Assembly: GCA_016213775.1 (NCBI GenBank)
Contig: JACQZR010000004.1
Coordinates: forward strand, 1-64,000
Source: Acidobacteriota bacterium
Lineage (GTDB): Bacteria; Acidobacteriota; Terriglobia; Bryobacterales; Bryobacteraceae
DNA: 64,000 nucleotides
Direction: 5' to 3'
Below the pieces are notes generated by a model. The model was not told where the DNA came from, searched no databases, and saw only the letters and a list, made by a program, of their open reading frames with translations. Position numbers and translations under genes: made by a program. This document shows, piece by piece, positions 1 through 64,000 of the stretch (within the stretch, counting starts at the first letter, position 1; every line of letters begins with the position of its first letter).

Positions 1-1170
1 CAGGCGGAAGACTGGATCCATCAACTCCATGCGATTCGCCGGCATCAGGTTGCTGTAGTAGCTATACGTGTTGGCGAACCAGTATTGTGAGCCCCAGCGG
101 CTCATGCCGCCATCGGTGAACCAGAGCATTCCACCAAAGCGGGGCGGGTAAGCACCGCGCGAAGTGGCACCCATCAGATAGAGGTAGTAAGTGTAATTCG
201 ATTCGACGAAGTCCGCCTGGCCGGACTGGCTGTGTAAATAAACCATCCCTTTCGACCAGTAATCGGACCACGATGCAGCAGTCTCCTTACGGAGAGTTTC
301 AAAGCCCTTTGACGCAGCGGTGTCCACTTGATGAACTGCCTTGGCGGCGATGTCGTCCTGCTCGGACCGGCTGGCCGCGCTCGCGATGAGGATGGTGAAC
401 GGGCCACGGCCAGGGACGGCGGAAAGCTGGACCGTGGTCTCGTTGAGATAGCGGGCGCGCGCTTTGCGGCCCAACACACCGATGGCGACGGCGGTGGAGT
501 TGAAGAAGCGCAGTTCACGGTAGTGCTGCGTGAGGGAGATGCGGTCGCCATGAATGCCCAGGCGCGAGGTGGCGGTATGGTTCGCCGTTCGGAAGAGGTT
601 GACGTGGTCCTGCGCCAGTTGAGAATTGCGGCCCTTCTCGTACTGCACCTGATAGCGGAGCATTCGCAGTTGGATGTTGATGGCGGCAGGTTGCGGGCGC
701 TGGTCGTCAATCTCGATGGCGATCACGTCGCCGCTGGGCCATGCCAGGGCGCGCGCCTTCAAGCCGTTTCCCTCGGTAGTCAGCAGGGCGTCGTACAAAG
801 AAAGGTGTTGGCGGAAGGCACCCGGCGGGAAAACGTCCTCACCGGAATCCGCCACGTGGATATCGACATAGCCGCAGACACTGCCATAGTCGGAGTCGGC
901 GCGCGGGAAGCTGACAGTGGTGCTGTCCACGGCGTGAGCGTCGACGCGGTTGATCAGCATCTTGAGCGCGGAGGGTGTCGTCCACACGAGCGTTCCGGTG
1001 CGTCCGTTACCAATGGGCATTCCCTCTTCCGGGCGCGTAGCCGGCCGGTCGTATCGGAGATCGGCGCGTGAAATGAGGCGACGCCTGTCCACCTGGATGT
1101 GGCTTTCGGAAGCGAACAGGGACGAGACCGCGGAAAGACTGAATAGGGCGAGTAAGAGGGGGTGGCGCAT
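1..1170 (-). CDS. Secreted glycoside hydrolase, DUF5703/GH95-like, C-terminus beyond the window edge
   Basis: An uninterrupted 390-codon frame runs from an ATG at 1170 to base 1, so the 3' end lies outside the window. A purine-rich stretch (AGGAAAGGAAG) precedes the ATG. Residues 1-17 form a signal peptide. Near residue 50 comes EEGMPIGNGRTGTLVW, the opening of DUF5703/GH95-like N-terminal beta-sandwich domains. Near residue 360 the segment WGSQYWFANTYSYYSNL resembles the start of the (alpha/alpha)6 catalytic barrel of GH95/GH65-type enzymes. Probable role: hydrolysis of plant or microbial oligosaccharides in the periplasm or outside the cell. The catalytic residues lie beyond the window, so substrate and family are inferred. 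GH95 itself (alpha-fucosidase) is an alternative. Confidence 0.7.
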   Translation of the reverse strand, partial: MRHPLLLALFSLSAVSSLFASESHIQVDRRRLISRADLRYDRPATRPEEGMPIGNGRTGTLVWTTPSALKMLINRVDAHAVDSTTVSFPRADSDYGSVCGYVDIHVADSGEDVFPPGAFRQHLSLYDALLTTEGNGLKARALAWPSGDVIAIEIDDQRPQPAAINIQLRMLRYQVQYEKGRNSQLAQDHVNLFRTANHTATSRLGIHGDRISLTQHYRELRFFNSTAVAIGVLGRKARARYLNETTVQLSAVPGRGPFTILIASAASRSEQDDIAAKAVHQVDTAASKGFETLRKETAASWSDYWSKGMVYLHSQSGQADFVESNYTYYLYLMGATSRGAYPPRFGGMLWFTDGGMSRWGSQYWFANTYSYYSNLMPANRMELMDPVFRL

Positions 1171-1260
1171 CGGGGATGCAACTTCCTTTCCTGAAGTGAA
1201 GCATCGCACAAAAGCCACCCTCGAATGAGCGTGGGACTGGCCGCGTAGTGGCGGGTCGAG

Positions 1261-1623
1261 TTATTCGCCAGTGGTTTTTGGCTCTGCCTTCACCAACTCG
1301 ACTTTGGACACGGTGATCGTATTCTCTTTGACCTCGCCGCTGAGCTTCACCGTTTGGCCGGCATGTTTGCGAAGGCCGGCGAATGTCTGGTTCTCGATGT
1401 TGTACACCTTGGCGTCGGCGACGAGGACGTATTTCGCGCCGTTTTTGACGCAGGCGAGAGTGCAGCCGCGATCCCCCATTCTCGACTTACCGTGATCGAG
1501 TTGGGATTTGTGGCTGTCTCCACAGTGGCTGTCACTGATTTTACCCTGGAGAGTCTGATCCGCCGCGGCGGCGGATAGTGGCAAAGCTACGGCAGCCAAT
1601 AGAGAGAGCAATGCGTTTCTCAT
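1261..1623 (-). CDS. Small secreted protein with Cys/His cluster
   Basis: A 120-residue protein with a clear signal peptide ending near AAAADQ (residues 1-21). The mature part has a cluster GKISDSHCGDSH (residues 27-38) and RGCTLACVKNGAKYVL, then a beta-rich tail with KLSGEVKENTITVSKVE, which looks like a small OB-type or DUF5818-like fold. The cysteine/histidine cluster could bind a metal or form disulfides. No function can be assigned. A second short secreted protein at 4139-4477 has a similar layout (signal peptide, DAACYDSKKGANGC, then ITVEAIEV at the end), so the two may be distant relatives. It lies downstream of the outer-membrane barrel gene on the same strand with a 16-base gap. Confidence 0.75.
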   Translation of the reverse strand: MRNALLSLLAAVALPLSAAAADQTLQGKISDSHCGDSHKSQLDHGKSRMGDRGCTLACVKNGAKYVLVADAKVYNIENQTFAGLRKHAGQTVKLSGEVKENTITVSKVELVKAEPKTTGE

Positions 1624-1639
1624 TGAGATGTCTCCTTTC

Positions 1640-2287
1640 TTACCAGCGCACTCCGAAGGTTACGGGAACCAACGTGGTGCGGCCGCTGGTAAAGATGTAG
1701 TGGTATTTGGTCTCGGCGAAGAACTGCGCCCTGCCATCTTCGCGAAAACGGAAGGCAACTCCTCCGCCCACGTTGAGTCCTCCTTTGTTCTGGCTGTACG
1801 AGTCAAGCACCTGTTCGGCGGGAACGCCGATCGGAAAAAACACGCCATAGAAGGGATCGAAGGCGGTGACAATCGCGACTGTCGGCTGGGTTAACTCGAC
1901 GGTTCGCCTGTAATAACCGCCGCCGAACGTCGCATAAGCATCGAACCGGCCCTTGGGGTTGAGCCGGATCTCGGGATTCAGAGTTAGCGAATAGACCCTC
2001 GCCGATCCCGATGGAACGCCGATGGACTGCAACACGGCACTGCTGATGCCAAGCTGGTTATAGCCGAACTCAATCCTGGCTCCGATGCGGGGAGAGACGT
2101 TCATGCCGGCATGGGCCATGAAGTTAAACCCGGTGTCCAGGCGGTTCTCCGACCACCGCACGGGAGAAGTAAAACCGGCTCCGGCGCCGAACGTTAACCT
2201 ATTCGTGATCTGCGCGAGGCATGGTGATGCGAAAATGACCGCGCCCACACCACACAAATAGCTCATCTTGAAGGAATGTGCTTGCAT
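1640..2287 (-). CDS. Outer-membrane beta-barrel protein
   Basis: A 215-residue protein if translation starts at the ATG at 2287, which has a good ribosome-binding site (GAGAGGAAG) and opens a signal peptide ending at PCLAQ. The open frame continues upstream to 2524 but that part is not protein-like. The mature protein alternates hydrophobic and polar residues in short strands with glycine turns (FGAGAGFTSPVRW, GARIEFGYNQLG, ATFGGGYYRR). It ends in FGVRW, and a terminal aromatic residue is the usual signal for BamA-dependent insertion. It fits the 8-stranded OMP_b-brl/OmpA-like class. Ligand or function unknown. Confidence 0.78.
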   Translation of the reverse strand: MQAHSFKMSYLCGVGAVIFASPCLAQITNRLTFGAGAGFTSPVRWSENRLDTGFNFMAHAGMNVSPRIGARIEFGYNQLGISSAVLQSIGVPSGSARVYSLTLNPEIRLNPKGRFDAYATFGGGYYRRTVELTQPTVAIVTAFDPFYGVFFPIGVPAEQVLDSYSQNKGGLNVGGGVAFRFREDGRAQFFAETKYHYIFTSGRTTLVPVTFGVRW

Positions 2288-2551
2288 ATCGTTGCTTCCT
2301 CTCTTTTTGTGGGAGGCGTGGAAAGCCGCCCCTGATACTTTCTCGCCGTAAGGGTGCAAGTGGGACTCCACTGCACTGAATTTACTGGAATCCCGGCTCG
2401 CCATGTCCGCAGTTACTTTGTGGACCGGACGACTTGGTACTTTTTCCCAGGAGCGAACGGGAATAATTACATGTTTGCGGTGGAGCGATAATGTGCGAGT
2501 GCTGATATAATGAACCAGTTCCACGCAATTAGTTACCGAGAGGATAGATCG

Positions 2552-3481
2552 ATGATCAGGAGCCGTTATTTGGCGCTCGTCTTACTGTGCGCTTTCGCCT
2601 TTGCGCAGCAACAGGAAGGTCCTCTTTCCGGCCGCAGGCGGAAATCCCCTGTTGCCGTTCCGGCAGTACGGGTGCAGATCGGCTTGACGCTTGTCCCGGT
2701 CACCGTCACCGATACGTCGGGCAGGACGATATTGGGGCTCACCCGGGACAGATTCCACGTGTTTGAGGATGGCGTCGAGCAGCGGGTACAGTCGCTGCAC
2801 GTGGAGGACGCGCCGGTTTCGGTTGCGGTGGTTTTCGACGCGAGCAAGAGCATGACCGGGAAGCTGGACCGCGCGCGCGAAGCCGTGGGGCAGTTGTTTC
2901 GCCGCGCCGCCGGCGGTGACGAGTTCCTGTTGGTGGAATTCAATGACACGCCGCGGGTGCTGAGCCCGTTCACAATGGACACCGCCACTCTGCAGAACTC
3001 GCTGTTGGCGATCACGCCGCGAAACTGGACGGCGTTGCTGGATGCCGTTTACCTTGGGATCCACCACTCTGTTCGCAGCAAGAATCCGCGCAAGGCGTTG
3101 TTCATCCTCTCAGACGGCGCAGACAATCACAGCCGCTACACCGAATCGGAAATCAAATCGCTTGTACGCGAGACGGACGTCGCCATATACGGGCTCGGGC
3201 TGACTGGCGGGGGAGTCTGGCAGCGTCCGGACGCAGTGCTGAAGTACCTTTCGGAGCAGACGGGGGGCGTATACCGTGCCGTGGAGAAGACTAGCGAACT
3301 GCCGGAAGCGGTGTCGCGAATCAGCGCCGCGATGCACGATCAGTATCAACTGGGATACTCATCCACGAGCATGAGGGAGGCGGGGCTGTACAGGAAGATT
3401 GAGGTTCGGGTGGACCAACCAGCAGGGGCGGAACGCTTTCGCGTCTCGTGGCGGAGAGGTTATTGTCCTGATCCGCAGTGA
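2552..3481 (+). CDS. VWFA-related acidobacterial-type secreted protein (TIGR03436-like)
   Basis: The ATG at 2552 follows GAGAGG by eight bases and opens a signal peptide (LALVLLCAFAFAQ), giving 309 residues; the upstream ATG at 2510 is less likely. An N-terminal beta segment with GLTRDRFHVFEDGVEQ precedes a von Willebrand factor A domain. The MIDAS motif is complete: D96-A-S-K-S, a threonine in TALLDA, and SDGAD. This arrangement is characteristic of the acidobacterial TIGR03436 family. These proteins are exported and probably bind a protein partner through a metal ion. No dedicated partner is visible. The gene is convergent with 3482-3940 and the stop codons abut. Confidence 0.88.
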   Translation: MIRSRYLALVLLCAFAFAQQQEGPLSGRRRKSPVAVPAVRVQIGLTLVPVTVTDTSGRTILGLTRDRFHVFEDGVEQRVQSLHVEDAPVSVAVVFDASKSMTGKLDRAREAVGQLFRRAAGGDEFLLVEFNDTPRVLSPFTMDTATLQNSLLAITPRNWTALLDAVYLGIHHSVRSKNPRKALFILSDGADNHSRYTESEIKSLVRETDVAIYGLGLTGGGVWQRPDAVLKYLSEQTGGVYRAVEKTSELPEAVSRISAAMHDQYQLGYSSTSMREAGLYRKIEVRVDQPAGAERFRVSWRRGYCPDPQ

Positions 3482-3940
3482 TTACCGGGCGGCGGTCGAA
3501 TCGAGCTTCAACAGGGCCGCAGCCAAGTTGTTGACGGAGTGTTCCTCTTCCGTGCGGCTTTCCTCGTTCCGGGGCAGCGAGGCAAACATCAGGTGAATGA
3601 GCTCATGCACCAGGGTGAACTCCATATCCTTCATCGAAGCGGGCAGCGGGGTTCTGTAATCGGAAGGGTGCAGGACGCGAATTACGGCGGTTCGCTTGTC
3701 CATGTCCCAGCGAATATTCCCCAAAGTCCCGGATCTCAAACCGTTAGGGTGGGAGAGAATGACGAAGACCGTCCAATTGCTGAGCCCCAGACGTTCCTGC
3801 CAGATCGCGAGGCGTTGTTTGAGGTGAGCCTCGGCGCGTTCCTCCTCTGATTCGGAAACGGGGGAAGGCAGTACCTGCGTCGTCTGAGCAAAGCCACAGG
3901 ATGAAACCAACAACAGGAGGTAAGGAAGAAGGCTCCGCAT
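3482..3940 (-). CDS. Small exported HExxH metallopeptidase-like protein
   Basis: A 152-residue protein from the ATG at 3940, chosen because it opens a signal peptide (MRSLLPYLLLLVSSCGFAQ); the frame continues to a GTG at 3976. The SD signal is weak. Near the C-terminus the segment FTLVHELIHLMF carries an HExxH zinc motif, followed by a glutamate-rich stretch (EESRTEEEH) that could supply a third ligand. The preceding region (LSNWTVFVILSH) is beta-rich. The size fits small gluzincin-like or SprT-like peptidases. Its substrate is unknown, and it could also be an inactive relative. Confidence 0.7.
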   Translation of the reverse strand: MRSLLPYLLLLVSSCGFAQTTQVLPSPVSESEEERAEAHLKQRLAIWQERLGLSNWTVFVILSHPNGLRSGTLGNIRWDMDKRTAVIRVLHPSDYRTPLPASMKDMEFTLVHELIHLMFASLPRNEESRTEEEHSVNNLAAALLKLDSTAAR

Positions 3941-4138
3941 GCCGGGGAGAAGTTTGCTGACACCAGGATAACACACCGCAGTACTCTTCGCCAGTAATTT
4001 TAGCGTTAGCAGTGTAAATTCCGGCGAGGGCGCGAACTTCCAGTTAGCGCTGCAAGAGCCTCCTTACTATTGATTTACGCGCGAATCGCTTAGGCGACCG
4101 ATATCAGCGGCGACCCGCGAGTGGTTCCGCGATAGCAC

Positions 4139-4477
4139 TTACTGCACTTCGATGGCTTCCACCGTGATTGTTCCACCCGATTCCTGGCCAGTGATGGTTG
4201 CCATCACCTCCTTGGCCTGTGCCTTGCCCGGCTCGGCGCGGTCTGCACGATTCTTGAACGCTGCCGCAGCTTTCGCGTTCCCCGCAGAGTCGAGCTTGAA
4301 GACCTTGCCGGAGGCCGACAAAGCAAAAGCTGTGGTTTGGCTGGTTGCTTCGCAACCGTTGGCGCCCTTCTTGCTGTCATAGCAGGCCGCATCCAACAGT
4401 TTACCAGACCAGTTTCCCGCGAGTGCCAGCATCGTGAACATAGCTGGGAAAACCAGTAATCGACTTGTTATTCGCAT
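4139..4477 (-). CDS. Small secreted protein, unknown function
   Basis: A 112-residue protein from the ATG at 4477, preceded by AAAGGA at a suitable distance. The N-terminus is a signal peptide (SRLLVFPAMFTMLALAG). The mature part contains NWSGKLLDAACYDSKKGANGC (two close cysteines), a region of small residues with ALSASGKVFKLDSAGNAKA, and a beta-rich end (GGTITVEAIEVQ). It resembles the small secreted protein at 1261-1623 in layout. Isolated gene; about 200 bases on each side show no gene. Confidence 0.7.
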   Translation of the reverse strand: MRITSRLLVFPAMFTMLALAGNWSGKLLDAACYDSKKGANGCEATSQTTAFALSASGKVFKLDSAGNAKAAAAFKNRADRAEPGKAQAKEVMATITGQESGGTITVEAIEVQ

Positions 4478-4680
4478 CTTCGGTAGTCCTTTACGCATGG
4501 AGATATGTGCCCACGGGCGGCTGCTGATCATGATGCACGTGAAGTGCCAGCAAACCCTACCGGAATTCCGCACGCGGCTATCGCTTTCTAAGTTGCTGAT
4601 TAATGACTTTTGGAGCACTGATATTAGCCGCATTCCGATACTGCGGCATGGCACCTGCTGGATGTCGCAATCCGGTATCT

Positions 4681-5898
4681 CTACCGTAAACGGAAGAGTA
4701 CCTTCCCCGAGACTACGCTCAATCGAAGCGCTGCGGATGTGGAAAACTGCGTCGAGCCGAGATCCGAAAGGCCCTCTGGAATGTGAATCAGATACAGCGC
4801 GCCGCCGGCATCGCCCCCTCCAACCGCAACAGCAAGACTGCGCAGCAACTCACGCGGCATGTCAAACCGTGACGCTTCCGCCGGAGCCAGACACAGACAA
4901 TATCCGAACCGCGCCGTCTCCGGATTCACAGTCGCCGCCGCAACTAGCACCACGCCACCAGCACCGCCGTTCCACTCCACGCGGACATCGCGGATCAGCC
5001 GTATGGCCGGACTCACGGGCCGGTTCACCCACTCGAACGGCTGGGGCGGAGCGAGCGGGGCCACCAGTGGCGTCACTTCCTGCCCGCTTTGTCCAGCCCG
5101 CATGTAGAGCGTCCGCGAGGTGTCCAACTCCTGCGATAGCTGCTGTGACGAGAACACATTCCTCCAATAGAGACCGGAGTGCCCAACCACCAGTGGAATG
5201 CGCATCTGATACCGGCCGTCGTCCAGACTCACCGATTCTCCCGCGTGAAGCTCGCCGCCGTTCACGTTCTCAAACAGCAACGGAAGCAACGTCTCCAGCG
5301 TCGGGGTCCCGCGCACATAGCTCCCGTGCCGCGACGAGCAATGTCCCGCCGGAGGAAACCGCAACAATGCTCCCGGCCGGAAGCTCGATGCGTTCCCGTC
5401 GAGAAATCCCGCCGCAACATCGACAGTGGTCGTCGCGGCGGCGTTCTCCAGTGACCACTCCTTGCCGTGGATGCGCACCGCCACCCCCGTCCGACCCGAC
5501 AGCCACGCGTCCGACGGCTGATAACGGGGCGGCTTGCAGGCCGGCATCCTCGAAATGGCCAGGGGAAGGGAATCCGGCAGCATCGCGCCGCCGGCCCAAA
5601 GCCTCACCGGAACATAGCAACCCTCAGGTGCGGTGGCCGGAACGCGGACCGAAAGGACTTGTGGGCTCTCCTTCCACTCCCGCCGGAGGATGCGCGCCCG
5701 CTCCGCTCCCACCTCGACGGCCACCCGGTTCAGCCGCGGCCCGGTCAGCGAAATCCGGATCGTACCTCCCGGAGCAATGGGCGAATCTTCCCGGTTTGCC
5801 ACCCCGCCACCGACCCGCACGTTCTCCACCTGAACCTGCATTGCGGCGATTCCTGTCGCCATCACAACGAAGAGAACCGAATAGGCTGGCGCGCGCAT
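4681..5898 (-). CDS. Large secreted beta-rich protein, unassigned (possibly Ig/IPT-like)
   Basis: The ATG at 5898 is followed by a signal peptide (AYSVLFVVMATGIAAM) and preceded immediately by GGGAGGG; the open frame upstream of it is Arg/Pro-rich and unlikely. The 405-residue product begins with VENVRVGGGVANREDSP and GTIRISLTGPRLNRVAVEVG, resembling the start of IPT/TIG-like or TIGR03437 domains common in Solibacter. It continues with further beta-strand stretches. No catalytic motif is visible. A long open frame on the opposite strand (4434-5978) is a codon-bias shadow. Probably a cell-surface or secreted protein. Confidence 0.65.
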   Translation of the reverse strand: MRAPAYSVLFVVMATGIAAMQVQVENVRVGGGVANREDSPIAPGGTIRISLTGPRLNRVAVEVGAERARILRREWKESPQVLSVRVPATAPEGCYVPVRLWAGGAMLPDSLPLAISRMPACKPPRYQPSDAWLSGRTGVAVRIHGKEWSLENAAATTTVDVAAGFLDGNASSFRPGALLRFPPAGHCSSRHGSYVRGTPTLETLLPLLFENVNGGELHAGESVSLDDGRYQMRIPLVVGHSGLYWRNVFSSQQLSQELDTSRTLYMRAGQSGQEVTPLVAPLAPPQPFEWVNRPVSPAIRLIRDVRVEWNGGAGGVVLVAAATVNPETARFGYCLCLAPAEASRFDMPRELLRSLAVAVGGGDAGGALYLIHIPEGLSDLGSTQFSTSAALRLSVVSGKVLFRLR

Positions 5899-6015
5899 CC
5901 CTCCCAGAGTCTCACGAAAGCGACGGGATCTGGCGGGCGGATGAGTTGCTGAGGCGGATGACAATCGAGGCCACTTAAAAAAAGTTGACATAATATATGT
6001 TATCGGCCAATCCAT

Positions 6016-6052
6016 CTTCGAAGCGCCTGTCTACCTTCGAAGCGCCTGTCTA
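6016..6052. repeat. Tandem direct repeat, two copies of 18 bases
   Basis: CTTCGAAGCGCCTGTCTA occurs at 6016-6033 and again at 6035-6052, separated by one base. It lies just outside the left copy of the 6.06-7.17 kb duplication. Just upstream (5985-5990) a TTGACA hexamer sits in an AT-rich island with the near-palindrome ACATAATATATGT. No clear -10 box follows at 16-18 bases, so I do not call a promoter. Confidence 0.8.
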
Positions 6053-6176
6053 GAGGAGCTGCTGCAAGCGGGCGAATGCTAATCTTGAATGAACGGCCAG
6101 GAGATCGTCTGTCAAAGGCGGACTGACCGGAGGCGCGCGCAGCGCTTGGAGACCGATCGAGAAAGGAAGCCACGGC

Positions 6177-6458
6177 GTGACGCCAGAGGAACGGTTCGAA
6201 CATATTGAAGCGATTCTGGCCAGGATCGCCACACGGCAGGAAACAGAAGCCGAACACATCGCTATGCTTTTGGAGGACTCCAAGACGCGCAACGCCGACA
6301 TCGAGGGCCTCATAGAATCAAGCCGCCTACTGAATGAACAGGTGCGACTTGGCAAGGCGGAACGCGACCAGGACGCGGAGAACATACGCCGCCTCGCCAA
6401 CATCGCCCAGGCGCACGAACACCGTCTTGACGACCTCGAAGGCGACAAGTCCCAGTAA
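6177..6458 (+). CDS. Small coiled-coil protein, copy 1
   Basis: A 93-residue, highly charged, helix-forming protein starting at a GTG at 6177, with GAAAGGAAG upstream. It begins TPEERFEHIEAILARI and contains continuous heptad-like patterns such as IEGLIESSRLLNEQ and RRLANIAQAHEHRLDDLE; no membrane segment or signal peptide is present. The last 62 residues are nearly identical to the gene at 6795-7055. Such proteins usually oligomerise. Function unknown. Confidence 0.7.
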   Translation: MTPEERFEHIEAILARIATRQETEAEHIAMLLEDSKTRNADIEGLIESSRLLNEQVRLGKAERDQDAENIRRLANIAQAHEHRLDDLEGDKSQ

Positions 6459-6794
6459 CCAAGCCTGCGGCGACCGGCAGCGAATCGCTCGGGTTCGCAC
6501 CGCGCAAAAGGACGGCGACACAATGGCCTTCGACAGTCAGACGGCTTCTCACCCGCGGCAAGTGGATCGACTTCCTCAGCGACCGCGAAGGCAACGACAA
6601 TACTTGGTGCGCCAGCGGAGCTGCTGCAAGCGGGCGAATGCTAATCTTGAATGAAGAGGTATGAAGAAACGCAAACAGCGCCAGGAGATCGTCTGTCAAT
6701 GGCGGACTGACCGGAGGCGTGCGCAACGCTTGGAGACCATGCGCAACAGAGCAAGCGCCGCCTCCGCCCGTTGGTCGAGAAAGGAAGCCACGTC

Positions 6795-7055
6795 ATGACG
6801 CCGGAGGAACGGTTCGAACGCATCGAGCGTAACCTCGCATTGCAAGGTGAACACCTTGCCATGCTGCTTGAGAACGCCAAGACTCACGCCTCCGATATCG
6901 AGGGCCTCATCGAATCCAGCCGCCTTCTGAATGAACAGATGCGACTTGGAAAGGCGGAACGCGACCAGGACGCGGAGAACATTCGCCGCCTCGCTAACAT
7001 CGCCCAGGCGCACGAACACCGTCTTGACGACCTCGAAGGCGACAAATCCCAGTAA
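6795..7055 (+). CDS. Small coiled-coil protein, copy 2
   Basis: An 86-residue paralogue of the 6177-6458 product. The ATG at 6795 aligns with the GTG of copy 1 and has the same upstream GAAAGGAAG. Differences are concentrated in the first 35 residues (copy 2 is shorter there, ERIERNLALQGEHLAML); the following 52 residues differ by only one substitution (V to M in LLNEQ[V/M]RLGK). The preserved reading frame in both copies suggests that both are translated or that the duplication is recent. Confidence 0.7.
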   Translation: MTPEERFERIERNLALQGEHLAMLLENAKTHASDIEGLIESSRLLNEQMRLGKAERDQDAENIRRLANIAQAHEHRLDDLEGDKSQ

Positions 7056-7232
7056 CCAAGCCTGCGGCGACCGGCCAGCGAATCGCGAGGCCGTGAGCGT
7101 CGGGTTCGCACCGCGCAAAAGGACGGCGACATAATGGCCTTCGACTGTCAGACGGCTTCTCACCCGACGGGAGGAATGATTGGTGCGCCGGGCGCAAGCA
7201 GGTCACTCGCGATAACCGCCGGATAGGCAGTA

Positions 7233-7282
7233 TGACACTTTCAGAGTTATTTGGCATAGGGTCATCAACTTTATTTGGCATA
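7233..7282 (+). repeat. Left transposon end with two 12-bp transposase-type sites
   Basis: Starts TGACACTTTCAGAG. It holds TTATTTGGCATA at 7247-7258 and again at 7271-7282 (24-base period). Both are inverted copies of the TATGCCAAATAA boxes at the right end. Repeated end boxes in the same orientation are typical of Mu/Tn7/Tn552-like elements, whose transposase binds several sites per end. The inner box lies 10 bases before the transposase ATG (7293), so binding there could also repress transcription. Confidence 0.85.
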
Positions 7283-7292
7283 CTGGCCCGGT

Positions 7293-7754
7293 ATGAACGA
7301 ACTGGCCGGACTCCCCGAAGAGGCGCGCAGGCTGGCCATGGAGCGCTTCCCTGCTGATTCAGGTGGCCAAGGCCCGCCAGGTGCGAGTTGACGGCATTCA
7401 CTTCCAGAATCTCCGCTACATCTCGACAACGCTTGCCGCTCACATCGGCGAGACCGTAACCTTGCGAATCGATCCAAGAGACATGGCTGAGGTGCGCGTC
7501 TTCCACAAAGACAAGTTTCTGTGCCGCGCCGTCTGTGCTGAACTCGGCGGACAGACCGTGCCGCTCCGCGAAATCATCCGCGCCAGGAATCATCGGCGGC
7601 GGGAACTTCGCGGCGTTCTTCGAGACCGCCAAGCCGCCGTGAACACGTTGATCGACCTGAAGCGTGGAGACGCAGAGTATGCTCCACCCTCAACCCCACC
7701 GACGAACCAAGAAAACGGGCAGCATCTGCCCTCAAGCGCTACCGAAACGAGTAA
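7293..7754 (+). pseudogene. TniA/Mu-type transposase relic with internal deletion
   Basis: An ATG at 7293 opens MNELAGLPEEARRLAMERF, a typical start of this transposase family. At about 7345-7350 this frame runs straight into sequence whose next frame reads LLIQVAKARQVRVDGIHFQN and continues as the C-terminal Mu-type beta-barrel (GETVTLRIDPRDMAEVRVF). Several hundred codons, including the whole DDE catalytic core, are therefore missing. The natural end of the protein, LKRYRNE and TAA at 7752-7754, is in a third frame relative to the barrel, which implies a further indel around 7665-7700. The gene is dead. Confidence 0.8.
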
Positions 7755-8664
7755 GCATCACAAGCCGACGGTTGTCGAAACGCTCGAACACCGCCGCTTC
7801 ACTGAGTTCTGCGACGCCTGCCGCCGCTACCGGTACATCGGCCTCTGTTATGGGCCACCGGGAGTCGGCAAGACTCTCTCGGCCCGAACCTACAGCCGTT
7901 GGGATAAAGTCAAGCAATCGGATCGCTGGCACGCAGGCCCGACGGAAACCCCTCTCCTCGATACGGTCTTCGACACGCCTGATGTCGTCAATGCGCTAGG
8001 TGGCATCGCCTCTGGTGTCCGATTTGCGCGCGACACATTGAAGGATTCGGCCAGACGTCCGCTGCGTCGGGAACAGGAACAACTGCTGGAATCGATCCGC
8101 CGCCGGGACGAAGAGCATCGCACCGAGCTTCACACGAAGCATGACTGGTTGAGCGAGCCGTTTCCAGAGCTCCAGCCGACATACGGTGAGATGGCCAGAG
8201 AGTATGGCATGAAGGACGCACGGATCGCCGATCCTACGACGCTCATTTTGATCGATGAAGCTGACCGCCTACGAATGGCCAGCCTTGAGCAGGTGCGAGC
8301 CATCTTCGATGCCAGTGAGGTTGGCATTGTGCTGATCGGCATGCCCGGCCTCGAAAAGCGCCTGGCGCGGTACGCGCAGTTCTACTCCCGAATCGGGTTC
8401 GTTCCCGAGTTTCGCCCGTTGGGAACGACAGAGATCCGTCGGTTGTTGACTCAACGATGGACACCGGCTGGAGTGAATCTACCCGACCAGCCGTGGGCCG
8501 AAGAAGCCATCGCTGCCATCATCCGCATCACGAGCGGAAATTTCCGTCTGTTGAATCGACTCCTAACCCAGATGGAGAGAATCCTCGAAATCAATTCGCT
8601 GCGAGAAGTTACCAAGGAGGCAGTGGACGCCGCGCGGGAGAGCCTTGTAATCGGGCAATCCTAA
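7363..8664 (+). CDS. TniB/TnsC-like AAA ATPase fused in frame to the transposase C-terminal barrel
   Basis: The open frame (433 residues from a GTG) has two parts. Residues 9-90 are the transposase C-terminal barrel. From about residue 129 it is an AAA ATPase with Walker A GPPGVGKT (164-171), Walker B LILIDEA (294-300), a sensor-1-like GIVLIGMPG (321-329) and a C-terminal helical lid. TniB/TnsC proteins load the transposase on target DNA and give target choice or immunity. No ATG, GTG or TTG exists in this frame between 7651 and the Walker A motif. The natural start was probably at 7747-7749, now ACG (see findings), so expression today needs the fused frame or a non-standard start. Confidence 0.8.
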   Translation: MAKARQVRVDGIHFQNLRYISTTLAAHIGETVTLRIDPRDMAEVRVFHKDKFLCRAVCAELGGQTVPLREIIRARNHRRRELRGVLRDRQAAVNTLIDLKRGDAEYAPPSTPPTNQENGQHLPSSATETSKHHKPTVVETLEHRRFTEFCDACRRYRYIGLCYGPPGVGKTLSARTYSRWDKVKQSDRWHAGPTETPLLDTVFDTPDVVNALGGIASGVRFARDTLKDSARRPLRREQEQLLESIRRRDEEHRTELHTKHDWLSEPFPELQPTYGEMAREYGMKDARIADPTTLILIDEADRLRMASLEQVRAIFDASEVGIVLIGMPGLEKRLARYAQFYSRIGFVPEFRPLGTTEIRRLLTQRWTPAGVNLPDQPWAEEAIAAIIRITSGNFRLLNRLLTQMERILEINSLREVTKEAVDAARESLVIGQS

Positions 8665-8698
8665 CGGTCGATCTATGTGTGCGGTATTCTGCAACGAG

Positions 8699-9163
8699 CT
8701 ATTTGCTCAAAGATTGCCGCGTATACTGAACGGCCGCGAAGCCGCCCTCCAGCAAGGCTCGGGCCACTCGATTCAGATTCGATCGCCGGTGAGCAAAAAA
8801 CGTTGTGTACTCATCGTGGTCGGCATAGATCAAAAACGAATGCGGTTCTGGGATGAACACAAAATCCAGCCAATCACTGAGAGCAGCCTGTAAAAGCGCC
8901 TCGGCCTCGCTTCGACTCGTAGCGATCAGAGTACAGTGTCGCCGGTCGCTCGATATTGAGTAGCGCCTGAGGCACTTTGTCAAGTTCACCGGTTCGAAGA
9001 CCTCCTTGTCTATAAAAAAGCTACCCCCATCGACCCGGCCCGCGGAAACGATGATTCCAACGAAGCTCTCCAGTGCCTTGAGCGGAGTCTCAAAGGTCTG
9101 TTGAAAGGGCGGTGGGGTGCGGCGTAGGGGCTTGAGGTTCAACGGATTCTCGGAGCAGAGCAA
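8699..9163 (-). CDS. Transposon passenger ORF, unknown function
   Basis: A 154-residue frame on the strand opposite the transposition genes, opening with TTG at 9163 after a GAGG at suitable spacing; the frame has no ATG. The protein looks globular with alternating strands and helices (FVGIIVSAGRVDGGSFFID, HCTLIATSRSEAEALLQAAL, LDFVFIPEPHSFLIYADHDE) and no signal peptide or membrane segment. I do not recognise it. It lies between the ATPase and the resolvase, where the Tn552 group carries tniQ or cargo; it does not resemble TniQ. It could be an immunity or regulatory protein for the element, or simple cargo. Confidence 0.55.
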   Translation of the reverse strand: MLCSENPLNLKPLRRTPPPFQQTFETPLKALESFVGIIVSAGRVDGGSFFIDKEVFEPVNLTKCLRRYSISSDRRHCTLIATSRSEAEALLQAALSDWLDFVFIPEPHSFLIYADHDEYTTFFAHRRSNLNRVARALLEGGFAAVQYTRQSLSK

Positions 9164-9242
9164 CTCACATTCCTCACTATGAATGTTAGCTCACCAACTG
9201 GTTCGAAACGCGAAGTGGTGGAACTCGATCTTGTCTAGGAGG

Positions 9243-9352
9243 ATTGCACAAACAAACGTTTCTGCAACATTCCGCCAGAACCCCGTTTCTGTGGATATCC
9301 GCATTGCACAAAGGTATTGCGTAATATAAACTAATGGCAATAGATTATTGCA
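9243..9352. promoter_or_regulatory. Possible resolvase recombination (res) site
   Basis: The 110 bases before the resolvase ATG hold several repeats: ATTGCACAAA at 9243-9252 and 9303-9312, CGTTTCTG at 9257-9264 and 9284-9291, and an inverted TATTGC (9315-9320)/GCAATA (9337-9342). Clusters of partly inverted subsites directly before the gene are typical of res sites for Tn3/Tn552-type resolvases, which also repress their own transcription there. Subsite boundaries cannot be fixed by eye. Confidence 0.45.
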
Positions 9353-9909
9353 ATGGTAATCGGCTACGCCCGCGTCTCAACTAATGATCAGGAGACCGCC
9401 ACGCAAGTGACGGCTTTGAAGGCGGCTGGGTGTGAGCGGATCTATCGTGAGAAGGCTTCTGGTGGAAGATGGGACAGACCCGAACTGCACAGGCTGCTCG
9501 ACCAACTGCGCAAGGGCGATGTGCTTGTCGTCTGGAAGCTCGACCGGCTATCCCGTTCTCTTCGCGCCTCGGGGAGTCATCGGCGGGATTCCGCAGCTTG
9601 ACGGAAGCGATCGACACCACAACTCCGGCAGGACGGATGATGATGCAGATGGTCGGAGCGTTTGCGGAATTCGAGCGGGCCATGCTGCGGGAGCGAACCA
9701 AAGCCGGATTGGACGCTGCCAGGGAGGAAGGCCGGATCGGAGGCCGGCGCCCGAAGCTCACGGAACAGCAGCAATCGGAGATCCGGAAGATGGTTACCAG
9801 GGGCGACAAGAGCGCCGCCGATGCAGCTCGGCTGTTCAAAGTCCATCCGGCAACTGTTTCGAGGCTACTCGCCCGGACCAGTGTCAAGAAGAGCCGCTAT
9901 GCCAAATAA
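9353..9909 (+). pseudogene. Serine resolvase (TniR-like), frameshifted
   Basis: The first frame from 9353 reads MVIGYARVSTNDQETATQ with the catalytic serine (RVS) and continues to LDRLSRSL at about 9560. The protein then continues in another frame as RLGESSAGFRSLTEAIDTTT, through the E-helix and FAEFERAMLRERT, to a helix-turn-helix (AARLFKVHPATVSRLLAR). Compared with intact resolvases about eight residues plus a partial codon are missing at the break, so a deletion of about 25 bases is likely. The stop codon lies inside the right transposon end. The gene is probably inactive. Confidence 0.85.
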
Positions 9910-9946
9910 TGTTGACGATCTATGCCAAATAATTCTGAAAGTGACA
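9898..9946 (-). repeat. Right transposon end with two 12-bp sites
   Basis: TATGCCAAATAA occurs at 9898-9909 and 9921-9932 (23-base period), followed by TCTGAAAGTGACA ending at 9946. This is the inverted counterpart of 7233-7282, with the same box order and spacing and roughly 85% match by eye. The last codons and stop of the resolvase relic are inside the outermost internal box. Confidence 0.85.
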
Positions 9947-10089
9947 GCCTCGACTTGACCAAGGATTGAGACAGGACTCCCCACACGCCCCTGTGGCACG
10001 GAGATGGAATCGGAGCTGGCTCAAATACCCACCTTCGATTTACGGTAAGCTTACTTGTATTCGGCTGATTTCCCAGCAATCCTCTTTAT

Positions 10090-10833
10090 ATGTTAGTGAG
10101 ATTCATCGCTCTCCTGGGAGCCGTCGGCACGGCGCAATCCCCGCCGGAGTTTGAGGTCGCCTCCGTACGCCTCAACACCGCCAACGACCGTATCGTGACG
10201 ATCAACGTCGGGCCTGGCGGACGTTTTGCCGCCCGCGGCTATACCCCCGGCCTGCTTATCCAGCGCGCCTACGGCGTCATGGGTTGGAACATATCCGGCG
10301 GACCATCCTGGGTCTTCAACGACCGTTACGATGTCAACGCCACGGCGGCCGTTTCCGGTAACCTCACGGAGACGCAGTTGCGCCCCATGCTGCGTAAGCT
10401 GCTATCGGATCGCTTCGGGCTGGTCACGCACGAAGGTTCCAAGGAGGTGCCGGGCTACGCCCTTGTGATTGCCCGCAAGGGTCTCAGTAGCGAAGTGCAA
10501 CAAGCCCAGGCCAGCGGTATCGACCCTGACGCCTCATTCCGATTCACCCGCGCCAGCCTCACGGCCGAAGCCGTGTCAATGCCCGACTTCGCCCGCTACA
10601 CCGCCGGCAAGGTTGGCCAGGTTGCGGTGGATGCAACCGGGCTCAAAGGACTCTACAAATTCAAAGCAGCCTGGAAACTCGGCGATGCGACGCCCGGCGT
10701 CGACGCCAAGGACGAGTTCCGCGCTGTGGTCTTCGACGCCATCGAAACCCAACTCGGGTTGAGGTTCGCTCCTCGCCGGATTACGATTCGGACCATCGTC
10801 ATTGACAGAGTCCACCGCCCATCGGAAAACTAG
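10090..10833 (+). CDS. TIGR03435 family secreted protein
   Basis: A 247-residue protein. Residues 1-15 form a short signal peptide ending at AQS. The first mature residues, PPEFEVASVRLN, are the hallmark opening of the TIGR03435 family, a large paralogous family of soil acidobacteria. Also typical are the GPGGRFAARGYT segment, LIQRAYGV, a tryptophan-rich GGPSW, and LRPMLRKLLSDRFGL. The function of the family is unknown. No convincing SD is seen before the ATG. It is convergent with the PEP-CTERM gene, and their stop codons interlock in a shared CTAG at 10830-10833. Confidence 0.9.
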   Translation: MLVRFIALLGAVGTAQSPPEFEVASVRLNTANDRIVTINVGPGGRFAARGYTPGLLIQRAYGVMGWNISGGPSWVFNDRYDVNATAAVSGNLTETQLRPMLRKLLSDRFGLVTHEGSKEVPGYALVIARKGLSSEVQQAQASGIDPDASFRFTRASLTAEAVSMPDFARYTAGKVGQVAVDATGLKGLYKFKAAWKLGDATPGVDAKDEFRAVVFDAIETQLGLRFAPRRITIRTIVIDRVHRPSEN

Positions 10834-11573
10834 CGGGAAAAGGGAAAGCGGAAACGCGTTCGACGCAGAAGGCCGAGGACGAGCAGTCCGGCCCCCATCA
10901 GACTCATAGACACCGGCTCGGGGACCGCGCTGCCGTCAATCACGTCGTTTCCGCAAGTGGCGGAGGCGAACTCGAACGAGAAATTGCCGGAGTTGATGGC
11001 ATTGTAGAACGCCGCATCCGCTACGAACGAAACCTCCACCTGCACCTCGTTTCCGCCGAGAAGCGACACGTTCCGGCTCCCCGCCCCAACGTTGGTCTTC
11101 ACCGCGCCTGCGTCGTTGCCCCAAACGTTGGAATTGTTTCTGTAGATCAAGCCTGGGGGGTTGCCAAGAACCGTCTCGGCCGTCAGGAATCCCGTCACCA
11201 GGTACAGATTCGCCTGCGTCAATGCGCCATGCGTCGCCAATGCCACAGCCCACGAACTCCCGCCAGAGCGGAACATGAGGTCACCGATGTTCAACGTGCA
11301 GCAGTTGTTGGACGAGGGGAATCCGCTCAGCGTCGTGTCCCCGCTGTTGTAGTTCGTCCGCACCGTCAGGGTCACCGTGTTGCCCGCACCGGTCGCGATG
11401 GTTACGTTCTCGATGTCGAACTTGGGCAGTGCGCCGATTACGTCGCCATTGTTGGAGTTGCTGTTACTTTGACCACCATATGGATCAGTGAACGTGAAGT
11501 TGGCAGCAGACAACCCCGCCGTAATTGCCAGACTGAGAATAAGTGCTCTCGTGAAATGCATTGATGTTGTCAC
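10830..11573 (-). CDS. PEP-CTERM sorted exported protein
   Basis: A 247-residue protein with an N-terminal signal peptide (ALILSLAITAGLSAA) and a C-terminal sorting signal: VPEPVSMSLMGAGLLVLGLL followed by RRTRFR. This PEP-motif, hydrophobic helix and basic tail is processed by exosortase in Gram-negative bacteria. The mature part is rich in Asn, Ser, Gly and Thr and beta-strands (NTVTLTVRTNYNSGDTTLSG), with two adjacent cysteines (NCCT). Likely a surface or biofilm-matrix protein. No exosortase gene is in the window. Confidence 0.88.
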   Translation of the reverse strand: MTTSMHFTRALILSLAITAGLSAANFTFTDPYGGQSNSNSNNGDVIGALPKFDIENVTIATGAGNTVTLTVRTNYNSGDTTLSGFPSSNNCCTLNIGDLMFRSGGSSWAVALATHGALTQANLYLVTGFLTAETVLGNPPGLIYRNNSNVWGNDAGAVKTNVGAGSRNVSLLGGNEVQVEVSFVADAAFYNAINSGNFSFEFASATCGNDVIDGSAVPEPVSMSLMGAGLLVLGLLRRTRFRFPFSR

Positions 11574-12292
11574 CTTGACCGAGTTTGCTCGTCGGGGTGG
11601 CGGCAGCGAATAGGAATTCAGTCACTCGAGTAGGGGTACTTCCCCGTTACGACGCCTCGTCGAGTGGACAACAGCGCCTCTACATGGGTTGTTGAGTCTT
11701 CCACCACCCACCGTAGGACTATTCCGGCCTTCGCTCACTGCATAATCAACACGATAGGAGCAACCGACGAACCTCGGCGGAATGCCGTGTCCGGTGAAAG
11801 TACTATCTGACCCGCGCTTTGCGGCTAGCCCGGCACTGGCTCGACGTACCAGTTCCGGACACCCTTAACCGCAGTTTCCGGCCAATTACCATTTGAGAAA
11901 TTTTCGCCGCAGTGCGGCCCCTCCCGTTCGACGCCAGACAAAGACAATCCCGTTTACATAGGCGCAAGAGTCCAGTTCTTGTCAACTTTGGGAGATTTGC
12001 CCGGCGTCGGAAACGGACGGCGATTCGGACACGATCAAGCTATGAGCAGAGCCAGCTTGGGCGAGTACGAATAGAGTGAAGAAGGGAATGCCGCGCCGAA
12101 TTAGCGCCGGGTCAGAAACTCAAATACTGCTGCGCGGGAATCGCACGGCACCACGGGCGGGGTTGCCAGTGTGGTTTGCGGAATTTGTTCATGCCGTGAC
12201 ATAAGGTGACTCCTCGTGACTCTTTCTATTCTACCACGAGTCACGAGGATAGTCACCCGGTTCCCAAAAAACTCAGAGGAATCGAAATTGGC
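11574..12292. other. Intergenic stretch, no convincing gene
   Basis: I see no supported gene, tRNA or repeat array here. A 42-codon frame (GTG at 12076 to TAA at 12204) ends just before a strong hairpin at 12205-12257, but it has no recognisable motif or good ribosome-binding site. The base composition is slightly less GC-rich near 11880-11960. Confidence 0.5.
12205..12257. repeat. Long inverted repeat (hairpin)
   Basis: GGTGACTCCTCGTGACTC at 12205-12222 pairs with the sequence at 12238-12257; only a two-base bulge breaks an 18-base-pair stem. The loop has 15 bases. Each arm also contains the heptamer GTGACTC twice in tandem. It lies downstream of the cytochrome c gene (stop at 12293) and could act as its transcription terminator, but no T-run follows on either strand, so a protein-binding site or transposon-derived remnant is equally possible. 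Confidence 0.7.
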
Positions 12293-12718
12293 TTACTTAA
12301 CCTGCAGGCTCTCCACATACCGCGTGAGATTATTGATTCGCATCTTGATCTCACCTTCGTTGTGGGTCATCGACCGGAACACATCGCCCCAGATCGGCAT
12401 TCCTTTGGCGCCGTGGGCCGGCGTCATGGAGTCCCCTTCAATTTGCGCGTACACTTTGATCGCTGGGAACTTTCCGCCATTCTTTGCGGCAAGCTGAGTC
12501 AGATCCGTCGGCTGTTTCTTCAACGCGGGAGCGGCCGGGCCATCACCCTTGGCCATCATTCCATGGCAGGGTGCGCAATAGGAGCGGAACATCTCCTTAC
12601 CCGATGCAGGACTCGTCGGGGTAGGGGGAACTTCCTTGATTTTTGGTTTGTCTTGAGCGGCGAGTGGAACAAAGCTACAGGCCAGCAGGGACACGGAGCA
12701 ACAGAGGGCGCGAAGCAT
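12293..12718 (-). CDS. Exported monohaem c-type cytochrome
   Basis: A 141-residue protein from the ATG at 12718, which follows GGGAGG closely; the signal peptide ends at LAAQ. A single haem-attachment site CAPCH lies at residues 48-52 in SGKEMFRSYCAPCHG, the standard opening of class I cytochrome c domains, and GAKGMPIWGDVFR near residue 110 probably supplies the axial methionine. It would carry electrons in the periplasm. The acidic/proline stretch KIKEVPPTPTSPAS after the signal peptide is a linker. No terminal reductase or oxidase gene is adjacent, so its partner is unknown. Confidence 0.88.
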   Translation of the reverse strand: MLRALCCSVSLLACSFVPLAAQDKPKIKEVPPTPTSPASGKEMFRSYCAPCHGMMAKGDGPAAPALKKQPTDLTQLAAKNGGKFPAIKVYAQIEGDSMTPAHGAKGMPIWGDVFRSMTHNEGEIKMRINNLTRYVESLQVK

Positions 12719-12906
12719 AAAACCTCCCAAATCCAAGGCATGCAAGTATCGGACCGTTCCCTTCCCCATGCTGTTACAAAGAGTTATCCGGACCCCCTGG
12801 GGCATATGGCCCAAATCAACAACCTGTTGGATCACGCAACAGGTGCGCATTCCCCCACCCTACTTCTTCAACGACGAGAATTTACTTTGGAACAAGGACG
12901 CGCGGC

Positions 12907-13119
12907 GTCGAGGTAGAGGCTCTGGATGAGGCGCTCACGTTGCTCGCTCAAGTCGATGCACGAAAGAGCCGGGTGGTGGAACTCCGGTTCTTCGGCGGAC
13001 TCACCGTGGGAGAGACGGCCGAGGTGCTGGAAATCTCCGAAGAGACTGCCTTGCGCGATTGGAAAGTAGCCAAGATCTGGCTATTCCGCGCGCTTGCGCA
13101 GAAGGCGCGCGGGAAATAG
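12907..13119 (+). pseudogene. ECF sigma factor relic (region 4 only)
   Basis: 71 codons read EALDEALTLLAQ, then SRVVELRFFGGLTVGETAEV and the helix-turn-helix end LRDWKVAKIWLFRAL. This is the sigma-4 part of the same ECF family as the intact gene at 48427 (there AQIVELLYFGGLTHEETAAV). Sigma region 2 is missing and no start codon with an SD is present; upstream bases do not read as sigma factor. It is a truncated ghost. A kinase or TonB partner expected beside such genes is absent, but a possible TonB-receptor relic lies 75 bases further on. Confidence 0.75.
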
Positions 13120-13193
13120 GCGGCGAGCCATTTCCGCTCAGGCTTTATTCCGGTCCACACAACGGGCGGCACTGGTTCTAACGGACAGTCAGA

Positions 13194-13440
13194 TTAGAAG
13201 TGGTATCTCAACCCCAGTTGAACGATCCGTGGATTGGCGGTCGACGTGATCCGCCCGAGGGTCCAAGAGTCTGTAGCCGCCCTGCGCGTCCGTCCGGAAA
13301 TTCCGCAGGCTACCGGTGAGGCCCTCGCTCCAGCGACTGGCCTGCACCCGCGGCAGTGGATGCATCCCGCACCTCTATCTTGATTCCGCCCGTAGTGTGT
13401 CCGGGGAGCGCCAGCGTAGCCGTCTCTTCAGGCATTATTC
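13194..13440 (-). pseudogene. Possible relic of an Oar-like TonB-dependent receptor
   Basis: On the minus strand the sequence ends GRITSTANPRIVQLGLRYHF and TAA (13194-13196). This is the typical final beta-strand of acidobacterial carboxypeptidase-regulatory/TonB receptors, with a terminal phenylalanine. Just upstream, in other frames, SLRNFRTDAQGG (about 13270-13300) and TTGGIKIEVRDAS (about 13358-13401, resembling the N-terminal carboxypeptidase-like domain) are seen. Intact receptors have about 1000-1200 residues, so almost the whole gene would be deleted. The C-terminal match is convincing, the N-terminal one less so. Confidence 0.45.
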
Positions 13441-13452
13441 CGGTTTGCGCCG

Positions 13453-14130
13453 CTACTTCCCGAGCCCCTTCACCACCGCTGCACTTGTCAACTCCCGCAA
13501 CGCTTCCTTCCCAACTGCTTTCGCCTTGCCTTCCGCCATCCGGCGCGCCGCGGCTACGCACGCTTCATGCAGCGCTCTGTTGCGGCGCCCCATCCGCCGC
13601 AGCGCCCAGCTCACCCCTTTCCAAACAAGGTGTCGCCCGTCCTCGCCACCCGCTTCAATCAGAGGCAACGTCGCCAGAAAGGCTTCATTCCCGGCCGACT
13701 TGTCGTGCCCCGCCAGACTCGCCAGCAACGCAAACCCCGCCCGTTTCACAAACTCGCGATCGTCGACGCACCACTGATGTACCTTGCCCCAGGCATGCGG
13801 AGTCCGGTCAAACAGCGCAAAGCACAGCGTGTCGCAAATGCCCCAGTTGTCGAAGTCGCGGCACCAGGCGTCCATCTGCTTCGCGGTCACTTTGTCTGGT
13901 TCGTCGACATAGGCGGTGAGCAGACGCGCTTCATAGACCCCTGTCTTCCACAACGCGAGAGCAAGGGTGTGATCCCTGCCAACCTGCTTGGCCACCTTCT
14001 GGATGTTCGCCATCGACACGCCCAGCGCATTGCCGGCGGTGATCCCGAACCGCTTCAGGTTGTCGAGGTCTTTCTGCGTGCGGCTCCCGGCGAGCATCGC
14101 TACGACGTCATCCACGCGCCGGCTGGGCAT
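13453..14130 (-). CDS. DNA alkylation repair protein (AlkD-like HEAT repeats)
   Basis: A 225-residue, all-helical protein matching the PF08713 DNA alkylation repair family. Typical segments are RFGITAGNALGVSMANIQK near residue 28, then YEARLLTAYVDEPDKVT, MDAWCRDFDNWGICDTLC and FVKRAGFALLASL. AlkD-type glycosylases remove 3-methyladenine and 7-methylguanine using a curved HEAT-like stack, with a catalytic Asp and several Trp; the WCRDFDNWGICD segment supplies candidates. The start (14130) lies inside the end of the upstream gene (stop at 14108), giving a 23-base overlap and probable translational coupling. Confidence 0.88.
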   Translation of the reverse strand: MPSRRVDDVVAMLAGSRTQKDLDNLKRFGITAGNALGVSMANIQKVAKQVGRDHTLALALWKTGVYEARLLTAYVDEPDKVTAKQMDAWCRDFDNWGICDTLCFALFDRTPHAWGKVHQWCVDDREFVKRAGFALLASLAGHDKSAGNEAFLATLPLIEAGGEDGRHLVWKGVSWALRRMGRRNRALHEACVAAARRMAEGKAKAVGKEALRELTSAAVVKGLGK

Positions 14131-15124
14131 CGAACTGGCTCACCTCGAAATCGACGATTGCGCCCTCGGCGAAAACGTACTGCTCACCCATCGCCTGCAA
14201 TTCCGCTCCTGTATTGTCCGTGGCTGTTACTGTGATCCGGTATACCGCCCCAGGCGTCAATGTATACCCGCCGTTCTGCGGAAAGCGGTTGAGGTCGCGC
14301 ATGATCAGGGACGACAGGCGGGCCCGGTTTTTGAGGATCACACCGGCAATCGGATCCGGGGCGTTCTGCACTTGATCCGCGGGTATCTCCTTCACCCTCA
14401 CTTGAATGTCGTTGGCTCTCGTCGCCTCGCCTCGAACACGGATGGCAATCCACGCCTTTTTGCCCGGCGGCGTGGGCAGCACCTCAGCCCGCCGGTCGCT
14501 GCGAATGCCAAGCGCGTTCATCGCCCGATTCACCCCGGCGCTTCCGCCAGATAGAACCATCGCCGTGATGAATTTCGATACCGGTCCCGAAATGGTGGAC
14601 GGGTCCACTGGCGGCCCTCCTTCGGGCGTCTTGTACGATGCCACCAGATTCGCCAGCACATCCAGACCAAAGGCATGCACAACCGCCACTGAAGCGACGA
14701 TCATGACCAGCGTCTTTACGCCCGTAACGCTGAAATATGCCAGAAAGACGCGCCAGTTGAACAGTACTGCGAACCCACTTTCCATCAGCACGGCGATGAC
14801 AAACAACATGGTCAGTGCCGTCCCCGACGTCCTGTAAATAGCCTCGTTGTCGACGCCGACCTTGGCTTCGTCCTTCTTCTTTTTGTCCGCTGCAGCTTTG
14901 TCCGCTGCAGCTTTTTCGGTCGCAGCTTTGTCCGCAGCCGCCTTGTCCGCAGCCGCCTTGTCCGCAGCCGCCTTGTCCGCAGCCGCCTTGTCCGTTGCAG
15001 CCTTATCCGCAGCAGCCTTTTTCTCGGCGTCGGTCTGCGCCATCGCCGGCCCGGCGGCGATTGCCAGACAAATCATCACTGCGGACAGCGTCCGCAAGAT
15101 CGCAGAAATCCTGTTCGACTTCAT
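14108..15124 (-). CDS. Exported/membrane protein with Ala-Lys-Asp pentapeptide repeats
   Basis: A 338-residue protein with GGAAGGGG before the ATG. It has a signal peptide ending AMAQ (residue 30), then about ten pentapeptides of the DKAAA type (residues 34-85) predicted to form a long charged helix like that of TolA. This is followed by KKKKDEAK, three hydrophobic segments (about 103-125, 135-160 and 187-205), and a C-terminal beta-rich domain of about 120 residues (AWIAIRVRGEAT, YTLTPGAVYRITVTATD). The architecture suggests a periplasm-spanning helix with a membrane anchor. Function unknown. Linked to the downstream alkylation repair gene by overlap. Confidence 0.75.
   Translation of the reverse strand: MKSNRISAILRTLSAVMICLAIAAGPAMAQTDAEKKAAADKAATDKAAADKAAADKAAADKAAADKAATEKAAADKAAADKKKKDEAKVGVDNEAIYRTSGTALTMLFVIAVLMESGFAVLFNWRVFLAYFSVTGVKTLVMIVASVAVVHAFGLDVLANLVASYKTPEGGPPVDPSTISGPVSKFITAMVLSGGSAGVNRAMNALGIRSDRRAEVLPTPPGKKAWIAIRVRGEATRANDIQVRVKEIPADQVQNAPDPIAGVILKNRARLSSLIMRDLNRFPQNGGYTLTPGAVYRITVTATDNTGAELQAMGEQYVFAEGAIVDFEVSQFDAQPARG
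14885..15020. repeat. 15-base tandem repeat inside a coding region
   Basis: The DKAAA repeat is encoded by 15-base units (on the plus strand GCAGCCGCCTTGTCC). Four units between about 14925 and 14995 are nearly identical at DNA level, while the outer units differ at third positions. This indicates recent slippage expansion in the middle of an older repeat. Confidence 0.85.
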
Positions 15125-15220
15125 GGATACCCCTTCCCAGCGAACTTTGTGAAGGGCTTTATTCTACATCATTAGAATACTCGCGGGAGATTCGGTATTA
15201 TAAGGACCATCCTCTTTCCC

Positions 15221-16804
15221 ATGACACGCCGCGACCTCATCGCCCTCGCCTCCGCCTGGCACCTGAACGCCGCCCCGCAACGCTCTCCCGGTGAGCTCCG
15301 GCACTTGCTCCCAGCCGCCACCCACGAGCGCTTCCTCATCAAAGCATCGTTTCACGGCCCGCAGGCCAGAGTCCCCGAGCTCCGAGTGAACAAGCGCCGC
15401 ATCCTCGGCCAACGTACCGATACCGAAGGCCGCTTCTGGCTCTTCGATGCGCCCGGACTCAAGCCCGCGACCCAATACCAACTCACCCTCAACAATTCCG
15501 CGCCGTGGGCGCTGCGCACTCTGCCTCCACCCGATGCCGCAGTCGACCGCTTCCGCCTGCTCGTCTACACCTGTGCCGGCGGTCACGACGCCATGACCAT
15601 CGAAGGCACCAACAATCCCTACTGGGTGAGCATCGCGGCGCGCCGCAAGCTCTTCACCCGCGCTCTTGCGGAAAAGCCCGACGCCATGATCGCTATCGGC
15701 GACCATGTGTATTGGGATCTGCGCTACGGCCGCGGCACCGGCCGTCTGCCCGCGGGCCAACAGCCCTTCGCCCGCGCGCTACTTGGCGCCGAATTCGACC
15801 GTGACATCCCCGTGATCGGAACTCCCAATGAAAGGCTGCTCAAACTCGCAGTCGATCGCCAGATCGCCGACCTCTACGGAACCCTGTTCCGCTCCACCCC
15901 CGTCCACTTCATCCAGGATGATCACGACTACTTCGAAAACGACGAGGCCCTCCCGCCGTCGCCGTCCGGCTCCATTTCCGGCGTATCGTTCCCGCCTGAC
16001 GATTTCATGATGCGCCTCGCCCGCGCCACTCAAAATCTATATTTCCCCGAACACCTCCCCAACGCCGACCGTCCGATCGGCCTCCCCGGCGCAAGCGCAC
16101 CCGACCGCTCCGCCGGGCTCGCCGAGTGCTTTGGGACCTTGCGCTACGGCAACCTCGCCGAGTTACTGCTATACGATTGCCGCCGCTACCAAACCCTTGC
16201 CGGACCGAGCGCCGTCCTCGTCCCTGACAACGTGGAGCGCTGGCTGGCGCGCCGCATGCAGCACTCCCCCGCCCGCCATGTGGTGAACGTGCCCTCGATG
16301 CCGCTCGGCTGGTCAGCGGGCAAGTGGGGCGAATGGTACCCCGACGTGCTCGACGATCGCGGACGCCTCGGCATCGGCAAAGAGAAATACTACTGGCAGC
16401 AAGGCTGGCGCGCGCAGCATGACCGTCTCGTCCAAACCGCTTCCGGCATGGAACGAATCCCGCTCTTTCTCTCCGGCGACCTGCATGCCCTCGCCCACGG
16501 CGCCATCGAACGCAACGGCAAAACCGACCTCCGTCGCAATCCCGTCCATACGGTGCTCACTGGCCCCATCTCCACCGGCCCGCGCGGCTGGCCCTCGGCC
16601 GCCCGCGGTACCCCGCCACTTACTGCCACTGGACTTGAAGTTCGCGAAACCCTCGCCCCCGCCGAGCAAAACGGCTTTACTGTAATTGATTTCCTATCTG
16701 AAAAGATCGTATTCCGGCAGTTCCAATGGAAACTCGGGCGCGCGGAATCCGAAATCGACACACTTACTCCGTTTCACCAATTCGAACTTACAAGGAAAGT
16801 CTGA
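15221..16804 (+). CDS. PhoD-like metallophosphoesterase
   Basis: A 527-residue protein. After a twin-arginine-like start (TRRDLIALASA) there is a beta-sandwich domain (residues 20-110, LPAATHERFLIKASFHGPQ), then the metallophosphatase core with AIGDHVYWD near residue 163, FIQDDHDYFEND near residue 230 and FLSGDLHALAHG near residue 422. These are the metal-binding D, H and DLH motifs of PhoD/alkaline phosphatase D-type enzymes. Substrate: phosphomonoesters or diesters, probably periplasmic. The SD is weak. The next gene starts directly after its TGA (TGAATG), so the two are cotranscribed. Confidence 0.85.
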   Translation: MTRRDLIALASAWHLNAAPQRSPGELRHLLPAATHERFLIKASFHGPQARVPELRVNKRRILGQRTDTEGRFWLFDAPGLKPATQYQLTLNNSAPWALRTLPPPDAAVDRFRLLVYTCAGGHDAMTIEGTNNPYWVSIAARRKLFTRALAEKPDAMIAIGDHVYWDLRYGRGTGRLPAGQQPFARALLGAEFDRDIPVIGTPNERLLKLAVDRQIADLYGTLFRSTPVHFIQDDHDYFENDEALPPSPSGSISGVSFPPDDFMMRLARATQNLYFPEHLPNADRPIGLPGASAPDRSAGLAECFGTLRYGNLAELLLYDCRRYQTLAGPSAVLVPDNVERWLARRMQHSPARHVVNVPSMPLGWSAGKWGEWYPDVLDDRGRLGIGKEKYYWQQGWRAQHDRLVQTASGMERIPLFLSGDLHALAHGAIERNGKTDLRRNPVHTVLTGPISTGPRGWPSAARGTPPLTATGLEVRETLAPAEQNGFTVIDFLSEKIVFRQFQWKLGRAESEIDTLTPFHQFELTRKV

Positions 16805-17737
16805 ATGATGCGGACTCTCGCGCTGCTGCTCTTACTCCACCGCCTCCCTGCCCCCGGCGCGGGTCCCTGCGACCGCCCAATGACCGCCGGAAAAGTCTGC
16901 GAGGCAGCCAATCGCCGCGCCCTTGCACTCATGCGTCAGCACAAGGTCACGGCCGTCACCGTGGTGCATGACGTCCACAGCGGCGTGCTGCTGGTTTCCG
17001 CCGCCTCCCAACCGGCAACTCTCGACGCGAGTAGCCGAATTCTACCGCTGTCTGTCACAAAACTGATGCTCGCCGCATCCTGGTGGGACAGCCATCTGCC
17101 TGATGCCAGCTTCGTCAGTTCCCGCGGAAAGGCCGGCTCCGCGAACCCCGCCTACCGGGATCGCGTGAACATTCACGAAATGCTCGTCGGCGGCAGTGAC
17201 TCCGCCGGCCGCGAGATGGCCATCGAGCTGCGCAAAGCTGTCGGGACGGACCGCGTCCTATCCGACCTCAAGCGCTACGGTTTCCCGCGACACGCGCTCT
17301 CTGCCACCACGTCCGACCAGGACTGGGCCGACACGCTCTCCATCGGCGAAGCGAACATTCACGTCACCGCAATCGAAATCTCCCGTTTCCTGCAAGCCGC
17401 TGGTCTGGAAAGCTCTGACATCCTGCAACCCGCTACCGCACGTCAACTGCGCGCGGCCATGCTCGACACCGTGAAACGCGGAACGGCCCGCACCATCGCC
17501 ACCGCAATGAAGGGAGGCTGGCAGATCGGAGGGAAAACCGGCAGCGGCGCCGGGCCGGACCCCAACCCTGCCCATCCGCTCTCGCACGGATGGTTTGCCG
17601 GGCTCGTTTTCGATCCCCAAGGCAAAGCTCGATTCACCGTCGCCACGTTTGTGCGGCACGGGGGTCTCGGCAGTGGACACGCAGCCCGCATCAGCGTCGA
17701 TCTCGCGCGTTACCTCACTCCGTTTCCAGTGCAATGA
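16805..17737 (+). CDS. Secreted penicillin-binding-protein/beta-lactamase-fold serine enzyme
   Basis: A 310-residue protein, starting directly after the preceding stop with AAGGAAAG as ribosome-binding site. Signal peptide residues 1-19. The transpeptidase fold motifs are SVTK (Ser83 as nucleophile), SDS in LVGGSDSAGRE (near residue 136), and KTG in QIGGKTGSGAG (near residue 243). It has the length of class A beta-lactamases or a stand-alone transpeptidase domain. It may act on peptidoglycan stems or be a beta-lactamase-like hydrolase; no Glu166-type omega loop is obvious, so beta-lactamase activity is uncertain. Overlaps the convergent gene 17715-18365 by 23 bases. Confidence 0.8.
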   Translation: MMRTLALLLLLHRLPAPGAGPCDRPMTAGKVCEAANRRALALMRQHKVTAVTVVHDVHSGVLLVSAASQPATLDASSRILPLSVTKLMLAASWWDSHLPDASFVSSRGKAGSANPAYRDRVNIHEMLVGGSDSAGREMAIELRKAVGTDRVLSDLKRYGFPRHALSATTSDQDWADTLSIGEANIHVTAIEISRFLQAAGLESSDILQPATARQLRAAMLDTVKRGTARTIATAMKGGWQIGGKTGSGAGPDPNPAHPLSHGWFAGLVFDPQGKARFTVATFVRHGGLGSGHAARISVDLARYLTPFPVQ

Positions 17738-18365
17738 GGACCCAGCGTTTCTGGCGAAAGCCGAATTGCGCGCGTGGCAGCAACGGGCTGAGCACGTCGC
17801 GGGCGTTGACGTACCCGCGCCGGCCATCCAGCGTCTCCACCGGAACGAAAGCGCCGAGACGATCAGACCGGACAGGCTCTCCGGCGCGCCGAACAATATC
17901 GAACGCCAAGGTAGTGACTGTCGCGGCCGCGAGTGAGGGCGATTCGCGCAAAGCCACTTTGTCGCGTCCGATCACCAGGTGCTTTCGACGGTCGAGTTGC
18001 GAGGGGAACCGCCAGACGACGTATGGCGAGAGGAACAGGCTGGGATGCTCGCGGATGAAACCGACCGCCAGCAGGTCGCCGAGGGCGGGCCACAATTTCG
18101 AATCGGGGTCATCCGGGCGCCACCGGGCTACGAATTTGCGCCAGCCTTGATCTTCCTTGCCGGGTCCGACGATGATCTCCTCGTCATCCATGAGGCGGCG
18201 GAGCGCCTTCGTGCTGCGGGCGGCAACGGCGGAGCGGAGTTTCCTGGTGTAGGACTGGAAGGCCGGATCGCGCGAGGTTTCGTCCGTCGGGTAGAGCTTT
18301 TGCCCCGGCGGCTGGGCGAACAGAACCACAGAAAGTAGGAACAGCGCCGCCCTCCGCCCGTGCAT
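17715..18365 (-). CDS. Secreted protein with SH3-like C-terminal domain
   Basis: A 216-residue protein with a signal peptide (RRAALFLLSVVLFAQ). Residues 30-110 are mostly helical (FQSYTRKLRSAVAAR, LMDDEEIIVGP). Residues 130-205 look like a bacterial SH3 domain: KVALRESPSLAAATVTTLAF, then GRRGYVNARDVLSPL. Such domains often bind cell-wall peptides. Its gene ends inside the end of the convergent upstream gene. Role unknown, possibly peptidoglycan-associated. Confidence 0.75.
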   Translation of the reverse strand: MHGRRAALFLLSVVLFAQPPGQKLYPTDETSRDPAFQSYTRKLRSAVAARSTKALRRLMDDEEIIVGPGKEDQGWRKFVARWRPDDPDSKLWPALGDLLAVGFIREHPSLFLSPYVVWRFPSQLDRRKHLVIGRDKVALRESPSLAAATVTTLAFDIVRRAGEPVRSDRLGAFVPVETLDGRRGYVNARDVLSPLLPRAQFGFRQKRWVLIALETE

Positions 18366-18373
18366 ACGAACAG

Positions 18374-19435
18374 CTATCCCAGCTTCCCCAACACCGCCTC
18401 ACGAACCGCAGACGTCGTGTTTGCTCCACCCAAATCGGGCGTCAACACCTTGCCCTCCGCCAGTACCGCCGCCACCGCCGCTTCCACGACCTGCGCCGCT
18501 TCCGCCTGCCCGAGATGATCGAGCAACATCCCCGCGCACAGAATCGCCGCCATCGGATTGGCGATTCCCTTCCCCACAATATCCGGAGCCGACCCGTGCA
18601 CCGGCTCAAACAATGACGGATACGTCAACGTCGGATCGAGATTCGCACTCGCAGCCAAACCAATTGACCCCGTCACAATCGCCGACAGATCGCTCAAAAT
18701 ATCGCCAAACAAATTCGACGCCACCACAACATCGAACGAATGCGGACGCCGCACAAAGTTCATCGCCGCCGCATCCACCAGCAACGACTCCGTTTCGATA
18801 TCGGGAAACTCGTTTGCCACCGCTTGAAACACCCGGTCCCACAAAACCAGGCTATAGGCCTGCGCATTCGACTTCGTCACTGAAGTCAGTCGCTTCTTCT
18901 CGCGCCGACGTGCCAGCTCAAATGCAAACCGGATCACTCGCTCGCACCCCTGCCGCGTGAACACCGACGACTGGACCGCGACTTCCGACGGATGATGATG
19001 ATGCACAAACCCGCCCACGGGAGCATACTCGCCCTCGGTATTCTCGCGCACCACCACCATGTCGATCTCCTTCGGCGGATAGCCCACCAGCGGTGACGCC
19101 ACACCCGGATACAACCGCGCCGGACGCACGTTGGCAAACTGATCAAACCCGCGCCGGATCGGCAGCAGCAATCCATGCAGCGTGATGTGATCGGGAATAT
19201 CCGGATGCCCCACCGCCCCCAGCAGAATCGCATTCGCCTGCCGCAGCGTGTCGAGCGCATTCGGAGGCATCATCCGTCCGTGCCGGAAGAAATGATCCGA
19301 CCCCCAGTCATGATCCACAAACTGAACGTTGAACCCGTGCCGCGCGGCGGCGGCCTCCATCACGGCGATGGCGCACGAGGTCACTTCCGGACCGATCCCA
19401 TCGCCCCCTATGACATGAACGTTGTAGGAAGACAT
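18374..19435 (-). CDS. Tartrate/D-malate dehydrogenase-type beta-decarboxylating dehydrogenase
   Basis: A 353-residue isocitrate/isopropylmalate dehydrogenase family enzyme. Nucleotide-binding opening VHVIGGDGIGPEV, then WGSDHFFRHGRMMPPNALDT, which matches the tartrate/D-malate subgroup rather than LeuB. Further landmarks are PDHITLHGLLLPIRR, NVRPARLYPGV, VVVRENTEGEYAPVGG, LWDRVFQAV, the metal-binding NLFGDILSDLSA and the NAD-binding FEPVHGSAPDIVGKGIANP. It oxidises a D-malate- or tartrate-like hydroxy acid with NAD and decarboxylates it. A decayed near-identical copy lies at 22746-23803 in the same orientation. No regulator is adjacent. Confidence 0.88.
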   Translation of the reverse strand: MSSYNVHVIGGDGIGPEVTSCAIAVMEAAAARHGFNVQFVDHDWGSDHFFRHGRMMPPNALDTLRQANAILLGAVGHPDIPDHITLHGLLLPIRRGFDQFANVRPARLYPGVASPLVGYPPKEIDMVVVRENTEGEYAPVGGFVHHHHPSEVAVQSSVFTRQGCERVIRFAFELARRREKKRLTSVTKSNAQAYSLVLWDRVFQAVANEFPDIETESLLVDAAAMNFVRRPHSFDVVVASNLFGDILSDLSAIVTGSIGLAASANLDPTLTYPSLFEPVHGSAPDIVGKGIANPMAAILCAGMLLDHLGQAEAAQVVEAAVAAVLAEGKVLTPDLGGANTTSAVREAVLGKLG

Positions 19436-19457
19436 CGCTCTCAGTGTAGCCCTTGAC

Positions 19458-19635
19458 CTATGTCACCCGCAGTCCGGTGGTACCGCGCCTTCTCCGCTTC
19501 ACGACAATCTCCACATCGTGCCCCAACGCGACCAGGAATCGCATCAAACGCTCTACCGAACAGCCCGGAACTGGCCAGCCAGCATCGAGGAGACCTTGGG
19601 TTGATCAATGCCCATGAGTTGCGCCGCGGCCGGAC
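19458..19635 (-). pseudogene. Truncated, decayed second copy of higA
   Basis: The sequence aligns with the 3' half of the intact higA (19744-20067). Both end in IVVK(P/R)R(K/R)RGT...LRV and TAG, and share the stretch coding for GQ(F/Y)RGYSVERLMRFLVALGHDV at about 85-90% by eye. The ghost carries single-base indels (for example AGCATCGAGGAGACC against AGCATAGCGGAGACC) and breaks off near 19635 within the helix-turn-helix. It stands between the dehydrogenase gene and the intact antitoxin gene, indicating a local partial duplication. It carries no toxin partner. Confidence 0.75.
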
Positions 19636-19743
19636 CGCGGAAGCCTATTTCTGGCTGGCTGTTGCCGTAACTGGGCTAACGGGGACGGAACAGGATGGCT
19701 CGGAAACCTGGAGTCCAGTGTAGCCTGCGCCAGGGCCAACTAC

Positions 19744-20067
19744 CTATGCGACGCGAAGCTCGGCGGTACCACGCTTTCTCGGCTTAACGACAATCTCCAC
19801 GTCGTGCCCCAGCGCCACCAGAAACCGCATCAGACGCTCGACCGAATAGCCCCGGAACTGGCCAGCCAGCATAGCGGAGACCTTGGGTTGATCGATGCCC
19901 ATAAGTTGTGCCGCGGCCGCCTGCGTTAAGTGCCGCTTCCGGATGGTCCGGTCGATCTTAACTACCAGTCCGGCTTTGATCAGGTGTTCGCCTGCATCGT
20001 CCAGCCCGAGGTCAGCGAACACGTTGCCAGAACTGGGTTCTTGCTCAAGAGCTTTTCTTTTCAGCAT
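19744..20067 (-). CDS. higA: HigA-type antitoxin, XRE helix-turn-helix
   Basis: A 107-residue protein starting at an ATG with GAGGTGAAG just upstream. The helix-turn-helix occupies about residues 46-85 (LTQAAAAQLMGIDQPKVSAML), followed by FRGYSVERLMRFLVALGHDVE, as in antitoxins paired with Gp49/HigB-like toxins. It should bind and neutralise the toxin and repress the operon. Its start overlaps the end of the toxin gene by 23 bases, in the toxin-first order of higBA. Beside it lies a decayed partial copy. Confidence 0.85.
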   Translation of the reverse strand: MLKRKALEQEPSSGNVFADLGLDDAGEHLIKAGLVVKIDRTIRKRHLTQAAAAQLMGIDQPKVSAMLAGQFRGYSVERLMRFLVALGHDVEIVVKPRKRGTAELRVA

Positions 20068-20401
20068 TCTTCACCTCACTGCGCAACTGTTTCAGCCGTT
20101 GGCGGACCAACTCAATTTCCGGTTGCGGTGCCGCGATCCCAGACTTGGACTTCTTCTGAAACGCATGGATCACGTAGATAGCATCCCCTATAGAGACCGC
20201 GTAGACCGCCCGGTAGGTCCCGCTTTCGTCATTGGCCGCGATTTCTATCACACCGCCGCCGAGACCGTGCAGCGGTTTTGCTTTGGTACTCATTTCACCC
20301 AACTGCGCGGAGTACAAAGCATACCCGATATCGTCTTGGACACCAGCGGGGAACGATTTCACATTGGAACGGGAATCGGCGAGCCAAGTGAGTTTCTTCA
20401 T
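20045..20401 (-). CDS. higB: HigB/Gp49-like toxin (RelE superfamily)
   Basis: A 118-residue protein (start at the ATG at 20401) of the phage-derived Gp49-like/HigB family: MKKLTWLADSRSNVKSF, LHGLGGGVIEIA, GTYRAVYAV, IYVIHAFQKKSKSGI and a C-terminal lysine-rich helix. These match the strand order and the conserved YRA and F-K-K-K motifs of ribosome-dependent mRNA endonucleases. I prefer this start over the ATG at 20413 because a palindromic operator covers 20413-20426. The gene overlaps higA. Likely function: cleaving mRNA on the ribosome when the antitoxin is lost. Confidence 0.83.
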   Translation of the reverse strand: MKKLTWLADSRSNVKSFPAGVQDDIGYALYSAQLGEMSTKAKPLHGLGGGVIEIAANDESGTYRAVYAVSIGDAIYVIHAFQKKSKSGIAAPQPEIELVRQRLKQLRSEVKNAEKKSS

Positions 20402-20412
20402 GCGCCGGCACA

Positions 20413-20426
20413 TGCCTATATTGGCA
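20413..20426. promoter_or_regulatory. Palindromic operator candidate before higB
   Basis: TGCCTATATTGGCA is a perfect inverted TGCC-N6-GGCA placed 11 bases before the chosen higB start. Antitoxins of this class bind such short palindromes at their own promoter, so this is a plausible HigA operator. The AT-rich centre could also be part of the -10 region. Confidence 0.45.
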
Positions 20427-20507
20427 TAATCAGAGTCGCTGCGTCAAAGAATGTTCGAGGCCCAGGCCCCCCGATGGCGAGCCGATCTGGATACAGCCGG
20501 TGGTTTT

Positions 20508-22514
20508 CTAGCGCCCGAAGTATCCTGCAATGTCCACCGCAACATGCGTCCTCCGGAACGCATGCAGGTCGATCGAACCGGAAGTTCCCGCGGGAATGAT
20601 CGCCGAGTTGGACACCACCTGGCCCTCAAACGCATTCAGAAACGAAGCGTTGGGCATCGGCTGACCGGTCGGCCACCCCGTGAGGAACGGCATCGGTGAA
20701 CCGTTGGGTAGCGCCGTCGCCGTAATTTGGTACGCCTTCGCCGCAGTTGGTGTACTTGCACACGTCGCCACCGGGATCGTGCGTGTGGTTGTATCCGCGA
20801 ACTGCGGACCTCCGCATTGACCATTTGCTGCGCGGCTGTCGAAAAACCGCCGCTGTGGAACCGGATAGTAGTACAGGCCGGTCGCCCCATCGTCCGCGCC
20901 GAAATACCCCGTGATGTCGAGAATCACATCCGTCCGATCGTAAACGAACACATCCAGACTTCCATCTCCGCCCGGTGGAATCACCACGCTGTTGGCGAGA
21001 ATCCTCCCGGATAGTGAGTTGATGCTCGAGACGTTGGGCTGTGCGCCCCCTGCCCCCCATGCCGTGAGGAACGCCAGAGGTTGCGGTGGCGCCACCGTGA
21101 TCGTGAACGCATAGGCCGCCGCGTTCGCTGGAATGCCGGGGCAACCCGAAGCCGGGAACCGGAACCGGCGCGTCTCCCGGGCGCTCATCGTCGGCGGACC
21201 GAACGGTCCCGTCTGCCTGTACAGAATGCGCGTGTCCAACACTCGGCAAGGCGCCAGTGGATAGAACACGGTATTCCCGCTGACTGCCGGCAACGAGTCG
21301 GTAAAATACCCCGCAATGTCGATGATGATGTCCGTATCACTCGCTGTGTAGACGTCGATTGCGCCCGTGCGTGCGGCCTCAACGATAGCCGAGTTGGCCA
21401 CAATCTGGCCGTCTGGCGAGCGCACCGTCCACACGTCCGGCCGCGCCTGATAGCCCGGATACACCGTCACAAAATCGACGTTCCCCGGAGGCCGTGGAAC
21501 CAGCGTCACATTCACGACGTACGCCTTCGCCGCCGCCGGAATCTGGCAAACGTTCGAATTCGGAAGGAGTAGCGTGCGTGTCTCGCCGGCCCGCATGTAG
21601 GGCGGCCCAAATGGTCCCGTGCGTCCTTCAAAGTTGTACTCCGCGCGCGTTTCCATCACCCGGCATGGGGTGAGCGGCACAAACCGGAGCTTTTCCGGAC
21701 GGCTTGGCGGTGGGGGCTGTGCCGGGCATACGCCGATACACTGCACGTTCACGTTGTAGCTGAACGTCTCATCGAACGAAGCATCGGTGATATGAAGGAA
21801 GTGCGAGCCCGTTTGGGTTAGCCTGATATCCGCTGAAACACTTGCATCTGTGCCGAATATGGAACGCCCCGCGCAGGTGTAGGACACCACGACGCCATTT
21901 GGCTGAATCAGCGAAAAGCACATGTTCGCGTTTTCCGCTGTGCGCGACAGCACCACCGTAATCGTATCCCCATTGTTCCCTGTTATCTGGTAGAAATCCT
22001 GATCACCGCGTGGGACGATCGCGCCCGAATTCACCAAGCCGAAGGCGCCCAGGCCCTTCGCAAACGTGGACGATGGGAAGAGACGTTGTATCGTGATACC
22101 GTATCGTGCAGTCTCGTCGTTGTTCGAATCTACCACCTGAATCGTATGGACTCCCGCCTTCCCGACATCGAAGTTGGCGCCTACGGAAACATCGGTTCCG
22201 AAGATACTTCGCCCCATGCAGGTATATCCGCCGATGGTCTGGTCCGGTTCAATGACACGGAAACACAGGTTGGCATTATTGGTGTAGCGAAGAACGTGGA
22301 TGTTCATCTTCTCGCCTACCTGGCCCGTGAAGCGAAAGGCGTCGACATCGGCGACCGCGGCAATCTCGCAATGGACTATGTCTCCATATGCCATATCCGT
22401 AGTGTCCGGTTCGGACTGGCACAGTTTTTGGTTCACGTCCGCCCTGGCAGCCATGGCAATGAAAAAGAAGGTCATTGCCAGTTTCAGAAACGTCATCTTC
22501 GATGGGATTTCCAT
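20508..22514 (-). CDS. Exported protein: two PPC-like domains plus C-terminal triple-repeat module
   Basis: Start at the ATG at 22514, which follows GGAGAACCAAA and opens a signal peptide (MTFFFIAMAARA); 668 residues. Residues 25-130 and 130-250 are two homologous beta-domains (FTGQVGEKMNIHVLR..., ITGNNGDTITVVLSR..., both with the MGRSIFGTD or AGRSIFGTD loop), resembling bacterial pre-peptidase C-terminal domains. The last 395 residues are three related repeats, each with PCR...TR, GPFGPP, ETR, a FLTxWP-like turn, (L/V)(A/S)NS and GYF. The protein ends in GYFGR. The same module ends two other exported proteins here (25771-32076, 55227-57284). Probably cell-surface exposed. Confidence 0.82.
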   Translation of the reverse strand: MEIPSKMTFLKLAMTFFFIAMAARADVNQKLCQSEPDTTDMAYGDIVHCEIAAVADVDAFRFTGQVGEKMNIHVLRYTNNANLCFRVIEPDQTIGGYTCMGRSIFGTDVSVGANFDVGKAGVHTIQVVDSNNDETARYGITIQRLFPSSTFAKGLGAFGLVNSGAIVPRGDQDFYQITGNNGDTITVVLSRTAENANMCFSLIQPNGVVVSYTCAGRSIFGTDASVSADIRLTQTGSHFLHITDASFDETFSYNVNVQCIGVCPAQPPPPSRPEKLRFVPLTPCRVMETRAEYNFEGRTGPFGPPYMRAGETRTLLLPNSNVCQIPAAAKAYVVNVTLVPRPPGNVDFVTVYPGYQARPDVWTVRSPDGQIVANSAIVEAARTGAIDVYTASDTDIIIDIAGYFTDSLPAVSGNTVFYPLAPCRVLDTRILYRQTGPFGPPTMSARETRRFRFPASGCPGIPANAAAYAFTITVAPPQPLAFLTAWGAGGAQPNVSSINSLSGRILANSVVIPPGGDGSLDVFVYDRTDVILDITGYFGADDGATGLYYYPVPQRRFFDSRAANGQCGGPQFADTTTRTIPVATCASTPTAAKAYQITATALPNGSPMPFLTGWPTGQPMPNASFLNAFEGQVVSNSAIIPAGTSGSIDLHAFRRTHVAVDIAGYFGR

Positions 22515-22745
22515 TTTGGTTCTCCGGGATGGCTCAGTATACACCAGCCGTCAGCCGTTCTATCCCCGAACTTGGATTTATTTCGGTTCCAGTCACGCCG
22601 GCTAAGAGGGGACCGCACTCAACAGACGGCATCTGTTCGCCCCCCGCTGGACCGAAGCACAAAAGGACGCGCCGGCTGACCCGTCGAAGGCGCCGGCGGC
22701 ATACGGACTACCTCCCGATCGGGTTCCGCCCTTGCGTACGACCAG

Positions 22746-23803
22746 CTATCCCAGCCTCTCCAAGACAGCCTCCCGCACCGCCGCGTGGTCTTGGCGCCAC
22801 CCAGATCAGGCGTCAGCACTTGCCCTCCACCAGAACCGCGGCTATAGCCGCTTCCACGCCGCGCGCCGCTTCCGCCTTCCCGATGTGATCCAGCAGCATC
22901 CCGGCGCATGAGATCGCTGCCATGGGGGGCGATTCCCCGCCCCACGATATCCGGAGCCGAACCTTGCACCGGCTCAAACAACGATGGGTAGGTCAATGTC
23001 GGGTCGAGGTTCGCGCTGGCAGCCAAGCCAATCGAACTCCTCACAATCGCCGACAGATCGCTCAGGATATCGCCGAAGAGATTCGACGCCACCACAACAT
23101 CGAACGAATGCGGGCGCCGCACAAAATTCATCGCCGCCGCATCCACCAGCAACGACTCCGTTTCGATATCCGGGAACTCGTTTGCCACCGTTTGAAACAC
23201 CCGGTCCCACAAAACCAGACTATAAGCCTGCGCATTCGACTTCGTCACTGAAGTCACTCGCTTCTTCTCGCGCCGCCGTGCCAGCTCAAATGCAAACCGG
23301 ATCACTCGCTCGCACCCCTGCCGCGTGAACACCGACGATTGGACCGCCACTTCCGACGGATGATGATGATGCACAAACCCGCCCACGGGAGCATACTCGC
23401 CCTCGGTGTTCTCGCGCACCACCACCATGTCGATCTCCTTCGGCGGATACCCCACCAGCGGCGACGCAACCCCCGGATACAACCGCGCCGGACGCACGTT
23501 GGCAAACTGATCAAACCCGCGACGGATGGGCAGCAGCAGTCCATGCAGCGTGATGTGGTCCGGAATATCCGGGTGCCCAACCGCCCCCAGCAGAATCGCA
23601 TTCGCCTGCCGCAGTGTATCGAGCGCATTCGGCGGCATCATCCGTCCGTGCCGGAAGAAATGATCCGAGCCCCAGTCATGATCCACAAACTGCACGTTGA
23701 ACCCGTGCCGCGCGGCGGCGGCCTCAATCACGGCGATGGCGCACGAAGTCACTTCCGGACCGATTCCATCGCCCCCAATGACATGAACGGTATAAGAGGA
23801 CAT
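22746..23803 (-). pseudogene. Decayed second copy of the tartrate/D-malate dehydrogenase gene
   Basis: From the ATG at 23803 about 270 codons are nearly identical to the gene at 18374-19435. Then frameshifts appear: the NAD-binding GKGIANPMAAIL becomes GRGIAPHGSDLM, and the frame changes again near 22820. The original stop (CTA on the plus strand at 22746-22748) is reached only in the old frame; read straight through, the frame continues to 22619. The histidine of EPVHGSAPD is also changed to Gln. The upstream 20 bases are also shared by the two copies (GTGTAGCCC against TTGTAGCCC). Damage is confined to the 3' quarter. Confidence 0.85.
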
Positions 23804-23869
23804 CGCCTTCAGTTGTAGCCCGCGCCGAGGTGGCTGATCCCAAGCGCCTATGCGACCACCGACGCCGTC

Positions 23870-24189
23870 GAGCAGAAAGTTGTTGGATTGGATCGGTCGC
23901 CGTGACGCCGGGGATGGGCAGCGTCAACGCAATGAGGTTGCGGCTGACCAGCGCGTGTCGTCGATGGTGCGGGCGGAAATCACAAACCCCACCTGCGAAT
24001 TCCCGGTTTGCAGCAGGCCAACGTCGGCGGTGACTTCGACACTCTGAAGCCGGGGGCCTCGACCTTCACGGCATAGGCGCCGTTGGGAAGGCGCGGATTG
24101 GCTTAGATGCAATCCTCATTGGCTTGAGCGGCAAGCCATGCCGCCGTCCAGACCATCCCCGTCAATATCGACACAATCGCTCGTGTCAT
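23870..24189 (-). pseudogene. TonB-dependent receptor N-terminal relic (Oar-like)
   Basis: An ATG at 24189 opens a signal peptide, MTRAIVSILTGMVWTAAW LAAQA, and a stop follows after NEDCI (residue 28). In the same frame after the stop the sequence reads NPRLPNGAYAVKVEAPGF, then, one frame over, SVEVTADVGLLQTGNSQV and ISARTIDDT, then in another frame VSRNLIALTLPIPGVTATDP. This is the order of the carboxypeptidase-regulatory domain and the beginning of the plug in acidobacterial receptors. At least two frameshifts and one stop show that the gene is dead; the barrel is absent. Confidence 0.7.
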
Positions 24190-24238
24190 AAGTACCCCAA
24201 AGTCCCCGATAGTCCGGATTGGTATATCCTAGCTTGAA

Positions 24239-25606
24239 ATGCGTGACACTCCAATGACTCGACGGCGGATGGTCGGCGGCGGGCTCGCACTGGCGGCGGG
24301 GCCGGTGCAGGCGTTTGCCCGCAAACCCAACGTTCTGTTTCTCTATACGGACGATCAACGGCGCGACACCATCCGTGCGCTCGGCAATTCGCACATCCAG
24401 ACGCCGAACCTGGATTCGCTGGTGAAGTCGGGCGTGTCGTTCACGAATGCGTATTGCATGGGCGGATTCAGCGCCGCTGTCTGTCTGCCGAGCCGCATGA
24501 TGGCGCTGCGCGGGCGTTCCTGGTTCGCCGTCCAGCGGATGCAAACAGCATCGCCGAACATTGCCGAGACATTTAATGACGCCGGGTATGTGACGTATCA
24601 TCTCGGCAAGCGCGGCAACGAGGACGCGAAGGCGCACCCGTCTTTTCAGTTCAATAACTACGTCGGCTCGAATGATATCGCGGAGCGGGAGAAAGGGCAG
24701 CCGGCGAAGATTCTCGCGGATCAGGTGACAGCGTACTTGAAGTCGTGGAATAAGGAGAAGCCGTTCTTCATGTACCTGGCGGACGGTTCGCCGCATGATC
24801 CGCGCGTGGCGCCTCCCCAGTATCTGGCAAAGTACAAACGCGAGGCGATTCCCCTGCCTCCGAATTTCCAACCCTTCCATCCTTTTGATAACGGCGAGAT
24901 GACGATTCGCGATGAGAAGCTGGCGCCGTGGCCGCGTACCGAGAGCGAGATCCGGCGGCACCTGCACGAATACTATGCCGTGATCACTTATATGGATGAA
25001 CAGATCGGGCGGGTTCTGCAGACGCTCAAGGATATTGGCGAGTACGACAATACGATCATTGTGTTTTCTTCCGATCAGGGGATTGCGATTGGCAGTCATG
25101 GACTGATGGGGAAACAGAATCTGTATCAGCACAGTATGAATTCGGCGCTGGTGTTTACAGGGCCGGGCGTGCCGAAGGGCAAGTCGGTGGACGCGTTCGC
25201 TTATCTTTTTGATATTTATCCGACCCTGTGTGAACTGGCCGGAGTGAAGCCGCCCGATGGGCTGGAGGGCAAGAGCCAGGCCGCGGTGGTGAAGGGGAAT
25301 GCGCAGTCTGTGCGCGATGTGATTTTTCTCGCCTACCGGCAGGTGCAGCGGGCCGTGCGCGTGGGTCAGTGGAAACTGATTCATTATCCGAAGGTGAACC
25401 GCACGCAGCTTTTTGATCTGAAGGCGGACCCGAACGAGATGCGGGATTTGTCGCGGGACCCCAAACACGCTGCCCGCATGCGGGAGTTGTTTGTACAGTT
25501 GCGCCGGCAGCAGCAGCTCTACGGCGATACTCTGGCGCTGGGGACCGATGATCCGGCAAACAGCGATCCGGCGGGTGGGAGTATCACGCTGGAGTTCTTC
25601 AATTAG
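24239..25606 (+). CDS. Secreted type I sulfatase
   Basis: A 455-residue sulfatase. The N-terminus has a twin-arginine type leader (TRRRMVGGGLALAAG). The metal-binding NVLFLYTDDQRRDT lies at residues 31-44, and the formylglycine motif is C82-L-P-S-R (CxPSR), typical of anaerobic- or FGE-activated sulfatases. Later HDPR, VITYMDEQIGRVLQTL and VFSSDQGIAIGSHGL (metal and substrate contacts) follow. It removes sulfate groups from polysaccharides or choline-type esters in the periplasm. A Cys-type sulfatase needs a maturase, which is not in the window. A 450-codon antisense frame is a codon shadow. Confidence 0.9.
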   Translation: MRDTPMTRRRMVGGGLALAAGPVQAFARKPNVLFLYTDDQRRDTIRALGNSHIQTPNLDSLVKSGVSFTNAYCMGGFSAAVCLPSRMMALRGRSWFAVQRMQTASPNIAETFNDAGYVTYHLGKRGNEDAKAHPSFQFNNYVGSNDIAEREKGQPAKILADQVTAYLKSWNKEKPFFMYLADGSPHDPRVAPPQYLAKYKREAIPLPPNFQPFHPFDNGEMTIRDEKLAPWPRTESEIRRHLHEYYAVITYMDEQIGRVLQTLKDIGEYDNTIIVFSSDQGIAIGSHGLMGKQNLYQHSMNSALVFTGPGVPKGKSVDAFAYLFDIYPTLCELAGVKPPDGLEGKSQAAVVKGNAQSVRDVIFLAYRQVQRAVRVGQWKLIHYPKVNRTQLFDLKADPNEMRDLSRDPKHAARMRELFVQLRRQQQLYGDTLALGTDDPANSDPAGGSITLEFFN

Positions 25607-25770
25607 TCTTGATTCCGTTGTTCGCTTGGAGTAGCATCTAGGTGTTCAAAATACTCATTTGGTCGATGTTTGCGAGCACTCGGATCATCTGCGAAGCCTA
25701 TGATGCCTCTGGTTGCAGCAGGTAATTTGTGCGCCCGCGAAGGCGAAAGTGCAGTGGCTGGGGAGGCCGT

Positions 25771-28700
25771 ATGCGTTTATTGTCCGCGGCTGTTCTTATG
25801 AACCTCGTGTGTTCGCACGCGATGTCTGGAGCTTCCACTCGGTTGAGTGCAGGACGGTCTCCGGATGAAATGCCGGCAGTGCTCGCGGCGGGTCCGTCTG
25901 GCTCAGTGCTGGTGGCCGGCCGCACCCGCGGACGCGCGCCTGGAGAAAGCCTCTTCGTCGGCAGAGTCGAAGCGGGAGGCAACCGCCGTCAATTCACCGC
26001 GCGCATCGGCGGCAGCAGCGGCGATGTGCTCACCGCCATCGCCGTCGATCGCACGGGCAATGTCGTGGTGGCCGGCTACACGAACTCCGCGAAGTTCCCA
26101 GTCTTCGGCGGCGGCGGCGATGTGGCTCTATCAGGACGCACCGACCTGTTCGTCGCCGCGCTTGATGCCAAAGGGAACTGGCTATGGTCGACGCTGGTCG
26201 GCGGCAGCGGCGACGATCGCGCACAAGCCATCGCCCTGGATGCGAACGGCGACGTCTACGTTACCGGCTGGACCTCCTCCCCGGATTTCCCTGCCCAGGG
26301 CGAAGCCACCGGTCCGGTGCGGGCGTTTGTCGTGAAACTGCGCGCCGGATCCCGCGTCTCCGGCTGGCTGATCGACGCAGGAGAAAAGACTCGCGGGAAT
26401 GCGATTGCGGCGGATCGCACCGGGGCCATTTATGTCGGCGGCAGTGTCGACGGGCGCGCCCTGCTCGTTAAGTTGAGTGGCGATGGGGATGAGTTGTTCG
26501 CTGCCATCGCCGCCGATGGCGCCGAACAGGCGATCACGGCGCTGGCGCTTGCCCAGGATGGCTCTGTGTGGGCCGTGGGTCCCGCAACCAAAACCCGCCA
26601 TACCAATCTCGCGCACTTCGACAGGGAAGGCACCCGCACCTTCTCCAAACAGCTTGACGTCGACGAAGCGCAGTCCGTTGCGCTCGATCCCGCCGGCAAC
26701 GTCTATGTAACCGGCATTCGCCGCGATGACGCGGCCGCTCCGCGGTCGTTCGCCATGAAACTGAGCCCGGACGGGGATCGTACCTACTTCGCTGAGGATT
26801 TGGCTGTGACGCCGGTCGAAGGCTTGCTCCCCATGGCGGTGGATGCGCTCGGGAATATCCATGTTGCCGGCTCTGCCAAAGGGGACATCGGAATCCATCG
26901 CGTGCAGACTTGCGGCTACAAGCTCAGCAAATCGCTCGAAACCTTCGACGCCTCCGGTGGCGCCGGGTCGGTCCTCGTCCAGGCCCAGGAGGAGTGTGCC
27001 TGGAATCCCGAAAGTACCGCCCACTGGATCGGAGTCGCGCGGCAGCAGGACCGGTTCGAGCTGATGGTGATGCCCAATGATTCCGGCGGACCCCGTGCCG
27101 GTACCGTTGTTGCCGGTGGACAGGCCCTGATTGTGACCCAGGCCGGCAAAGCAAACGGCACCCAGTCGGCCATCACAGGCGCCATTCGAGGGAACGCCGG
27201 TTTCCAGACTTCCCGCATCTCGGCTTGTGACGATTGCTCGGCGGCGGTGGCGCTACTGGGTTTTTCGATTAACTTCTTCGGAACCAATTATGCGCAGGTC
27301 TATGTGAACAACAATGGAAACATCACCTTCGGCTCGTCGAATTCCACCTTCACCCCGACTCCGATTTCGTCCATCCGCAGCGTCCTGATTGCCCCCTTCT
27401 GGGCCGACGTCGACACCACCGGCACCGGTTCCGGGCTCACCTCCTATGGCCAAGACATGGTGGACGGACACAAGGCTTTTGGCGCTAACTGGGTGGATGT
27501 CGGCTACTATGACTCGAAAGTAGATAAGGTAAACAGTTTTCAGGTAGTCCTGATTGACCGCAGCGATCTCGGAGTAGGTTTCTTCGATATCGAGTTGAAT
27601 TACGCCAGTGTTCAATGGGAGACCGGCGATGCCAGCGGAGGCTCTAACGGATTGGGTGGCAATCCGGCGCGCGCCGGATTCTCGAACGGTAGCGGCACCG
27701 CCGGCACTTATTTCGAGCTCCCCGGATCGGGAGTGGCCGGCGCCCTTTTGAGCGGCGGCGCCAACAGCCTCGCCTCGAATAGCACAAACAGCGGCGGCGT
27801 CGCCGGCCGCTACGTATACAATGTGCGCGCGGGATCCATCGTCTGTGGAACCGGCATCAGCACAACTTCGGCAACCGTGCCCATCAACGGAGGCCCGGTC
27901 TCCGTCGCCGTCACCGCAAGCAACCCGGCCTGTACGTGGAGCGTCACCTCCCTCCCCTCCTGGATCACAGTCAACTCTCCGGCTGGCGGCAACGGCACCG
28001 GCAGCGCTACAGTCTCGCTCCAGGTGGCCGCGAATTCGGGGTCGGCGCGTAGCGTCGTCATCACCATCGCCGGACAAAGCTTCACTGTCAATCAGTCCGG
28101 CTCGGCAGTGACCCCAACCTGTCCGCCATATTCCTTCCAGCGCGCGGCGGATGTTTCCATGATGAGCGGCTCCACCTCGCAAGGGTCACTCGGAGGCTTG
28201 GAGCGCCTGCTCGACGGTTCGATGACTCTGCATAATTTCACGGGCAGCATCTCGAGTTACTTGCAGAGCTCCACGCCGCAGTATCAACAGGCGTTCACCA
28301 GTTGCATCGGACTGCCTCCCAGCAACCCGTCTCCGCCGCAAAACTACTCTCTGCTCTCCGAACAGCGCGGGACTTCTTCCATCAATCCCGTGGTCACCAA
28401 CCTGATGAACAACGGCCAGTCGTCCAGCGTTGGCGTGGGTCAGTATTCGCTCGATTCGGCGAAGCTTCAGGTCTGGAATGCCACTGCCAACAAGACTCCC
28501 GGACCGAGGGCCAACTACGATGCGCCCGCCAATCCCGCCAAGCTGCTCTCCGCGGACATGAACAGCGACGGCAAGCGCGACGTGATTCTGCTATCGCAAG
28601 GCGCCCCCGGCGGTCAAGGCGTCGCGTCCATCTACCCCGGCAATGGGGACGGAACGTTGGGTGCGCGCCGCGACAAGAACGTTGGCGTGAATCCCCAATC

Positions 28701-31700
28701 CTCCACTGTCTTCGATTTCAACGGCGACAACCGGCTCGATGTCGCCGTTGCGAATACTGGCAGCAACAATGTGATGATCCTCAATGGCAACGGAGATAAC
28801 ACCCTCCAGGATCCTGTGACACTCACCGGAGATGCCCCTGGTCCGCGCGCTATATCAGCCGCCGATCTGAACAAGGACGGCAAAGGCGATCTCGTGATCG
28901 GGCATGCGGACGGCGTCGATATTCGCCTCGGCAATGGCAATGGCTCGTTCCAGGCGCCCGTGCGGGTGGCGCGTGGCTTCGTTGCGAACTCGGTCGCCAC
29001 CGGCGACTTCAACAGGGACGGCAACCTCGATATCGCCGTATCGACCGATTCCTCGGCATCCACCCTCATCCTGCTGGGCAACGGCAACGGTACCTTCGGC
29101 AGCCCCTCCTCGTACGTGACGCGCGCCAACGCGGGGCCGTTCTTCGCCACTGACTTCAACTCAGATGGCAACACCGACATCGTATTCGCCGCCGGACATC
29201 CTGACGCCATCGTGGCAGCGAACGGAGATTCCAAGGTGACGGTTCTGTACAGCAGGAGCAACGGGACCTTCAATGCCCCCTCCAATACCGTCCTTCCCTC
29301 TCTGGGCGATTTCACCGTGGGCGATTTCAACTCCGACGGTTTTCCGGATGTAGTCTCGACAGCGCCGTCGACTGGCGGTCAGGCGAATACCGCGGGAATG
29401 AATCTCGCCCTGAACAACGGCAACGGCGGATTGGTGACGCAGACACCGATTCCGGTACCGTCGACGGGTGCGGCGGTGCAGTTGTCGCGGATCACGTCCG
29501 CCGATTTCAATCTCGATGGCAAGCGCGATGTTGCAGTAACGGGTGGGAGCACGGTGTATATACAAGCGGGAAACGGAGCCGGCGGTTTCTCAACAATTGG
29601 TTCGTTCCCGGCCACTTCGCAGATGACCTTCATCACTGCCGCCGACGTCAATCTGGACGGGCGCCCGGATCTGATCATCACCGATGAGGGAGAAGACAAA
29701 GTGTCGGTGTCGTTGGGAAACGGCAATGGCACGTTCCAGCAGCGAACCTCATACAACGTGAGCGTTGATCCCAAGGCAGCCGCGGTGACCGACGTGAATG
29801 GGGACGGCAAGCCCGATCTCATTGTGGCGAACCTGGGACAACCGGGGGGACAGATTCAGGGTGGAGTGAGCGTCCTACTCGCGAATGGCAGCTTCCAGCC
29901 TGCTTCCAACTTCGGCTCCGGGTCCAATCCAAACTCGGTAAGCGTGGGGGACGTGAACGCGGATGGTAAGCCGGACATCGTCACGTCAACTTCCGGCGCG
30001 AACAACGCGACTCTTGTTGGCGTGCATCTTGGCAACGGCAACGGCACATTCCAGGCGGTGACGCTGATTCCGGTTGCCTTCGGACCGGCCCAAACAGCGC
30101 TCACAGACTTCAATGGCGATGGCAAGGTGGATATCGTTGTCGGGCACTGCTGCGGCGATGTCCAGATGGGTGTCCTGGTGGGCAATGGCAACGGCACGTT
30201 CCAGTCCGAGACGTTCGTTCCCAATACAGGAAACGGATCGTCCTTCGTCGTCGCCGCCGACATGAACAAAGACCTCAAGCCGGACATCGTGTTCGGAGCC
30301 GGCGGGGCCAACGGAGCATTTGTCGCGATGATCCTCAACGCCGCCGCAGCCGCGCCCACGTGCACATTCGCGGCTTCGCAAACTGCCTATTCCGCGGCCG
30401 CGGCTGGTCAGACCCTCTATGGCACTCTGTCGGCCAGCGCGGGTACTTGCGCATTTACCGGACAGCCGTCGGCCTCGTGGCTCACATTGACTCCCACCGC
30501 GGGGACCGGCACCACCAGCTACGCGATCATAGCGGCGCCCAATACCGGGGTTGCCCGCACGGGCACCGTGACCATTGGTGGCCAGACAATCACCATCTCG
30601 CAGGCCGCGCCCGCCTGTCCGTTCAGCCTTGCCCCGTTCACTCTATCGCCGCCACCGGCGGGAGGCGTCTATCAGGTGGCCCTCACTTCGAGCCCTGGCT
30701 GCGCGTGGTCCATCAGTGGCGTACCGTCATGGGCAACCATCGTGTCACCGGCTTCGTTGAACGGATCCGGCAGCGGCACGATCATGATATCCGTGGCCGC
30801 GAATCCCGGCGTCGCCCGCATCGCCAACCTCACCATTGCGGGCCGCGCCTTCGCAATCACACAGGCCGGCATTGGACCCGCCGGGGGACTCCGCTTCACC
30901 GCAGTTCCGCCATGCCGGTTGTTGGAGACGCGCGCCGAATACAACTTTGAAGGCCGAACTGGCGCGTTTGGTCCGCCGGCGCTTGCCGGTGGCGAGACGC
31001 GCACTTTGTCACTACCGAACTCAACCGTCTGCCGAACGATTCCGGCGAATGCGAAAGGCTACGTGTTGAATGTGACGCTGGTGCCGAACGGCCCGCTCGA
31101 TTTTCTCACCGTCTATCCCACGGGCGAGACGAGACCGGATTTCTGGACGGTGCGCTCCCCGGACGGATTGATTGTGGCGAACTCCGCGGTTGTGGCGGCG
31201 GGGACCGGCGGAGGGATCAACGTCTACTCCTCCAACAGCACCAACGCCATCATCGACATCAGCGGTTACTTCACCGATGATCCGGTGGTGTCCAACCTTG
31301 TTTACTACCCTCTTACTCCGTGCCGCGTGATTGAGACACGCGCCGAGTACCGCACGCCACCGGGGCCATTTGGACCTCCTACGATGGCACGCGGCGAGAC
31401 GCGCAACTTCCGCTTCCCAGGCAATCCGTATTGCCCGGTGCCCGTGGGCGCGGCTGCCTACGCGGCGACCATCACTGTGGTGCCTCCCGGCCCGCTCGCG
31501 TTTCTGACAGCTTGGCCGGAAGGAGGAAGCCAGCCGAATGTGTCGAGCATGAACTCGCCGGCGGGGCGCGTGCTTGCCAACAGCGTGATTGTGCCGGCCA
31601 GCGCCGATGGTGGAATTTCGTTGTTCACCTATGATCGCAGCGACGTGATCGTCGATATCACGGGCTACTTTGGACCGGACGACGGAGCCACGGGGATGTT

Positions 31701-32076
31701 CTTCTTCCCTGTGCGGCAATGCAGGATCAGCCAAACGAACGGAACCGGATTCACGGGGATTTACAACGGTCCGATGTTTGCCGACGAATCCACGCGGACC
31801 ATTCCGGTTCCTTCGTCGGCCTGTGCGGGGATCTCGCCCAACGCACGCGCGTACTCGCTGAATGCAACGGTGATGCCGGGTGGCTCGCCGATGCCGTTCC
31901 TCACGATTTACCCGAGCGGGCAGGGGCGGCCGAACGCGTCGGTGATCAACGCGTTTGAGGGCCAGACGGTCAGTTCCGGTTTCCTGGTGTCCGCCGGGGT
32001 GAACGGAGCGGTGGACATATTCGCCTACCGGCACACGCATGTGGCGTTGGAGATCAGCGGCTACTTCGGGCGGTGA
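25771..32076 (+). CDS. Giant mosaic surface protein: SBBP, nidogen-like, BACON, FG-GAP and triple-repeat module
   Basis: The ATG at 25771 follows GGGAGG by four bases; 2101 residues. A signal peptide ends near SHAMSGA. Order of parts: SBBP-type beta-propeller repeats (40-360), a nidogen-like domain (488-690, LIAPFWADVDTTG), one BACON domain (690-780), a linker, twelve FG-GAP/VCBS-type motifs DxNxDGxxDxxx (910-1520), two more BACON domains (1530-1700), and the triple-repeat module (1706-2101) ending GYFGR. The FG-GAP loops likely bind calcium; BACON domains bind mucin or carbohydrates. Probably a large adhesin or matrix protein exposed on the surface. No RTX or T9SS signal is visible. Confidence 0.85.
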   Translation: MRLLSAAVLMNLVCSHAMSGASTRLSAGRSPDEMPAVLAAGPSGSVLVAGRTRGRAPGESLFVGRVEAGGNRRQFTARIGGSSGDVLTAIAVDRTGNVVVAGYTNSAKFPVFGGGGDVALSGRTDLFVAALDAKGNWLWSTLVGGSGDDRAQAIALDANGDVYVTGWTSSPDFPAQGEATGPVRAFVVKLRAGSRVSGWLIDAGEKTRGNAIAADRTGAIYVGGSVDGRALLVKLSGDGDELFAAIAADGAEQAITALALAQDGSVWAVGPATKTRHTNLAHFDREGTRTFSKQLDVDEAQSVALDPAGNVYVTGIRRDDAAAPRSFAMKLSPDGDRTYFAEDLAVTPVEGLLPMAVDALGNIHVAGSAKGDIGIHRVQTCGYKLSKSLETFDASGGAGSVLVQAQEECAWNPESTAHWIGVARQQDRFELMVMPNDSGGPRAGTVVAGGQALIVTQAGKANGTQSAITGAIRGNAGFQTSRISACDDCSAAVALLGFSINFFGTNYAQVYVNNNGNITFGSSNSTFTPTPISSIRSVLIAPFWADVDTTGTGSGLTSYGQDMVDGHKAFGANWVDVGYYDSKVDKVNSFQVVLIDRSDLGVGFFDIELNYASVQWETGDASGGSNGLGGNPARAGFSNGSGTAGTYFELPGSGVAGALLSGGANSLASNSTNSGGVAGRYVYNVRAGSIVCGTGISTTSATVPINGGPVSVAVTASNPACTWSVTSLPSWITVNSPAGGNGTGSATVSLQVAANSGSARSVVITIAGQSFTVNQSGSAVTPTCPPYSFQRAADVSMMSGSTSQGSLGGLERLLDGSMTLHNFTGSISSYLQSSTPQYQQAFTSCIGLPPSNPSPPQNYSLLSEQRGTSSINPVVTNLMNNGQSSSVGVGQYSLDSAKLQVWNATANKTPGPRANYDAPANPAKLLSADMNSDGKRDVILLSQGAPGGQGVASIYPGNGDGTLGARRDKNVGVNPQSSTVFDFNGDNRLDVAVANTGSNNVMILNGNGDNTLQDPVTLTGDAPGPRAISAADLNKDGKGDLVIGHADGVDIRLGNGNGSFQAPVRVARGFVANSVATGDFNRDGNLDIAVSTDSSASTLILLGNGNGTFGSPSSYVTRANAGPFFATDFNSDGNTDIVFAAGHPDAIVAANGDSKVTVLYSRSNGTFNAPSNTVLPSLGDFTVGDFNSDGFPDVVSTAPSTGGQANTAGMNLALNNGNGGLVTQTPIPVPSTGAAVQLSRITSADFNLDGKRDVAVTGGSTVYIQAGNGAGGFSTIGSFPATSQMTFITAADVNLDGRPDLIITDEGEDKVSVSLGNGNGTFQQRTSYNVSVDPKAAAVTDVNGDGKPDLIVANLGQPGGQIQGGVSVLLANGSFQPASNFGSGSNPNSVSVGDVNADGKPDIVTSTSGANNATLVGVHLGNGNGTFQAVTLIPVAFGPAQTALTDFNGDGKVDIVVGHCCGDVQMGVLVGNGNGTFQSETFVPNTGNGSSFVVAADMNKDLKPDIVFGAGGANGAFVAMILNAAAAAPTCTFAASQTAYSAAAAGQTLYGTLSASAGTCAFTGQPSASWLTLTPTAGTGTTSYAIIAAPNTGVARTGTVTIGGQTITISQAAPACPFSLAPFTLSPPPAGGVYQVALTSSPGCAWSISGVPSWATIVSPASLNGSGSGTIMISVAANPGVARIANLTIAGRAFAITQAGIGPAGGLRFTAVPPCRLLETRAEYNFEGRTGAFGPPALAGGETRTLSLPNSTVCRTIPANAKGYVLNVTLVPNGPLDFLTVYPTGETRPDFWTVRSPDGLIVANSAVVAAGTGGGINVYSSNSTNAIIDISGYFTDDPVVSNLVYYPLTPCRVIETRAEYRTPPGPFGPPTMARGETRNFRFPGNPYCPVPVGAAAYAATITVVPPGPLAFLTAWPEGGSQPNVSSMNSPAGRVLANSVIVPASADGGISLFTYDRSDVIVDITGYFGPDDGATGMFFFPVRQCRISQTNGTGFTGIYNGPMFADESTRTIPVPSSACAGISPNARAYSLNATVMPGGSPMPFLTIYPSGQGRPNASVINAFEGQTVSSGFLVSAGVNGAVDIFAYRHTHVALEISGYFGR

Positions 32077-32303
32077 GTTTGGACAGGCCTTTCAAGAGAG
32101 CCACCGATGAAAGAACCCGTCCCGCCCCCGCTGGCTGGACATGCAAGCGGAGGATCTCGAGGATTTTACGCGTGGAGTCCCTCTTTTTCCGGGCAAACTC
32201 GGGCTCCTTTCAGAGCCGAGGATACCCTGTCGGTAAAGTCCATCGCCGCTTGGTGGAGTTTTCCATAGGCGATTCATGCGCGATTGCAATCACTTGTTCT
32301 TGC

Positions 32304-32346
32304 ATCGTAATCACTGTTCTTGCGGAGGCGAAAAAGTGATTACGAT
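32304..32346. repeat. Inverted repeat with 11-bp perfect arms
   Basis: ATCGTAATCAC (32304-32314) and GTGATTACGAT (32336-32346) are exact complements around a 21-base loop; outside them TTGTTCTTG (left) and CAAGAAC (right) extend the pairing with a small bulge. No run of T follows, so this is not a clear terminator. It lies after the mosaic surface-protein gene (stop at 32076). Confidence 0.65.
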
Positions 32347-32439
32347 CAGACAAGAACGGCAATCGCGATCACACGAGAACCCTGATCGGAATCAAACAGG
32401 AATCGTGATCGCGATAAGTAAGATTGTTCTGACACCGGC

Positions 32440-32540
32440 CTGAGATACAACCGACAACTTGCTCTGCACCATCAGGATCTGTGTATTTCAGCGAATTGTT
32501 GCTCACATACCGAGTAACGTCCCGAGTTCCTACCCCCATC
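32440..32540 (-). pseudogene. RHS repeat core relic
   Basis: On the minus strand the sequence reads GTRDVTRYVSNNSLKYTDP DGAE. This matches the conserved end of RHS/YD-repeat cores (RYVxNNPLKYxDPxG). Only about 25 codons are recognisable and no gene surrounds them, so it is a leftover fragment of an RHS-type toxin or surface protein gene. Confidence 0.6.
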
Positions 32541-32688
32541 GCTTCAACGTCGCCTCTTGACACGATGGTAGGAGAGCATTGAAGGGAGTCTGGAGAGGCC
32601 GCTCCCGCGGTATGATACCAGCTTCGCTCTGCGGCAAACCGCGGCGAATGGTTGCGGCCCCCTATGGATTGAGGCGGAGGTGATTGCA

Positions 32689-34512
32689 ATGGTCAACGTG
32701 CTCGCTTTGATGATGCTGCCACTGATGGCGCAGGAGGATGGGCTGGCACGCTTCAAGCCGTTTACCAAGGTAGGTGCGTTCTCCAGCTACGATCGCACGG
32801 GGGGCAATGACGACGGGTTCTCGGGCAAGTATTCTTTCCTGCGTAAGGAAGGTGATGGGCTCATCATTGCGGAGCTGACGGAAGGGCCGGGAATGCTCAC
32901 TCGCATTTGGACTCCGACTCCAACAGACGATCCGATCGAGTTCTGGTTCGATGGCGAGCCGGCCCCGCGCTACCGGTTGAAGTTCATTGATCTGTTCACC
33001 GGTAAGCAGGCTCCGTTCGAAAAGCCGCTCGTCGGGTCAGGCGCCGGAGGCTACTACTCGTATGTCCCTTTGAAGTTCAGGAAGTCGATCCGGGTGATCG
33101 TGCGCGCGGAGAAGGTGCGGTTCCATCAGATCAACTATGCGCTTGGAAACGTCGATGCGCCAGAGATGGCAAAGGCCGTGCGGCAGCGTCACGTAGCCGA
33201 TGTGACCGTGACCGCGGCCAAGCCCGCATTGCTCTTCAGCGCGAAGAAGGGCGGGCGGATTCACAGCCTGAGGCTCTCGCCGGCCTCGGCGTTTGCAGGA
33301 CCGGCCCGCGACATCGTGCTGCGGGCGTATTGGGATGATGATTCCACCGCCGCCATCAACGTGCCGGTCGCGGATCTCTTTGGATATAGCTTCGGCGATC
33401 CGGCGGCGAAGTCGCTTCTCTTCGGCACCGATGACGGGGTGAACTTCATGCGCTTTCCGATGCCGTTCGATCGTGCCGCGCGCATCGAGATCGTCAGCGA
33501 GCGCGCCTCGCCGGTGAGCGTCCATGCGGAGGTGGAGCACTCCGATCGGAAACGGCTGGCGGACGAAGGCAGGTTTTACGCCGTGTGGCGCCGGGAGAAT
33601 CCGACACAGGCCGGGAAGCCTTTCACGTTCGTGGAAGCGCAGGGACGCGGTCATGTAGTGGGAACGACATTGCAGGCGCAGGGGTTTGATCCAGGGCGGA
33701 CTCCGTTCTTTGAAGGCGACGATCAGACCACGATTGACGGTGAACTGGCGATCCATGGAACCGGATCGGAGGACTTCTTCAACGGCGGCTGGTACGACAT
33801 TCCAGGCCGCTGGTATGGCCGTGTGTCGCTGCCCTACAGTGGATGCCTGGACTACAAAAAGCACATGGCGCGCACGGGTGCGTATCGCATTTTTCTCAAT
33901 GACGCGCTGGCGTTTCAAAAAAGTGTTCATGTCGCGATTGAGCATGCACCGGAGAAGAACAGCATCGCCACGGACTATACAGGCGTCACGTTCCTGTATG
34001 CTGACAGGCGGCCGGTTCCGGCGGCTCCATTGCCGCCGCTTGCGGCGCGGCGCGTGACCGATCCGGCGCGGCTTGTGTTCAGCCCCGGATGGACGGAGCC
34101 GGTGTATGCTTCTTCACTGGATAAAGCGAGTATCACCAAGAAGCGAACAAAGCTGGTGAACGCTGAGGTGCGCTATCTCTCGTTCCGTGCAGAGGACGCC
34201 GACCGGTTCGGCTCGCACTTCATCGCCTTCCATCTCGATATTCCAAGTTCCGGCAGGTACAAGGTGTCGCTGGAGGGGTTGAAGGGACCGGATCAGGGTA
34301 TCGTGCAGGTGGCGGTGAATGATCAACCTGTGGGTGAGCCGGTGGACCTCTATGCGCCGCGAGTGGATCATAGCGGCGTACGCGCGATGGCGACGGTGGA
34401 GTTTTGGCAAGGATTGAATCCGCTGTTCTTTCATCTGGTGGGGAAGAATGCTCAGTCGTCGGGGCTGGGCTTCGATATCGTGCGAATCCATGTGGAGCCG
34501 GTGGGGCGGTAG
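32689..34512 (+). CDS. GH172/DUF2961 family secreted glycoside hydrolase
   Basis: Start at the ATG at 32689, eight bases after GGAGG; 607 residues with a short signal peptide (LALMMLPLMAQ). The double jelly-roll DUF2961 fold is recognisable by ITELTEGPGMLTRIW-like (residue 60 region), SIRVIVRAEKVRFHQINY, and the active-site segment EGDDQTTIDGELAIHGTGSEDFFNGGW near residue 345. GH172 enzymes act on fructofuranosides or arabinofuranosides as trimers. A C-terminal domain (residues 470-607) with SSGRYKVSLEGLKGPDQG looks like a carbohydrate-binding module. Acts outside the cytoplasm. Confidence 0.85.
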   Translation: MVNVLALMMLPLMAQEDGLARFKPFTKVGAFSSYDRTGGNDDGFSGKYSFLRKEGDGLIIAELTEGPGMLTRIWTPTPTDDPIEFWFDGEPAPRYRLKFIDLFTGKQAPFEKPLVGSGAGGYYSYVPLKFRKSIRVIVRAEKVRFHQINYALGNVDAPEMAKAVRQRHVADVTVTAAKPALLFSAKKGGRIHSLRLSPASAFAGPARDIVLRAYWDDDSTAAINVPVADLFGYSFGDPAAKSLLFGTDDGVNFMRFPMPFDRAARIEIVSERASPVSVHAEVEHSDRKRLADEGRFYAVWRRENPTQAGKPFTFVEAQGRGHVVGTTLQAQGFDPGRTPFFEGDDQTTIDGELAIHGTGSEDFFNGGWYDIPGRWYGRVSLPYSGCLDYKKHMARTGAYRIFLNDALAFQKSVHVAIEHAPEKNSIATDYTGVTFLYADRRPVPAAPLPPLAARRVTDPARLVFSPGWTEPVYASSLDKASITKKRTKLVNAEVRYLSFRAEDADRFGSHFIAFHLDIPSSGRYKVSLEGLKGPDQGIVQVAVNDQPVGEPVDLYAPRVDHSGVRAMATVEFWQGLNPLFFHLVGKNAQSSGLGFDIVRIHVEPVGR

Positions 34513-34691
34513 CTTTCCGCCGCAATACGCCGTTTTGGACTCATGATTGCACTGTGGGCGATTTCGTGTCATCATTGAGCTGTAGTTCCTCAGTCCGTTG
34601 ATTTTGGCATCTTTCGATAGTTCTGGCCCAACCGCTCCTGTCCGATCCTGCCTGGATTCACTCGCTCTGTAACTTCAGAAAGAAACTCAAG

Positions 34692-34988
34692 TTGAAAAAT
34701 ATTTTTGTAGGAAACCTCAGCTTCAATTCGGCCGAAGATACGGTTCGATCGATGTTTGAGGCATTCGGCACCGTTGAACGTGTCAGCATCGTAACCGACC
34801 GTGATACTGGACGAGCGAAAGGTTTTGGGTTTGTCGAGATGAGCGGCGATGCCGAAGCGGATCGTGCAATCAACGCCCTCAACGGCAAAGACCTGGACGG
34901 ACGGAATCTCACAGTTAATGAGGCCCGTCCAAAAGGAGATCGCGGATCGGGCGGTGGCGGCGGTTCACGGCAGAACAACCGCTGGTAG
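34692..34988 (+). CDS. RRM RNA-binding protein
   Basis: A 98-residue protein starting with TTG at 34692; AGAAAG lies upstream. A single RNA-recognition motif: RNP2 IFVGNL (residues 4-9) and RNP1 KGFGFVEM (about 43-50), with a glycine-rich tail GSGGGGGSRQ. Such bacterial RRM proteins bind single-stranded RNA and are often induced by cold. The following gene codes an IF-1-like protein on the same strand, which fits a role in translation at low temperature. A stem-loop lies between. Confidence 0.93.
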   Translation: MKNIFVGNLSFNSAEDTVRSMFEAFGTVERVSIVTDRDTGRAKGFGFVEMSGDAEADRAINALNGKDLDGRNLTVNEARPKGDRGSGGGGGSRQNNRW

Positions 34989-35014
34989 GCAGGTAGTTCG
35001 GACGAAATCGGAAA

Positions 35015-35036
35015 GGGCAGCGGTTACCAGCTGCCC
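35015..35036 (+). terminator. Stem-loop after the RRM gene
   Basis: GGGCAGC (35015-35021) pairs with GCTGCCC (35030-35036) around eight bases. Cytosines follow, not thymines, so it is not a strong intrinsic terminator. It may attenuate transcription or shape the leader of the downstream IF-1-like gene. Confidence 0.4.
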
Positions 35037-35104
35037 CCCCGCACGCAGCAGCGGGCGGTGGTGAGCAACGCAATCTTGTATCAAAGGAAAGAGGTTTATC
35101 GAAC

Positions 35105-35386
35105 ATGAGAACTGGTGGGATGAGAACCGGCCCCAAGTCCGCAATGAGCACCCCGCGTCCCGGCGAGGACGAAAAGGAAGCAGGAATCGAAGTATTCGCG
35201 AAGGTTGTCGAGAAGTTCAGAGCGGGGATGTTTTCCCTTCAAGTCGAAGGAGGCCAGTCTGTGCTTGCCACCTTGGCAGGGCGACTCCGACGCAACCGGA
35301 TCAAAGTGATGAATGGAGATCGGGTCACGGTGGAGCTGTCGGCCTACGACTTGGGAAAAGGCAGAATCACTTACCGCCACAAGTAG
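35105..35386 (+). CDS. infA: Translation initiation factor IF-1 family protein
   Basis: A 93-residue protein with an S1/OB fold from about residue 30: FRAGMFSLQVEGGQSVLATL, GRLRRNRIKVMNGDRVTVEL and the signature end YDLGKGRITYRHK. IF-1 normally has 70-75 residues; this one has an extra N-terminal 20 or so residues (MRTGGMRTGPKSAMSTPRPG), and internal starts at residue 6 or 14 are possible. AAAGAGG lies upstream. It would occupy the A site of the 30S subunit. Since the usual infA lies in the ribosomal operon and none is seen here, this is likely a paralogue. Confidence 0.85.
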   Translation: MRTGGMRTGPKSAMSTPRPGEDEKEAGIEVFAKVVEKFRAGMFSLQVEGGQSVLATLAGRLRRNRIKVMNGDRVTVELSAYDLGKGRITYRHK

Positions 35387-35987
35387 GCGCCCTGGATCTC
35401 GACCAAGTCCCAGCCTGAACATGGTGGTGCCGTTGCCCCTTCGGCACCCGCGAGAAGTTGACCACCACTGGTCAGATAGAGTTTCCCCCCCAAGAAACAG
35501 GACCTGGAACAGCAAGAAGCCGCTGGGCAGGGACCATCATCCGCGCCCTATGCGCGGCGGCGGGAAGGATGTCGGGGAGACGATATCATCCACGCCGGAG
35601 GCGTGTGTGTTGGGGCGGCTACGATGGCCGGCGAAGGATGCGGGCTAACCTCTGGCGTGCCATTTTCGGGGCCTGCGCAGCGTTCACTTGCGTTACGGCC
35701 TGCAAACTCGCCAAGTCACCTACAGTGACCCTCTACACCAGAGGCTTCAGCAGATTCGTTACCTCCACTACTGCTCCGATTGCTACCGGGTGGAGCGAAC
35801 CAGTTCCCGGGCGGGATTAAGCCCGCTGTGGACCAGCGCCTTTCACGGCGCACCAGATATTTTTGGCTAGTCTTTACGATACTTTACACCGCGTTTCCCT
35901 CTCGAGGTAACCTTGCAGCGGTTGCCGCCATCCTTTTGATTGATGGCAACAACTATGTCCGAATCCAAGATTCACAATGGGGGAACC
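35387..35987. other. Intergenic stretch, no supported gene
   Basis: Two overlapping plus-strand frames occur around 35638-35870, one starting MRANLWRAIFGACAAFTC, which superficially looks like a lipoprotein leader. Neither has a recognisable domain, a good ribosome-binding site or a convincing amino-acid composition. I see no repeat or RNA gene. Confidence 0.45.
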
Positions 35988-36389
35988 ATGAAAGTTCGTT
36001 TATCAATGCTGTCGTGCCTGCTTGCCGTCAGCGCCTTCGCGGCCGACGTCACCGGCAAGTGGAACGCGGAAATGCCCGGCCGCGACGGCCAGACTCGCCA
36101 GGTGCCCTTCAACTTCAAAGCCGACGGCGCGACGCTCACCGGCACGGTTGGCGGAATGGGCGGCGACACCGAAATCAAGAATGGCAAGGTCGTAGGCGAC
36201 GAAATCTCATTCGATGTCATCCGTGAATTCAATGGCAACGAGTTCAAAATGCACTATGTCGGCAAAGTGTCCGGCAACGAAATCAAATTCAAGATCGAAC
36301 GTCCCGCCGGTGGGCCCGGTGGCGCTCAGGGCAAGGGCGGCGGTAAGCGTGGCCCATCCGAGTTCACCGCCAAGCGCGTCACTTCATAG
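35988..36389 (+). CDS. Small secreted lipocalin-like protein
   Basis: The ATG at 35988 follows GGGGGAACC and starts a signal peptide (LSMLSCLLAVSAFAA); 133 residues. The mature protein opens DVTGKWNAEMPG and continues as a series of beta-strands (FKADGATLTGTVGGMGGDTEI, DEISFDVIREFNGNEF, HYVGKVSGNEIKF), then a Gly/Lys-rich loop and FTAKRV at the end. The pattern G-x-W near the start and TAKR at the end also occurs in the C-terminal domain of the gene at 63265-64000, so both likely share a small calycin-like barrel. Function unknown; perhaps binding of a hydrophobic ligand. Confidence 0.75.
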   Translation: MKVRLSMLSCLLAVSAFAADVTGKWNAEMPGRDGQTRQVPFNFKADGATLTGTVGGMGGDTEIKNGKVVGDEISFDVIREFNGNEFKMHYVGKVSGNEIKFKIERPAGGPGGAQGKGGGKRGPSEFTAKRVTS

Positions 36390-36549
36390 CCAACCCAAGG
36401 CCACTTAGCTTCCGCTGTTGATGTCCGGCGTTGTCAGGGGCAGCCTCTCAGTCCAATGCCACGCGGTTATGTCCGCCAAACCCTCCCGCGGTTTCATGCA
36501 TCGCGGCCGGTCGCGACCAGCCTGTCTTCGGGTTACACCACCTGCAAAC

Positions 36550-37155
36550 TCACACCCCGACGCCGCGACGCCCGAGTTCCTCCACCAGCCGCTCATACCC
36601 TGTGAACTGCACCGCGTCGATGCCATGCCCGCGCGCACCCTCCACATACGCCGGAACGTCGTCAGTGAAGAAGCACTCCTCGGCGGCACACCCTGCCAGC
36701 TTCACCGCAGTCTCATAGATCAGCGGGTCGGGCTTCATCGCCCCCACCTTGTACGACAGCACATAGTCGTCGAAATGCCGCAGAATCGGGTAATGCTCCC
36801 ATACCATCTCGAAGTGAAACGCGTTGGTATTGGAGAGCAGCAGCACGCGGTATTGCTCGCGCAGCTTTATTACCAGAGAATCGGGAATCAACGTCGGCTT
36901 CAGAAAAATGATGCTCCAGATACGGCGGAATTCCTGCTCGTCAATGCTCAGCTCCAGTGTCTCTGAAATGCGCTGGAAAAACTCCGGCGGCTCAATCTTG
37001 CCCGACTCGAACACCGGCACCAGTCCCGTGGCCGAAATCCGCTCCCGGATCTCCTGCGGTGCGAAACGGCAATGCTCCGCCATGGCCGTGTAACCTCGCA
37101 AGAAGTCGAAGGGGACGATGACGTTGCCCAGATCAAAAATGATGGTTTTCAGCAT
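36550..37155 (-). CDS. HAD superfamily (subfamily IA) hydrolase
   Basis: A 201-residue HAD phosphatase. Motif I is IFDLGNVIVPFD (residues 6-17, nucleophile Asp8, general acid position occupied by Gly10, as in the YihX-like subgroup). Motif II is LLLSNTN near residue 107, the lysine motif YVLSYKVGAMKPDP near residue 133, and motif III FFTDDVPAYVEGA near residue 165. The helical cap is between motifs I and II. Probably a cytoplasmic sugar-phosphate or nucleotide phosphatase. It is divergent from the sensor kinase gene. Confidence 0.87.
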   Translation of the reverse strand: MLKTIIFDLGNVIVPFDFLRGYTAMAEHCRFAPQEIRERISATGLVPVFESGKIEPPEFFQRISETLELSIDEQEFRRIWSIIFLKPTLIPDSLVIKLREQYRVLLLSNTNAFHFEMVWEHYPILRHFDDYVLSYKVGAMKPDPLIYETAVKLAGCAAEECFFTDDVPAYVEGARGHGIDAVQFTGYERLVEELGRRGVGV

Positions 37156-37254
37156 GAATCGAATATGTATCTCTGATTGTAGCTGGCGCGTCCGCGCAGT
37201 GTGGATATAGGTAAGGTTTTCCGCCAGTACTGCCGATAGACCGACAGACCTCAG

Positions 37255-40200
37255 ATGAAAGCCAGCGGATCGGGGCTGTTACTCATCCTCACGCTGTTCG
37301 CCGCCGCTCCCCTCGCCGGGCAGCGCCACAGCTTTCGTGTCTACGGACCGCCGGACGGCCTCGAAATCGGCACGGTGGAAACCGCCGCCCAGGACAAGAC
37401 CGGCTACCTTTGGGTGGGCACGCAAAGCGGCCTGTTCCGCTACGACGGACACCGCTTCACGCTCTACGGCACGCCCGAAGGCCTTCCGTCTTCCTACATC
37501 ACCGCGATCCACATCACCGAATCCAGCGAGTTGATTGTCGCCACGCCGCGAGGAGTCGCGCAGTACCAAGGGGGGCGCTTCCACGCTTTCGTGACTCCCC
37601 ACAACCGGCTGGGCCTCCCGTTCTCGCGAAGTTCCATGGCATCGCGCGCCGGCCAACTGCTCATCGCAACCGATGACGGGATCAGCGTCGCTACGCGCGG
37701 CGTCAACGGCCGCTATCAGATCGAACGCACCATACCGAGCCCGGACGGGCCGCCGCTCGCCGTGCATCTCCATCGCAACGGCGTCATCTGGCTCACCACC
37801 GTAAACAAGCTCTGCCGGCTTATCGGAGCGGCGAAGCAGGAAACCATCGCCTGCGAACCGGACTCCATCGGGCTGCGCGGCGACCGTTACCGGGTCATTA
37901 CCTCCGACGCTTCCGGTACGCTGTATCTGCGCAACGAATCCTACCTCTTGATGAGGCGCCCAAATGCTACCCGGTTTGAAGACATTACTCCCCCCAACGG
38001 CGCCGTGCCGATGCGGCGCACCCATCTTTTAATCGACTCACAGAACCGTCTGCTCACCACCGTCAAGCACGGTTTCGCGGTGCGCCAGAACAACAACTGG
38101 ATGGAAGTGACCGCGGAATCGGGCCTCCCGAGCAGCGTTCCCAGCTTCCTTCTGCAAGATCGCGAAGGCGCAATCTGGATCGGCACCAACGGCCACGGTC
38201 TGTTGCGTTGGGTGGGTCATCTGGAATGGTCGCGCTGGGGCAAATCCGAAGGGCTCGGCGATGACTATGTGTGGTCGATCGCGCGCGATGCCAGGCGCAG
38301 GCTCTGGATCGGCACGGACACCGCGTTGTATCGCGCCACTGACGACAGTCAGGATCTTCGTTTCCAGACGGTGCGGGCCCCCGGTCTCCAAGGTTCCGTC
38401 TATAGCCTTGTGGTCGCGCCCGATGGTTCCATCTGGGCGGGCACCAACAAAGGCGCGCTGTGCCGCCTGCAATCGGACACTCTGTCCTCGCAATGCTACG
38501 GCAAGGCGCACGGATTGGAGATGCTCAACATTCGACGTCTTCTGCTCGCGAAGGATCAGCGGCTGTGGGTCTCCGGCAGCCATGGAGTGTACCGCTCTCA
38601 GCATCCCATCACGTCCTCCGGACCAGTCCGGTTTGAGCAATTGCCCGTGCCGCAACTGAACACACATGAGACTTTCTTCGACGCCATTGTCGATCATGAA
38701 GGCCGGTTCTGGTTTGCGGGAGCACTTGGGTTGGTGAAATACGAGAACGGCCAGTGGCGGCGCTTCACCACTCGCGACGGCTTGCGTCATGACGCCGTGC
38801 ACCTGGTGGCCGAGGATGCCGGCGGTGTCATCTGGGCCGGATATCGCGAACATCTCACCCCCGCTGTACTGCGCCGCTCCGGCGATCAATGGAAGGTGGA
38901 CGAGGCGCCGCGTGGGGAGGGCCGCCCGGTCCAATCCACGGTATCGTTGACACGGGCCGCGGATGGCTCCATGTGGTTTGGAAGCCTCTCGGGACTCTAT
39001 CAATGGAACGGGCAGCGCTGGCTGCGCTACACCTCGCTCGACGGTCTGGTGTGGGACGATTGCAACAGCCGCGCCATCCTCTCCGAAGCGGACGGCACTA
39101 TCTGGGTGGGCACCAGCCGCGGGCTTAGCCGTTTCCGCCCGCGCAAGGGTCACGAACCGTCCCCGCCGGTCACCGTCATCTCAGAGGTGCGCTCGGCAAA
39201 TCGTACCCTGATGGCGAACAGCAATCCAACCGCATCACAATTGACGCTCCCTTCAGGGCACACCAACACCATCGAATTCGCTGCGCTTTCCTACGCCAAT
39301 GAACGCTCGATTGAGTTCCGCTTCCGGCTCGCCGGGTCTGACCGCGACTGGCAATTGACCCGCGAGCACACCACCTCTTTCAACCGCCTCGGCTACGGCG
39401 ACTATTCGTTTCAGGTGCAGGCGCGGACACCCAACACCGTCTGGGGCCCTGTGGCCACGCTCGAGTTCACCGTCAAACCTCCGTGGTACCGGCATTGGTC
39501 CGCGCAGGTAGCCTCCATCATCGTTCTTCTGCTCTTCATGCTCGCCTTTGCACGCTGGCGCAGCCGCCGTCTGGAGCGCGAGAAGCTGCATCTGGAAAGC
39601 CTCGTGGCAGAGCGGACCCGCGAACTGGAGCATGCCCGCAACCGCGCCGAGGACGCCAGCCGGATGAAAAGCGAGTTCCTCGCCAACATGTCGCATGAAA
39701 TCCGCACACCGATGAACGGGATTCTCGGCATGACCCATCTGCTCGCTGCCACGCAGTTGAGCAACGAACAGGAGGATTACCTGGAAGCCGCGCGTAGTTC
39801 CGCCGACGTGCTGTTGACCCTGGTGGATGAAATCCTCGATTTCTCCAAAATTGAAGCCGGCAGGATGGAGTTGCATCCATCTCCGTTCTCGGTGCGCGAT
39901 TGCGTCCGCAGCGCTGCCCAAACCCTGCTCCCGAAAGCCATAGAGAAGCGCCTGGAATTGGTCTGGCAAGTCGACGAAGCGATTCCCACGGTGTTGATGG
40001 GTGACAATGTGCGGCTTCGCCAGGTGCTGCTCAACCTGCTCGGCAATGCCATCAAGTTCACCGCCTCCGGCACGGTCAGCATCGACGTGGAACTGAAGCA
40101 GGACACTCCGCAAGGCGTCCATCTGCGTTTCTCAGTATCGGACACGGGCATCGGCATTGCCGCGGAAAAGCAGGCGATGATCTTTGAAGCGTTCCGCCAG

Positions 40201-40845
40201 GCCGACGGTTCCACCAGCCGCCACTTCGGCGGCACCGGACTCGGGCTGGCGATTTCCAAGCGCCTCGTCGGCATGATGGGCGGAGTCATTCACGTAGAAA
40301 GCGAAGCGGGCAAAGGCAGCCGTTTCGAATTTACGGCGCAATTGGAGAACGCGCCGGCGGGGCACTTCCGCGAAGCGGGCAACGCGGTCCAGATGCTCAA
40401 CATTCCGCCCTTGCGGGTGCTGCTTGTGGAAGACAACATCGTCAACCAGAAACTCGCGCGCCTGCTGCTGGAAAAACAAGGTCATTCGGTCGAGCTCGCT
40501 GCCAATGGGCAGCAGGCGCTCGACATCCTGGACACCACCTCGTTCGATCTCGTGCTAATGGATGTGCAAATGCCGGAGATGGACGGCCTCACCGCTACAC
40601 GCCTTCTTCGCGAACGCGAGGCCATGCGAGGCGGACATACGGTGGTCATCGCGCTTACCGCCAATGTCATGCAGGGCGATCGCGAACGCTGCATCGCCTC
40701 CGGCATGGATCACTACATCTCAAAGCCGATCGCCGCGGAGGAATTCCTCCACGCAGTGGCCATTGCCGCTTCCAACCAGTCCATTAGATCCGGTACGCCC
40801 GCAGAGCCGTCTTCCGAAGTATTGACTCCTGTTCGTCCCGGCTGA
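37255..40845 (+). CDS. Hybrid two-component sensor (propeller, Y_Y_Y, histidine kinase, receiver)
   Basis: A 1196-residue membrane protein. Signal peptide residues 1-21. Residues 30-650 are two-component propeller repeats ([36 protein letters not shown]). A Y_Y_Y domain follows (about 665-740), a transmembrane helix (about 745-768), and a coiled stretch. Then HisKA with [12 protein letters not shown] (His814), HATPase with [12 protein letters not shown] and GTGLGLAIS, and a receiver with [13 protein letters not shown] (Asp1103). No output DNA-binding domain, so a separate partner gets the phosphate. The propeller probably senses a carbohydrate or surface signal. Its last 62 bases overlap the convergent amidohydrolase gene. 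Confidence 0.93.
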
Positions 40846-41638
40846 GGCGCGCAATCCAGCCACGTACCACGCTCACCCAATGGCCGTACTTCCCCGCCGC
40901 TTCCAACACCGGCCAGTCCGAAGCGAACATCAGCCGCGATGGCGTGAACGCTTCCAGTGCCACCTCAAAATACGGCGCCAACTGCTCCCCGGTCCACGAA
41001 TTCCAATCGGCTTCGGTGGCCATCCCGGAAAGCTTGCAGAACACATGCTGGCGGCGGGACAGCTCGCGCAGACTCTCGCGCCATGGTGAGAGCGCCCCGT
41101 CCTTGATGCGCGGCTTGGCGAGGTGGTCGAGAATGAACGTCTGATGCGGGTTCGCATCCACCAGTTGGATCGCTTGCGGCAGATGCCGCTCGTGGATCAG
41201 AATGTCGTAGCCGAGCCCGTGCTCGCGTAGCCGCCGGATCCCCTGATGAAAATCCGCACGCAGCATGTAGTTCGGATCCGGCTCGTCCTGCAGTACGTGA
41301 CGCACCGCACGCAGCTTGGGAAACGCCGCGAACCGCTCCAGGTGTACCGCTACATCACGATCCACCAGCGGCACCCATCCCACCACTCCCAACATGTACT
41401 CCCGCGTCGAAGCCAGATCCAGAAGCCACTGCGTTTCCCGCAGCGTCTGTCGGGCCTGTACAGCTATTGCTCCCTGCACATTCGCCGCACCCATTTCCCG
41501 CCACAAATCGTCCGGCGTGTAGTCGCGGCGCAGAGCTTTCATCTCCTCGCCGATCCATCCATATTCCACCGGATCGTAGTTCCACAGATGATGATGGGCG
41601 TCCACAGCGGCTATTGCCTCAGTGCCGCTCGTATTCAT
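40784..41638 (-). CDS. Amidohydrolase family 2 (lactonase-like) enzyme
   Basis: A 284-residue TIM-barrel metal hydrolase of the L-fuconolactonase/2-pyrone-4,6-dicarboxylate lactonase group: metal-binding [11 protein letters not shown] at residues 13-23, [12 protein letters not shown] near 108, [11 protein letters not shown] near 145, FILDHLAKP near 166 and [12 protein letters not shown] near 240 with the catalytic Asp. Most likely it opens a sugar lactone in a fucose- or uronate-type pathway, though the substrate is not determined. Its start overlaps the stop of the upstream DUF155 gene by ATGA, so the genes are translationally coupled. Possible cotranscription with the sialidase-like gene upstream would fit glycan use. 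Confidence 0.85.
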
Positions 41639-42735
41639 TTCTTGCCCCCCAATAACAGGACCAGGTCGACGATCAATATGACAACCACCATCAATTCCAG
41701 CACAAAAGCCCGGCCCTGGTGAAACTCAGCCATCAGAAACTGGTAGAGCTCGCCGGCCGCCCGCAGTTTGTCCTCAACCAGACGCCGCGAATCCGGCACT
41801 CCGATGCGCGCCGCCGCCATCTTGTAGGCGCGCGCATAGTACATATCGCTGAGAAACTTGATGGCGTTGTCGGCACGCTCAGAAAGTTCCATCACTTCCA
41901 GCCGCAGACGGTTCAACCGGTTCGCCTCGCGCGCCATCTTCCAACGCCGCCAGATGCCCGGACGCTCATCCACCAGTTGGTAGACTTCCTTCAAGACCTG
42001 CGTCAGCAGCTCGTCATAGTGCCGGTATTCGAGCAGTTGTGAGTTCGCGTACTCCAGCAGTTGTTGCGTCTCCTGCGCGGACTCGACGTGCGAATCGTAG
42101 ATCAGCGCCGACGTCCAGCCCACAACCAGCAGGTCCGATGGCGAATAGGACATCGACGCCGCCAGCACCTCCTGCCGCTCCGTCGCGCTCAGTGTGCCCC
42201 GCTCCCCGCGAACCATTTGCGCGATCTCGGCCCCGTCCCGCTCCAACAACTGCTGCGCCAGGGAATTCCGGCCATCGTCGTCCATCGCCTGCCGCAACTC
42301 GATGATCACGTAGTCCTCACTCAACACGCGCCTTGCCGGCTTGCGCAGCGCACTCTGCACAGCCGGCAATTGCGCGCGAACGGCCTGTTCGGCCACGCTC
42401 TCCAGTTCCTGGGCGCCCACCCATCTAGCGGCTTTGCGGATCAGCTCATTCCAATCGGTATTCTCAAATGGCAGTTCCATCTCGACGGACACAACGCCGT
42501 AATCGAAGTAGCGCATGCGCGCCGGAAAATGCTCCCCTGTCGCCAGTGCGATAGCAGGCACCCGCGTTTCCAGCGGAGCTTTCTCAAAGCGCACATAACC
42601 GGCGGGCTGATGCCGCAGCGCCGGTTCGCGATCAGGCTTTTCCAGCTTCAGAATACTGCGCACTTCTTCAATGTCGATTTCCTCGCTCACGTCAAAAAAG
42701 TAGAGGAGACGAAAACTTCCAGTCAATGACGGCAT
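41635..42735 (-). CDS. DUF155 (RMD1-like) membrane-anchored protein
   Basis: A 366-residue protein from the ATG at 42735, chosen because AGGTGG precedes it by five bases; a GTG at 42744 is possible. It shows the RMD1/YagE pattern: LATGEHFPARMRYFDYGVVSVEMEL, VSEDYVIIELRQ-like strands, a long helical C-terminal part (EYRHYDELLTQVLKEVYQL, ANRLNRLRLEVMELSERADN), and a final transmembrane helix (FVLELMVVVILIVDLVLLLGG). Homologues in yeast mitochondria organise respiratory functions; in bacteria the role is unknown. It is the second-last gene of a minus-strand run. Confidence 0.85.
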   Translation of the reverse strand: MPSLTGSFRLLYFFDVSEEIDIEEVRSILKLEKPDREPALRHQPAGYVRFEKAPLETRVPAIALATGEHFPARMRYFDYGVVSVEMELPFENTDWNELIRKAARWVGAQELESVAEQAVRAQLPAVQSALRKPARRVLSEDYVIIELRQAMDDDGRNSLAQQLLERDGAEIAQMVRGERGTLSATERQEVLAASMSYSPSDLLVVGWTSALIYDSHVESAQETQQLLEYANSQLLEYRHYDELLTQVLKEVYQLVDERPGIWRRWKMAREANRLNRLRLEVMELSERADNAIKFLSDMYYARAYKMAAARIGVPDSRRLVEDKLRAAGELYQFLMAEFHQGRAFVLELMVVVILIVDLVLLLGGKK

Positions 42736-42759
42736 GAAAGCCACCTTTCCGGAATTCAG

Positions 42760-43803
42760 CTAGGGAACGTCCTGTTCCTGAAACACCGCGTGGTTGACAA
42801 CACCGCGGCGGTCGCTCGTATACACAATGTGTATACGGCCATCAGTGGTCTGGACGGCCACCGGATATGCAAAGTCGTTATTCCCCTCCGCAATCACACG
42901 CCGGCGCGGGAAGGTTTTGCCGCCATCGGTGGAAATGGCCACCGACAGCGGCGTGCGGCGGGTCATGCTGTCGTTGTACACCAGCAGCAGATTCCCGCTC
43001 TTCAACTTGATGAAATCGACGGCCGAGTTCGGATTTGGGAAGGTACTGTCCGCACCCTCCGACCATGTCCTGCCACCATCGTGCGATTCGGAGCGCACGA
43101 TGTAGCCATCCTTCACCGGACCATACCCGCCACCGCGGCGGCAGTAAGCGATCAGATGACCCGGACTCACCTCCACCGGCGCCGGCTGGATGTTCCCTTT
43201 CGCCGAACGGATGACCCCGGAAGGCAGCCACTTCTTCGTCTTCGGATCGAACCTCAGAAAGCGTGATGTGCTGTCTTTGCCCACTTCCTCGCGATCGTTG
43301 CCGGTTTCATGGTAAACGGGCAACAGATACTCGCCGCTTGACAGCACAATCGGCCGGCCGCGGACCATCATCCCCTCTTGCAACGCGAGCAGCGACGAGT
43401 CAGACCATGTGTCTCCGCTGTCGCTGGAGACCTTCCCTGCGATGCGCGATTGCGACCACGTGTCGCCAAACCGAATCACGTAGAAGAGCCACAACAAGCC
43501 ATCCGGAGCCTGCCAGATGACGCCGTTCCCCACCGAGCGAAAGGGATCGCGCGCGATCGCCTTCGGAGCCGGCCAGGACCCGCCCGGTTTCTTACGCGAT
43601 CCGAACACCGCAGTGTCGTTCGCATACTCGCCCTTGCCTCCGTAATAGACAAGGAAGAGATCGCCGTTCTGGAGTTCCGTCACCGAAGCAGGATGCTTGT
43701 AAGGCCCGGTTTGGGTCTCCGGTCCGAAGATCCTCTCCTTGGTGATTTCCGCGCCGGAAAGCGCTGAAACGGCCAGGCACGCCAATAGACTCAGAACGCG
43801 CAT
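42760..43803 (-). CDS. Secreted sialidase-like (BNR repeat) protein
   Basis: Start at the ATG at 43803, opening a signal peptide (RVLSLLACLAVSALSGA); 347 residues. The six-bladed sialidase fold is shown by Asp-box motifs SSDSGDTWS (near residue 126), SHDGGRTWSE (near 249) and STDGGKTF (near 295), plus an Arg-rich MVRGRPIVLSSGEYLLPVYHE. It could cleave terminal sialic acid or related sugars, or only bind glycans; the classical Arg triad cannot be confirmed from sequence alone. It lies after a PEP-CTERM gene in the same direction (40-base gap). Confidence 0.82.
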   Translation of the reverse strand: MRVLSLLACLAVSALSGAEITKERIFGPETQTGPYKHPASVTELQNGDLFLVYYGGKGEYANDTAVFGSRKKPGGSWPAPKAIARDPFRSVGNGVIWQAPDGLLWLFYVIRFGDTWSQSRIAGKVSSDSGDTWSDSSLLALQEGMMVRGRPIVLSSGEYLLPVYHETGNDREEVGKDSTSRFLRFDPKTKKWLPSGVIRSAKGNIQPAPVEVSPGHLIAYCRRGGGYGPVKDGYIVRSESHDGGRTWSEGADSTFPNPNSAVDFIKLKSGNLLLVYNDSMTRRTPLSVAISTDGGKTFPRRRVIAEGNNDFAYPVAVQTTDGRIHIVYTSDRRGVVNHAVFQEQDVP

Positions 43804-43842
43804 ATGCGTTTCCAATTGTAGCCGGAACATGCGCGTCCATTC

Positions 43843-44361
43843 TCAGTTCCGCCTTCTCCGGAAAGACAGCAGCAACAGCGCGAGGCCGGCGACGCCGAGC
43901 GTTCCCGGCTCCGGAGTTTCGTTGGTGACAGTCACGGAAAAGTCCGCAAACAACTCGCCCTCTCCGGTCCGGCACCCCAGGCAAACAACAGGATCGGCGG
44001 AAAATGTTTCATATAGCACCACGATGATCCCGGTGTTGAAGTCATTTGCCGAGGCCAGTGGATCAATCACGTATTCCGCCAGTTGGCCATTCCAGGCCGG
44101 GCTGCCTGGCGCCAGCACCCCGTTGCCGGGACCACCGGCGCCGCCCAGGAGATCCGTGTAGATGCCAAGCAACGGGTTCGTTTCCAATAGCGGAAACGAG
44201 GAAATGAAGGTCACCCAATCGGTGGGGTCGGCGGTGATCGAGAAACCCCATCCGATGGTGTCCCCGGGGCGGCCGGAAATCCCGCCCGAAGGAGTTATGG
44301 TGAACAAGGGCGCAGCCGGAAGAGCAGCCGCGGCGAGTAGTGTGAGCACGAAGAGTTTCAT
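43843..44361 (-). CDS. PEP-CTERM sorted exported protein
   Basis: A 172-residue protein with AAAGGA before the ATG. The signal peptide (FVLTLLAAAALPAA) is followed by a beta-rich part (TIGWGFSITADPTDWVTF), an unpaired region with CLGC, and a C-terminal sorting signal ETPEPGTLGVAGLALLLLSF plus RRRRN. The PEP-type signal is processed by exosortase. The gene starts 18 bases after the stop of the PI-PLC-like gene, suggesting cotranscription. Function unknown. Confidence 0.87.
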   Translation of the reverse strand: MKLFVLTLLAAAALPAAPLFTITPSGGISGRPGDTIGWGFSITADPTDWVTFISSFPLLETNPLLGIYTDLLGGAGGPGNGVLAPGSPAWNGQLAEYVIDPLASANDFNTGIIVVLYETFSADPVVCLGCRTGEGELFADFSVTVTNETPEPGTLGVAGLALLLLSFRRRRN

Positions 44362-44379
44362 CGTTTGGTCCTTTCGGGA

Positions 44380-47300
44380 TTATCGGAACACTGTCAACAT
44401 GGTGGACCCGCTGTATGCTCCCCCATTGGCGGTGAACTGCACCGTGAATCGTACGCGTGCCGCCGCCGCAGGCCAGTCAAAGAGCAGCGGTTGCGTTGCC
44501 GACGACCCTGGAGCAATTGTTCCAACCAGCACTGGCATTGGACTCAGCACGGAGACCACACCGGAACCGTCCATCACCTGCACATTCGTGATGCCGCCGA
44601 TACGCGCATCCACGGCCACGGACTGTCCGGCGTTTCGTATCTGCAACGCAACCTGTCTTTGTCCGGGCTGCGGTCCATCGCTCCGTTGTCCGGTTGTGGC
44701 GAACAACGCTGGCTGCGCCGCCGGTGCAAAGTTCGCCACTACCGTCGCGGGATCGCGAAGTGTCAGGTTCTGCGGATTCGCCGTGCCGCTAAGCGCTCCC
44801 GAAAAACCTGTGAACCGATAGCCGCTATTGGCGGTCGCCGCGATGGGAATTACACCCGTGGCGACATACCAACCTCCGCCGGAAACGCTCCCGCCAGCGG
44901 TGGGGTTCGCCGTTGTCGTGATGAAGATATTGCGCTGGTAGGTGACTGTAAGCGTGGCTGGCGCGTTCGGGGCCACATAGTCGATAACATTGCTGCCGGG
45001 AACGCTCCAAACCTGATAGATCCATCGAACCAGAGCGGATTCTTCCACCAATCCAGGCGCGGCAAACCGGTACGCTCTCCCCGGAATCAGATTCACTGTC
45101 GCGGGCAGTGTGAGCGGCGCGCCGTTCATCGTCACCGCCACCCCTGGGGCGTTCGATTGGAGTGTAATGGGCACCGTATCCTGCGTCACGAACGCCGCCG
45201 TCACGGCTCGCGGGGCCGACATTACCACGGCGCCCGTAAGCTGGGTTCCCGCCAAAGCGCCGGACCAGCCCGCCAACCGGTAACCAGGGGAAGGAGAGGC
45301 GGTGAGTTGAGCCACCTGATCCTTGACGTACCAGTTTCCGGCCGCCGCCGGAACGATCCCGATGCTGCCGCCAGTGGTCGCATCAGCCTGCAGATGGTAT
45401 TCCGGCACGAAGCTGGCCGTGAACACGCCACCGCTGATCGAAGCACTGATGCTGTTCGTCTGCGTCCCGCCATGCGCCCAGTTAGCGAATCGGTAGCGGG
45501 TGTTGGCATCGCCCTGCAACGAGTTGGTGGAGAGTTGGTGCGTCGAACCCGGAGCCCACGTGAACACCGCGGGTGTCGTGTACGGCGTGTTGTCCACCAC
45601 CAGTTGCAGGCCTGGAGGGTTGGAAGTGACCACGGTTTCGCCCACCACCGTGAAAGTCACATTGATGCGAGCCGTGTTCGATCCCAGCGGCGAGCCGATG
45701 TCGATGTAGCCGTTGTACACTCCCGGAGCAAGTCCGCCCGGATTGGCGTAGACAAGCGGATTCGCCGGCGTATTCGGATTCTCCAACAGCATCGACAGCC
45801 ACGGCGCGGAGCTGTTCACTACAAGAGGCACGCTGCTTTGAAACGCATCGGAAATGAACACCGCGCTCAGGGCCTTGGCGCCGGACGAAAGCAGGCTCAC
45901 CGCTGCCGGCTGAACGTTGAGGACAGTGCGCACCGCCAGCGTGACCGTGACCTCGGTGGATCCTTGCGTTGGCGACAGGCTGTCGCTCACCTTAACCGTG
46001 CAGGTATAACTGCCGGCGGCAAGCGACGATGCTGCCGGCAGCACCTGCAGGCCTAACGAAGGTTGCGACAGCGACGCCGACAACCAGGCGCACGGCGAGG
46101 CAAGCTGCGCTGTGAGCGCCGTACTAAAGTTCGAAAGCGTTGCGGTTTGCGCCGCGGGCAGCGGGCCGCCCTTATCCAGTTGGAACTGCACGGATGCAGG
46201 TGACGCCGCGATGCGTGGCAATACCGTCACCACCACCTCTCCCGATTCGCTCGCCAGGTTGGCGACGTCTCCGGAGTAGGATGCCGCGAAGCGGTGAACC
46301 CCCACAGGCAATCCCGGGATATTCACGTGAAGCGAAGCAGCAGCGTTCACCGTGCGCTTGGTGGAGAACGGATCGTCCGCCGAGACCCGCACCACGTGCA
46401 CGGTGCCTGTCGGCGATGTGCTCGCCGGACTCAACGTCAAATCGAAATCCGGCGGGTCCGGAAAACGCACGGGATTCACCCGCGGCGCAAGCGTAATCGC
46501 CGTCGGAAATTTTACGTGAAGCTTGCAGGCGAAAGCGTACGTGGAGACCACCGCCGATCCATTCACTGCATACGTGGCTTCAAAGGTCGCGTCGCACACA
46601 TGGGTCCCCGGACTCAACAACGCCGCCCCGCTGCCGATCTGCACCGCTACATCGACGTAGTTGGAGTCCGCCGGAACATAAGCCGTGAACGGCGATCCGA
46701 AGCTCAGCCAGCTCACACTGGATCGCATCTTCACCGCGGCGCCGTTGGGAGCGAAGAACCGCACCGTAACAGGGGCGGGCAGCGGTCCACCCGGCTTCAT
46801 GGAGAAACTCGCACTTCCCGGTTGGGCCGCCACCATCCCCGCGTTCCCTTTGCGATACCCGAGCCATACCTCGTCGGCGATGCCTTGGCGGCGCACCTCG
46901 TCGCCCAGCGTCTTGTTCTGGAATCCATTCGCCGGATAGGCGAACTCGTAGCGCTCCGCCGTGGTATTGAACTGCGCGCAGATGCTGTCGCCAATTGACT
47001 TGTTCCAGGCATAGCTCGCGGTTGTGATCTTCCACAAACGGTTCTGCGACGCGCTGCCAGGCGGCTTCACCAGTCCGCAGACAAGCCGCTTCAGCCCGCT
47101 TTCATTGCGTGAAACCCAGCGGGAAGTCGAAGGAGTCATTGCCGCCGGCCCGCCACCACCCCAGTCGTTCACGTCCCAGCTCCAGATGGTGGAGTTCACA
47201 CGATCATCGGCCGGAGCAGTCCGCTGCGCGATGTTCAGATCCGACCAGAGCGCTTTCAGGAAATCGAGCCCGATGATGCTCACCCCGCAGTTCACTGCGG

Positions 47301-48321
47301 ACCGCACCGTCTCCTCCCAGAGGAACCCGGTAAACGCGTCAATCTCGACCGAACCGTATGGTGTCGTAACGGTCCCGGTGAAATTCAGCCCCGTCCGACC
47401 TTCGGCAACATCCCACCAGTTGGCCGCCGGACGTGTCAGCGGTGTCGTTCCGTCTGAAGCCGTGCAGGTGTTGAAATTCTGAGTGGCCGGGTGGTTGTCC
47501 ACCAGCGTTAATCCCGCCGCGTTCCAGGTAACGTTGTTTCCCGCCGGCGCTGTCCGGTCGTGTTGCATCACCATCACCTGTTTGCCCGCCGCCCGAATCT
47601 CCGCCATCGCCGGCCAGCGCGTAAACACTGCCGGAGGCCGGTAGAGAAAGGGACCCAGCACCAGGTCAATCTCGTCGCGCATGAGCGATGCAGCGGCGTT
47701 CACGTCGTTCCATTTCAGAAAAACCACTTCCCCCGGATTCGCCCACAGCCAGTTGCGAATCTCGCGCAGGGCAAACCCGAAAAGCCGTGTCGCGTAGCCC
47801 GGAATCAGGCAATTGCTCGTGCTCTTGGAATGGCACAATCGCGAGGCCGGGCTGCGCGAGACCAGAAAATCGGTCCCGTAATAGTGCGGATCCAGTTCCA
47901 GATGGCGCACGCCGATGTTCAGTTGATCACTGATGGAGTAGTAGTGATTCGTGTAGAGAAAGGAATTGAATCCCTGGCTGACATTGGAGAAGGCATTGTG
48001 CGAACCGAGCAGCGAAACATAGTTAACAGGCTCGTTCTGAGAGATGCTGTAGCGCTGTTCGGCGAGCGCCCATCCGAGCCAGCCCGCCTGCTTCGCCCAC
48101 GTATGCCGACGCTTGTTGACGCATATGCCGTCCTTCGGTTCCAGGTCCGCCTCGCAGCGGGCCTCTGTCCAATAGGAGATGTTGTAGCGTTCCCATTGGT
48201 CCAGCTTGCAGATCTGTTCGCCCTCGTTGCCGCAATCGTAGGTGCGGAGTTGGGCGGCGGCGGGCAGGGCAGCGCAAAGTACCACCGACGCAAGCCCCGC
48301 CATGTTGCTTCTGAGTTTCAC
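44380..48321 (-). CDS. Secreted PI-PLC-like phosphodiesterase with Ig/BACON and InlB-type repeats
   Basis: I chose the GTG at 48321 because AGGAGG lies nine bases upstream and a signal peptide follows (MAGLASVVLCAALPAAAQ), giving 1313 residues; the open frame extends to 48348. Residues 95-400 form a PI-PLC X-type TIM barrel: NYVSLLGSHNAFSN (His108, first catalytic His), IGVRHLELDPHYYG (second His), EVVFLKWNDV and a later IIGLDFLKALWSD. After it come about six beta-sandwich domains, including a PVTVRFFAPNGAAV type and BACON-like pieces, then InlB-type repeats (YRFANWAHGG, YRLAGWSGALAG, YRFTGFSGALSG). Probably a large secreted lipid- or glycan-directed enzyme. Confidence 0.85.
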   Translation of the reverse strand: MKLRSNMAGLASVVLCAALPAAAQLRTYDCGNEGEQICKLDQWERYNISYWTEARCEADLEPKDGICVNKRRHTWAKQAGWLGWALAEQRYSISQNEPVNYVSLLGSHNAFSNVSQGFNSFLYTNHYYSISDQLNIGVRHLELDPHYYGTDFLVSRSPASRLCHSKSTSNCLIPGYATRLFGFALREIRNWLWANPGEVVFLKWNDVNAAASLMRDEIDLVLGPFLYRPPAVFTRWPAMAEIRAAGKQVMVMQHDRTAPAGNNVTWNAAGLTLVDNHPATQNFNTCTASDGTTPLTRPAANWWDVAEGRTGLNFTGTVTTPYGSVEIDAFTGFLWEETVRSAVNCGVSIIGLDFLKALWSDLNIAQRTAPADDRVNSTIWSWDVNDWGGGGPAAMTPSTSRWVSRNESGLKRLVCGLVKPPGSASQNRLWKITTASYAWNKSIGDSICAQFNTTAERYEFAYPANGFQNKTLGDEVRRQGIADEVWLGYRKGNAGMVAAQPGSASFSMKPGGPLPAPVTVRFFAPNGAAVKMRSSVSWLSFGSPFTAYVPADSNYVDVAVQIGSGAALLSPGTHVCDATFEATYAVNGSAVVSTYAFACKLHVKFPTAITLAPRVNPVRFPDPPDFDLTLSPASTSPTGTVHVVRVSADDPFSTKRTVNAAASLHVNIPGLPVGVHRFAASYSGDVANLASESGEVVVTVLPRIAASPASVQFQLDKGGPLPAAQTATLSNFSTALTAQLASPCAWLSASLSQPSLGLQVLPAASSLAAGSYTCTVKVSDSLSPTQGSTEVTVTLAVRTVLNVQPAAVSLLSSGAKALSAVFISDAFQSSVPLVVNSSAPWLSMLLENPNTPANPLVYANPGGLAPGVYNGYIDIGSPLGSNTARINVTFTVVGETVVTSNPPGLQLVVDNTPYTTPAVFTWAPGSTHQLSTNSLQGDANTRYRFANWAHGGTQTNSISASISGGVFTASFVPEYHLQADATTGGSIGIVPAAAGNWYVKDQVAQLTASPSPGYRLAGWSGALAGTQLTGAVVMSAPRAVTAAFVTQDTVPITLQSNAPGVAVTMNGAPLTLPATVNLIPGRAYRFAAPGLVEESALVRWIYQVWSVPGSNVIDYVAPNAPATLTVTYQRNIFITTTANPTAGGSVSGGGWYVATGVIPIAATANSGYRFTGFSGALSGTANPQNLTLRDPATVVANFAPAAQPALFATTGQRSDGPQPGQRQVALQIRNAGQSVAVDARIGGITNVQVMDGSGVVSVLSPMPVLVGTIAPGSSATQPLLFDWPAAAARVRFTVQFTANGGAYSGSTMLTVFR

Positions 48322-48426
48322 GAATCTGTTCCTCCTGATCCACAACACGACGTTTTCGAGCGGAAACCTCCAACAAAAAGGAGATTTTTTTTCGCGGCTC
48401 GGATATCATGCCCTTATAGGAGAGGC

Positions 48427-48984
48427 ATGCAAGTGGAAGTTTCCGCGCTTCTGGAACAGGTGCGGGCTGGGGATCGCGAGGCCCTCAACCGGCTGATGCC
48501 TCTGGTGTACGATCAACTCCGCTCGATGGCGGCGCGCTTCATGAACAGTGCAAGCGGCGGAGAAACCCTGCGCACTACCGCTCTTGTCCATGAGGCATAC
48601 CTGCGGCTGGTAGGGGGTCAAGGCAGCTTTGAGAGCCGCTCTCATTTTTTCGGCGTTGCAGCCAAGGCTATGCGCGCCGTCCTCATTGACCACGCACGCG
48701 GCCGCTCCCGCCAGAAGCGCGGCGGCGAGTTTCAGCGTGTCGATTTCGACGAGGGCCTCATGATCTCCACGCAGGATCATGGACGCATTCTGGAGATCGA
48801 CGATTCGCTGCGGCGGCTGGAAGCGATGGACCCTCGCAAAGCGCAAATCGTCGAGCTGCTGTACTTCGGTGGGTTGACCCACGAAGAGACCGCAGCCGTG
48901 GTGGGCGTCAGTGAAACCACCATCCAGCGCGACCTCAAACTCGCCCGCGCCTGGCTGCATCGCGATCTCGGAGTGGCGCAATGA
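48427..48984 (+). CDS. ECF sigma factor (acidobacterial TIGR02999-like family)
   Basis: A 185-residue sigma factor with AGGAGAGG before the ATG. Sigma region 2: REALNRLMPLVYDQLRSMA and LVHEAYLRLVG, followed by SHFFGVAAKAMRAVLIDHAR; region 4: ARKAQIVELLYFGGLTHEE-type sequence and the helix-turn-helix VGVSETTIQRDLKLARAWL. The upstream frame to 47560 is antisense to the PI-PLC gene and not protein-like. It overlaps the kinase gene by ATGA (48981-48984). In this family the kinase, not a classical anti-sigma factor, is thought to control the sigma factor. Confidence 0.92.
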   Translation: MQVEVSALLEQVRAGDREALNRLMPLVYDQLRSMAARFMNSASGGETLRTTALVHEAYLRLVGGQGSFESRSHFFGVAAKAMRAVLIDHARGRSRQKRGGEFQRVDFDEGLMISTQDHGRILEIDDSLRRLEAMDPRKAQIVELLYFGGLTHEETAAVVGVSETTIQRDLKLARAWLHRDLGVAQ

Positions 48985-51851
48985 GCCCTGAGCAATGGGC
49001 GAAAGTGGACGAATTGTTCCACGCTGCCTCTGCCCTGCCCCCATCCGAACGCGACGAGGTGCTCCGTCGCGAGACGGGCGGTGATGAAGTGGTACGGCTG
49101 GAAGTACTCTCTTTGCTCGGAGCGGACAAAGGCGGCGATTCCGTCCTGGCAGCCGAGATCTCACGCGCCGCGGCCGGCGTTGTGGTCACCGCTGAGGCTA
49201 CCAGCGGCGAGCGGATTGGTCCCTACAGCGTCCGCCGCCCGCTCGGACGTGGAGGCATGGGCGTAGTCTTCCTTGCCGATCGAGACGACGATGCGTTCCG
49301 CAAGCAAGTGGCCATCAAGCTGGTGAAGGCAGGCTTCGCCAACGACGAGTCGCTGCGCCGTTTCCGCTCCGAGCGCCAGATCCTTGCCAGGCTCGAACAT
49401 CCCAACATCGCGCGCCTCCTCGATGGAGGTAGTACTCCTTCCGGTCAGCCTTACGTCGTGATGGAGTACGTCGACGGCCAGCCCTTGCTCGAGTACTGCC
49501 GCGCTTCGAACCTGGGAATTCGCCCTCGCCTCGAGCTGTTCCGCCTCATCTGCGGCGCCGTTCAGTACGCGCATCAGAACCTGATCGTCCATCGGGACAT
49601 CAAACCGGCCAACGTTCTCGTCAGCAGGGATGGCGTCCCGAAGCTGGTCGATTTCGGCATCGCCAAGCTGTTGGACGATGATCCCTTCTCGACAGCCCCA
49701 ACCCGATCACTCGATCGCGTTCTCACTCCGGAGTATGCCAGTCCGGAGCAGGTAAGAGGGGAAGCGGTTTCCACCGCCACCGATGTTTATTCGCTCGGCG
49801 CGCTCTTGTATGAATTGCTCACTGGACGCGCACCGTTCAGTTTCCCCTCACGGAGCGCGGCTGAAGTGGAACGCGTCGTCTCCACCGAAGACCCGCCTCC
49901 CCCCGGAGTCGACCGCGACCTGGACAACATCATCCTGCTTGCCATGCGCAAGGATCCCACTCGGCGATATGAATCTGCCGCGGCCTTGTCGGAGGATGTC
50001 GATCGCCATCTGCATGGGTATCCGGTGAAAGCGCGGCAGGAAGGCTGGACCTACCGCGCGGGCAAATTCGTTTCGCGCAACAAAGCCACTGTCGGCGCGG
50101 GCGCGGTGTTCGCCATGCTGTTGGCCGGATTTGTGATCACAGTGGTGCAGGAGCGAAACAAAGCCACAGTGGAGAGGACAAAAGCACAAGAGATTTCCAG
50201 GTTCCTGACAAGCGTGTTCACCTCCGCCGACCCCTCGGAAACATCCGGCAACAAACTATCCGCGCGCCAACTGCTCGATCAGGGCGTACAACGGCTCGAC
50301 AGCGAATTACGAGGGCAACCCACCGCACAATTGACCTTGCTCGCCACCATGGCCGAGTCCTACTTCAACATCGGCGAACTCAAGGAGGGACTCCGGGTAG
50401 TGGAATCCGCTGTGCAACTGGCGGCGCGCACCGCCGGTAAAGAGTCTGTCGAGATGGCTGACCTGCTGGCGACCAAAGGCTACCTGCTGCGCGAGAACGG
50501 CGACTATCCTGGCTCCGAGGCATCGCTCAACGAAAGCCTTGCCATCCTGGGACGAATCGCTCCCGGCGATCTGGACCGCCGCGCCAGTTATCTGCGAAGC
50601 CTCGGCCCACTCCTCAATCTGCAACGACGAAACGACGAGGCAGAGTCCGTCTTGAGGGAAGCGTTGACGCTGCGTCGCAAGGTGTCCGGCAATAACCATC
50701 CCGAAGTGGGCTGGAACCTGGCAAACCTCTCCCGCGTGTTGGTGGATCGCGGTGAACACAAAGCAGCATTGCCGCTCGCCCAGGAGGCCCTGCAACTGCA
50801 ACGTCAGCGCTACGGCGAAATGCATTCCGCGGTCGCCTCCGCGCACAACCGCTTGGCAGTTGTGCAGTATTTCCTGCGGGACATGGACCATGCCGCCGAC
50901 AATTTCCGCAAGGCTGTAGACATCGGACGCAAGCTGCACGGCGAAAACCACCGCGAAGTAGCATCCAACCTCAGCGGGCTGGCTACGATCCTCAACGCAA
51001 AGGGCGACTACGCCGAGGCGGTCAAAGCTCACCGCGAAGCGGTGGGTATACTGCGCAAATCCTACAACGGCAAGCATCCGGTGCTGGCCAACTTCATGAC
51101 CAACCTGTCCATGTCGCTCCACAATAACGGTGACCACGACGAGGAGGCCAGGCTCGTGGAAGAGATGCTGGACATCCATAAGCAGACCGGAGGAGAGAAA
51201 TCGGATCGCTACATTTCCGCGCGAGTCCAGTTTGCACGCACGCTCATCGACCGCGAGGAATACGAGAAGGCAATCCCCGTATTGCAGGAGAACGCCGCGC
51301 GGCGGAGAACTGCCTACCCGCATGGTCATGACTTGAGAATCAGCAGCGCCACCGCACTCGGCGGCGCCCTGCTGGCTATGGGTAGATGCAAAGAAGCAGT
51401 GCCCGATATCGTGAGCCAGTTGCCGCCCCAATCCATGAATCCGGAAGGCGGCAAGCGATCACTGGTGGCCGAAGCGAAAACAGTCCTGGCCGACTGTGAG
51501 GCGCAGTTGGGCAACCACCTGGACGCAGCCAGGCACGCTCGCGAAGCGTTCGCATTGCTCGACGAAAGCCGCGATATGGAACGCGTTCGACACCGTGTGA
51601 ATGTGGCCATGGCGTCTGTCCTTCTCCGCAGCGGCCAGCCTGAACAAGCTGAGCCCCTCCTGCGAGTCGCCTATCAACGCCGTCAGACAAGAACCTACAA
51701 CGCGGTGGAAAAAGGTATCGCCGCCGCCGTGTATGCCCGCTGCCTGCAGGCGCTCGGACGCGTGGAAGAAGCCGGCAGACTGCGCCAGGAGGCGCGGGCT
51801 CTTCTACGCCCCTACGTGAGGTTGCCCCTCGTTCGCGCCGCGATACAGTAG
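48981..51851 (+). CDS. Membrane Ser/Thr protein kinase with TPR region
   Basis: A 956-residue protein. The N-terminal 75 residues are a helical domain typical of these sigma-linked kinases (WAKVDELFHAASALPPSERD). The kinase has a glycine loop LGRGGMGVVF (about 88), VAIKLVK (about 110), HRDIKPAN (204-211, catalytic Asp206), DFGIAK, and ends near residue 345. A single transmembrane helix at about 372-390 is followed by TPR-like repeats (LRKVSGNNHPEVGWNLANLS, and others) up to about residue 850. The kinase is cytoplasmic and the TPR part periplasmic. It probably senses or binds partner proteins and controls the coupled ECF sigma factor. Confidence 0.93.
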   Translation: MSPEQWAKVDELFHAASALPPSERDEVLRRETGGDEVVRLEVLSLLGADKGGDSVLAAEISRAAAGVVVTAEATSGERIGPYSVRRPLGRGGMGVVFLADRDDDAFRKQVAIKLVKAGFANDESLRRFRSERQILARLEHPNIARLLDGGSTPSGQPYVVMEYVDGQPLLEYCRASNLGIRPRLELFRLICGAVQYAHQNLIVHRDIKPANVLVSRDGVPKLVDFGIAKLLDDDPFSTAPTRSLDRVLTPEYASPEQVRGEAVSTATDVYSLGALLYELLTGRAPFSFPSRSAAEVERVVSTEDPPPPGVDRDLDNIILLAMRKDPTRRYESAAALSEDVDRHLHGYPVKARQEGWTYRAGKFVSRNKATVGAGAVFAMLLAGFVITVVQERNKATVERTKAQEISRFLTSVFTSADPSETSGNKLSARQLLDQGVQRLDSELRGQPTAQLTLLATMAESYFNIGELKEGLRVVESAVQLAARTAGKESVEMADLLATKGYLLRENGDYPGSEASLNESLAILGRIAPGDLDRRASYLRSLGPLLNLQRRNDEAESVLREALTLRRKVSGNNHPEVGWNLANLSRVLVDRGEHKAALPLAQEALQLQRQRYGEMHSAVASAHNRLAVVQYFLRDMDHAADNFRKAVDIGRKLHGENHREVASNLSGLATILNAKGDYAEAVKAHREAVGILRKSYNGKHPVLANFMTNLSMSLHNNGDHDEEARLVEEMLDIHKQTGGEKSDRYISARVQFARTLIDREEYEKAIPVLQENAARRRTAYPHGHDLRISSATALGGALLAMGRCKEAVPDIVSQLPPQSMNPEGGKRSLVAEAKTVLADCEAQLGNHLDAARHAREAFALLDESRDMERVRHRVNVAMASVLLRSGQPEQAEPLLRVAYQRRQTRTYNAVEKGIAAAVYARCLQALGRVEEAGRLRQEARALLRPYVRLPLVRAAIQ

Positions 51852-51858
51852 AAGGATC

Positions 51859-52839
51859 ATGTTTCCTGCCACCGCCCTCGCTGCGTTGATGCTTTTTCCA
51901 GCCGCCGGAGCGGATTTGAGATTCCCATCGGGCAATCAATGGACTCGTGTCACTCCCGCGCAGGCCGGCTGGAACGCAGCAGCGCTGGACGCCGCGCTCC
52001 ACTATGCGGGCTCGCACAAAGCCAACGCCGTAGTGGTGCTGCATCGCGGTCGCATTCTCGCCGAGAAGCAATGGGGCAATCCGGCGCCGGAAGATGTCGC
52101 CTCGGTTCAGAAGAGCGTCGTCGCGGTGTTGTGCGGCATCGCGAAGGAGAAAAAGCTCATCCGCCTGGAGGACGTCGTGTCCGATCACCTCGGCGCCGGA
52201 TGGTCAAAGGAATCCCGCGAGCAGGAACGCGACATCACACTTCGTCACCTGCTCACCATGACCAGCGGCACCACTGACTCGCTGGAGTATCAAGCCGAAG
52301 CCGGGGCGCGCTGGCGCTACAATTCCGTCGCTTATCAGAAATTACTACCGGCCCTGGCCAAGGCTTCCGGAAAATCAGCGAATGATCTCACCATGGAATG
52401 GCTCACAGGACCGCTGGGAATGACGCGCTCGCAATGGCGGGACCGCCCCGGCACCGGCGGGATGGTCGGCTTCGTCACCACCGCGCACGACCTCGCCCGT
52501 TTCGGATTGCTCGTGCTCGCCGAGGGCAATTGGGCCGGCAAGCAGATCGTTCCCGCCGCATGGATTCGCGAGATGCTGCGGCCGTCCCAACAACTCAACC
52601 CTGCCTACGGATACCTCTGGTGGCTCAACGGCCAACACGTGCTGCGTGCCAACGGGCAGAAAGCCGGTACGCGGATTCCCGCCGCGCCAAAGGATCTGGT
52701 GGCCGCACTCGGAGCGCGTCATCGCAAAGTGTACGTGGTACCCAGCCTGGAACTGGTCGTTACTAAGACCGGGCCGGACGAAGCGGAGTTCGACAACGGC
52801 TTCTGGACCGAGTTGATGAAGGCCGCCCCAGGAAAGTAA
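51859..52839 (+). CDS. Secreted serine hydrolase, class C beta-lactamase fold
   Basis: A 326-residue protein starting seven bases after the kinase stop. Signal peptide ends near AAGADL. Catalytic motifs are SVQK (Ser82, Lys85), YNS in WRYNSVAY (near residue 154), and a late VVTKTG. The order and length fit the class C beta-lactamase/DD-peptidase/esterase family. It may cleave esters or peptides; beta-lactam hydrolysis is not implied. It is probably in the same transcript as the sigma-kinase pair and the DUF1501 gene that follows. Confidence 0.83.
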   Translation: MFPATALAALMLFPAAGADLRFPSGNQWTRVTPAQAGWNAAALDAALHYAGSHKANAVVVLHRGRILAEKQWGNPAPEDVASVQKSVVAVLCGIAKEKKLIRLEDVVSDHLGAGWSKESREQERDITLRHLLTMTSGTTDSLEYQAEAGARWRYNSVAYQKLLPALAKASGKSANDLTMEWLTGPLGMTRSQWRDRPGTGGMVGFVTTAHDLARFGLLVLAEGNWAGKQIVPAAWIREMLRPSQQLNPAYGYLWWLNGQHVLRANGQKAGTRIPAAPKDLVAALGARHRKVYVVPSLELVVTKTGPDEAEFDNGFWTELMKAAPGK

Positions 52840-52840
52840 T

Positions 52841-54247
52841 ATGGTCGCAATGAAATCGCGCCGCCAGTTGTTGAAGGAGACCTCCGCGGGCTTCCCGTTC
52901 CTCGCGCTCGCAGGCCTGCTGGGACAGGCTTCGCAAGCAGCCCCCACCGCGGCTGCGCGCGCCAATCCACTCGCCGAAAAGGCCCCTCAATTTCCCGCCA
53001 AGGCCAAGCGCGTCATCTTCCTCTTTATGCATGGCGGCCCCGCCGCGCAGGACACCTTCGATTACAAACCGCTCCTCACGCGCGATCATGGCAAGCCACT
53101 TCCCTTTGCGCGCCCGCGCGTGGTTTCGGCGCCCACGCACAACCTGCTCAAATCACCGTGGGTGTTCAAGCGATACGGCCAGAGCGGCATCTGGGTGAGC
53201 GATCTCTTCCCGCACCTTTCCAAGTGTGTGGACGACATGTGCGTCATCAACTCGATGCATGGATCCAACTCGCGGCACGGTGGCGCGCTGTTGGAACTCC
53301 ACACCGGCTCCGACACTTTCGTGCGGCCAAGCATGGGTTCGTGGATCACATACGGATTGGGCACAGAGAATCAGAATCTGCCGGGCTACATCACCATGTG
53401 CCCCACTCTGTCGCATGGGGGCAACAACAACTGGGGATCGGCTTTCCTCCCCGCGCCGTACCAGGGCACGCAGTTGGGGTCGCGCGAGATGCCCTCCGAT
53501 CAGGCCAGGATTCCGTTCATCACCAACACCGAAACACCGCGCGATCTGCAGCGCATGGAAATTGACTTCGCGCGCGAAATGAACCGCGAGCATTCCGAAC
53601 GCAGCGGCCCCGACGCCGCTCTCGAAGGCCGCATCGATTCATTCGAACTCGCTTTCCGCATGCAAGCCGCCGCGCCTGAGTTGCAGGATCTATCCGGCGA
53701 ATCAGCCGCAACGATGAAGCTCTACGGCATGGACGATCCCGTCACTCGCAACTTCGGTCGCATGTGCCTCATGGCCCGGCGCTATTCCGAGCGCGGCGTG
53801 CGCTTTGTGCAATGCACCCACGGCTACTGGGATCAGCATGACCGACTGCGGCAGGATCATTCCAAAAACGCCGCTGAAGTGGACAAGCCAATCGCCGGGC
53901 TGCTTGCCGATCTGAAATCACGCGGGCTGCTCAAGGATACTCTCGTGTTGTGGGGCGCGGAGTTCGGCCGCACACCAACCGCGCAAGGCGGGGATGGCCG
54001 CGATCACAACCCCGAAGGCTTCACCATGTGGATGGCCGGCGGCGGCGTGAAGCCTGGCTTCCGCTACGGCGCAACAGACGATTACGGCTACTTCGCCACC
54101 GAGAACAAAGTCCACTTCCACGATCTGCACGCCACCATGCTGCACCTGCTCGGCATGGATCATTTGAAGCTCACCTACCGCCACGCCGGCCGCGATTTCC
54201 GGCTCACGGATGTTCATGGCAACGTCGTGCGCGATCTCATCGCATAA
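52841..54247 (+). CDS. DUF1501 family Tat-exported protein
   Basis: A 468-residue protein whose ATG lies one base after the previous stop, with AGGAAAG upstream. It starts with a twin-arginine-like leader (KSRRQLLKETSAGFPFLAL). The alkaline-phosphatase-like fold of DUF1501 shows FLFMHGGPAAQDTFDYKP near residue 60, MHGSNSRHGGALLELHTG near 140, RGVRFVQCTHGYWDQHD near 320, WGAEFGRTPTAQG near 370 and GRDHNP. In Planctomycetes and acidobacteria it is usually paired with a DUF1549/DUF1553 cytochrome-like protein, which is missing next to it. Substrate unknown. Confidence 0.88.
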   Translation: MVAMKSRRQLLKETSAGFPFLALAGLLGQASQAAPTAAARANPLAEKAPQFPAKAKRVIFLFMHGGPAAQDTFDYKPLLTRDHGKPLPFARPRVVSAPTHNLLKSPWVFKRYGQSGIWVSDLFPHLSKCVDDMCVINSMHGSNSRHGGALLELHTGSDTFVRPSMGSWITYGLGTENQNLPGYITMCPTLSHGGNNNWGSAFLPAPYQGTQLGSREMPSDQARIPFITNTETPRDLQRMEIDFAREMNREHSERSGPDAALEGRIDSFELAFRMQAAAPELQDLSGESAATMKLYGMDDPVTRNFGRMCLMARRYSERGVRFVQCTHGYWDQHDRLRQDHSKNAAEVDKPIAGLLADLKSRGLLKDTLVLWGAEFGRTPTAQGGDGRDHNPEGFTMWMAGGGVKPGFRYGATDDYGYFATENKVHFHDLHATMLHLLGMDHLKLTYRHAGRDFRLTDVHGNVVRDLIA

Positions 54248-54248
54248 C

Positions 54249-55175
54249 ATGCGCCGCCGCACCTGTCTCGGGCTACTCGGCGCGGCAGTCCTCAACGGCG
54301 CCAATGCGGCCCCCATCGGACTCGCCATCGGTAACTACGGCATGAAGTCGATGAGCGCCGTGGAAGCCACGCAAGCGGTCGCCAAACTCGGCTACGACGG
54401 AATCGAATACGCGCTTACCGACGGCTGGCCGACATCGCCCAAAGTGCTGACGGCGTCCGCCCGCGCGGAGCTTCGGAAACTGCTCGGCGACCTCGGCCTG
54501 GGCCTCCCCTCGTTGATGGAGAGCCTGCCCGCTGGCGTGAACGTGATGGGCCGCGTCAAGAACATGGATCGTCTGAAGGCCGCCGCGCAACTGGCGCACG
54601 AGTTGTCCCCCGCCAAGCCGCCGCTCGTGCAAACCATCCTCGGCTTGAAGCCCGCCGATTGGGACACGAAGAAGCAGGCCATCATCGACGAGCTGCGCGA
54701 TTGGGCGCGGCTCGCCGAATCCGAGCAGATGACGTTCTGCTTCAAGCCGCATGCAGGCAACGCCATCCACTCGCCCGAACAAGCGATCGAGGTGGTTCAA
54801 GCGGTGGCAAGCCCGCGCATCCGCATCAACTACGACTACAGCCACATGGCCGTCGAAGGCCGCCCACTCGAAGAGAGCCTCCGCCAACTGCTGCCCCACG
54901 CCGCCTACGTTCAGGTGAAGGACGCCAAAGGTACACCCGAAAAGTACGAGTACCTGCTCCCCGGCGATGGCAACACCGATTACGTGAAGTACTTCCGCCT
55001 GCTGCGCGAATTGAACTACAAGGGCTGGGTCACCGTCGAGATCAGCTCGATGATCCACCGCAAACCCGATTACGACGCACTCTCCACCGCCCGCCTCTGC
55101 TATCAGCGCATGTCGGAAGCCTTCGGCAAGGCCGCCGTCTCTCGCCCCCGCAAGCGCCAGCTTTCCGCACAATGA
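54249..55175 (+). CDS. Sugar phosphate isomerase/epimerase (xylose isomerase-like TIM barrel), exported
   Basis: A 308-residue protein from the ATG one base after the DUF1501 stop. It starts RRRTCLGLLGAAVLNGANA, a Tat or Sec leader. The AP endonuclease-2-like TIM barrel contains AVAKLGYDGIEYALTDGWP, GLGLPSLMES, FCFKPHAGNAIHSPEQAI, RINYDYSHM (metal ligands), AAYVQVKDAKGTPEKY and YKGWVTVEIS (Glu). Metal-binding Glu/Asp/His positions are present. Members isomerise or epimerise sugars or act on inositol-type compounds; an exported version beside DUF1501 is common in acidobacteria and planctomycetes. Confidence 0.83.
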   Translation: MRRRTCLGLLGAAVLNGANAAPIGLAIGNYGMKSMSAVEATQAVAKLGYDGIEYALTDGWPTSPKVLTASARAELRKLLGDLGLGLPSLMESLPAGVNVMGRVKNMDRLKAAAQLAHELSPAKPPLVQTILGLKPADWDTKKQAIIDELRDWARLAESEQMTFCFKPHAGNAIHSPEQAIEVVQAVASPRIRINYDYSHMAVEGRPLEESLRQLLPHAAYVQVKDAKGTPEKYEYLLPGDGNTDYVKYFRLLRELNYKGWVTVEISSMIHRKPDYDALSTARLCYQRMSEAFGKAAVSRPRKRQLSAQ

Positions 55176-55226
55176 CAAGTTCCTCCTCCGGACTGCGCAT
55201 GTTCCGGTGGAGGAAACAATACACGC

Positions 55227-57284
55227 ATGCGATCATTACTCCTGATTCTCACCGCCATCGGAGCACACGCGGGCACTGTCACCGTACCCGCATCCAACTA
55301 CGGGTCCTATCACTCGAACGGGACGTTTGGATGGACCAACAACCACGGCGTGGCCTATTCGCAAACATCCAACCCGCCGGGAGAAATGCGCAATTTCTTC
55401 GTCTTTGACCTCACCGGACTCGCCGGTAAAATCACCGGAGCCAAACTCCGCGCCTACAATCCAACATCGGGATTCCTTGGACCAGGTAGCGAAGTCTACA
55501 CCCTGTTCGACGTCTCCACAGCATTGGACACACTCATCCCCATCAAGGGCGGAGTGAACACGTTCACTGATCTTGGTACCGGCACGCAGTTCGGCTCCGT
55601 CACTGTCACCGCGACGGCCAACGGCACCATCGTGGAAGTGACACTCAACTCCGCCGGCGTTGCCTACCTCAACTCAGCCAACGGCAAGATCGCTATCGGC
55701 GGCGCGCTCACTGCGCTCACCAAAGCCGGCCCGAGCGAAACGCTTTTCAACAACGGCACCGGGCCGATGATTCGCGAACTGGTACTCACCACCAACACGC
55801 CCGATGTCCCATGCTCCCTCGGCCTCTCGCCAACCACATTAACGCTGGCGTCGTCCAGCAGCAATACGTACGTCGATCTGAAGGTCCTCGCCGGCAGCAT
55901 CTGCCAGTGGAATACCATCAACAACAATTCGTGGGTCAGCACCAATATCACCAGTGGGACCGGTTCCGCCACCATCACCGTCAAGGCGCAGGCCAACCCC
56001 TCCAGCACCACGCGTTTCGCCACCCTCACCATCGGCGGCCAGACGCTGAACGTGCAACAGGCAGGCAATCAGGTCATCGTCCAGGGCAGCCCGCTGCGCT
56101 TCGTCAGCATGACGCCCTGCCGCCTGGTGGAAACGCGACAGGAATACAACTTTGAAGGCCGCGGTTTCCCTTTCGGTCCGCCTTACCTCGCCGAGAACGA
56201 GACGCGTACGTTCACGCCCTCGGCTTCCTCCATCTGCCAGGTCCCCAGTTCGGCGCGCGCGTTCGTGTTCAACGTCACCGCGATCCCGCGCAATGGTGTG
56301 GGCGTCGACTCCATCACCATGTGGCCGGCAGGCGAGTCGATGCCTCAGTTCTACACCCTGCGCACTCCGGACGCGCAGATCGTCGCCAACTCGGCCATAG
56401 TCAAAGCCGGTGTCGCCGGCGGAGTCTCGGTTTATACCCCTAAAGCCACCGACCTCATCGTCGACATCTCCGGATACTTCACCGAAAATGCTTCGGAATC
56501 GAACCTGGCCTACTATCCGCTGACTCCGTGCCGTGTGATTGAAACGCGCGCCGCCTACCGTCCACAGGCCGGCGAGTTCGGACCGCCTTCGCTCGCCGCC
56601 AAGCAGGCGCGCAGTTTCCGCTTCCCCAACAGCTCCGATTGCTCCATCCCCTCCGGCGCATCGGCCTACTCGGTCACCATCACTGTGGTGCCCAAAGGCC
56701 CGCTCCCGTTCCTCACCGCGTGGCCGTCCGGCGCAAATCAGCCCAACGTATCCACCATCAACTCCCCGGCCGGGCGCGTGTTGTCCAACAGTGTCATCCT
56801 GCCCGCGGGCACGAATGCGGCCATCAGCCTCTACGCCTACGAATCCACCGATGTCATTGTGGACATCAACGGCTACTTCGCCCCCGACAACGGCAACGGC
56901 CTGTTCTACTACCCCGTCACGCAATGCCGCATGAGCAGCACGTACAACAGTCCTTCGGTTGGTCCATTCGGCGGGCCGGGCTTCGCCGACAGTGAAACCC
57001 GGACCATCCCCGTACCGCTGTCGCCCTATTGCACCGGCGTTCCAACGTCCGCCAAAGGCTATGCCTTGAATGCAACGGTGTCGCCGGGAGCAACACCGAT
57101 GCCCTTCCTCACCGCGTGGCCGTCGGGCAAGGCGCAACCCAACGCGTCGGTGCTGAATGCCTTTGAAGGCCAGATCGTCACCAACGCGTTCATCGTCCCC
57201 GCGGGCGCCAACAGCGCGGTGGATGTGTACACCTTCAAGAAGACCCAGGTGGTGGTGGATCTCAGCGGCTACTTCGGTCGCTAA
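55227..57284 (+). CDS. Exported BACON-domain protein with C-terminal triple-repeat module
   Basis: A 685-residue protein with a signal peptide (RSLLLILTAIGAHA). Residues 16-190 form a beta-rich domain (VPASNYGSYHSNGTF, FFVFDLTGLAGKITGAKL) like those found in autotransporter-type or DNRLRE-like proteins. Residues 195-285 are a BACON domain (CSLGLSPTTLTLASSSSNTY). Residues 288-685 are the triple-repeat module, beginning LRFVSMTPCRLVETRQEYNF and ending GYFGR. The same module is in the proteins at 20508-22514 and 25771-32076. It lies at the end of the 48.4-57.3 kb plus-strand run, 51 bases after the isomerase gene. Confidence 0.82.
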   Translation: MRSLLLILTAIGAHAGTVTVPASNYGSYHSNGTFGWTNNHGVAYSQTSNPPGEMRNFFVFDLTGLAGKITGAKLRAYNPTSGFLGPGSEVYTLFDVSTALDTLIPIKGGVNTFTDLGTGTQFGSVTVTATANGTIVEVTLNSAGVAYLNSANGKIAIGGALTALTKAGPSETLFNNGTGPMIRELVLTTNTPDVPCSLGLSPTTLTLASSSSNTYVDLKVLAGSICQWNTINNNSWVSTNITSGTGSATITVKAQANPSSTTRFATLTIGGQTLNVQQAGNQVIVQGSPLRFVSMTPCRLVETRQEYNFEGRGFPFGPPYLAENETRTFTPSASSICQVPSSARAFVFNVTAIPRNGVGVDSITMWPAGESMPQFYTLRTPDAQIVANSAIVKAGVAGGVSVYTPKATDLIVDISGYFTENASESNLAYYPLTPCRVIETRAAYRPQAGEFGPPSLAAKQARSFRFPNSSDCSIPSGASAYSVTITVVPKGPLPFLTAWPSGANQPNVSTINSPAGRVLSNSVILPAGTNAAISLYAYESTDVIVDINGYFAPDNGNGLFYYPVTQCRMSSTYNSPSVGPFGGPGFADSETRTIPVPLSPYCTGVPTSAKGYALNATVSPGATPMPFLTAWPSGKAQPNASVLNAFEGQIVTNAFIVPAGANSAVDVYTFKKTQVVVDLSGYFGR

Positions 57285-57317
57285 GATCCACCACCGCGCG
57301 CCGCGAACGCCGCCACG

Positions 57318-57860
57318 TTACTTGCCCATCAGTACCGTGATCCGCGTTTGCGGCGCACGCGCCCGGGCCACGATGCGCACGTAATCCACCTGCCGCCCAT
57401 CGGCAAAATCGAGCAGCGAATACGTCCCCGCCTCCATAGTCACGTTATTGCGAAAGTCCACCACCTGCGCCTGCCCGTTATTGAAGTGCACCTCGGCAAA
57501 GTCAATCTGCGCACGGTTGCTCAACCGCAGAAACAGGTGCTTGCCGCGATTGTTCACGTTCAACGAACTGTCCACCCAGTCCTCACGGCGCTGGATCGTT
57601 TCGCTATCCTCCCAAACCAGCATGTCGCGCCCCGGAGCGACCACCACCCGTGGCGCAAACACCACCGGCGGAGCCCACATGACGCGTTCGCGCACCACAA
57701 CAGTGGGGCGGCTGCGGACAACAACCGTTCGTCCCGGACGCGCCAGCGGATGGCCCGCGCCTAACCGGACATTCACTCGTACAGCAGCCTCCAGACTCAC
57801 CGTTGTGGCCAGCAGAAGAACAGCCGTCATTACTTTGTTTGTGATTGATTTGTTTTTCAT
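57318..57860 (-). CDS. Secreted beta-rich protein, unknown function
   Basis: A 180-residue protein with a signal peptide (TAVLLLATTVSLEAA). Residues 25-75 are rich in Val, Arg and Pro (RPGRTVVVRSRPTVVVRERVMW), then a globular part with WEDSETIQRREDWVDSSLNV, FLRLSNRAQIDFAEVHFNNG and GTYSLLDFADGRQVDYVRIVA. No known family recognised. It is divergent from the toroid-protein gene; the 70-base intergenic region must hold both promoters. Confidence 0.68.
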   Translation of the reverse strand: MKNKSITNKVMTAVLLLATTVSLEAAVRVNVRLGAGHPLARPGRTVVVRSRPTVVVRERVMWAPPVVFAPRVVVAPGRDMLVWEDSETIQRREDWVDSSLNVNNRGKHLFLRLSNRAQIDFAEVHFNNGQAQVVDFRNNVTMEAGTYSLLDFADGRQVDYVRIVARARAPQTRITVLMGK

Positions 57861-57928
57861 GGGTATCAGCCCTTCCTGTCTTTTCCAACACGCCCGCAGC
57901 GGATGTGTTGCTCGTGCAAAATATTAAA

Positions 57929-58819
57929 GTGTCCTCATTTTTTCCTCTGTGCCTGATCCTGCTCACCAACGCTGCGATGGCGCAATCCCCGCGGCAAGCC
58001 GTGGACCGGGCGCTCACCTACCTATCGAACGAAGTGCCCGAATGGAAGAAAGAGAATGGATGTTTTTCGTGTCATAACAACGGCGACGCCGCGCGCGCGC
58101 TGATGCGCGGCGGCAAAATCCGGGCGCTCGAATCCACTCTCGACTTTCTCGGCACCCCCGCTTCCTGGGAGCGCCAGCAAGCCGCCGCCGAATTTCGCGA
58201 CCAGAAACTGGCGCTCGTGCAGTTCTCCTTCGCGCTCGCCGACGCCACCCGCCAGGGCATTGTCAAGAACCTCACCGCGCTGAGGGAAGCGGCCAGGATG
58301 CTCAAGCAAAATCAGGCCGCCGACGGCGCCTGGCGCCTCGATCAGGAAGCTGGCATCGGCTCTCCCGCAACCTACGGAACAGCTCTGTCCACCTATGCCG
58401 CAATCCGGGTACTATCCCAGGCCGGCGGCGCTGACGCTGAAATCGCGCGCGCCCGCCAATGGCTCCAGACGCAGAAACCAGTGGCGACACCCGACCTCGC
58501 CGCGCAGATCCTCACCTTCGATAACGCTGCGTCTCCCGCGGTGGAGACTTTGCTCAAGATGCAGACCAGCGACGGTGGCTGGGGGCCCTATCGCGCCACC
58601 TCGGCGGAAGCCTTCGACACCGCGCTCGCCATCCTCGCCTTAGGCCGGTTCCCCCAGGCGCGTAGTGCCGTTGATCGCGGCGTGACCTGGCTTGTAAAGA
58701 ATCAGTTGGAAAACGGCGGTTGGCCCGCCACCACTCGCCCCAGCGGCAACATCAGCTATGCCCAGCACATCTCCACAACCGGATGGGCTACCTTGGCGTT
58801 GCTGTCGCGGCTGGAATAG
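57929..58819 (+). CDS. Exported alpha/alpha-toroid (squalene cyclase-type repeat) protein with c-haem motif
   Basis: I place the start at the GTG at 57929, which opens a signal peptide (SSFFPLCLILLTNAAMAQ); no clear SD, and an upstream start at 57845 would overlap the divergent gene. About 296 residues. It contains repeats typical of prenyltransferase/squalene-hopene cyclases (LKQNQAADGAWRLD, LLKMQTSDGGWGPYR, LVKNQLENGGWPATT), the QW-like motifs. An unusual CFSCH (CxxCH) near residue 45 suggests one covalently bound haem c, combining a toroid with a cytochrome-like motif. The catalytic DxDD of squalene cyclases is not seen. Function unknown. Confidence 0.72.
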   Translation: MSSFFPLCLILLTNAAMAQSPRQAVDRALTYLSNEVPEWKKENGCFSCHNNGDAARALMRGGKIRALESTLDFLGTPASWERQQAAAEFRDQKLALVQFSFALADATRQGIVKNLTALREAARMLKQNQAADGAWRLDQEAGIGSPATYGTALSTYAAIRVLSQAGGADAEIARARQWLQTQKPVATPDLAAQILTFDNAASPAVETLLKMQTSDGGWGPYRATSAEAFDTALAILALGRFPQARSAVDRGVTWLVKNQLENGGWPATTRPSGNISYAQHISTTGWATLALLSRLE

Positions 58820-59867
58820 TGAACGGTACATCGCGCGTCTTCACCGTGAGCCGCATCTCCACTTTTTCGAAACTATCGACATCGAACTTCCGGTCGATGC
58901 GATTGCCCGCGAGATCCTCCAGCGTCATGCCCGCACGCAGTTGATGCACTCCCGCGCGCCACGGCGCATCCGGAGTAAACACCCATCGCGTCTCATCCGC
59001 CTGCAACGCCACGTCGCCGGCGAGGGTCTTCCCCTCCCCGTCGATCACCCAAAGCAGACGCTGCAACAGCGCTGCATCCATTGGCTCCGGAACATCCACT
59101 CGCAACGGCACGCGCGTCCCCGCCGCCGGTGGATGAATCTTCCAGCCCCCCAATGTCGGCGGCGTGCGATCCGCGGTCCGCACCTGAAAAGTCTTGCGAA
59201 ACTCCCGGGTCAGCGCCGCGCCCTTGCTGTCCGGCCATGCCCGGTCTACTACAAGGTGATACGTGCGGCCCTCCAACAACGCAGGCCCCGCTTCGTTGTG
59301 CGGCACCAGCCCGCGCTTGATCCTGCCCGGATCAAACAACACTGTCAGCCGCGTCTGCGACGGGTCCCACAACTCTTCCTCAATCTCCAGGAACGGGAGC
59401 ATCACTTCCTTCCCGCCGTCCTCCACCAGATGAATCCTGCGCCATGCCTCGCCTCGTGACATCGGCGCGGAGAAATGAATGTAGAGCTTCAACTGATTCG
59501 AAGGCAACACACCGGCCGAGGGATAAATCCGCTCCACACGCGCAGTGGAAGTCACCTCCACCTTCGGCACCGTAAAGCGCGCCTCGAGCAATGGCGCACC
59601 GGGTACCTGCCACGTCGCCTTGTACTTCATCCCGCCCTGCAATGGATACTTCGGACGAAACCGGATCCCCTCGCTCGTCCGTTCATACGACCCCGACAAC
59701 GCGGGCACATCACCCGCCGCATCCACGCGCACGGAGAATCCCTCCGCCGCAGCAGACGCGGCAACGCCGCGCAGAACAAACACGTCCTTCCGCGCGGCGT
59801 CCCTTTCAAGCTGAATGCTTGCGGCCTGAAGGGTCAGCCCCAGGCCGCACAAAAGCAGGAGTCTCAC
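58788..59867 (-). CDS. Secreted Ig-like (SbsA-type) domain protein
   Basis: A 359-residue protein with signal peptide (LLLLCGLGLTLQAA). It consists of beta-sandwich domains: residues 20-100, a central one with VERIYPSAGVLPSNQLKLYI and HFSAPMSRGEAW (the typical bacterial Ig SbsA start), and residues 225-345 with WVFTPDAPWRAGVHQLRAG and LEDLAGNRIDRKF. Such SbsA-like domains occur in surface and secreted proteins. Its start overlaps the stop of the upstream propeller gene by ATGA, so the two are coupled. The convergent toroid gene ends 32 bases inside this gene. Confidence 0.78.
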   Translation of the reverse strand: MRLLLLCGLGLTLQAASIQLERDAARKDVFVLRGVAASAAAEGFSVRVDAAGDVPALSGSYERTSEGIRFRPKYPLQGGMKYKATWQVPGAPLLEARFTVPKVEVTSTARVERIYPSAGVLPSNQLKLYIHFSAPMSRGEAWRRIHLVEDGGKEVMLPFLEIEEELWDPSQTRLTVLFDPGRIKRGLVPHNEAGPALLEGRTYHLVVDRAWPDSKGAALTREFRKTFQVRTADRTPPTLGGWKIHPPAAGTRVPLRVDVPEPMDAALLQRLLWVIDGEGKTLAGDVALQADETRWVFTPDAPWRAGVHQLRAGMTLEDLAGNRIDRKFDVDSFEKVEMRLTVKTRDVPFTIPAATATPR

Positions 59868-60952
59868 GGCAGTTGGAACTGCTTGAGGTTGAGCGCGCCG
59901 CCATCACCGCGAACGAGCATCGCGCCCGTGTTGTTGTCCACTTTGTCCAGGTGATCGACGCCCTTGTACTGCGCCAACGTTTCATAGGGCACACCGGCGG
60001 GTTCCGTCTGCTTGGTGATCGACTCGTACTTGTCCAGCCCCTTTGCCGACAGCTTCATCACGCCGCGGCTGGAGTTGTTCAACAGGATGTAGTCGGTGCC
60101 GCCCTTGCTGTACACAATCATGTCGAGCGGCCGGTTGCGGTTGCCCAGTTCGGCGATCGTCGAACCCATCACCTTCTTACCAGGCGTCAGATCCGAGAGC
60201 GGAAACTTCACCAGCGGAGTGCATGTATACGCGGCCAGAACGTGCGGCTTGTTGTTGATGTTGTAGGTGACGAAGGTGCGGATGGGAGCGTTGGTCTCAA
60301 ACCGTCCATGCGCCCCGTGGAAGATCTCGATGCTCGTTCCCTTATCGGCGCTGGCAAACGGGAACGGCAGAACGCGCAGGTTCGATGCGAACTCTTCGTT
60401 CGACAAGCCGGCCACAATCACTTTGCCGTCGATGAAAGCGAGATCCGTGATAGCTTCCTGCCGTGGCGACTGGCCGCGCGAATTCTTCACATCGGCAGGA
60501 GCGTTCGGAAGCGCTACCTTGGAATGCTTGATCCCATCGAGCGACAGCTCTTCGATCTTGCCCTTGGCATCCACACGCAGTATCGCGGCCGCGGCATCAG
60601 CGCCCTTGCCTCGCGAAACCGAGAAATACGCTTTCTTCGAGACCGGGTTGATCGCCATGTCGTTGATCATCAGTTGATCGGCGGCAATCCCCAGCACCGC
60701 CGCCAGTTTCTCATTGATCCCCGGAACGTCGGCTGCCTGCTGCCCGGGCTTCGAATCGCCCGTATCGAGCGCAAACACCACCGCCTGCTTCGGGTCCGCG
60801 ACAAAGAGTACACCTTCCGGACCAAACGCCAACTGGCCGGCGGTCTGCAATTCAGCCTTCCCGGCCTTCAAAGAGGAACTCATGCTGGCCGCGGAGGCCA
60901 GCGCTAGCGCCAGCACACCGATACAAATCACAGTTAATGCGAGTTTTTTCAC
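59864..60952 (-). CDS. Secreted beta-propeller-like protein
   Basis: A 362-residue protein with a signal peptide (LALTVICIGVLALALASA). Repeated strands such as QLAFGPEGVLFVADPKQAVVF, DMAINPVSKKAYFSVSRG, DLAFIDGKVIVAGLSNE and DMIVYSKGGTDYILLNN suggest a six- or seven-bladed propeller of the NHL/YVTN type. No catalytic motif. Encoded first in a two-gene unit with the Ig-like protein at 58788-59867 (ATGA overlap). The pair may form a secreted complex; function not known. Confidence 0.75.
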   Translation of the reverse strand: MKKLALTVICIGVLALALASAASMSSSLKAGKAELQTAGQLAFGPEGVLFVADPKQAVVFALDTGDSKPGQQAADVPGINEKLAAVLGIAADQLMINDMAINPVSKKAYFSVSRGKGADAAAAILRVDAKGKIEELSLDGIKHSKVALPNAPADVKNSRGQSPRQEAITDLAFIDGKVIVAGLSNEEFASNLRVLPFPFASADKGTSIEIFHGAHGRFETNAPIRTFVTYNINNKPHVLAAYTCTPLVKFPLSDLTPGKKVMGSTIAELGNRNRPLDMIVYSKGGTDYILLNNSSRGVMKLSAKGLDKYESITKQTEPAGVPYETLAQYKGVDHLDKVDNNTGAMLVRGDGGALNLKQFQLP

Positions 60953-61027
60953 GTAGACAATCTCCCAGATTTGGAATGGACTAAACCAGACTATGCTCAG
61001 TCACTTTGTCACGTCGCGACGACGGAG

Positions 61028-62401
61028 TCAAGCAGGTGTCGGCTCCGACGGCGATGCCTCCACCACCGCTTCAGCAGCGGGTTCTTCCCGCCGAATCCGC
61101 ATCGGCTGCCGCTTCCAGTACGTCGCCGACCGCCAGCACCACTCCAACGGCCCAAACTGAAAACTCCGCACCCATAGCGGACTCACAATCAGCGACACTA
61201 TCCACATCCCCAACACAACCAGGTACAGTTGATGCCGCTCCATCTTCCCGAACATGCCCAAACCGTAGCCATAGAAGACCAGCCCGTAGATCAAGGAATG
61301 CAGAATGTAGTTGGAGAACGCCGTCTGCCCGATCGCCGCCAGCCCTCGCCGCAACAACGGCATCACTTCGAACTTGCACAGCAACAGTAGCACCGACAGG
61401 TGCCCCATCGTCACCGCAATGCGCGCCACCTGGTAGGTGGAGAATGTGAATGCAGTCTGAAATGGCTCAAACCCCTGTTTGTACGCCAACCACGCCGAAA
61501 ACGAGCCCACAGGGAGACCGATTCCATACCCCAGCGCCATCAGCCCAGCATAGAAACGCACACTCCGCCGCGCCGTCAGAACGTCCAACTTCACGAATGC
61601 AATCCCCACCAGCATCATCGTGAACATGTCCAGCCCGGAGAAGTAGTAAGGTTTGGAATGCCACCGCATCACTTCCTTTGCCCGCCTCTCCAAAAGGTTG
61701 CCATATGAGCCGCTGTACATTTCCCGCTCCTTCTTCAGATCGTCGGCAGTCGGGTAGTAGTACTTGCGCAGTTCCTCCCACGTTTTCTTGGCTTCCTTTT
61801 GTTCATCAGTGAGAGGCTTCTTTTCTTTCTCCAGCCGCTCCGCCTCCATGGCTTTTTCATACATCTTCAGGTTGCGGAAGCCCATCCCCACCTGCATGCC
61901 CGTCATCAATACAATGAACACGCCCACCGTGATGAGCAGGTTTTTCGGCTTGGCTGCATGAAAGGGAAACAGAATCAACCCGAGCAGGGCATATGGATAT
62001 AGAATGTCGCCGTGCCAGATTAAGTAAGCATGCACGATGCCGAAAAGCATTAGCCACATCGTGCGGCGATAGTAGATCTCCACCGCATGCGTTCCATTGC
62101 CCTTCGCGATCCCGCGTGTGATCAGTAGATACGAACCCGCCCCGAACATCAGCGAAAAGATGCCTCGCATCTTCCCGTCAAAGAGCACGTACTGCAGGAA
62201 GAACGCCCATAGGTTCCACCCCGTATCGCCGCCGGCCACTTTGGGATTGAAATACGCGCTCATCGGCAGCCCCGAAAACACGATGTTCATCAGGGCAATG
62301 CCCAGCAACGCCGCGCCTCGCAACACGTCCATCGACGCGATGCGCTCGCCAACGCCAACCGGTGCGAACACGGGCTGCGCCGCCATCGCTTCTTCTGCCA
62401 T
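61028..62401 (-). CDS. DUF418 integral membrane protein
   Basis: A 457-residue membrane protein with about nine or ten helices. It opens with RIASMDVLRGAALLGIALMN, the diagnostic start of DUF418/acyltransferase-3-like membrane proteins, and has GIFSLMFGAGSYLLI, GIVHAYLIWHGDILYPYALLG, GRTAFSNYILHSLIYG-like and PLWVRSFQFGPLEWCWRSATY near the end, which is the conserved DUF418 C-terminal segment. A soluble charged insert (residues 185-235, EKEKKPLTDEQKEAKKTW) separates the helices. Role unknown; related proteins are suspected transporters or acyltransferases. Confidence 0.88.
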   Translation of the reverse strand: MAEEAMAAQPVFAPVGVGERIASMDVLRGAALLGIALMNIVFSGLPMSAYFNPKVAGGDTGWNLWAFFLQYVLFDGKMRGIFSLMFGAGSYLLITRGIAKGNGTHAVEIYYRRTMWLMLFGIVHAYLIWHGDILYPYALLGLILFPFHAAKPKNLLITVGVFIVLMTGMQVGMGFRNLKMYEKAMEAERLEKEKKPLTDEQKEAKKTWEELRKYYYPTADDLKKEREMYSGSYGNLLERRAKEVMRWHSKPYYFSGLDMFTMMLVGIAFVKLDVLTARRSVRFYAGLMALGYGIGLPVGSFSAWLAYKQGFEPFQTAFTFSTYQVARIAVTMGHLSVLLLLCKFEVMPLLRRGLAAIGQTAFSNYILHSLIYGLVFYGYGLGMFGKMERHQLYLVVLGMWIVSLIVSPLWVRSFQFGPLEWCWRSATYWKRQPMRIRREEPAAEAVVEASPSEPTPA

Positions 62402-62483
62402 GGAATACTCCTAGAGCCCCAGTCTGAGGGGAATATAGCACAGCAGGATATACGTGGCGCCGCCGCCATCGGATGTCCTGGAG

Positions 62484-63251
62484 TTATTGCCGCCACGTGG
62501 CGTCAAGGGCCAGATATGCCAGGGCGTACCGCACGCCGAACTCGCGCAGCGACGGCGCATCAAAGTGCACCACGTCTCCCTTGTGTTTCAACCCCGCCGA
62601 AGACGCAAACCCAACGTTCGGCGCCGCAACCACCAGTGTTGCCAACTGCTCGTTCACCACGTCCGCATACACGCCTTTGCCGCCCTGCCGCGCCGAATAG
62701 AACTCGCCCAACTGCCCCACTACCACGGGAACATCCGGCGCGTTCAAATCGGCCCGCAGGCTCTCAAACACACGGATCCAGCGCTGCCGGTAATTGCTCG
62801 ACAGCCGCGTCGTTCCACTATCCGCCTCTCCCTGGTGCCACAAGATGCCGCGCAGCTTTCCCGATTCCATCGCCTTTTTCGCGCGCGCCACCGCATTCCC
62901 ATAATGATTGGCGCCGGGCTTCCACTCGTCCAGCGCGCTACCGCCGAACGCGGCCGGAATCAGCCCGATCTTCGCGCCCGGACGCAGCACCTTCAGCGCC
63001 GAGGCGAACGAACGTCCGATCCCGACGCCTGCAATCTCGGGCTTGTCAAAGTGCAACGGATCCACGGCCGGCGTCCACGTCATCTCCTTGGTGAACACGA
63101 ACACCCCGTCTATCGGCTGCTTATCCCGCGCCTCCACCACACCGCGCCCGGCCATGTTCGACTGGCCGATCAGCAAAAACAATTCCAGGTCTTTTTGTTG
63201 CGCGGCCACCGACGCCGCGCAAACCAGAACCAGCGCCCAGAAACGGAACAT
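62484..63251 (-). CDS. Secreted carbohydrate acetylesterase (SASA/CE6-like)
   Basis: A 255-residue protein, start at the ATG at 63251, with signal peptide (FWALVLVCAASVAAQ); an upstream TTG at 63260 is possible. SGNH-type esterase motifs: FLLIGQSNMAG (block I with Ser), GSAL and ILWHQGEADSG (block III-like), and VVHFDAPSLREFG (block V with Asp-His variation). This is the sialate O-acetylesterase/CE6 acetylxylan esterase pattern. It would remove acetyl groups from xylan or sialic-acid-like residues. It follows the SelA-like gene by 13 bases on the same strand. Confidence 0.85.
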   Translation of the reverse strand: MFRFWALVLVCAASVAAQQKDLELFLLIGQSNMAGRGVVEARDKQPIDGVFVFTKEMTWTPAVDPLHFDKPEIAGVGIGRSFASALKVLRPGAKIGLIPAAFGGSALDEWKPGANHYGNAVARAKKAMESGKLRGILWHQGEADSGTTRLSSNYRQRWIRVFESLRADLNAPDVPVVVGQLGEFYSARQGGKGVYADVVNEQLATLVVAAPNVGFASSAGLKHKGDVVHFDAPSLREFGVRYALAYLALDATWRQ

Positions 63252-63264
63252 GAGAGACAATCCT

Positions 63265-64000
63265 TTACGCGTTCTTCACCGGCCGCACCACGCCACCCGG
63301 CTGCCCATAATTGTGCCGCTTGGCGGTGAACTTCGCCTGCCCATACTCGCCCAGATCCACCGTGCCCGTGATGCTGTCGGCGCCGGCCTTGCCTAGAAAC
63401 TCGTAGCCGATCCGCGTGCCTTCATATCTGTGCGAGCTGCGGAACCAGACTTCGTTCCCATCCACACTCCCGCGCAGATCGCTGCCCAGAAACTCGCCCG
63501 TGTGCGAGCCCAGCAACTGCGCCTCTTTCTGTTCAAACACCAGCGTGTGGCGCGACTTGCCCAACACGTACTCGATCTCCACGTCCCACTGGCCCGACAC
63601 ATTCACTGCCGGCACAGCCGCTTTCCGGGCTTCCACCTTAGGCGGATTCGACAGCACCTCGTGAATGCGCCGCGCCGCGATCTTCGCATCGCCGGGCATC
63701 ATCATATACGGCATGATGGTGAGCGAACTGCCGCGCGCGCCCATCCGCCGCGATCCGCCCGCGCCGCCAAGAATAATCCGCGGATTGCCATCGAGCAGCG
63801 CCTTCTCCACCTCGGCGCCGGTCACCCCAAGAGCCTCGCCATCCCATCGGATCTGCAATCGTGGAGCGTTGTTGGAAAGGCTGTCCGGCTGCATCACCGC
63901 GGTCGTCACACCTTTCACGCTGGTGACGCTCCTGGATATCTCATCGATCCAGCTTTCCCATTCTTTCCATTCCCTGTCGTGATCGCGCTTCACCCACGCT
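63265..64000 (-). CDS. SelA-like PLP enzyme with C-terminal lipocalin-like domain, N-terminus beyond the window
   Basis: The frame is open to the right edge, so the N-terminus and PLP lysine are outside. Visible residues include WKEWESWIDEISRSVTSVKG and RLQIRWDGEALGVTGAEVEK, then ILGGAGGSRRMGARGSSLT and KIAARRIHEVLSNPP. These match the small domain of the L-seryl-tRNA(Sec) selenium transferase/D-glucosaminate-6-phosphate ammonia-lyase group. A separate C-terminal domain of about 110 residues follows (NVSGQWDVEIEYVLGKSRHT to FTAKRHNYG), a small beta-barrel resembling the product at 35988-36389. The extra barrel is unusual for the family. Confidence 0.78.
   Translation of the reverse strand, partial: AWVKRDHDREWKEWESWIDEISRSVTSVKGVTTAVMQPDSLSNNAPRLQIRWDGEALGVTGAEVEKALLDGNPRIILGGAGGSRRMGARGSSLTIMPYMMMPGDAKIAARRIHEVLSNPPKVEARKAAVPAVNVSGQWDVEIEYVLGKSRHTLVFEQKEAQLLGSHTGEFLGSDLRGSVDGNEVWFRSSHRYEGTRIGYEFLGKAGADSITGTVDLGEYGQAKFTAKRHNYGQPGGVVRPVKNA

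Follow-up and report, generated by a model that had tools for sequence, protein, structure and literature searches.

This study describes an element at positions 7233-9946 of the window, by which we mean the whole 64-kb stretch of DNA analysed, which comes from a soil acidobacterium. Between two inverted ends it holds relics of a transposase gene (tniA), an ATPase gene (tniB) and a serine resolvase gene, together with a candidate cargo frame and a predicted res region (Table 1). A scan of 6500-10500 against Rfam gave zero matches at gathering scores, and an inner motif, CTCTACACTRYGC, was rejected as a candidate component, its best match after tniB agreeing at only 8 of 13 positions.

Table 1. 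Features of the element, with positions in the window
Feature	Positions	Strand	Basis and remarks
Left end	7233-7282	+	terminal TGACACTTTCAGA and boxes 7247-7258 and 7271-7282 (both minus); layout also in relatives
tniA 5' remnant (first codons)	7293-7350	+	comparison with L066; stops at out-of-frame deletion junction 7350/7351
tniA 3' remnant (Mu-transposase C-terminal domain and tail)	7351-7700	+	Pfam PF09299; alignment
433-aa open frame, tniA tail fused to tniB	7363-8664	+	1-bp deletion near 7696
tniB-type AAA ATPase relic	7687-8664	+	85% identical to L066 TniB over 326 aa
Cargo candidate, 154-aa ORF without recognised family	8699-9163	-	codon-position GC and simulation
Predicted res (cointegrate resolution) region, upstream of resolvase gene	9244-9352	+	alignment of 13 elements; putative subsites
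Serine resolvase relic	9353-9909	+	Pfam PF00239 in two frames; 22-bp out-of-frame deletion near 9565
Right end	9898-9946	-	terminal TGTCACTTTCAGA and boxes 9898-9909 and 9921-9932; layout also in relatives

Gene breaks and the timing of decay

All three genes are disrupted, which bears out the description of a decayed, non-autonomous element of the TniA/TniB type given in the first-pass annotation. Compared with the intact relative L066, introduced below, tniA is missing 1,004 bp (L066 4978-5981, residues about 26-360) out of frame, and, since the HTH match of L066 TniA spans residues 23-75 and its DDE motifs lie between 167 and 281, the relic is without nearly all of the HTH and without the entire DDE core. 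One base adjoining a short C run has been lost between the tniA tail and tniB, which joins both frames into a single open frame where the Mu-transposase C-terminal domain and the AAA ATPase are found together; the frame of the L066 tniB start region no longer joins that of the relic. The 22 bp missing from the resolvase gene are present in L066, L069 and L153, and the final codons of this relic (TAT GCC AAA TAA) are the inner right-end box.

The codons that survive have changed mostly synonymously, so the decay looks recent. Against L066, dN/dS was 0.061 for the TniA tail, 0.061 for TniB, and 0.014 and 0.043 for the resolvase, ratios that are rough because dS was at least 1.3 except in the TniA tail and synonymous sites are near saturation in parts. 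Changes private to the element were 29 synonymous to 5 nonsynonymous over 134 codons of TniB and 11 to 2 over 175 codons of the resolvase; judging from these counts, which come from few sequences, most of the element's divergence probably predates the gene breaks.

An alternative explanation could be that the fused TniA-tail/TniB frame has been kept as a functional protein, for example in target immunity or in inhibiting intruding relatives. This would fit an open frame of 433 aa whose tested TniB part has changed mostly synonymously in the element lineage, but selection before the recent break explains the synonymous excess equally, the frameshifted resolvase shows the same synonymous pattern, and parts of tniB are deleted in some relatives too, and we regard a retained function as improbable. 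It could also be that the small lesions are assembly or sequencing errors in an element that is intact save for the large deletion, as one of them involves just one base next to a short run of C and the assembly lies in 314 contigs. The 1,004-bp tniA and 22-bp resolvase deletions are unlikely as errors, however, and 94% of the window lies in stop-free stretches of at least 150 aa, so that by this test, which is weak where DNA is GC-rich, frame errors are not obviously general; we think it quite improbable that errors account for the breaks. We consider it very probable that 7233-9946 holds a non-autonomous Tn552-group transposon that was inactivated recently and that belongs to an acidobacterial clade including the intact L066.

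In the element's own assembly, searches with the ATPase and with the intact TniA, every first-look candidate being scored, revealed no unbroken tniA or tniB of this clade and returned only the remnants in the element itself; with 98.5% completeness, an intact copy in a gap of this assembly is possible. Across the class, a TniA match at E 1e-60 or better was present in at least 10 of 399 genomes, the element's own remnant included, with three candidates scored per genome.

The intact relative and family placement

A search of genome contigs with the ATPase gave 21 loci, the best of which, L010 (contig JAFDVZ010000018.1, Acidobacteria MAG SZAS TMP-7), matched the query at 87%; given the same genes, we treat it and L066 as one and the same locus. 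The element at L066 4860-9227 is complete and has ends matching those of 7233-9946, and other relatives carry matching ends as well; neither of the two outcomes by which the first-pass annotation would have been refuted, different ends in intact relatives or boxes scattered over the genome, was observed. Its order is left end, tniA, tniB, cargo, res, resolvase, right end, and its products are a TniA of 494 aa (HTH, rve and Mu-transpos_C domains, with DDE residues in common with Tn552), a TniB of 334 aa, a resolvase of 192 aa and, on the opposite strand, an alpha/beta-hydrolase-like cargo protein of 307 aa. The flanks of L066 repeat CCTGGC, a 6-bp target duplication, and the frames on either side look like two halves of one protein-kinase-like gene. 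Among solved structures, TnsB proteins were the best sequence matches, used as a plausibility check only.

L066 TniA is 43% identical to p480 of Tn552 in a common alignment (tblastn, 42% over 98%) and 25% identical to one Tn5053-type TniA (tblastn, 27% over 81%); identities alone were used here because a tree of 20 transposases left 10 of 17 inner branches open and gave the Tn5053-type a very long branch. Tn552 itself, from Staphylococcus, has p480, p271, the bin resolvase and bla cargo, and the copy compared was a S. aureus plasmid record. What the element and its relatives have in common with it is a p480-type DDE transposase with a Mu C-terminal domain and a p271-type AAA ATPase (38% identity between L066 TniB and the ATPase of the Tn552 copy), both relics in the element and intact in L066, a serine resolvase with a conserved res region of predicted function, and inverted terminal repeats that end in TGTCACTTT and carry two direct boxes about 23 bp apart. 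In the Tn552 copy the ends begin TGTCACTTTGC, the boxes as we interpret them are the related words ATATATGAGAA and ATAAATGAGAA 23 bp apart, and the TGTCACTTT termini are flanked by the 7-bp duplication ACAATTA; the excerpted text of PMC3276174 gives 6 bp for Tn552. The differences from Tn552 are a cargo other than resistance, boxes of another sequence, and the order of genes. The claim that this order follows the Tn552 group fails, as the Tn552 copy reads cargo-resolvase-p480-p271 against tniA-tniB-cargo-resolvase here. A relative in M. avium (L079), for which no convincing ends were found, has a third annotated arrangement, resolvase-tniA-tniB-resolvase; gene order thus varies among such elements, and we did not take it as a defining feature.

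It is possible to argue instead for the Tn5053/Tn402 family, which has the same TniA/TniB type. Tn5053 likewise has its resolvase gene downstream of tniB, and TGTCATTTTCAGA, presumably a terminus, stands about 230 bp ahead of tniA in a tniA-mer element of an E. coli plasmid; two matches to TGTCATTTTCAGA at up to 3 mismatches in that plasmid are no more than chance. Against this stand the distant Tn5053-type transposase, the 6-8-bp duplications of the relatives, and the lack in L066 of a third tni gene (tniQ in Tn5053/Tn402), the space between tniB and the resolvase gene holding only the hydrolase cargo; we consider membership of that family very unlikely. The transposase, the terminal TGTCACTTT, the paired boxes and the duplications of the relatives therefore place the element, as far as sequence comparison reaches, firmly in the Tn552 group and not with Tn5053, and of the earlier label "Tn552/Tn5053-like" the first half stands and the second does not.

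The element is a new and decayed member of this group. No description of this acidobacterial clade was found among the papers searched, judged by titles and abstract openings. A survey of Tn7-like elements (PMC8649781), in its excerpted text, names Tn552 among elements with subterminal arrays of transposase sites, notes that resolution is possible via a resolvase in trans, and gives four acidobacterial host species for Tn7-like elements, and the clade is not described in that excerpt.

Ends, paired boxes and target duplications

The limits of the element and the description of its inverted ends in the first-pass annotation proved exact. The outer arms (7233-7259 and 9920-9946) match over 27 nt at 93% and the inner arms (7262-7287 and 9893-9918) over 26 nt at 85%. 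Two TATGCCAAATAA boxes with a common orientation lie at each end, as had been reported, with a spacing of 24 bp on the left (7247 and 7271, minus strand) and 23 bp on the right (9898 and 9921, plus strand); the terminal sequences are TGACACTTTCAGA and TGTCACTTTCAGA, and the left-end boxes are putative transposase-binding sites. Exact TATGCCAAATAA occurs four times in the whole assembly (10,956,185 bases), every time in this element. Matches with one mismatch occur at 5 places elsewhere, and a reversed control gave 10 places at up to one mismatch, so these are at chance level and only the exact copies stand out. In shuffles of the window, 5 of 100 reached four matches at up to 2 mismatches (mean 1.28), and the case therefore rests on the exactness and placement of the boxes, not their number.

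A 26-base model of the end scored 37-49 on its 22 seed ends, values that are high by construction as the seeds include the element's left end and its right-end sequence, against a best of 11.1 on shuffled sequence (496,657 bases, both strands). The end pattern at up to 3 mismatches was found once per strand in the genome that holds the element, one of 30 among 237 family genomes to have it. Two viral contigs had one degenerate end each.

No target duplication flanks the element, as had been noticed at first, the flanks having no common word of 6 or more within 40 bp, and a search for the empty site with the joined flanks in the 237 family genomes (two first-look candidates scored in each) gave no match spanning the junction. 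We compared this with related end pairs, defined as facing ends scoring at least 23 and no more than 12 kb apart, with identical copies counted once; the loci scanned held 20 distinct pairs, excluding the element itself, with Tn552 handled apart. Nine had an exact duplication of 6-8 bp (L014, L019, L027, L066, L092, L161, L162, L171 and L187, of which L171 and L187 are one site), and 11 had none. The absence here is thus uninformative and need not mean an old insertion, one of the two explanations first offered, and the decay is recent-looking. That the boxes are ordinary regulatory sites inverted by coincidence, for which one might cite the near-matches elsewhere at chance level, is refuted by the confinement of all four exact copies in 10.96 Mb to this element, by the matching ends of related elements and by the duplications at 9 of 20 pairs.

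Full-length tniA is absent in 8 of the 20 pairs: L160, L161, L164, L171, L179 and L187 have no match to tniA or tniB, and L027 and L162 have truncated genes. Duplications flank 5 of these 8. Another three, counted with those having tniA, have it frameshifted or with a stop (L011, L012 and L020).

Reduced relatives, res and cargo

In an alignment of 13 elements, that at 7233-9946 among them, the sequence preceding the resolvase start is conserved, with one row (L177) divergent in its first part. We applied a profile built from the other 12 to 15 elements and to 18 shuffled controls; none of these controls reached E 10. Seven of the eight pairs without full-length tniA were searched, and five (L179, L164, L187, L171 and L160) had res-like stretches at E 5e-15 to 2.5e-8, with no resolvase gene found in them; L161, the remaining pair, has both resolvase and res and contributed to the profile, so that res is kept in 6 of 8. 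The exceptions are L027 and L162, where the profile found nothing and res was lost or never detectable. A two-gene Nitrospira element without a resolvase match (L014) also has a res-like stretch (E 2e-7), and the profile found nothing below E 1 in L017, L018, L019 and L020, the resolvases of L019 and L020 being more distant. As a working model, ends, res and cargo tend to persist while tniA, tniB and the resolvase gene get lost, the order of stages coming from separate elements rather than one lineage, and the element, with three broken genes and intact ends and res, fits an early stage of reduction.

The cargo frame of the element has codon-position GC of 0.56/0.44/0.65, and an ORF of its length arose in 19 of 1000 simulated sequences. 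It matched no family in Pfam or NCBIfam and nothing in plasmids, and outside its own genome it had weak matches in 4 of 237 genomes (best E 0.003). An AlphaFold model built with no alignment had a mean pLDDT of 42 and was left unused for fold search.

Six elements (L171, L187, L160, L180, L220 and L181, the last with a degenerate left end) have in common a left subterminal stretch of about 231 bp, within which the res profile matches in five, and another of about 120 bp on the right; the cores between them have no mutual similarity (best blastn E 0.4). The 231-bp stretch was found, with E no higher than 0.001, in at least 17 of 237 family genomes, in many over the end only. L171 and L187, which come from two genomes, share their insertion site and its 6-bp duplication; their flank and subterminal matches are 94.6% and 89.4% identical, and their cores (942 and about 3,060 bp) are entirely different. 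Their left stretches are 92% identical, other full-length copies reaching no more than 86% and the partial L224 92% over 121 bp, and the right stretch is 90% identical equally with L187, L160 and L170. The differing cores at one site could be due to exchange through general recombination within the shared stretches, or to a preferred site having been hit twice; the difference in cargo lies outside the window and is a lead only. One possible path, which we put forward tentatively and with more doubt than confidence, is that Tn552-type transposons of Acidobacteriota shed tniA and tniB first and the resolvase gene next, while two ends, res and a slot for cargo between fixed borders stay behind, and that the cargo in this slot is later replaced in place, cassette-like but with no integrase, the element at 7233-9946 being a snapshot of that path.

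In an intact member of the clade, TniA would bind the two boxes at each end and pair the ends, and, aided by TniB, would join the paired ends to a target with a 6-8-bp target duplication; the cointegrate expected of this replicative route would then be resolved at res by the serine resolvase. The copy at 7233-9946 retains the cis-acting parts (both ends and res) and the cargo ORF, and would move only if a relative supplied the proteins in trans. A deletion variant of Tn552 that lost the transposase genes and kept its cargo appears in the excerpted text of PMC3276174; compared with that account, our element has a broken resolvase gene as well and still keeps most of tniB and part of tniA. TIMEs, as described in excerpts of PMC13367494 and PMC4133298, are miniature, non-autonomous derivatives of the Tn3 family, typically of 50-500 bp, some with a res site, which often mobilise genes between two copies, and IS101 and TIME244 (putative site) are reported as res-keeping non-autonomous elements of the same family (PMC13367494, excerpt). 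By these excerpts our reduced pairs resemble TIMEs in being non-autonomous and mostly keeping res, but TIMEs are of Tn3-family origin whereas here the type is that of Tn552 and single elements hold cargo.

These data document, in uncultured soil bacteria, a Tn552-type clade whose cargo is not resistance genes and in which an apparently recently broken copy stands beside relatives at several stages of reduction, some of them left with hardly more than ends, res and cargo genes. The relatives that keep res without a transposase suggest that resolution in trans may be selected, an idea raised for Tn3-derived TIMEs in the excerpted literature and testable here in another transposon group.

Non-autonomous shells and the cargo of relatives

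Six loci (L160, L171, L180, L181, L187 and L220) are non-autonomous shells, sharing 231-bp left and 120-bp right subterminal stretches around dissimilar cores. Read by eye with at most three mismatches, inverted copies of CTCTACACTRCGC lie at both inner borders in five of the six, while L181 has a copy at the right inner border only. Two of the shells, L171 and L187, occupy an identical insertion site with an identical duplication in two genomes, and their conserved ends are alike but the cargo between them is wholly different. Among the other relatives, ADOP permeases (TIGR03434) recur as cargo, in one case (L092) together with an acidobacterial PadR protein (TIGR03433); both families have many copies per genome in such bacteria.

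Coordinates of loci and features discussed
Locus	Positions	Feature
Window	6052-6555	First near-duplicate
Window	6614-7166	Second near-duplicate; DUF16 match, under cut-off
Window	9898-9909	Inner right-end box
Window	10090-10833	Gene of the TIGR03435/DUF3738 family, to the right of the element
L171	8125-9417	Shell
L187	4516-7926	Shell
L068	4027-6925	Contig end
L069	8304-10023	Contig end
L092	3405-6526	ADOP permease and PadR cargo
L025	3299-6217	ADOP permease cargo
L023	4827-6920	ADOP permease cargo
L020	7024-7883	Cargo resembling a TacA-type antitoxin and GNAT acetyltransferase pair

Neighbourhood of the window element and incomplete relatives

On its left the window element is adjoined by two near-duplicates (77%), with small ORFs of 93 and 94 aa. 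At its right end the inner box encodes Tyr-Ala-Lys-stop, i.e. the 3′ end of the resolvase gene, and the close intact relative L066 has nearly the same overlap. In a same-genus genome, two contig ends, L068 and L069, seem to be the two parts of a single element that has a tniA-tniB deletion of its own. An ADOP-type cargo apparently runs from one contig end into the other, and inspection of the flanks by eye suggests GAATG as a possible 5-bp duplication. Two viral-collection contigs, L151 and L152, each carry one degenerate end, the same in both.

A motif past tniB

A CTCTACACTRYGC-like motif (at least 11 of 13 positions), picked post hoc once the shells had been seen, occurs within 120 bp past the end of tniB in five of 15 elements (L066, L092, L020, L025 and L030), with 0.04 expected. 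The window element has none in the same comparison, and upstream of res, the inferred resolution region, the motif stands out in only one of 12 (L012). Just past tniB, it is possibly a cargo promoter or the border of a cargo slot.
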